The position numbers and the translations under genes were made by a program. Shown piece after piece: positions 1-32,490 of a stretch of 32,490 bases of DNA. This DNA is from Gammaproteobacteria bacterium (GTDB lineage: Bacteria; Pseudomonadota; Gammaproteobacteria; Chromatiales; Chromatiaceae). The stretch lies in contig SLIM01000228.1 in NCBI GenBank assembly GCA_007135625.1, forward strand, positions 1-32,490, written 5' to 3'. Every line of letters begins with the position of its first letter. The first letter of the stretch is position 1. The notes beneath the pieces are model-generated. The model saw only the letters and a program-made list of their open reading frames with translations, did no database searches and was not told where the DNA came from.

Positions 1-52
1 ATAAAATCGGATACTTCTTGCACTCGGCAGCAACTTTCCTCTACAATGGTAG

Positions 53-2290
<2,238 letters not shown>

Positions 2291-2311
2291 TTCGCTAGTG
2301 GCTATTGCGCT

Positions 2312-2337
2312 GCGAAGCAGTGGTTTTGCTGCTTCGT
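2312..2337 (+). other. Stem-loop downstream of katG (possible terminator without T-run)
   Basis: GCGAAGCAG / CTGCTTCGT, 9 bp stem including one G-T pair, 8 nt loop, ~20 nt after the katG stop. Confidence 0.4.
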
Positions 2338-2699
2338 GGGCGCGTCTCTTGGTGTTAGAGAGATGGTTGTTTCGGGCAGAATGGTAGAAACCAGATTGCA
2401 TGTGTATGAAATGGCGGGTTGCCGGAGCGAGTTGGCCAAGCGATTGGCGTAGAATTCGCGCATAGCTTCGTAATCACTTTGGGAAACCATCACCCGACAT
2501 TCCGCGCCTTGAAAATCCGAAATTGGCCTGTCGGGAGGTCTCTCTGTGTCAGGCTAGTTGTCGTTTCAGTGGGATACGTGTAGCAATGTAAGCTGCGTAA
2601 CGACCGTAGTTGTCGGCCAACGTGCGGCGCAATCCGTTTTCATAGGGTGGCATAACTCCAAGAATCTGAAAGGTATCCGGCCTCTTTCTAGACTTCATT

Positions 2700-2756
2700 T
2701 TGGAAAAATCGTACTCGGACTTCATGGTTTACCCATGGGATAGAACCCAACTCTGG
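2700..2756 (+). repeat. 57 bp direct repeat, copy A (flanks the ATPase cassette)
   Basis: ttggaaaaatcgtactcggacttcatggtttacccatgggatagaacccaactctgg; 6 mismatches by eye against 6316-6372. Confidence 0.85.
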
Positions 2757-2826
2757 CTACTCGTGCCAAGCATAGTGTATGTATGGCATACCATGAGTTG
2801 TGGGGGATGTTTTGGGGATGAGGGGT

Positions 2827-4314
2827 CTACCGTGGCGGTCGCACCCCGCCTCTGCGCTTGATGCCAAAGCCGACACGAAAAATGTCGGGCATGTTGAATC
2901 GCCCATCTTCGGTGGGATAGAGCACTGCCAGCTCGATGAGGTCGGCTACCAACGCTTCCAACGACCCTTTGCGGATCGGGTCGCTGTCGTAGCGCCGTGG
3001 CGGAAGGCGTTGTCCAGAGCGGGCTGCGGAGAGTGAGGCATCTACGAGACCGGGTATCCAGTTGCTGGTGAGATCATCGAATTTCAGGGGAACCGTCGTA
3101 CCCTGCAGGGACTCCAGGAGCGGCCCGACCCAGGGGTAGTCCTCCTTGATCTCTCGGATGCGGGTGGTGGATGCCTCTGCCACGCCTTGGCGAACGCCGT
3201 CGTAGTGCAGGGCGAATCGATGCTCCGGGTGGTGCGTCTCAGTCCACTCGGCGGCGTGACGCAGGGCAAGGAGGATGCTTCGCGGGCTTAGACGCGCTTT
3301 AGCATCGGAGAGGTGGGTGGGAATCCAGGTGTAGGTGTTGCCTCGGTTGGCCTTCGGCCCGACGAATGGTCCCGCCAAGGCTTCGATCAGGTCACGAAAG
3401 GGCATTCTACGGGGCAACGCATAGATACCATCAATTGCCTGCCATCGGAGGTGGGTTTGGCTCGTCAACTCCTCGCGAAATTCACCGTCCAGCGATGCAT
3501 GATTAGCCAGGAACAGTGCGATCAGTCCGTAGAAATCGTCTGGGCGCCACGCTAGGGTGGCCTTGGAGTGGAGCAGCTTGGAGCTATCGGCGAAGTGCCA
3601 AAGCTCATCCTCCTCTTCAATCATATCGGGACGCAGGAAGAACTTGAAGCGAATGGCACGCCGGGTACGGCACTCCAGACATAGGACGAGCGCGGCCTTG
3701 AGTCGCTCCCGAATGCCTGCCCAATCGTCCGCTAGCCGTTCCAAAGAGTCGAACAACAGCATGAGGGCTTGGCCATTGACTACGAGTTGGCGGTCGATCT
3801 CCGTGATCTGGTCATCTGCTGCATGAGGATTTTGCGAGACCCACTGCGCCGCCGCATCCACTGAGTCCGTGAAGGGTAATGCCATGTCCACGGCCTTTGC
3901 CCCCTGGCGGATCAGCACCGAGCGCCATATTTCGTCCGGGGATATCCCCTGATCCATCCAGGCGGTCATTCGCTTGGCAGTGGGAAATAGCTCGTTGCTG
4001 TTGTCCAGCCCGAAACCGACACGGACGATGACATTATGCAGGGTGTGAATCTTTGCCGACCCGCTGACATACTCGCGTGCCGCTTGGTCGGCCAACACCG
4101 CAGTCCAGAAGCTCTTGCCCGCCCCGCGCATTCCCTCGACCACGCTGACATCCGGGGCAAGGGCCTTGCTATGCATGTCGGGGACGTAGATCTCAGAGCG
4201 CTGGGGTGAGTCGAGCTGCTCCCAGGCGGCGGTCTGCGGCAACGCCATGAGGGCACCGCGATAGGTGAGCGGATCAAAGGTGAATTTCGGTTGAAAATCT
4301 GATCGCTGCGGCAT
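2827..4314 (-). CDS. P-loop ATPase of unknown function (third gene of cassette)
   Basis: 495 aa; Walker A-like GMRGAGKS, Walker B-like ALMLLFDSLERL, C-terminal segment DGRFNMPDIFRVGFGIKRRGGVRPP. Starts 15 nt after the preceding gene. Confidence 0.85.
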   Translation of the reverse strand: MPQRSDFQPKFTFDPLTYRGALMALPQTAAWEQLDSPQRSEIYVPDMHSKALAPDVSVVEGMRGAGKSFWTAVLADQAAREYVSGSAKIHTLHNVIVRVGFGLDNSNELFPTAKRMTAWMDQGISPDEIWRSVLIRQGAKAVDMALPFTDSVDAAAQWVSQNPHAADDQITEIDRQLVVNGQALMLLFDSLERLADDWAGIRERLKAALVLCLECRTRRAIRFKFFLRPDMIEEEDELWHFADSSKLLHSKATLAWRPDDFYGLIALFLANHASLDGEFREELTSQTHLRWQAIDGIYALPRRMPFRDLIEALAGPFVGPKANRGNTYTWIPTHLSDAKARLSPRSILLALRHAAEWTETHHPEHRFALHYDGVRQGVAEASTTRIREIKEDYPWVGPLLESLQGTTVPLKFDDLTSNWIPGLVDASLSAARSGQRLPPRRYDSDPIRKGSLEALVADLIELAVLYPTEDGRFNMPDIFRVGFGIKRRGGVRPPR

Positions 4315-4329
4315 GGCGATTACTCTGGC

Positions 4330-5634
4330 TTAGGCGAATCCATCGGGGAGTAGACGCGCTGTGGCTCCGTTCAGAAACGGCCCAAAGGCGCTCTTGACAA
4401 TGCCCCATTCAGGGAGGGTATTGGAATGGTTCAGCTCAAGCCCGCGTAGCCTGGGGTCGAACCCGATGCGTAAGGGATAATGGGGGGCGGTATCTTCCAT
4501 CATCTCGAACGACTCCATCCCTTTGGGATCGGCCTCTGCATCGTATAATTCGTCAGTCCAGGCCAGAAAGGAGTGCTCCACCAAGCGGCGGGCAGCCGAT
4601 TCTGTCGAGTCCGTCTGCGCCCCTACCATCGTCAGGCGGTGGCGGAGATCATCCTCCTGCATTCCAAAGCTCACCCCTCGGGAGAGGGCTAGTTGCCGAA
4701 AAAGGTGACGATAAGCGGCCCAAGTCTGGGCATCGTCACGGGCGAACAGGAAGACCTCGGCACCCAAACGGGTCACTGCGGCGGAGCCAATGTCGTGCAA
4801 ACCCGCACGTGCATCCAGCAAAACCAATTGAGGTGCCTCGGCCAGTCCTGCAATGGATTCCAGCAGCAGCTTCAGCCGTTCTGCCAGCCCGAAATACGCT
4901 TGGTGTCCCTCAGACCAGGCCGGCAGATAGATACGCCCCAACTTGGCGATGTAGTCACGGCTCTTGCGACCAAAGGCCGGCAGCACGCGCAATCGCCCCG
5001 GCGTGTCTTGAGCCAGGGCGCAATCGACCAAGGTTTCCCGCAACAGGGCATTGTCCACTGCGCCGTTCTGCGCCTCAATCAGCCAGTCGATCAGGCCGTA
5101 GTCCGGGATGTGAGCCTCATCCAGCAAAACACTGGCTACGCCCGGCGCTTCGAGGTCTAGATCGATGAGGAGTACGTCCTTCCCGAGCCGGGCCAGGTGC
5201 CAAGCCCACACTGCGAAGGCTGAGGTACGACCCACCCCTCCTTTGATGCTGAAGGCCACTGCTGTCGGTAGCGGTGGGTGGGTACACAGAGGTGCCCGAA
5301 TCCAGTCCTGATTGGTTTGAAGGCGATCCACTAGCCAGGTAGCGGGAGCATTGGGAATACGGATGCGATCAGGCGAGCGGATTACGTCGTCTGGGTCAAT
5401 GAGATCGCTTTGGCGCAATAGAACCTGTCGCTCTCCCGGGCTAAATCGGCCAAGGGTATTGTGTAGTCGCTGGGCAAGGACATCCCAGTTGCATAGGGTG
5501 GAGTCGGGCAACACCACCGTAAGTACTCCAAAGGGGTCGCGGATCAGCGTAGTTTCCGAGTCAGCATCCCCGAACTCTTGCTGTAGGATCTCGAGTGCGG
5601 AGGGAATGGATTGATCGAATTGTGGCGAAGTCAT
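4330..5634 (-). CDS. MinD/ParA-like ATPase, KGGVGRT variant (second gene of cassette)
   Basis: Likely start ATG 5634-5632 (MTSPQFDQS). FSIKGGVGRTSAFAVWAWHLARLGKDVLLIDLDLEAPG is a deviant Walker A plus Walker A' region; LVLLDARAGLHDIGSAAV is Walker B-like. ATGA overlap with the upstream gene. Confidence 0.92.
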   Translation of the reverse strand: MTSPQFDQSIPSALEILQQEFGDADSETTLIRDPFGVLTVVLPDSTLCNWDVLAQRLHNTLGRFSPGERQVLLRQSDLIDPDDVIRSPDRIRIPNAPATWLVDRLQTNQDWIRAPLCTHPPLPTAVAFSIKGGVGRTSAFAVWAWHLARLGKDVLLIDLDLEAPGVASVLLDEAHIPDYGLIDWLIEAQNGAVDNALLRETLVDCALAQDTPGRLRVLPAFGRKSRDYIAKLGRIYLPAWSEGHQAYFGLAERLKLLLESIAGLAEAPQLVLLDARAGLHDIGSAAVTRLGAEVFLFARDDAQTWAAYRHLFRQLALSRGVSFGMQEDDLRHRLTMVGAQTDSTESAARRLVEHSFLAWTDELYDAEADPKGMESFEMMEDTAPHYPLRIGFDPRLRGLELNHSNTLPEWGIVKSAFGPFLNGATARLLPDGFA

Positions 5635-6035
5635 GGCTGCCGTACCCCGCTGAGTCCAACGGCCCCAAGCAGCCGCTTTGCCCACTCTCGATGTGATTGT
5701 AATTGTTTCGCTCGGATTGCCCCTTCCGCCTCATACCGCTGATCTATCTTCCAGTCGGAAAAAGGATTATTGGACTGAAGAAGGCTAGGGAGGCGCGGAG
5801 CAGCCTTGGCGATGCTTTGATGGCCCGCTTTATCCCAAAGCAGGTTAATGTGGTATTTGAACTCCTTTTGGAGCGATCCATCAGGCGCAAAAAGCGGCAA
5901 TTGAACCAGCACCTTTTTGATCGCACATTCTGCGGCCAGCCCATACAATTGATCGGCGTTCCCGATCCGCCTATGCTCTTCCAGTAGCTGTGCATCCTGC
6001 CAGTGTCGCAACGCGGCCTGCGCGTAATCTTCCAT
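5631..6035 (-). CDS. Small helical protein, possibly HEPN-like (first gene of cassette)
   Basis: Start ATG 6035-6033 preceded by GGAGG Shine-Dalgarno (ccGGAGGacaattgATG). MEDYAQAALRHWQDAQLLEEHRRIGNADQLYGLAAECAIKKVL; stop overlaps the next start (ATGA). Confidence 0.8.
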   Translation of the reverse strand: MEDYAQAALRHWQDAQLLEEHRRIGNADQLYGLAAECAIKKVLVQLPLFAPDGSLQKEFKYHINLLWDKAGHQSIAKAAPRLPSLLQSNNPFSDWKIDQRYEAEGAIRAKQLQSHREWAKRLLGAVGLSGVRQP

Positions 6036-6315
6036 CAATTGTCCTCCGGTTCCGGCTGGGCCAGGAGATCGCCCGAAAATCACTCATTAATATCAATGGT
6101 GTCCTCCGCGATGCCTGCGTACCATGCTTTCACTCCCCTAGCGGATGCGATCCGGGCGGCGGGGTCGCTGATCTGTTCCAAGATGGCTCTTACACCCACC
6201 GCCTCGGTAACGAAGGAAAGGAGGGTAAACCATCTGCAGCGACTCTACAACGTACAGTGAGGAGGTGAATCTATCCCCTCAATACGACTCTTCTACATCT
6301 ACCCGCAGGATCCGC

Positions 6316-6372
6316 TTGGAAAAATCATTCTCGGACTTCATGGCTTACCCTTAGGATAGAACCCGACTCTGG
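6316..6372 (+). repeat. 57 bp direct repeat, copy B (flanks the ATPase cassette)
   Basis: ttggaaaaatcattctcggacttcatggcttacccttaggatagaacccgactctgg; same orientation as copy A. Confidence 0.85.
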
Positions 6373-6379
6373 ATATCGC

Positions 6380-6754
6380 ATTGAGCATTGCGACCACTTT
6401 GGGGACTCCCAGAACTACCTGGAGAGTACCATGTGGGGCGGTTACACCCTGATGCACGAATGGGGGCATTTTGCCTACGGGTTATTTGACGAGTACCAGA
6501 ACAACGATGCGGCGTGTGATTCCGACGATCCGGGTGGCCCCTGCCAATGTGAAGTTCATTGGGAAAATGGTGGGCCGACAGTACCAGCGGCGGCGGCTAC
6601 CCCCTCTGCGTCTAGTTCAGGTGGTGCGCCCCCTGCGCCTGGTGCCAGCGGGGCGCATCCGATTCCGACCCTTGGCCACCTGCCCCTGCTACTACTCTCC
6701 GGGCTGCTTGGGTTGCTGGCGATTCGGCGCTATGCCGTTTTTATGAAACGGTAA
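6380..6754 (+). pseudogene. Truncated CLCA-type metalloprotease remnant fused to an IPTL-CTERM tail
   Basis: In-frame IEHCDHFGDSQNYLESTMWGGYTLMHEWGHFAYGLFDEYQ (HExxH with downstream DE) extends upstream of the only ATG (6431); no ATG/GTG/TTG start upstream before stop at 6266. C-terminal HPIPTLGHLPLLLLSGLLGLLAIRRYAVFMKR resembles IPTL-CTERM. Confidence 0.7.
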
Positions 6755-6774
6755 TACCGCCACGCTGTTGTAGT

Positions 6775-6800
6775 GCGACTACCCCATTCGGGGTAGTCGC
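6775..6800 (+). terminator. Perfect hairpin after IPTL-CTERM remnant (terminator-like, no T-run)
   Basis: GCGACTACCCC-ATTC-GGGGTAGTCGC, 11 bp perfect stem with tetraloop, 20 nt after stop. Confidence 0.55.
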
Positions 6801-7096
6801 CCTGCGCGTAGGAGGGAATATGCCTCACATCACAGTATAGATTCTATGATCTCTACCTACTGCGCAGCACTACCCGTGAGGCACCCCAGTTGGCGGTGTA
6901 GAGGAAGGCATCGAAGAACGCCTCGATTAGCAAAGCGTCTTGACAACTGCGCGGCGCGGGCATAAAGTTGCCACCGACGGTTGGGACTCCTGCTTGTAAC
7001 GCTGCAAGATGTCGCCCGATACCCTCGTGACTATATGACACCTAAGTAGGTAGAAATAAGTGCTTAGGAATACTAACTGCTATAAGGAAATTGACC

Positions 7097-7435
7097 ATGA
7101 ACCTGTTCGCTCGTACTGCGTGTACCACCCTGCTGCTGCTGCTCGTGAGTTTCGCGGCACATGCACAGCAGAACTACTACGTGAATATCACCAATCAGAC
7201 GGGCTATACGATTATGCATGCGTATGTCAGCCCCGCCGATGCTAGAGATTGGGAGGAGGATGTCTTAGGGAGTGAGGTGCTGCGCAACGGTCACACCCAA
7301 CGGATTACGTTGCACGGCTATTTTAGCCCTATTTTTGATGTTCGCTTGGTGGATGAAGATGGCGATACCTATACGTTTTGGAACATTAATGTCTCGACAC
7401 ACGATCTGGTGGTGACGCTGGATCAGCTCGACTAA
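7097..7435 (+). CDS. Small secreted protein of unknown function
   Basis: ATG 7097 with upstream aagga; Sec signal peptide MNLFARTACTTLLLLLVSFAAHA|QQ; repeat-free 112 aa with FDVRLVDEDGDTYTFWNINV. Confidence 0.8.
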   Translation: MNLFARTACTTLLLLLVSFAAHAQQNYYVNITNQTGYTIMHAYVSPADARDWEEDVLGSEVLRNGHTQRITLHGYFSPIFDVRLVDEDGDTYTFWNINVSTHDLVVTLDQLD

Positions 7436-7448
7436 GGCTTCCATTTAT

Positions 7449-7469
7449 CATGTAAAGAGTTTTTACATG
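7449..7469 (+). other. Stem-loop downstream of small secreted protein gene
   Basis: CATGTAAA-GAGTT-TTTACATG, 8 bp perfect stem, ~14 nt after stop. Confidence 0.4.
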
Positions 7470-7557
7470 GTAAATTGGTGCGGTATGCTCGTACCGCGCC
7501 AAACTTTTTGAGCCACTTGATTTCAATTTCAGGCCTTGACCACCCCTCCGCTCAATA

Positions 7558-7662
7558 CCTTGATCGGAAAGCGTCAAGCGGGGCATTTCGCCCCAAGGAC
7601 TCAGCCACTTACGGCGGGACTTTCGCTGTGAGCGGGCAAGGTGGCCGGAATGACGATCAAGG
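7558..7662 (+). repeat. MITE-like element, left copy (9 bp perfect terminal inverted repeats)
   Basis: Starts CCTTGATCG, ends CGATCAAGG; about 105 bp; inverted near-identical copy at 11967-12073. Confidence 0.8.
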
Positions 7663-7833
7663 CCCAATTCCGCCTTGCGGCTTCCAAAAAACATGGTAAA
7701 CTTCCCCTCCACCCATTCCTGACGATCTCCCCAAGCCTTTCTGTCGCACAGAGTGTTTTTTAGAAGATCCAGCGAGAGAGGCGGCCTACGCAGGGGGATA
7801 TAAACCACAACCTACAGAGGAACAAAAAGAGAG

Positions 7834-9168
7834 ATGGATCCGATTGCCCAATTTATGCAGAAAGTGATTGAAAAAAATCCTGGGGAGAGTGAGTTCCATC
7901 AGGCGGTGCAGGAGGTGGTAGAAACCTTAATGCCCTTTATCGAGGCCCATCCCAAGTATAAAAAAGCCAAGATTTTAGAACGGATGGTGGAGCCGGAGCG
8001 GGTCATTATCTTTCGGGTGCCTTGGGCCGACGATCAGGGCGAGGTGCAGATCAACCGTGGCTACCGCATTCAGATGAACAGTGCCATTGGCCCCTACAAG
8101 GGCGGGCTGCGGTTTCATCCCAGTGTCAATCTGAGCATTTTAAAGTTCTTGGCCTTTGAGCAGGTATTTAAAAATAGCCTTACCACCCTCCCTATGGGCG
8201 GCGGGAAGGGCGGCTCAGATTTTGACCCCAAGGGAAAAAGTGATAACGAGGTGATGCGTTTCTGTCAGAGCTTCATGACGGAGTTGTATCGGCATATCGG
8301 GGCAGAAACCGACGTGCCTGCCGGTGATATCGGTGTTGGGGCGCGTGAAATCGGTTTCATGTACGGCCAGTACCGACGGATTACCAACGAATTCACCGGT
8401 ATCCTCACCGGCAAGAGCCGCAACTGGGGCGGCAGCCTCATCCGCCCGGAGGCCACTGGGTATGGAGCGGTATTTTTTGCCGAAGAGATGCTTAAGGCGC
8501 GTGGAAAATCCTTGGCCGGAAGCCTCTGCACCGTCTCCGGTTCTGGCAACGTTGCCCAATATACCATTGAGAAGGTCAATGCGTTGGGAGGCAAATGCGT
8601 GACCCTCTCCGACTCCGCCGGTTTCATTCATGACCCTGACGGCATTGATGCGGAAAAGTTGGCCTACGTCATGGAACTGAAGAACGTCAAACGGGGCCGC
8701 ATCGCCGAGTATGCGGAAAAATACGATTGCAGCTACTATCCGGGCCAGCGTCCCTGGATCATTCCCTGTGATATCGCTTTTCCCAGTGCGACCCAAAATG
8801 AGATCGACGGCAACGATGCCGAAACCTTGGTCAAAAATGGCTGCTACTGCGTTTCCGAAGGGGCCAACATGCCCTCGACGGTCGAGGCGGTAAAGGTCTT
8901 TTTAAAGGCCAAAATCATGTACGGGCCAGGCAAGGCGGCTAATGCCGGCGGGGTAGCTACCAGCGGCTTGGAGATGTCCCAGAACAGCCTGAAACTCTCT
9001 TGGACCGGGGAGGAGGTGGAGGGACGGCTTAAGCAGATTATGGAAGGCATTCACACTGCCTGCTACACCTACGGCCAGGAAGGGGATTTTGTCAACTATG
9101 TGAAGGGGGCCAATATTGCGGGCTTTGTGAAGGTGGCGGATGCCATGATTGAACAGGGCCTTATCTAA
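7834..9168 (+). CDS. gdhA: Glutamate dehydrogenase (NADP-type, hexameric)
   Basis: 444 aa; RGYRIQMNSAIGPYKGGLRFHPSVNLSILKFLAFEQVFKNSLTTLPMGGGKGGSDFDPKGKSDNEVMRFCQSFM is diagnostic. Confidence 0.97.
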   Translation: MDPIAQFMQKVIEKNPGESEFHQAVQEVVETLMPFIEAHPKYKKAKILERMVEPERVIIFRVPWADDQGEVQINRGYRIQMNSAIGPYKGGLRFHPSVNLSILKFLAFEQVFKNSLTTLPMGGGKGGSDFDPKGKSDNEVMRFCQSFMTELYRHIGAETDVPAGDIGVGAREIGFMYGQYRRITNEFTGILTGKSRNWGGSLIRPEATGYGAVFFAEEMLKARGKSLAGSLCTVSGSGNVAQYTIEKVNALGGKCVTLSDSAGFIHDPDGIDAEKLAYVMELKNVKRGRIAEYAEKYDCSYYPGQRPWIIPCDIAFPSATQNEIDGNDAETLVKNGCYCVSEGANMPSTVEAVKVFLKAKIMYGPGKAANAGGVATSGLEMSQNSLKLSWTGEEVEGRLKQIMEGIHTACYTYGQEGDFVNYVKGANIAGFVKVADAMIEQGLI

Positions 9169-9180
9169 GGTCATCATTGG

Positions 9181-9201
9181 GGGGCAGAGCGGTTCTGCCC
9201 C
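9181..9201 (+). other. Intergenic hairpin between gdhA and downstream gene
   Basis: GGGGCAGA-GCGGT-TCTGCCCC, 8 bp perfect stem, 12 nt after gdhA stop and 14 nt before ATG 9216. Confidence 0.5.
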
Positions 9202-9215
9202 TGAGAGAGAGCGCC

Positions 9216-11912
9216 ATGTCCTATAACTACAGCCATCTTTCCACCGGTTTGAAAGGATTGGATCGAGTCATCAAGGGGCTGATTCCCGGTGATAACATTG
9301 TCTGGCAGGTGCGTGATAGTAGCGAGTATCACTATTTTGTCCGCGCCTACTCAGCCGCTGCCAAGCGTAAAAACCAGCGCCTCATCTACTTCCGTTTTGC
9401 CTCCCATCCCCCCTTACTCGATCCCGTCGCCTTTCCCCAAGCGGAAATTCATACCCCAGACCCAGAGGCAGGCTTTGAGCCTTTCATTAACCAAGTTCAT
9501 GAAACCATTAAGTGCAATGGCCACGGTGGGTACTATATTTTTGACTCCCTGAGCGAGCTCTCCAACTCCTGGTACAGTGACCGAATGTTGGGCAACTTTT
9601 TTATGCTCACCTGCCCCTATCTGTTGGACATGGAGGCCCTCGCCTACTTTGCCCTGCTGCGCGACCACCACTCCTATAATGCGCTCACGCCGGTGCATAA
9701 CACCGCCCAGGTGATTTTTGATGTCTACCAGAACCGGGATACCCTCTATATCCATCCCCTCAAGGCCCAGCAGCGCTACTCGGCCACCATGTTTATGCTC
9801 CATGCCCACCACGAAGGGGAGTTTACGCCGGTAACCAATAGTGCCTTAAACTCAGAGATCCTCTCCTTTACCCCCTTCAAAAGCCGAGACCATGCCTTTG
9901 AAGAGCGAGATCGCTGGCACCGCTATTTTGTCGAGGCTACCCGCACCGTTGGTCTGCTCAAAGAGAAACATTGCCCCCCATCGTGCGCCAAGAGCGAGGA
10001 GGAGCTGAAGCATTTGCGGCGGCTCTTGGCGATGATGGTTACGCGCAATGAACGTATTCAGGAGTTAGCCGCCCGCTATTTTGAGATCGACGACCTCTTG
10101 GATATTGGCGAGCGGATGATCGGTACCGGCCTGATTGGCGGCAAGGCCACCGGGATGCTGCTCTCTCGTGCAATTATCTGCAAGGAGGCTCCAGAGCTGC
10201 GGGATGTGCTGGAGATCCACGACTCTTTTTATGTCGGTTCTGATGTTTTTTATACCTACATGGTGATCAATGGCTGCTGGTGGATTCGCCGCCAACAGAA
10301 GGATACCGAAACTCTTTTGGGGGTTGCCGAGTATGCCCGGCGGGTGATCTTGACGGGTAAGTTTCCGGAGGATATTGTCAAAAAACTCGCCGATATGCTC
10401 GACTATTTCGGACAGTCACCGATTATTGTCCGCTCCAGCAGTCTGTTGGAGGATAACTACGGCAACGCTTTTTCCGGTAAGTATGAATCGGTCTTCTGTC
10501 CCAACCAAGGCTCCAGTGAACGCCGCCTTAACAATCTGCTGACCGCAATTAAGTTGGTCTATGCCAGCACCCTTAGCGAACAGGCCCTTCGCTATCGGGA
10601 GCAGATGGGGATCTTGGATAAGGATGAGCAGATGTCCCTGCTGATTCAGCGAGTGAGCGGTGATCTGCACGGCAACTACTTTTTTCCTGCTTTGGGTGGG
10701 GTGGGTTACTCCTATAATCCTTATGTGTGGCATGAAGCGATTGAGCCAGAAGCCGGTGTGATTCGCGTTGTTTATGGCATGGGAACCCGTGCTGTTGATC
10801 GCTCCGACGACGACTATACCCGCATTGCAGCTCTTAACGCCCCAGACAAGCGGCCCGAGAGCGGTATGGACGAAGTGCGCCGTTTTTCCCAAAAATGGGT
10901 CGATGCCATCGATCTCACCGCCAACCGTTTGTTGCCGGTGGACTTTAGCGAGATCTCCCGCTTTAGTCCCAAACAGGAGTTAACTATGGCCGCCTCGCTC
11001 GATGAGCAGAGCGGCTCCTACTACATCAGCTTCGACGGCCTGTTTAAACAGAGTTCTTTTATTGCCCATATACGAACGATCTTAGAGGTCTTGGAGCGCT
11101 CCTATCAGTATCCAGTAGATATTGAGTTTACCCTCAACTTCACTGGCGAGGAGGGCTGTAAAAGTTTAGCGGCCACTAAGGAGCAGCGGGGGGAGACGAT
11201 GCTCTCCTGTGATCTCATTAACTATCGCATTAACTTGGTGCAGTGCCGTCCCTTTGAGGTGCGAAAACAGGAACCGAGTACCTTGGTCTCGGTCACCGCC
11301 CCGGCGGATCATCAAGTTCTGCTCTCTAGCGAACAGGGAACGGTGATCGGCCGCAACCATAGCCTCCATCCACGGCGGGTGGTCTTGGTCTCGACCACTG
11401 CCTACGGCCTGCTGGGGGTGCCGGATAAGCATTTGGTGGCCCGCGCCATTGGTAAGATCATGCGGGCAACGCCTAAGGAGATCGCTACCGTCTTAATCGG
11501 GCCAGGCCGCTGGGGTACCAGCACGGTCTCTTTGGGTATTCCCGTCGCCTTTTCGGAGATTTGCCAGGCGGCTTGTATCTGTGAGGTGGTGACCATGCAC
11601 CAGGGGCTGATCCCGGATGTCTCTTTGGGAACGCATTTTTTCAATGATTTAGTGGAGTTCGATATTCTCTACCTCGCTTTTTATCCGAAACGTTCCGGCT
11701 CGCTTTTTAGTCCCGATTTTCTCAAAAATTTTCGTAATCGTTTTGCAGAGCTGGTGCCAGAGCCTGAGTATCGAGCGCTGGAGGAGATGATCACCGTGGT
11801 CGATTTTGACCCGCAGGAGATGGTACTCTCTAGCGATATTGTTACCCAGAGTTATCGCTTGTTTCGCACTCTGGACGAGGCGGGGGAGGGTGATCAGCGC
11901 GCTATAAGCTGA
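9216..11912 (+). CDS. PEP/pyruvate-binding domain protein (PPDK N-terminal-like) with degenerate KaiC/RecA-like N-terminus
   Basis: ATG 9216 (MSYNYSHLSTGLKGLDRVIKGLIPGDNIVWQV). GLIGGKATGMLLSRAII, SPIIVRSSSLLEDNYGNAFSGKYESVF and RYREQMGILDKDEQMSLLIQ match the PPDK/PEP-synthase ATP-binding domain; C-terminal VLIGPGRWGTSTVSLGIPVAFSEI. Confidence 0.85.
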   Translation: MSYNYSHLSTGLKGLDRVIKGLIPGDNIVWQVRDSSEYHYFVRAYSAAAKRKNQRLIYFRFASHPPLLDPVAFPQAEIHTPDPEAGFEPFINQVHETIKCNGHGGYYIFDSLSELSNSWYSDRMLGNFFMLTCPYLLDMEALAYFALLRDHHSYNALTPVHNTAQVIFDVYQNRDTLYIHPLKAQQRYSATMFMLHAHHEGEFTPVTNSALNSEILSFTPFKSRDHAFEERDRWHRYFVEATRTVGLLKEKHCPPSCAKSEEELKHLRRLLAMMVTRNERIQELAARYFEIDDLLDIGERMIGTGLIGGKATGMLLSRAIICKEAPELRDVLEIHDSFYVGSDVFYTYMVINGCWWIRRQQKDTETLLGVAEYARRVILTGKFPEDIVKKLADMLDYFGQSPIIVRSSSLLEDNYGNAFSGKYESVFCPNQGSSERRLNNLLTAIKLVYASTLSEQALRYREQMGILDKDEQMSLLIQRVSGDLHGNYFFPALGGVGYSYNPYVWHEAIEPEAGVIRVVYGMGTRAVDRSDDDYTRIAALNAPDKRPESGMDEVRRFSQKWVDAIDLTANRLLPVDFSEISRFSPKQELTMAASLDEQSGSYYISFDGLFKQSSFIAHIRTILEVLERSYQYPVDIEFTLNFTGEEGCKSLAATKEQRGETMLSCDLINYRINLVQCRPFEVRKQEPSTLVSVTAPADHQVLLSSEQGTVIGRNHSLHPRRVVLVSTTAYGLLGVPDKHLVARAIGKIMRATPKEIATVLIGPGRWGTSTVSLGIPVAFSEICQAACICEVVTMHQGLIPDVSLGTHFFNDLVEFDILYLAFYPKRSGSLFSPDFLKNFRNRFAELVPEPEYRALEEMITVVDFDPQEMVLSSDIVTQSYRLFRTLDEAGEGDQRAIS

Positions 11913-11966
11913 AGGGTGCGGCTCTCTACCATTGAAACAGATCAACAAAAAACAATTTACTATTGG

Positions 11967-12073
11967 CCTTGATCGTCGTTCCGGCCACCTTGACCGCTCA
12001 CAGCGAAAGTCCCGCCGTAAGTGGCTGAAGTCCTTGGGGGCGAAATGCCTCAACTAACACTCTCCGATCAAGG
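11967..12073 (-). repeat. MITE-like element, right copy (inverted relative to left copy)
   Basis: Starts CCTTGATCG, ends CGATCAAGG; reverse complement aligns to 7558-7662 with about 9 substitutions and 2 one-base indels by eye. Confidence 0.8.
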
Positions 12074-12183
12074 TGCTGGCCGCTGCGCCCGATTTCTACC
12101 TGCTCACTCCGATTTCGCTTTGATGGCGGGAGGATATTCCATGGATCTTACATTTGATTCGATGACTGGGGTTGTAAGTTGCA

Positions 12184-12215
12184 ACCGTGAGGTGCCAAGT
12201 GTAGCGCCTCACGGT
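12184..12215 (+). other. Strong stem-loop upstream of pyruvate carboxylase subunit A gene
   Basis: ACCGTGAGGTGC-caagtgta-GCGCCTCACGGT, 12 bp stem with one T-G pair, 8 nt loop. Confidence 0.5.
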
Positions 12216-12370
12216 AGCGGATCGATTCGCTCCGAGGTGCCGCCGTTGCGCCGCTAAGCGGATGGCCCTCTGGGTGGCTGTCACCTGCGTTCAGCTCGTG
12301 ATAGAGTTGCACTGCTGCATGGAAAGCTGTATTTTAGTCGCTAACTAGAGCTGCCCCTCCGGAGGTTTAT

Positions 12371-13789
12371 GTGTTTCGCAAGATTCTAATCGCCAACCGT
12401 GGAGAGATCGCGGTTCGGATTATTCGTGCCTGTAATGAAATGGGAATTCGCTCGGTCGCCATCTTTTCTGAGGCGGATCGTCACTCCCTGCATGTCAAAA
12501 AGGCCGATGAGTCCTACTGTGTCGGTAGTGACCCGCTGGCTGGTTACCTTAACGTCTACCAGATTGTCAACCTCGCCAAGGCGACCGGGTGCGATGCGAT
12601 CCACCCCGGCTACGGGTTCCTCTCCGAAAATCCGATGCTCGCCGAAGCTGCGGCGCGGCGCGGTATCGCCTTCATCGGTCCTAGCCCGGAGGTGATCGCC
12701 CGCATGGGCGACAAAACCGAGGCCCGCTTTGCTATGCAGAAGGCGGGGGTGCCGGTCACCCCTGGTTCTGATGGCAACGTCAAGAGCGAGGAGGATGCGC
12801 TGGTAATCGCCGAACAGCTCGGTTATCCGGTGATGCTCAAAGCCACCTCTGGCGGGGGAGGGCGCGGGATTCGTCGCTGCGACAGCGCCGCCGATCTGCG
12901 CCGCAACTACGAGCGGGTCATCTCTGAGGCGACTAAGGCGTTCGGTCGCGCCGATGTCTTTCTCGAAAAGTGCGTGGTTAATCCGCGCCACATTGAGGTG
13001 CAGATCCTCGCCGACCACCACGGCAATACCATCCATCTCTATGAGCGCGACTGCTCGATTCAGCGCCGCAACCAGAAGCTGATTGAGATCGCCCCCTCGC
13101 CTCAGCTTGACGAGGCGCAGCGCCACTACATTGGCGGACTCGCGGTTATCGCCTCAAAGGCGGTCGGCTACACCAACGCAGGAACTGTTGAGTTTCTGAT
13201 GGATAGTGAGGATCGCTTCTACTTTATGGAGATGAATACTCGGGTGCAGGTTGAGCATACCATCACCGAGACCATCACCGGGGTGGATATCGTGGTTGAG
13301 CAGATTCGCATCGCCTACGGCCTGGAGCTGCGCTTTCGGCAAGATCAGGTGAGCATTCGCGGCTACGCCATCCAGTTTCGCATTAACGCCGAAGACCCCA
13401 AGAACAACTTCCTTCCCTCCTTCGGGCGCATCTCCCGCTACTACGCCCCGGGTGGCCCGGGGGTGCGGGTCGATACCGCTATTTACACCGGTTATACGGT
13501 GCCGCCTCACTACGACTCGATGCTCGCTAAGGTGATCGTCTGGGCGTTGCACTGGGATGATGTAGTGCGGCGCGGCCAGCGGGCGTTGCAGGATATGGGG
13601 GTCTTTGGGGTGCGCACTACCATCCCCTACTACCTTGAAATCCTGCACTCCGAGGAGTTTAACAAAGCGCACTTTAATACCGGCTTTGTCGAGGCCCATC
13701 CCGAGCTGACCGGTTACTCCTGCAAGCGCCGTCGCGAAGATCTCGCCGTGGCCCTGGCAGCAGCGATCGTCGCCCATGCAGGACTCTAG
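12371..13789 (+). CDS. pycA: Biotin carboxylase subunit of two-subunit pyruvate carboxylase (PycA/AccC-type)
   Basis: GTG start 12371; MFRKILIANRGEIAVRIIRACNEMGIRSVAIFSEADR, ATSGGGGRGIRRC, FLEKCVVNPRHIEVQI, FMEMNTRVQVEHTITE; directly upstream of an OadA/PycB gene. Confidence 0.92.
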   Translation: MFRKILIANRGEIAVRIIRACNEMGIRSVAIFSEADRHSLHVKKADESYCVGSDPLAGYLNVYQIVNLAKATGCDAIHPGYGFLSENPMLAEAAARRGIAFIGPSPEVIARMGDKTEARFAMQKAGVPVTPGSDGNVKSEEDALVIAEQLGYPVMLKATSGGGGRGIRRCDSAADLRRNYERVISEATKAFGRADVFLEKCVVNPRHIEVQILADHHGNTIHLYERDCSIQRRNQKLIEIAPSPQLDEAQRHYIGGLAVIASKAVGYTNAGTVEFLMDSEDRFYFMEMNTRVQVEHTITETITGVDIVVEQIRIAYGLELRFRQDQVSIRGYAIQFRINAEDPKNNFLPSFGRISRYYAPGGPGVRVDTAIYTGYTVPPHYDSMLAKVIVWALHWDDVVRRGQRALQDMGVFGVRTTIPYYLEILHSEEFNKAHFNTGFVEAHPELTGYSCKRRREDLAVALAAAIVAHAGL

Positions 13790-13871
13790 CGGGGCAGGCG
13801 AAACCCCATTCTGGTGGCGGGGCTGAACCCCCGCGCACTGAACCTAATTGCGTATCCAAGAGGTACTTATT

Positions 13872-15692
13872 ATGCCCAAGGTCCACATCTCCGAACTGGT
13901 ACTGCGTGACGGCCACCAATCGCTCCTTGCGACCCGTATGCGCACCGAAGACATGCTTCCCATCTGCTCCAAACTCGATGCCGTCGGCTACTGGTCGCTG
14001 GAGTGCTGGGGCGGAGCCACCTTTGATGCTTGTGTCCGCTTCCTGCGCGAAGATCCCTGGGAGCGGCTGCGCAAGCTGCGCGAGGCGCTCCCCAATACCC
14101 GTTTGCAGATGCTGCTGCGTGGCCAGAACCTGCTCGGCTACCGCCACTACTCCGACGATGTGGTACGCGCCTTCGTGGCGCGAGCGGCGGAGAACGGCAT
14201 GGATGTCTTCCGTATTTTTGATGCGCTGAACGATCTGCGCAACCTCAAGACCGCGATTGAGGCGACCAAAAAGGCGGGTAAACATGCCCAGGGGACGATC
14301 AGCTACACCACCAGTCCAGTCCACAGTATCAAGGCTTTCGTGCAGCAGGCCAAGGAGCTGGAGGCGATGGGGTGTGATTCGCTGGTGGTCAAGGATATGG
14401 CGGGACTGCTCACCCCCTACATTACCGCTGAACTCTACAAGGCTATCGCCGATACCGTCTCCCTGCCGCTCCATCTGCACACCCACGCTACCGCCGGGCT
14501 GGCCGAGATGTGCCACCTTAAGGCGATTGAGAATGGCTGTACCCATATTGACACCGTCATCTCGGCTCTCGCTGGCGGCACCAGCCACGCTCCCACTGAG
14601 AGCATGGTCGCAGCACTGCGCGGCACCGAGTACGATAGCGGTATCGACCTCGAACAGGTGCAGCAGATCGGGGTCTACTTTCATCTGGTTCGCAAAAAGT
14701 ATCATCAGTTTGAGAGTGACTTTACCGGTGTCGATACGCGGGTGCAGGTTAATCAGGTGCCGGGCGGTATGATCTCCAACCTTGCTAACCAGCTCAAGGA
14801 GCAGAGTGCGATTGATCGCATGGGCGAGGTGTTGAACGAGATTCCGGTTGTGCGCAAAGATCTCGGCTACCCGCCGCTGGTCACTCCCACCTCGCAAATT
14901 GTCGGTACCCAGGCGGTGCTCAATGTCCTCACCGGCAAGCGCTACCAGACTATCACCAATGAGGTGAAGCGCTACCTGCAAGGGGGCTACGGCAAGGCTC
15001 CAGCGACGGTCAATCCGACGCTGCAACAGCAGGCGGTCGGCAATGAGGAGCTGATTGAGTGCCGTCCCGCTGATCTGCTCCCGCCCGAGCTGGAGCGGCT
15101 ACGCGAGGAGGTCAACGGCCTCGCTCGCTCGGAGGAGGATGTTCTGACCTACGCGATGTTCCCCGATGTCGCCCGTAGCTATCTGCAGCAGCGGGCCGAT
15201 GGCACCCTTCAGCCCGAGCCGCTGGAGCCGCCGCAGCAGGTGGGAGAGGCGCAACACGTCCCGACGGAGTTTAATGTCGTACTGCATGGCGAGAGCTACC
15301 GTATTAAGGTCACCGGAGCCGGTCACCGAGGACACCCTAACCGTCAGATGTATTTTACTGTCGATGGGATCCCCGAGGAGCTGGTTCTTGAAACCCTTGA
15401 CGAGCTACCGCTTAATGGCCAGGGGGCAGCGGGGAGTAAGACGACCAGTGAGAGTGGTCGTCCCCGTCCCACTAAGCCGGGCCACGTCACCACTTCCATG
15501 CCGGGAAATATTGTCGATGTTTTGGTTGCCGAGGGGGATACGGTGGAGGCTGGCCAGCCGCTGCTGATCACCGAGGCGATGAAGATGGAGACCGAGATTC
15601 AGGCCCCGATTAGCGGCACCGTAGCCAAAATCTATGTCGCCAAAGGCGATAATGTGAATCCCAATGAAGCGCTATTAGAGATTGAGGGGTAA
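13872..15692 (+). CDS. pycB: Pyruvate carboxylase subunit B / oxaloacetate decarboxylase alpha-type, biotinylated
   Basis: ATG 13872 with aagagg RBS; LVLRDGHQSLLATRMRTEDMLPI (carboxyltransferase), C-terminal biotinyl motif EAMKMETEI. Confidence 0.93.
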   Translation: MPKVHISELVLRDGHQSLLATRMRTEDMLPICSKLDAVGYWSLECWGGATFDACVRFLREDPWERLRKLREALPNTRLQMLLRGQNLLGYRHYSDDVVRAFVARAAENGMDVFRIFDALNDLRNLKTAIEATKKAGKHAQGTISYTTSPVHSIKAFVQQAKELEAMGCDSLVVKDMAGLLTPYITAELYKAIADTVSLPLHLHTHATAGLAEMCHLKAIENGCTHIDTVISALAGGTSHAPTESMVAALRGTEYDSGIDLEQVQQIGVYFHLVRKKYHQFESDFTGVDTRVQVNQVPGGMISNLANQLKEQSAIDRMGEVLNEIPVVRKDLGYPPLVTPTSQIVGTQAVLNVLTGKRYQTITNEVKRYLQGGYGKAPATVNPTLQQQAVGNEELIECRPADLLPPELERLREEVNGLARSEEDVLTYAMFPDVARSYLQQRADGTLQPEPLEPPQQVGEAQHVPTEFNVVLHGESYRIKVTGAGHRGHPNRQMYFTVDGIPEELVLETLDELPLNGQGAAGSKTTSESGRPRPTKPGHVTTSMPGNIVDVLVAEGDTVEAGQPLLITEAMKMETEIQAPISGTVAKIYVAKGDNVNPNEALLEIEG

Positions 15693-15797
15693 ATAGAGCA
15701 GGGGAGGGAGTGCGGGGGTAGAGGGGAGCGTTATAAGGGGTGAAAAGTAGGTTGATGATGCGCATTTTATAGGTTGTCCAGGCGTAAGGAGAGAACG

Positions 15798-16415
15798 ATG
15801 AGTGGCGAAAAGAGAGAGCACTGGGAAAAGGTCTACAGTGAGCGGCAGGCGGATGAGGTGAGCTGGTATCAGCGCCACCCCGAATTCTCTCTGGAGCTGA
15901 TTCGCGCCACTGGGATCTCCCTTGATGCGGCACTGATTGATGTCGGCGGCGGTGCGTCACGGCTGATTGATAGTCTTTTGGAGAAGGGGTATAGCGACCT
16001 GAGCGTTCTCGATATCGCCGCCGCCGCGCTCCAGCAGACCCAGCAGCGCCTCGGCCCCATCAGCCAGCGGGTCACCTGGCTGGAGGGGGATGTCACTCGC
16101 TTTCGTGCAACACGTCCCTACGCATTATGGCATGATCGCGCCGTGTTTCACTTTCTGACCGCAGCCGAAGAGCGCCAGCGCTACCTGGAGGTGCTCAAGG
16201 CCGCACTCCCCCCCGGCGGCCACCTGATCATGGCTACCTTTGCTCCAGATGGCCCGACCCACTGCAGCAACCTACCGGTCGAGCGCTACGATGCTCCCCG
16301 TATCGAGGCGACCCTCGGCAGTGACTTCACTCTCCAGGAGTGGCGCAGCGAAGCCCACACCACCCCCCGCGACACCGTACAGCACTTTCTCTACTTTCGT
16401 TTTAGGCGAGCATGA
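15798..16415 (+). CDS. Class I SAM-dependent methyltransferase
   Basis: ATG 15798; HWEKVYSERQADEVSWYQ, LIDVGGGASRLIDSLLEKGYSDLSVLDIAAAAL (motif I), GGHLIMATFAPDGP. Confidence 0.88.
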   Translation: MSGEKREHWEKVYSERQADEVSWYQRHPEFSLELIRATGISLDAALIDVGGGASRLIDSLLEKGYSDLSVLDIAAAALQQTQQRLGPISQRVTWLEGDVTRFRATRPYALWHDRAVFHFLTAAEERQRYLEVLKAALPPGGHLIMATFAPDGPTHCSNLPVERYDAPRIEATLGSDFTLQEWRSEAHTTPRDTVQHFLYFRFRRA

Positions 16416-16582
16416 GCAGGCGTAATGGGCTGTGCTATAGGGCAACTATCCGGCAGGCTCTAACGGAGAGGGGGAAAATGAGCGAACTTACCTTTAACCG
16501 ACTTTCAGCCGCCCTATCCTCCCCCCCCATCCTCTGCTAAAATAGCCGTTTCTAGGCGACAACCAGACTGGCGAGGCGACCC

Positions 16583-17851
16583 ATGACCGAAACCACCACC
16601 GACATTCAACGCTATGTAACCGAAATCGGTAGCAACGCCCGCAACGCCTCCCGGCGACTTGCAGCGGCCACTACCCACGAAAAAAACCGCGCCTTGGAGG
16701 AGATCGCCACCGCCCTCGACCAATCCCGCCCACAGCTCCAACAGGAGAATCAGAAAGATCTTCGGGCTGGAGCGGAACGCGGTCTCGATGCCGCGCTCCT
16801 CGACCGCCTCGAACTGACCCCCGCACGCATCGACTCCATGCTCGAAGGTGTCCGCCAAATCGCCGCGCTACCCGACCCCATCGGCGAGATCTTCGGCATG
16901 AACTACCGCCCCAGCGGCATTCAGGTTGGACGTATGCGCGTCCCCCTCGGCGTGGTCGGCATTATCTACGAATCGCGCCCCAACGTCACCGCCGATGCCG
17001 CCGCGCTCTGCCTCAAATCGGGCAACGCCAGCGTGCTGCGCGGCGGCTCCGAAGCACTCCACTCCAACCAAGCCATCGCCACCGCCGTGCGCCAGGGGAT
17101 TAGCCGTGCGGGCCTCCCTGCCGATGCCGTCCAGGTGATCGCCACTACCGACCGCGCCGTGGTCGGTGAGATGATCGCGATGCCCCAATTTATCGATGTC
17201 ATCATCCCGCGTGGCGGAAAAGGACTGATCGAACGGATCGCCCAGGGGGCGCGGGTGCCGGTGATCAAACACCTCGACGGCATCTGCCACCTCTACATCG
17301 ACGACCAGGCCGACCCGGCCAAGGCACTGCGCCTCGCCATCAACGCCAAAACCCAGCGCTACGGCACCTGCAACACCCTCGAAACCCTGCTCGTCCATCA
17401 GCAGATCGCCGCGACCATTCTCCCCCCCCTCGCCGATGCTTTCCGCGAACAGGGAGTCGAGCTGCGCGGCTGCCCCGCTACCCGCCAGCAGATCGACTGC
17501 AACCCCGCCAGCGAAGAGGACTGGCACACCGAATACCTCGCTCCTATCCTCTCCATTCGCCTCGTTGATGACCTCGATAGCGCGATGCAGCACATCAACC
17601 ACTACGGCTCCCACCACACCGACACCATTGTTACCGAAAACTACAGCCGCGCCCGCCAATTCCTTCGCGAAGTGGACTCCAGCTCGGTGATGGTCAACGC
17701 CTCCACCCGCTTCGCTGACGGCTTCGAATATGGCCTGGGTGCCGAAATCGGCATCTCCACCGATAAGTTTCATGCGCGTGGCCCGGTCGGACTGGAGGGA
17801 CTCACCTCGGTGAAGTTCATCGTCCTTGGCGACGGCCACATTCGCGAGTAG
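16583..17851 (+). CDS. proA: Gamma-glutamyl phosphate reductase
   Basis: 422 aa; [94 protein letters not shown]. Confidence 0.98.
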
Positions 17852-17876
17852 GGCAGGGCGCAGCAGGGGAGGGGAG

Positions 17877-18812
17877 GTGATTCAGGTTAACGCCGTAACT
17901 CGAAACTACGGCACCTTTAAGGCGGTTGATCGAGTCTCCTTCACCATTCAGCGGGGGGAGATCGTCGGCCTGTTGGGACACAACGGTGCCGGCAAAACCA
18001 CCATAATGAAAATGCTCACCGGCTACCTGGAGCCGAGCAGCGGAGAGATCGAGCTGGCCGGCCAAAAGCGCAACGCTGACCCTGCAAATGCCCGTCGCCT
18101 GATCGGCTACCTCCCGGAAAACTGCCCGCTCTACCGCGAAATGAGCGCCATTGACACCCTCGAATACCGCGCTGCACTCTACCTCCTCACCGCGCAACAG
18201 CGGCGCACCGCGATTCGCGATGCACTCACCCGCACCGGCCTGCAAGCGCGAGCGCTCGACCCCATCGCCACCCTCTCACGCGGTCTGCGCCAGCGCGTCG
18301 GGGTTGCCCAAGCGATCCTCCACCGCCCGCAAATCCTGATTCTCGACGAACCGACCAGCGGACTCGACCCGCTACAGATCGAACAGATGCGCAACCTCAT
18401 TCGCGACCTCGCAAGCGAAGCCACCATCATCCTCTCCACCCACATCCTGCAGGAAGTACAAGCCACCTGCGACCGCGTCATTATCCTCCGCCAAGGACGC
18501 AAAGTTCTCGACGACCGCCTTGAGTCGCTACAAACCGGAGCCGCGCTACAGCTCCGCAGCGACATCTCCCCCGATCAGCTCACGCAACTGCGCAACGAAC
18601 TTCCCGAAATCGAAGGGTACCAGCAGCTCCCGAGCGCCTCCCCCGGCCACCACTACACGCTACAGCTCACCTGCGACAGCGACCACGCCGCCCCCCGTAT
18701 CGCTCAACGCATCATCGAGCAGGGGCATCGCCTCTACGCCCTCACCCCCGAAAGCCGTAACCTAGAGACCATCTTTCGCGACAGCGCTAACGCCGCCCCC
18801 GCAGAGCGCTGA
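17877..18812 (+). CDS. ABC transporter ATP-binding protein (GldA/NosF-type)
   Basis: GTG 17877 (VIQVNAVTRNYGTFKAVDRVSF); Walker A GHNGAGKTT, signature LSRGLRQRVGVAQAI, Walker B ILILDEPTSGLDP. Confidence 0.93.
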   Translation: MIQVNAVTRNYGTFKAVDRVSFTIQRGEIVGLLGHNGAGKTTIMKMLTGYLEPSSGEIELAGQKRNADPANARRLIGYLPENCPLYREMSAIDTLEYRAALYLLTAQQRRTAIRDALTRTGLQARALDPIATLSRGLRQRVGVAQAILHRPQILILDEPTSGLDPLQIEQMRNLIRDLASEATIILSTHILQEVQATCDRVIILRQGRKVLDDRLESLQTGAALQLRSDISPDQLTQLRNELPEIEGYQQLPSASPGHHYTLQLTCDSDHAAPRIAQRIIEQGHRLYALTPESRNLETIFRDSANAAPAER

Positions 18813-18861
18813 GACGGCACCGTTCGAATCTACCGCCTAGTCTATTGCAAGGAAAAAGACC

Positions 18862-21705
18862 GTGAACCCGCTCCTTTCTATCACCCGCAAAGAGTTTGCA
18901 GGGCTGTTCGCCACCCCCGTCGCCTACCTCTTCCTCGCCCTTTTTCTTGCTACCACACTTTTTCTCTTTTTCTGGGTAGAGACCTTCTTTGCCCGCAATA
19001 TCGCCGATCTACGCCCGCTCTTCGAATGGATGCCGCTGCTGCTGCTCTTTCTGAGTGCTGCCCTCACCATGCGCCTCTGGTCTGCCGAACGCCGCCAAGG
19101 CACTCTTGAACTGCTGCTCACCGCACCGCCTCCGCTCTGGCACTTCGTCCTCGGTAAATTCCTCGCCGCCCTCGCCCTGGTTGCCCTCGCCCTCCTTCTC
19201 ACCCTCCCGCTCCCGCTGCTCCTCTCCCAGCTCGCCACCCTCGACTGGGGTCCAGTCCTCGGCGGCTACTTCGCCGCCCTCTCTCTCGCCGCCGGCTACC
19301 TCGCCATCGGACTCTACATCAGCGCCCGCAGTGATAACCCCATCGTCGCACTCCTCCTCACTACCCTGATCGGTCTCCTCCTCTACCTCCTCGGCAGCAA
19401 TACCCTCACCGCACTCCTCGGCTACCAATGGGCCGAAACCCTCAAGCTCCTCAGCCCCAGCTCCCGCTTTGCAGCCATCACCCGAGGGGTCATCGACCTG
19501 CGCGATCTCTACTACTACGCCAGTCTCAGCGCCATCTTTCTCCTGCTCAATCTCTACACCCTCGAACGCCAGCGCTGGGACTGCCACCGCCCCACCCGCC
19601 AGCAGCGCCGCTGGCAGCTCACAATCGCCATGCTTGTTGCGTCCCTATTGCTTCCCAACTTCCTCCTCCACCCCTACCACCAAGCACGCCTCGACCTCAC
19701 CCAAGGGCGCATCCACTCGATCTCCGAGGCCACCCACAGCGTGCTGGAGCAACTTCAAGAGCCACTGCTCATTCGCGGCTACTTCAGCGACCAGACCCAC
19801 CCGCTCCTCGCCCCGCTCATCCCCCGCTTGCGCGACCTGCTAGAGGAGTACGCCATCGCCGGCCAAGGAGCAGTCCGTATCGAATGGATCGACCCCCTTA
19901 AACACCCCGAGCTAGAGCGTGAAGCGGGCCAACGCTACGGTATCCAGCCGGTCGCCTTTCAGACCGCCAGTCGCCACCAAGCGGCACTGGTCAACGCCTA
20001 CTTTGATATCGTCATTCAGTATGGAGAAAATTACCAGCGACTCAACTTTCGCGACCTGGTCGAGGTGAAAACCCGTAGCGAAAGCGACCTGCACGTCGAG
20101 CTGCGCAATCCTGAATATGATCTTACCCGCGCTATCCGCCGACTTCTCCAAGCCCACCGGCTAGAGGAGAATATATTTGATAACCTTCCCGATCCGATTA
20201 CCTTTCGCGGCTACATCTCCCCCGACCACCGCCTGCCCGAAGTTCTGCAACAAGTCCGGCAGTGGCTCGATGGACTCCTCGCCCAGCTCGAACTCGAAGC
20301 CGCAGGTCGGCTTCAGATCGAAATCCTCGACCCCGATGCCGGCAACGCTCAACTCGCCCAGCAGATTCGCCAACAGCACGGCTTTCGCCCGATGGCTCTA
20401 GGGCTTCAGGATCCACAGACCTTTTGGTTCTATCTGACGCTGGAGAGCAACGGACGGACTCTCCCTATCGCCCTCCCCGAAGGGATTAGCGAAGCAGCCC
20501 TGGAGCAGACCCTTCGCACCGCCCTTAAACACCTCGCGCAAGGAGTTCTTAAAAGCGTTGCGCTCCACTCCCCCGACCCCATCGCCAAGATCTCCCCCAG
20601 CGGAGAGCTAGAACTTAGCGGCAAGCGCTACACCTGGCTCGAAGAGAGCCTCGCCGCTGATCACCACCTGATTCAGGCAACCCTCCACGACCCCGCGCCC
20701 TTGGAAGAGAGCGAACTCCTGCTGCTCATCGCCCCCAGCGAACTGGCGCCACATCAACTCTTCGCCATCGACCAATTTCTTATGCGCGGCGGCAGCCTCC
20801 TCCTCGCCACCTCCCCTTTCGATATCGACAGCAGCGACCAACTTCGCGCCCAGCCCCACCGCTCCGGCCTAGAGGAGTGGCTCGCCCACCACGGCATCGA
20901 ACTGCAACCGGAACTTGTCTTCGATCCCCACAGCGCCGCCCTCCCCATCACCATTGAACGCAACCTCAACGGCCACACCGTGCGCGAAACCCGACAGATC
21001 GACTACCCCCTCTTCGTCGATATCCGCCCCCCCGGGATCAATCGCGATAGCGGACTCACCGCCAGCATTGAACAGGTCACCCTCACCTGGGCCTCTCCCA
21101 TTCAGCTCGACCCAGAGCGCAACCAACAGCGCACCGTCACCCCACTGCTCCACGCCTCCCCCGCCTCCTGGAGCAGCCCCGACCTGACCATCCAGCCCGA
21201 CTTCGTCAACCATCCGCTCGGCTTTCCGCCTCACCAGCAGCGCGCCCCCCAGCTCCTCGCCGTCGCCATCGAAGGCCGTTTCGACTCCCTGTTTCGCGAC
21301 CGCCCCCTCCCCACCCCTCCCGAGTCGCTAGTATCCGCAACCGCCCTCCCGAGCCTCATTGAACACTCTCCCGAAACCGCCCGCATCCTGCTCTTTGCCT
21401 CCAACACCTTCCTCGAAGATGCCGTTCTCGACCTCATTAGCAGCGGACTCGGCAGCCGCTACCTGCAACCCCTGCAACTGATCGCCAATAGCGTCGATTG
21501 GTCTCTGGAGGATCGCGACCTCCTCCCGATCCGAGGGCGTAGCCACTTCTCCCGCACCCTTCCCCCGCTCACTCGCGAACAACAACTCGGCTGGGAAGCC
21601 CTCAGCTACGCCCTAACCCTCTGCGGCCTGCTCCTCGTCGGTATCATACACCGGGTTTATAGGGCGAGATTACGCAAGAGTCGAAAAGCCAGATTTGCGG
21701 TTTGA
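18862..21705 (+). CDS. ABC-2 permease fused to Gldg-type auxiliary domain (GldF-GldG-like fusion)
   Basis: GTG 18862; N-terminal multi-TM region (MNPLLSITRKEFAGLFATPVAYLFLALFLATTLFLFFW), then a long extracytoplasmic region with RLDLTQGRIHSISEATHSVLEQLQEPLLIRGYFS and a C-terminal TM. Confidence 0.87.
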   Translation: MNPLLSITRKEFAGLFATPVAYLFLALFLATTLFLFFWVETFFARNIADLRPLFEWMPLLLLFLSAALTMRLWSAERRQGTLELLLTAPPPLWHFVLGKFLAALALVALALLLTLPLPLLLSQLATLDWGPVLGGYFAALSLAAGYLAIGLYISARSDNPIVALLLTTLIGLLLYLLGSNTLTALLGYQWAETLKLLSPSSRFAAITRGVIDLRDLYYYASLSAIFLLLNLYTLERQRWDCHRPTRQQRRWQLTIAMLVASLLLPNFLLHPYHQARLDLTQGRIHSISEATHSVLEQLQEPLLIRGYFSDQTHPLLAPLIPRLRDLLEEYAIAGQGAVRIEWIDPLKHPELEREAGQRYGIQPVAFQTASRHQAALVNAYFDIVIQYGENYQRLNFRDLVEVKTRSESDLHVELRNPEYDLTRAIRRLLQAHRLEENIFDNLPDPITFRGYISPDHRLPEVLQQVRQWLDGLLAQLELEAAGRLQIEILDPDAGNAQLAQQIRQQHGFRPMALGLQDPQTFWFYLTLESNGRTLPIALPEGISEAALEQTLRTALKHLAQGVLKSVALHSPDPIAKISPSGELELSGKRYTWLEESLAADHHLIQATLHDPAPLEESELLLLIAPSELAPHQLFAIDQFLMRGGSLLLATSPFDIDSSDQLRAQPHRSGLEEWLAHHGIELQPELVFDPHSAALPITIERNLNGHTVRETRQIDYPLFVDIRPPGINRDSGLTASIEQVTLTWASPIQLDPERNQQRTVTPLLHASPASWSSPDLTIQPDFVNHPLGFPPHQQRAPQLLAVAIEGRFDSLFRDRPLPTPPESLVSATALPSLIEHSPETARILLFASNTFLEDAVLDLISSGLGSRYLQPLQLIANSVDWSLEDRDLLPIRGRSHFSRTLPPLTREQQLGWEALSYALTLCGLLLVGIIHRVYRARLRKSRKARFAV

Positions 21706-21846
21706 GGTGCCTCTTTACCCCACATTCCGCACCCTCCGTGCAACACACTGATTCAAAAGATGGCTTTCCTTTTAGTATGACTATAGAAAAACATCATAAT
21801 TTATTCGGATCAGTGGGTTATAAGGGCAAGGTGCGGAAAGTCCGCT

Positions 21847-22866
21847 CTACTGCCAACCGGCACGATCCATTAACCGGACCGCATCTGCATTGTGCTTTCC
21901 AAGCAGGTGGAGCGGGAGCTGGTCTGCGGTAAACTCTCCCCAGCTCTCAAGAACCGGACTTAGCGCGATTCCCTCTTTAATTGGATACTCATGATTCGTT
22001 TCCGCATACCAGCGCTGCGACTCATCACTCACCAAAAACTCCAACAACTGCACTGCCGCATCACGGTTTCGCGCAGTGTGAACGACCCCTGCACCACTGA
22101 TATTCACATGGGTACCATTCCCCTCCTGGTCGGGCCACAAAACCTGCAACTTCTCCGCCATCTCCCGCTGATTCGCATCACTCCCCGCCAGCATCATCGC
22201 CAAATAATAGGTGTTTACCATCGCAATATCGCACTGCCCCACTGCGGTTGCGGTGATCTGATCACGATCCCCCCCCGATGGACGACGGGCAAAGTTAGCC
22301 ACCAGGCCACGCGCCCAGCTCTCCGTCACCTGCTCCCCCTGATGGGCCAGCAATGCAGCGGTAAGTGACTGATTGTAGACATTGTCCGAAGAGCGGACAC
22401 AAATTTTATTGCGCCACTTTGGATCGGCAAGATCGGCATAACTCTCCAGTCCACTCACATCCACCCGATCTGGCGCGTAGACCAAAAAGCGGGCGCGCAT
22501 CGACAATCCATACCACATCCCCTCATCATCCCGGTAGTGAGCAGGAATCACCTCATCCAGCCGCTCTGACGCAATCGTCTGCAACATCCCCGCCTCTTTT
22601 GCACGAATCAAACGCCCCGCATCGGTCGTCAGAAAGAGGTCGGCGGGGGTATTACGCCCCTCCCGAATCAACCGCTGTAACAACGCATCCGCACTCCCGG
22701 TTACCAGATTAACGCGAATACCGGTCTCCTCCGTAAAGCGATTCAAAAGCGGCTTAATCAATGCCTCAATTCGTGCCGAATAGACATTAACCTCAGAAGC
22801 CGCCTGCAACGGAGCAGAAACCGCGAACAGCAGAACCAAAAACATTGGAAAAATCGAATGCTTCAT
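21847..22866 (-). CDS. Fe(3+) ABC transporter substrate-binding protein (FbpA/FutA family)
   Basis: Likely start ATG 22866 (MKHSIFPMFLVLLFAVSAPLQAASEVNVYSARIEALIKPLLNRFTEETGIRVNLVTGSADALLQRLIREG); signal peptide. Confidence 0.9.
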   Translation of the reverse strand: MKHSIFPMFLVLLFAVSAPLQAASEVNVYSARIEALIKPLLNRFTEETGIRVNLVTGSADALLQRLIREGRNTPADLFLTTDAGRLIRAKEAGMLQTIASERLDEVIPAHYRDDEGMWYGLSMRARFLVYAPDRVDVSGLESYADLADPKWRNKICVRSSDNVYNQSLTAALLAHQGEQVTESWARGLVANFARRPSGGDRDQITATAVGQCDIAMVNTYYLAMMLAGSDANQREMAEKLQVLWPDQEGNGTHVNISGAGVVHTARNRDAAVQLLEFLVSDESQRWYAETNHEYPIKEGIALSPVLESWGEFTADQLPLHLLGKHNADAVRLMDRAGWQ

Positions 22867-23071
22867 CAAAAGTACTCTCCAGAAATGTTGATTGATAGGT
22901 ATTATCAAAACCGGTTTCAAATTTAGCACCCAAGCCGCGCCGTGTCAACAGGGTGTTTTGACGATTTTGGGGGCAGAAGAGAAAAATCGGCCTTGCTCAC
23001 CTCTCTATTCACACGAACCTGCTATACTCTGTGGAGAAACACAGCTCTTGAGAGAAAATTGGAGATCTCTG

Positions 23072-23656
23072 ATGACTAAAGCACCTAATTTTGATGATGT
23101 ATGGAAAATGTTCGAGGAAACCGACCGTCAGTCCAAGGAAAATGACCGCAAGTTCGAGGAGCTGCGTCGGGAGATGCATGCAGAGAACGAGAGAACCAGC
23201 CGCTTGGTCAGCGAGGTCTCCCGCCAGCTTGGGGCGCAGGGTAACCGCTTAGGAGAGTTTGTGCAGGAGATGGTGCGCCCGGCGGCAGTGCGGCTCTTCG
23301 TGGAGAAGGGTCTGCCCGTCCATCAAGTACTGCCCAACATGCTCGCCTATGATGACAACGGACAGTTTGTCATGGAGATCGACCTGACGGTAGTCAATGC
23401 CAAAAATATTATTGCGATTGAGTGCAAATCACACCTCTCGGTTGATGATGTGCGTGAACATCTGGAGCGACTTCCCGAATTTAAAAACTGTTTCCCACAA
23501 TACCGGGACTACACCCTCTACGGCGCAGTCGCTGGCATGGTCATTCCCACCGAAGTGGGACGCTACGCCTATAAACGCGGACTCTATGTGCTGGCGCAGT
23601 CGGGGGAGAGTATGAAAATCCTGAATAACCAGGGATTTCGTCCTAAAGAGTGGTGA
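23072..23656 (+). CDS. DUF3782-like protein, coiled coil plus PD-(D/E)XK-like fold
   Basis: ATG 23072; N-terminal coiled coil (MTKAPNFDDVWKMFEETDRQSKENDRKFEELRREM) and VMEIDLTVVNAKNIIAIECKSHLS (E-I-D ... I-E-C-K nuclease-like core). Confidence 0.75.
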   Translation: MTKAPNFDDVWKMFEETDRQSKENDRKFEELRREMHAENERTSRLVSEVSRQLGAQGNRLGEFVQEMVRPAAVRLFVEKGLPVHQVLPNMLAYDDNGQFVMEIDLTVVNAKNIIAIECKSHLSVDDVREHLERLPEFKNCFPQYRDYTLYGAVAGMVIPTEVGRYAYKRGLYVLAQSGESMKILNNQGFRPKEW

Positions 23657-23699
23657 TGGGCGAATCTTGTATCCGATATGGGTGAATCTTGTATCCGAT
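23656..23699 (+). repeat. 22 bp tandem duplication
   Basis: atgggcgaatcttgtatccgat / atgggtgaatcttgtatccgat, one mismatch. Confidence 0.85.
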
Positions 23700-23714
23700 C
23701 CAGCGATTTAATCG

Positions 23715-25388
23715 CTACCCCTCCCCCACCCGCTGCACCATCTCTTCCGCATGTTTCAAAGTTTTTTCGGTAATCTCCACGCCGCCGAGCATACGCGCGA
23801 TCTCTTCGCTGCGCTGTTCATGGGTGAGGGGGGTGATTTGGGTAAAGGTCTGGCCGTCGCGGTTCTGTTTCTGCACGCAGAGGTGGTGGTGGCCCTGGGC
23901 GGCGACTTGGGGGAGGTGGGTGACGCAGAGGACTTGGCGGTTGGCACCGAGACGACGGAGGAGCTGGCCGACGATTTCGGCGATGCCGCCGCCGATGCCG
24001 ACATCGACTTCGTCAAAAATGAGGGTGGGGGTGCCGTTGCACTGGGCGGTGGCGACTTGAATGGCGAGGCTGATGCGGGAGAGTTCGCCGCCAGAGGCAC
24101 TTTTGGCGAGGGATTGTAGCGGCTGGCCGGGGTTGGCGGCGACCAGAATCTCTATGCGGTTGATGCCGCTGGCGCTGGCGCGTTCGGGGTCGAGGGTGGT
24201 GATGGCGATCTCTAGGCGGCCATCGGGCATGCCGAGCTGCTGCATCTGGCGGGTGACTTCGCGCTCCAGGCGGCGGGCCGCTTTGCGGCGGCGCTGGTCG
24301 AGGGTGGTGGCTTGGCCGAGGTAGGCGTGGCCGAGGGTTGCGCATTCGCGCTCCAGGGCGGCGAGGTGGATGTCGGCGTGTTCGAGCTGTTCGCGCTCTT
24401 CGTGCAGCTCTTCAAGGAGTGGGGAGAGCTGTTCGGGGCGGCGGCGGTATTTGCGGGCGAGGTGGTGGATTTCGCCGAGGCGTTGGTCGAGTTGGGCGAG
24501 GCGCTGCGGGTCGCTCTCTAGGTCGCTGAGGTAGTCGCGCAGGCTGCGCCCCGCCTCTTCGAGCTGAATCGCCGCCTCTTCCAGCAGTTTGCCGGTTTCG
24601 CGCAGGTGCGGGTCGCTCTTGGCGAGGTGGGCAAGTTCGCTGGCGGCGCTGGCGGTGCTGGCGTGGAGGCTCTGGTCGCTGTTGTAGAGCTGCTCGACCA
24701 GTTGTCCGCACCCTTCGCGTAGCTGGTCGGCACTGCTTAGGCGGAGCTGTTCGCTGGCCAGCTCTTCCAGTTCGTTGGGTTGGAGGTTGAGCTGTTCCAG
24801 TTCGTCGATCTGAAAGCGTAGCAGATCGAGCCGTTCGACCCGTTCGCGGGAGGCGCGGCGCAGCGCCTCCAGGGCTTGGCGGCGCTGTTGCCAGTCGTGA
24901 AAGAGGGCGGCGACTCCGCTAACCAGTTCGCGGTGTCCGGCGTAGTCGTCGAGGAGTTGGCGCTGGTGGTCGCGGCGCAGCAGCGATTGGTGGGCGTGTT
25001 GGCCGTGGATATCGACCAACTGTTGGCCGAGGCTCTGGAGCAGGCGGGCGGGGACGGCGCTGCCGTTAATAAAGGCGCGGGAGCTGCCTTTGCGCACCAC
25101 CACCCGGCGCAGCAGGCACTCGCCGTCGCTGTCGAGCTCTTGCTGGGCCAGCCAGGTGCGTAGCGTGGGCTGCTGGCTGAGGTCAAACTCGGCGATAATC
25201 TCGGCGCGGTCGCAGCCGCTGCGTACCATTTCGGGATCGGCGCGGTCGCCGAGGACGAGTCCGAGGGCATCTATCAGAATCGATTTGCCGGCCCCGGTTT
25301 CGCCGCTCAGGACGCTCATGCCTGCGCCTAGCTCTAGCTCCAGGTTGCTGACGATGATTAGGTTGCGGATGTGGATGCGGGTTAACAT
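23715..25388 (-). CDS. recN: DNA repair protein RecN
   Basis: 557 aa; MLTRIHIRNLIIVSNLELELGAGMSVLSGETGAGKSILIDALGLVLGDRAD; ASGGELSRISLAIQV, TLIFDEVDVGIGG. Confidence 0.97.
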   Translation of the reverse strand: MLTRIHIRNLIIVSNLELELGAGMSVLSGETGAGKSILIDALGLVLGDRADPEMVRSGCDRAEIIAEFDLSQQPTLRTWLAQQELDSDGECLLRRVVVRKGSSRAFINGSAVPARLLQSLGQQLVDIHGQHAHQSLLRRDHQRQLLDDYAGHRELVSGVAALFHDWQQRRQALEALRRASRERVERLDLLRFQIDELEQLNLQPNELEELASEQLRLSSADQLREGCGQLVEQLYNSDQSLHASTASAASELAHLAKSDPHLRETGKLLEEAAIQLEEAGRSLRDYLSDLESDPQRLAQLDQRLGEIHHLARKYRRRPEQLSPLLEELHEEREQLEHADIHLAALERECATLGHAYLGQATTLDQRRRKAARRLEREVTRQMQQLGMPDGRLEIAITTLDPERASASGINRIEILVAANPGQPLQSLAKSASGGELSRISLAIQVATAQCNGTPTLIFDEVDVGIGGGIAEIVGQLLRRLGANRQVLCVTHLPQVAAQGHHHLCVQKQNRDGQTFTQITPLTHEQRSEEIARMLGGVEITEKTLKHAEEMVQRVGEG

Positions 25389-26326
25389 GGGGTGGATCGT
25401 CCGGGGTGGCGTGGCTCTTCGCTCCAGCCCAGTTTGGCACGCAGGATGTAGAAGTAGTCGTGGCCTTGGGGGTGGATGAGGCGGATCGATTTGGGGTATT
25501 TGGTGATCTGTACCACACCGTCGGCTGCGAGTGGGAGGATGCTTTGGCCGTCGCAGGTGACCCGTACCTCGTCGCGGCGGGTGGTGCCGCAGACCCGAAT
25601 CTCGATGTGGCTGTCGCCGCTGAGGATGATCGGGCGGTTGCTCAGGGTGTGGGGGCAGATCGGGACTAACAGGGTGGCGTTCAGTTCGGGGTGGACTAGC
25701 GGGCCGCCGCTGGAGAGGGCGTAGGCGGTGGAGCCGGTGGGGGTGGAGATGATCAGTCCGTCGGAGCGCTGGCGGTTGACCAGGCGGCCATCGACGCGGG
25801 TTTCGAACTCAATGAGGCGGGCGATGTTCCATTTGTGGATAACCACATCATTGAGCGCGGTGCGCCGCTCGCTGCCGACTTGGCAGTTGAGCAGGAAGCG
25901 CCGCTCCTTTTCGTAGGCCCCCTCCAGGATCGGGCCGAGGGTGGCGGCGATGTCGTGTTGCGGGAGGTCGGCGAGGAAGCCGAGGCGGCCAAGGTTGACT
26001 CCGAGCAGGGCGATGTCGTGGTCGGCGAGCTGGGCGGCGGCGCTTAAGAGGGTGCCGTCGCCGCCGACGACGATGGCGAGGTCGCAGCGCTCTGCCAGCT
26101 CCTCCAGGGGAAGGGCGGTCTCCTCCAGGCCACGGAGGTGCTGGGCGCTCTGCTGCTCTAGCCAGACCTTGCGCCCGCGTGCCTGCAGAAAAGCGTAGAT
26201 CCGCCCCAAGGGTTCGCCGAGGGTGGGGGCGTTGGGGCGACCAATCAGGCCGATGGTGTGAAAAGGTTTTGCTCTCTCCACTTTGTTCACTCCGTTCACT
26301 CCGTTCACGCTGTCCACTTGCTTCAC
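25382..26326 (-). CDS. nadK: NAD kinase
   Basis: GTG start 26326; LAIVVGGDGTLLSAAAQL, GRLGFLADL, SDGLIISTPTGSTAYALSSGGPLVHP. Confidence 0.95.
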   Translation of the reverse strand: MKQVDSVNGVNGVNKVERAKPFHTIGLIGRPNAPTLGEPLGRIYAFLQARGRKVWLEQQSAQHLRGLEETALPLEELAERCDLAIVVGGDGTLLSAAAQLADHDIALLGVNLGRLGFLADLPQHDIAATLGPILEGAYEKERRFLLNCQVGSERRTALNDVVIHKWNIARLIEFETRVDGRLVNRQRSDGLIISTPTGSTAYALSSGGPLVHPELNATLLVPICPHTLSNRPIILSGDSHIEIRVCGTTRRDEVRVTCDGQSILPLAADGVVQITKYPKSIRLIHPQGHDYFYILRAKLGWSEEPRHPGRSTPC

Positions 26327-27114
26327 GTCAGCCGGTCAAGCCGCAGCCGCTGGCGCTCATCAAAGAGACGCTGTGAGGCGAGCCAGACCGCAGCGACCGC
26401 GCCAAACCCGGTGCCTGCGGCGATGAGCAGCATTATCAGGATTTGGTATTTGGCCGCTTCCAGCGGCGGGCTACCGGCGAGAATCTGGCCGGTCATCATA
26501 CCCGGGAGGCTGATAATACCGGCAGCGGCCATGGCGTTAATGATCGGAATGACCCCGGAGCGCAGTGCCTGGCGGCGGAGTTCGCTAATCGCCTCGTTCC
26601 AGTCGCGCCCGAGCAGGAGTTGCGCTTCAATCACCCCGCGCTGGCTGATTACGCTTTGGGTCAGTTGGTTGAGGGCGATGGCGATTCCCGACATGGTGTT
26701 GCCGAGGAGCATTCCAAGGAGAGTAATCGAGTATTGCGGGGCGTACCACGGCTGCGGGCCGACCAAAATTAGCAAAGCGAAGAGGGTAATGGTGAAGGAG
26801 GAGAGGAGCATTGAGAGGGTGCCGATGCCGTAGCCCCAGCCGCCGCGATAGCGGTGCTGTTGGCGGGCCTGGACTTCATAGCCGGCCATCCCCAGCATGA
26901 AGAGGCAGAGGAGTATGACCCAGAGCAGGTTGGCGTTGTCAAACAGGAATTTGAGTACTAGCCCGACGAGCGTGAGCTGGACGATGGTGCGGCTGCTGTT
27001 AATGAGGAGTTGGCTCTCGATTCCCAGGCGCAGCCGCCAGGAGAGGAGGGCTAACCCGAGGATCAGACAACTGGCGAGGGCGAGGTCGCCGATGCCGAGG
27101 CGGATTAGCTCCAT
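26323..27114 (-). CDS. fetB: FetB-type (YbbM) ABC transporter permease
   Basis: Likely start 27114 (MELIRLGIGDLALASCLIL); GLVLKFLFDN, LGMLLGNTMSGIAIALN, PLEAAKYQILIMLLIAAGTGFGA. Confidence 0.88.
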   Translation of the reverse strand: MELIRLGIGDLALASCLILGLALLSWRLRLGIESQLLINSSRTIVQLTLVGLVLKFLFDNANLLWVILLCLFMLGMAGYEVQARQQHRYRGGWGYGIGTLSMLLSSFTITLFALLILVGPQPWYAPQYSITLLGMLLGNTMSGIAIALNQLTQSVISQRGVIEAQLLLGRDWNEAISELRRQALRSGVIPIINAMAAAGIISLPGMMTGQILAGSPPLEAAKYQILIMLLIAAGTGFGAVAAVWLASQRLFDERQRLRLDRLT

Positions 27115-27707
27115 GTGACCTCTTGCAGACCGTTGGCGACGATCTCCAGACCGCGTTGGGCGATGCGTCGGCGCTGTTGCGGGTCGTGGCTGACCCAAAG
27201 TACCGCCGCCTGCTGTTGGCTGCGGTAGTCGGCGATTAGCGCTTCGACGCGGGCGCTGTTCTCCTGGTCGAGGTTGGCGGTCGCTTCGTCGAGCAGCAGC
27301 ACTTCGGGGCGCTGGGCGAGCATCCGCAGCAGCGCCAGCCGTTGCCGTTCGCCGCTGGAGATGCGTGCGATCTCCCAGTCGAGGGCGGCCTGTTCCAAGC
27401 CGAGGCGGGTGAGGTCGAGGTCGCAGGTGGCGGGGAAGTGGTCACCGACTCGTGGACTCCACCAGTGGCTCTCGGCGGGGAGGTAGCCGACCCGCTGCCG
27501 CCATGCCGGGGCGGGGAGTTGGGAGCGCTGCAGCTCGCCACACCAGGCTTCGCCGTGGTGGGGGTCGAGGTCGGCGATGGCGCGTAGCAGGCGGCTCTTG
27601 CCGCTGCCCGATGCTCCCCACAGGGCGACGCACTCGCCGCTGGCAACCTGTAGCGCGATGGTGTGCAGGTTGACGGTGGTGAAGTGATGTAGGGTGAGGC
27701 TGCTCAT
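27105..27707 (-). CDS. fetA: FetA-type ABC transporter ATP-binding protein
   Basis: Walker A GASGSGKSRLL, signature ISSGERQRLALLRML, Walker B VLLLDEATANLD; overlaps fetB. Confidence 0.87.
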   Translation of the reverse strand: MSSLTLHHFTTVNLHTIALQVASGECVALWGASGSGKSRLLRAIADLDPHHGEAWCGELQRSQLPAPAWRQRVGYLPAESHWWSPRVGDHFPATCDLDLTRLGLEQAALDWEIARISSGERQRLALLRMLAQRPEVLLLDEATANLDQENSARVEALIADYRSQQQAAVLWVSHDPQQRRRIAQRGLEIVANGLQEVTWS

Positions 27708-28396
27708 CGCCGCTGAAAACGCAGATCCCAGACGGCGTGGCCGAGGCGGGTGCCGCGCTGCTCAAATTTGGTGAGCGGGCGGTAGTCGGGGCGCGGGCTG
27801 AAGGCTCCGGGTGCGACCAGGTTGTCGAAGCTGTCGCGGTACTGTTCCATCAGGGCCAGCATGGCGTGGGCGTACTCCTCCCAGTCGGTGGCGGCGTGCA
27901 GGAGTGCGCCCGGTTTGAGGGTGCGGGTGAGCGGGTCGAGCAGTGCCGGGCGAAAGATGCGCCGTTTGTGGTGGCGCTGCTTGGGCCAGGGGTCGGGGAA
28001 GAAGAGGAGGAGTCCATCCAGGCTCTTCTCGGGGATGCCGTGGGTGAGAACCTCTAGGGCATCGTGGCGGATGATTCGCAGGTTGGGTAGCTCCAGCTCG
28101 GCGGCTCGCAGTAGCAGGTGGCCGACACCGGGGCGGTGGACTTCGATGCCGAGGAAGTTCTGTTCGGGGGCGGCGGCGGCCATGCGGGCGAGGGATTCGC
28201 CGTTGCCGAAGCCGATCTCTAGGTAGAGTGGTTGCGGTTTGGTGAAGAGCTGCTCTAGCGCGAGTGGTTGGCCGACGAAGTCGATGCCGTAGCGCGGCCA
28301 GTGGTCGTGAAAGGCGCGTTGCTGACCGGCGGTGAGGCGGCCTTCGCGCAGTACGAAGCTGCGAATCGGGCGGCGCTGGGGTGGGGGATGGGGCAT
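27704..28396 (-). CDS. trmB: tRNA (guanine-N7-)-methyltransferase
   Basis: 230 aa; PLYLEIGFGNGESLARMA, NFLGIEVHRPGVGHLL, LLLFFPDPWPKQRHHKRRIF. Confidence 0.96.
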   Translation of the reverse strand: MPHPPPQRRPIRSFVLREGRLTAGQQRAFHDHWPRYGIDFVGQPLALEQLFTKPQPLYLEIGFGNGESLARMAAAAPEQNFLGIEVHRPGVGHLLLRAAELELPNLRIIRHDALEVLTHGIPEKSLDGLLLFFPDPWPKQRHHKRRIFRPALLDPLTRTLKPGALLHAATDWEEYAHAMLALMEQYRDSFDNLVAPGAFSPRPDYRPLTKFEQRGTRLGHAVWDLRFQRR

Positions 28397-28410
28397 TGGG
28401 TTGGGTTCTG

Positions 28411-28459
28411 GGGTTAAGGGTTAAGGGTTAAGGGTTAAGGGTTAAGGGTTAAGGGCTAA
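28411..28459 (+). repeat. Heptamer tandem repeat (GGGTTAA)n
   Basis: Six exact GGGTTAA units plus one GGGCTAA. Confidence 0.97.
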
Positions 28460-28517
28460 GGGTTTGTTTTGGGGTGTCTATGGCTTCGTGGGTTAATGGT
28501 ACCATGGTCTGGGAAAG

Positions 28518-28538
28518 AGGTGCTAGGTGCTAGGTGCT
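28518..28538 (+). repeat. Second heptamer tandem repeat (AGGTGCT)3
   Basis: Three exact AGGTGCT units. Confidence 0.9.
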
Positions 28539-28592
28539 GGACTGGGCGTTATGTGTTGTTTTATAGTAAGGTTAAAAAATGGAGGTATGGCC

Positions 28593-29060
28593 ATGAAGGC
28601 AGTGTTGTGGATGGTTTTGGTGGCGCTGGCCACTCCCCTTGCGGCGCAGGTGTATCGTTGTGAGGTGGAGGGGGAGATTATCTTTAGCCAGCTTCCGTGT
28701 GCGGAGGATGCGGAGGCGATTGAGCTGCGGGTTTCCCGTCCTGCGGCCTCAGCCGATGGGCAGGAGGAGTCGTTTGGGAGTGGTGCGGTGGGGGTCGATG
28801 AGCATTTTCTGGAGCGTCGTCGTTTGGAGCGGGAGCTTGCCGCCAATCAGCGTAGCCGTGAGCGGCTCGTGAGTGAGCGGGAGCGTGCTCTCGCCGCGTT
28901 TCGCGAGCAGGTGCGTGCTACCAGCAGCCGTTTGCGGGCGGCGGAGATTGAGCTGGAGGCGGTGCGCAGTGAGGATCGCTATAACGCGCAGATTAGGGAG
29001 GTGGAGACCGCTCGACGTGAGTTGGAGCAGCGTTTGCAGGAGCTGAATCTCTCCGAATGA
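28593..29060 (+). CDS. DUF4124-like secreted protein with coiled coil
   Basis: ATG 28593 with ggagg RBS; signal peptide MKAVLWMVLVALATPLAAQVYRCEVEGEIIFSQLPC; helical C-terminal half. Confidence 0.8.
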   Translation: MKAVLWMVLVALATPLAAQVYRCEVEGEIIFSQLPCAEDAEAIELRVSRPAASADGQEESFGSGAVGVDEHFLERRRLERELAANQRSRERLVSERERALAAFREQVRATSSRLRAAEIELEAVRSEDRYNAQIREVETARRELEQRLQELNLSE

Positions 29061-30400
29061 GGCTCCACTCTTCCTTACGCTCCCGCTTTGATCAACTCTA
29101 CCGGCTCAACACCTGGATGCGGCGGCGTTTTACCGCGAGTGGACGCTTTCTGCTCGGGGTGCTGCTGTTTAGCGGAGCTTTGGGGGTCGATACCCGGCTT
29201 AATCTGGTGCATCAGATCTTCGCCCTCACGCTGGTGGCGCTGCTGGTGGCACTGCTCTGGGCGCAACGGTTTCGTGGCCGCTTTCAGGCCGAGCGGCGGC
29301 TGCCTAAGTACGCTACCGTCGGCCAATCCCTGCGCTATCGGGTGGCGGTGACTGCGCTGGGGCGGCGCCGGGAGCGCGGGCTACACCTTATTGATGAGCT
29401 GGCCGCCGCGCCCTCCGTGCTGGAGCCGTTGGCGCACGGCGCAGGGGCGCTGCCTGCCGGGGGGAACTGGTTTGATCGCAAAGTGGGGTATCAGCACTGG
29501 GTCTGGCTCATGGGGCTGCGCATCGGGGCGCTGGAGCCGGAGGGGGAGCTTCCCGATCTTAGCCCCGGAGTGGCTGGCGAGGCGGTGCTGGAGCTGATCC
29601 CGCTGCGGCGCGGCTGGCTCCACTTTAGCGCCCTCCATCTGGGGTGTCCCGATCCGTTGGGGCTATTTCGTGGCCACTACCGCATCGCCCGGCAGGAGCG
29701 GTTGCTGGTACTCCCCCGGCGCTATCCGCTCCCCGCTGTGGTGCTGCCCGGTAGACGCTGTTACCAGCGCGGCGGGGTCTCGTTTGCCGCGCATGTCGGT
29801 GATGCAGAGGAGTTCATCGGGCTGCGCGACTACCGCCCGGGCGACCCGCTGCGCAAGCTCCACTGGCGGGCTTTTGCGCGTACCGGTCGCCCGATTGTGC
29901 GCGAGTATCAAGAGGAGTATCTGGTGCGCCATGCGCTGCTTCTCGACACCTTCGGCGCTCCCGGCGATACCTTTGAGGCGGCGGTGAGTGTCGCTGCTTC
30001 GCTGGTTGCCCGTCTCGACCAGCAGGAGTCGCTGCTCGATCTGCTGTTTGTTGCGGATCGTCTCCACCGACTTACCGCCGGGCGCGGGGTGGCGGCTAGC
30101 ACCACCCTGCTGGAGGGGTTGGCCTGCGTCACTCCGACCCCGAATCGCTCTTTTGCCCAACTTGCCGCGTTAGTTCTCCACCATACCGCTGAGTTTAGCG
30201 GCGCTGTCTGTATTCTGCTCGACTGGGATGGCCCGCGCCGCGAGCTGGTTGGGCGCTTGTACGCCCGTGGCTTACCGCTGTTGGTGCTGCTGGTCTCGAC
30301 CGCCCACGCCGCCGCCCCCCCCGATCCCGATCCGCTGCCGGTGGGCGCACTGCGACTGCTTAATCCGACGCAGTTGGCGCAGGATCTACAGCGACTATGA
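29057..30400 (+). CDS. DUF58 domain-containing protein
   Basis: Two N-terminal TMs; EEFIGLRDYRPGDPLRKLHWRAFARTGRPIVREYQEE is the DUF58 signature; ATGA overlap with the upstream gene. Confidence 0.92.
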   Translation: MRLHSSLRSRFDQLYRLNTWMRRRFTASGRFLLGVLLFSGALGVDTRLNLVHQIFALTLVALLVALLWAQRFRGRFQAERRLPKYATVGQSLRYRVAVTALGRRRERGLHLIDELAAAPSVLEPLAHGAGALPAGGNWFDRKVGYQHWVWLMGLRIGALEPEGELPDLSPGVAGEAVLELIPLRRGWLHFSALHLGCPDPLGLFRGHYRIARQERLLVLPRRYPLPAVVLPGRRCYQRGGVSFAAHVGDAEEFIGLRDYRPGDPLRKLHWRAFARTGRPIVREYQEEYLVRHALLLDTFGAPGDTFEAAVSVAASLVARLDQQESLLDLLFVADRLHRLTAGRGVAASTTLLEGLACVTPTPNRSFAQLAALVLHHTAEFSGAVCILLDWDGPRRELVGRLYARGLPLLVLLVSTAHAAAPPDPDPLPVGALRLLNPTQLAQDLQRL

Positions 30401-32370
30401 ACCCCCAACGCTTGGCCCAGTTTGGGGCGCTCCTCGCCTGGGGCGGCTGGAGTGGCTGGTGGTGGTTGGCGCTGCTGCTGGCGCTGCTGCTGGAGTACGC
30501 CCACTGGGTGGGGTGGCGCTGGAGTCTGCGTGATCGCGAGTTTGACCAACTGACCAACGCTAGCGTGGTGGCGATTTTGGTGACCCTCGGCTACGCCATC
30601 CTGACCCAGGGGGCGCACGGCGTGTTATGGGTGATCGGCTGGTTGCCGCTGCTGCTCTTCCCGTTGTTTGCCGCCCAGCGCTATAGCCGTGTCGGCACTA
30701 TCCAGCTCGGCTCGCTCTTTCTCTCACTGCGGCGACGGCGTGATCTCGGAGATCCTGTCGCCACCCGTCGGGTCGATCTGGCCGCCTCTTACATCGCCCT
30801 CTGCCTGCTTAGTGCCGCTACTCTGGTGGTCGCTGCTCCGCTGCTCTTTCCGGTAGTCGCACTCATCGCCGCCCTCGCCCTGCTGCCGCAGCGCTCGCGA
30901 CGCTATCCGCGCTGGATTTGGGGTGGAACCTTGCTGCTGACGCTTGCCATCGCCCACTTCACCCACCAAGGGATATACGCCTTACAAGATCATGTCGAGG
31001 GTTGGATGTTGCAGTGGCTGGAGGATCTGACCCTTAACCAGATCGACCCGTTTGAGCGTGACAGCATGATGGGTCGGGTCGGGCGGCTTAAGCTCTCGGA
31101 GCGGATTGTGTGGCAGGTGGATGCCGAACCCTCGCTGGCCACTCCGCAACTGCTGCCAAGGGCGAGCTACCAACACTATAATCGGGAAACGTGGAGTACA
31201 CTCCATCGCGAGAGGATGCCGGTTCCCTACTTGCGTGGCGCTGAGGGGTGGGCGCTCTACACCGCCAGTCAGCAGCAGCCTGCAACCTTGCACGTCTATG
31301 GCCGACTGCGCGGCGGCGAGGGGCTGCTGCCGCTGCCAGCGGGGGCGCGTAGCCTCTACCAGCTCCCGGCGGCACGAATTGAACGCAATGTCTTGGGTAC
31401 TCTCATGGTGGCCGAGGCCCCCCACTTTGTCGGCTATCGGGTCGATTTTGATCCCGCACAGCGCTACTTTCCTCCGCCAGAAGAGGAGGATCTCGAACTC
31501 TCCCTGTCGCTGCACGCACTCCTTGCCCCCACCATTGACCATCTGGGGCTGCGCGATGTGGAGCCGGAAGCGGCGCTGGCGATTCTGGAGCGCTTCTTTC
31601 GGGAGGAGTTTCGCTACACCCTGTTTCGCCGCGAGATGCGCAACGACCTCCCCCCGCTGCAAGATTTTTTGGAACATAACCGCAATGGTCACTGCGAATA
31701 CTTCGCCAGCGCCAGCGCCCTGCTGCTCCGCGCCATCGGTATCCCCACCCGCTACGTCACCGGTTTTGCCGTCGTCGAGCCGAGCGCCCTCGGCGACTCC
31801 TTCGTGGTGCGCCGCCGCCATGCCCACGCCTGGGCCATCGCCCACTTGAACGGGGCGTGGCAGGTGGTCGATTTTACCCCTGCTGAGTGGGTCGATCTCG
31901 AAGAGCAGGCCGCCCCCTGGTGGAACATCGTGGGGGATCTCTGGATGCTGCTCTACCACACCATCCAGCGTAACGCCATGGAGGGGGCCGAGGGGGAGCG
32001 TGACCAGCGGTTCTACTACGGAATCTTGCTGCTGCTGCTTGCGCTCCTTGGTCATCGCCTCTATCGCCGACCACGCCGTCAACGTACCACCCCGCCGCGT
32101 GCCAGCGGCCCGGCGGAGGGGGTGCAGACGATACCCTCTCCCTTGCAGCCGATGATCGCCGCGCTCCAGCGCCAGGGACACCCCTATCTACCAGGTGAGA
32201 CCACCCGCCAGTGGGTACAGCGCTTGCAGCGTGAGCAGGTGGCAGCAGTCCTCCCCGTAGCGCAAGCTCTTCCGCTCCACTACCGGCTGCGCTTCCATCC
32301 GACAGGGCTACGCCCCGACCAGCAGCAGCGGCTAGCTACCTTGGTTGAGCAGCGTATGCAAAAAAAGTGA
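30397..32370 (+). CDS. TgpA-like protein (DUF3488 plus transglutaminase-like domain)
   Basis: Multi-TM N-terminus, then FLEHNRNGHCEYFASASALLLRAIGIPTRYVTGFAV, HAHAWAIAHLNGAWQVVDFTPA (Cys-His-Asp triad), C-terminal TM and DUF4129-like tail. Confidence 0.93.
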   Translation: MNPQRLAQFGALLAWGGWSGWWWLALLLALLLEYAHWVGWRWSLRDREFDQLTNASVVAILVTLGYAILTQGAHGVLWVIGWLPLLLFPLFAAQRYSRVGTIQLGSLFLSLRRRRDLGDPVATRRVDLAASYIALCLLSAATLVVAAPLLFPVVALIAALALLPQRSRRYPRWIWGGTLLLTLAIAHFTHQGIYALQDHVEGWMLQWLEDLTLNQIDPFERDSMMGRVGRLKLSERIVWQVDAEPSLATPQLLPRASYQHYNRETWSTLHRERMPVPYLRGAEGWALYTASQQQPATLHVYGRLRGGEGLLPLPAGARSLYQLPAARIERNVLGTLMVAEAPHFVGYRVDFDPAQRYFPPPEEEDLELSLSLHALLAPTIDHLGLRDVEPEAALAILERFFREEFRYTLFRREMRNDLPPLQDFLEHNRNGHCEYFASASALLLRAIGIPTRYVTGFAVVEPSALGDSFVVRRRHAHAWAIAHLNGAWQVVDFTPAEWVDLEEQAAPWWNIVGDLWMLLYHTIQRNAMEGAEGERDQRFYYGILLLLLALLGHRLYRRPRRQRTTPPRASGPAEGVQTIPSPLQPMIAALQRQGHPYLPGETTRQWVQRLQREQVAAVLPVAQALPLHYRLRFHPTGLRPDQQQRLATLVEQRMQKK

Positions 32371-32378
32371 AAAAAGCG

Positions 32379-32406
32379 TTGCGCCGCGCTGAGAGGTGCG
32401 TATAAT
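32379..32406 (+). promoter_or_regulatory. Sigma70-type promoter, rRNA/tRNA-like
   Basis: TTGCGC (32379-32384), 16 nt spacer, perfect TATAAT (32401-32406), GC-rich acgccgc after the -10, A-rich upstream (aaaaaagtgaaaaaag). Confidence 0.75.
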
Positions 32407-32490
32407 ACGCCGCTTCCTCGGGAGGCACGGCCCAGCAGCCGCAGCAGAGCGGGGAAGCGCCGCAAGGCAGCGAGAACGAAGCGAGAACGA

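What the first reader, a model, noticed from the sequence alone, without database searches (positions are those of the whole stretch)
2827..6035. Three-gene ATPase cassette: candidate undescribed conflict/defence system
Sequence: a minus-strand operon with GGAGG-led small helical protein (6035-5631), ATGA-coupled MinD/ParA-like ATPase with KGGVGRT (5634-4330), then 15 nt later a distinct P-loop ATPase with GMRGAGKS (4314-2827). No partner expected for chromosome or plasmid partitioning (ParB, parS) or cell division (MinC/E) is present. It sits alone among decayed genes, as accessory islands often do. Inference: two NTPases plus a small putative effector/sensor resemble NTP-dependent conflict systems, but no effector is proven.
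Basis: partly seen in the sequence, partly recalled or inferred. Interest (0 to 1): 0.85.

Follow-up and report, generated by a model that had tools for sequence, protein, structure and literature searches.

The report
HEPN plus two-ATPase candidate defence operon
The three genes are an intact copy of PDC-M28, an anti-virus system already listed as a candidate but with no published test that we found; it couples a toxin-like RNA-binding protein to two ATP-driven switch proteins, so it is probably real bacterial immunity of unknown mechanism rather than something undescribed.

Summary
In detail: three intact, coupled minus-strand genes lie at the stated coordinates. They match, in order and nearly full length, all three components of PADLOC-DB candidate system PDC-M28 (A 2e-37, B 3e-118, C 1.6e-143), so the module is not undescribed; no paper naming PDC-M28 was found. 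The A-B-C unit is tight: 91 of 100 M28C genes examined have both partners adjacent, and 5 of the 9 exceptions lie at contig ends. The three proteins co-evolve (distance correlations 0.81-0.88). It is patchy and mixed across phyla, occurs on conjugative plasmids beside integrases, and is embedded in BREX operons at three loci. M28A models confidently as a HEPN domain of the AbiV/HEPN-T type: it lacks the classical Rx4-6H motif but keeps Ex3K, an upstream His and an Arg. M28B is a ParA-like ATPase whose P-loop lysine is invariably arginine. M28C is an AAA+ ATPase resembling archaeal ORC and BREX BrxC. In one related lineage M28C is fused to a metallophosphoesterase-NACHT pair, the domain pair of the validated defence protein DS-8. 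Best reading: an NTPase-gated HEPN effector system. Defence function likely; mechanism inferred. Enrichment among ordinary neighbours was not demonstrable.

The parts
5631..6035 (-). M28A: HEPN-fold protein, 134 aa, AbiV/HEPN-T type (E36x3K40, H62, R100-Y101); putative effector
   Evidence: (PDC-M28A 2e-37)
4330..5634 (-). M28B: ParA/MinD-like (SIMIBI) ATPase with KGGVGR variant P-loop, 434 aa
   Evidence: NF047398 4.3e-50; PDC-M28B 3e-118
2827..4314 (-). M28C: AAA+ P-loop ATPase (Walker A GMRGAGKS; Walker B LMLLFDSLER), ORC/BrxC-like fold, 495 aa
   Evidence: (PDC-M28C 1.6e-143)
5631..5634 (-). ATGA start/stop overlap coupling M28A and M28B
   Evidence: the same 4-nt overlap in 40 of 79 A-B junctions elsewhere
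2700..2759 (.). downstream copy of a 60-nt direct repeat bracketing the operon
6316..6375 (.). upstream copy of the 60-nt direct repeat (88% identical)

Best explanation
This is an intact PDC-M28 system: an accessory, horizontally moved anti-invader module. SHOWN by sequence and model: three coupled genes, a HEPN-fold protein, a ParA-like ATPase with an Arg-for-Lys P-loop, and an ORC/BrxC-like AAA+ ATPase, inherited as one unit. INFERRED mechanism: M28B and M28C form an NTP-dependent complex that senses an invader or its effect on DNA or replication; nucleotide-driven assembly or disassembly then releases or activates M28A, which acts on RNA (cleavage through the alternative His-Arg pair, or binding without cleavage) and halts growth of the infected cell. 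Where M28C carries a fused metallophosphoesterase-NACHT module, a second sensor/effector is added to the same switch.
For: All three proteins match PDC-M28A/B/C. In 100 M28C genes, 95 have M28B and 91 have both partners adjacent in order A-B-C; 5 of the 9 exceptions are at contig ends. Distances correlate A-B 0.81, A-C 0.81, B-C 0.875 over 80 loci, against at most 0.12 in shuffles. B and C are fused in L035, L052, L087 and L111, pointing to physical contact. M28A: AF2 pLDDT 93.4; the best solved structures are HEPN proteins (2q00, 1wol, 4nqf, 2hsb, 1o3u); 23 of 66 homologues hit Pfam HEPN_AbiV, best 2.7e-5. Its invariant E36x3K40, H62 and R100 fit the alternative active site described for AbiV and AF0298 (PMC3710099). 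Embedding: between pglX and DUF6079/pglZ of BREX-2 on a Sphaerotilus plasmid, the same partners around it in Thiohalocapsa L117, and directly upstream of pglZ in L106. Plasmid copies lie beside integrases. M28C is fused to Metallophos+NACHT in L044-L048; that phosphoesterase part matches DS9_1_antiphage 6.8e-28 and DS8_antiphage 3e-11, families with tested phage resistance (PMC13092281). M28C fold: ORC2 2.4e-7, BrxC 3e-5. Patchy: 24 of 299 genomes of the phylum, 8 of 59 relatives, 0 of 14 controls.
Against: No experiment on any M28 system was found. M28A lacks Rx4-6H, so RNase activity is uncertain. Foldseek E-values for M28A are only 0.1-1 although probabilities reach 1.0. Immediate neighbours are not clearly enriched in defence genes (roughly 10 of 120 against 4-5 of 120 in a control dominated by one BREX locus). 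In methanotrophs the module sits in a fixed housekeeping place between mnmA and purB. The metallophosphoesterase-NACHT fusions form one clade, hence one event. Bracketing repeats suggest past mobility here but no integrase was seen beside it.
Confidence: 0.55

Rival explanations
1. Defence system in which the DNA-handling ATPase pair is the active part (M28C loads on or moves along invader DNA, as ORC or BrxC do) and M28A is a structural or adaptor HEPN, not an effector.
For: M28C fold resembles DNA-binding ORC and BrxC; M28A lacks the Rx4-6H motif; embedding in BREX, itself built on BrxC.
Against: M28A keeps an invariant Ex3K/His/Arg set like AbiV, which a mere adaptor would not need; no nuclease or other effector accompanies the ATPases.
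Confidence: 0.25
2. Stability or addiction module of plasmids and islands: M28A is a toxin restrained by M28B/C, selected for keeping its own element rather than fighting phage.
For: Plasmid and integrase contexts; HEPN proteins are often toxins (PMC3710099); 60-nt repeats bracket the operon here.
Against: Many chromosomal copies, including a fixed mnmA-purB site in methanotrophs; embedding in BREX and fusion to a defence-type metallophosphoesterase-NACHT.
Confidence: 0.13
3. Housekeeping or partition function (ParA-like positioning).
For: ParA-like fold; a few fixed chromosomal positions.
Against: The canonical P-loop Lys is replaced by Arg in every aligned M28B; patchy distribution; no constant extra partner gene; two copies of the module in this assembly fall in separate deep clades.
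Confidence: 0.07

Closest known systems
PADLOC-DB PDC-M28 (A, B, C), putative defence candidate
   Same: All three proteins, same order, nearly full-length model matches.
   Different: Nothing structural; this is a member. The database gives no function, and no paper naming it was found.
AbiV and HEPN-T (AF0298-type) HEPN proteins
   Same: Fold; Ex3K, upstream conserved His, conserved Arg, no Rx4-6H.
   Different: M28A sits in an operon with two ATPases; AbiV is listed without operon partners in PMC3710099.
DS-8 / DS-9 metallophosphoesterase defence proteins (PMC13092281)
   Same: Metallophosphoesterase homology, and the NACHT pairing of DS-8, in the C-terminal fusion of M28C in L044-L048.
   Different: Absent from the window's M28C; scores lie far below the DS-8/DS-9 family cut-offs.
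VMAP and related NTP-dependent conflict systems (Kaur et al. 2020, PMC7159879)
   Same: Use of ParA/MinD-like domains predicted inactive alongside STAND-type NTPases.
   Different: No MoxR, vWA or VMAP component here; gene content differs.
BREX BrxC (PglY) ATPase
   Same: Fold similarity of M28C and physical embedding of the module in BREX operons.
   Different: M28C is 495 aa with its own family; the BREX-2 operon keeps its own BrxC/PglY (DUF6079) beside it.

Membership tests
PDC-M28 | All three component models matched by adjacent genes in one operon | tested here: met
   (2e-37, 3e-118, 1.6e-143)
PDC-M28 | Protection against phage | not testable with these tools
   no experiment found
HEPN superfamily | HEPN fold | tested here: met
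   (top solved structures are HEPN, probability 0.75-1.0, though E-values 0.1-1)
HEPN superfamily | Classical RNase motif Rx4-6H | tested here: not met
   R100 invariant, no conserved H 5-7 residues later
AbiV / AF0298-type HEPN | Conserved upstream His plus Arg in place of Rx4-6H; Ex3[KR] | tested here: met
   invariants E36, K40, H62, R100; description; spatial closeness of H62 and R100 not measured
ParA/MinD partition or division ATPases | Deviant Walker A with catalytic Lys (KGGxGK[ST]) | tested here: not met
   KGGVGR[ST], Arg invariant
ParA/MinD partition or division ATPases | Partner ParB/parS or MinC/E in the operon | tested here: not met
   the partners are M28A and M28C in 91 of 100 loci; no genome-wide ParB search done
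STAND/NACHT NTPase | NACHT or other STAND domain above curated cut-off in M28C | tested here: not met
   NACHT 13.9 bits against cut-off 26.7; fold nearer ORC/BrxC

The most novel reading that the evidence does not exclude
A modular ternary immune switch: a ParA-like pseudo- or slow ATPase and an ORC/BrxC-like AAA+ ATPase together gate an AbiV-type HEPN effector, and the AAA+ arm can accept further sensor/effector units such as metallophosphoesterase-NACHT. Such gating of a HEPN effector by a SIMIBI-AAA+ pair would be a mechanism not described for any validated defence system known to us.
Probability: 0.3. Interest if true: 0.65.

Novelty: new member of a known kind. Interest (0 to 1): 0.42.

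Why it matters
PDC-M28 is widespread (the single genome scan gave loci from Pseudomonadota, Acidobacteriota, Chloroflexota, Nitrospirota, Planctomycetota and others), tightly linked and catalogued, yet no test was found. The fold of its small protein, the natural embedding in BREX and the fusion to a DS-8-like module give testable residues (M28A H62, R100; M28B R136; M28C K67) and small natural constructs of about 3.3 kb.

Tried and rejected
Undescribed system: rejected by PADLOC PDC-M28. Partition/division ATPase: rejected (see membership test). Defence-island enrichment among immediate neighbours: tested with a control, not demonstrable. A constant fourth partner gene: none found. Phage carriage: no match in 50,697 phage records; the viral-contig scan failed three times with a machine error, so proviral carriage was not assessed. 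E. coli genomes: no near-identical copy of the Enterobacter plasmid version. Literature searches for a validated HEPN + ParA-like + AAA system found none.

Full report
OBSERVATION. The three ORFs are as described: 6035-5631, 5634-4330 and 4314-2827 on the minus strand, with a GGAGG before the first, a 4-nt ATGA overlap between the first two and 15 nt before the third. They lie between an intact katG and an intact gdhA, with only a fragment bearing an IPTL-CTERM signal and a small ORF nearby. A 60-nt direct repeat, 88% identical, brackets the operon and is found nowhere else in the 2.8-Mb assembly. GC content is not unusual.

IDENTITY. PADLOC-DB 2.0.0 matches all three proteins along nearly their whole length: PDC-M28A 2e-37, PDC-M28B 3e-118, PDC-M28C 1.6e-143. 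NCBIfam calls the second a KGGVGR-motif variant AAA ATPase (4.3e-50) and places the third below the cut-off of the Sll1717 P-loop ATPase family. No paper in the held library names PDC-M28; [quoted passage not shown] So the module is a catalogued but apparently untested candidate.

MODULE. A search of 299 genomes of the phylum found M28C in 24 (0 of 14 control genomes), and in 8 of 59 relatives including this genome: patchy, not core. One scan of GTDB representatives gave 79 loci from many phyla. In 100 M28C genes examined, 95 have M28B and 91 have both M28A and M28B adjacent in order A-B-C; 5 of the 9 exceptions sit at contig ends. B-C junctions are within 20 nt in 79 of 80 cases and A-B in 77 of 79, counted from the upstream-most start codon, which favours overlap. 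Pairwise distances correlate (A-B 0.81, A-C 0.81, B-C 0.875; shuffles at most 0.12), so the genes travel together. The M28C tree mixes phyla: the window's copy falls in a starred clade with a Thermodesulfobacteriota sequence, and a second copy in the same genome (C56) lies in a different deep clade. B and C are fused in some loci, including a third, divergent copy in this genome.

PROTEINS. M28A: AlphaFold2 on 66 homologues gives pLDDT 93.4; the best Foldseek matches in the PDB are HEPN proteins, probability up to 1.0 with E-values of 0.1 to 1; 23 of 66 homologues match HEPN_AbiV. The classical Rx4-6H is absent, but E36x3K40, H62 and R100 are invariant, which fits the alternative active site described for AbiV and AF0298 (PMC3710099). 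M28B: ParA/MinD-like with the P-loop lysine replaced by arginine in every aligned member; the ParA/MinD-like domains of VMAP conflict systems are likewise predicted inactive (PMC7159879). M28C: canonical Walker A; pLDDT 93.2; structural neighbours archaeal ORC2 and ORC1, BrxC of BREX and Paby2304.

CONTEXT. On a Sphaerotilus plasmid M28ABC lies on one strand between pglX and DUF6079/pglZ of BREX-2. The same three BREX genes flank it in Thiohalocapsa L117, although an unrelated minus-strand ORF intervenes there. In L106 a pglZ gene follows M28C directly. Other plasmid copies lie beside integrases in Paraburkholderia, Enterobacter (conjugative IncF) and Agrobacterium. In one lineage M28C is fused to Metallophos plus NACHT; the phosphoesterase part resembles those of DS-9 and DS-8, for which loss of the catalytic residues abolished phage defence (PMC13092281). 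These fusions form one clade, so they count as a single event. A neighbour survey found roughly 10 of 120 defence-like proteins against 4-5 of 120 in a control drawn from other genomes, which is not a convincing enrichment; and in methanotrophs the module sits between mnmA and purB.

MECHANISM. Best supported: a nucleotide-switched complex of M28B and M28C restrains or triggers a HEPN effector. Co-inheritance and context are shown and the folds are confidently modelled; sensing, release and RNA targeting are inferred. Rivals are an ATPase-centred defence with M28A as adaptor, an addiction module, and housekeeping.

VERDICT. Real, intact and probably immune, but a new copy of an already catalogued candidate. 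What is added here is the AbiV-type HEPN assignment of M28A, the invariant Lys-to-Arg change in M28B, the BREX embedding and the metallophosphoesterase-NACHT fusion.

Noticed in passing
window 2700-2759 and 6316-6375: 60-nt direct repeat, 88% identical, bracketing the operon and unique to these two places in the assembly; on the minus strand both copies contain ATGAAGTCCGAG..., the start of a short antitoxin-like reading frame.
   Followed up: partly
own genome C56 (L034) and C93 (L035): Two more M28-type loci in the same genome: a complete A-B-C operon from a separate deep clade, and a divergent B-C fusion of 888 aa with a HEPN-like gene upstream.
   Followed up: partly
L044, L045, L046, L047, L048: M28C fused to metallophosphoesterase + NACHT; L044, L045 and L048 also carry low-complexity runs of ARD/ARY-type repeats towards the C-terminus.
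   Followed up: partly
L086, L090, L093, L105: In methanotrophs the module sits by mnmA and purB, a fixed place in a housekeeping neighbourhood, unusual for a defence module.
   Followed up: no
L173:2593-3105: A DUF6650 protein, a domain newly linked to defence in PMC13092281, lies beside an integrase and M28ABC on plasmid pOLGA3.
   Followed up: no
window 6431-6754: Fragment with a HEWGH metalloprotease-like motif and an IPTL-CTERM sorting signal: remnant of a surface protein.
   Followed up: no
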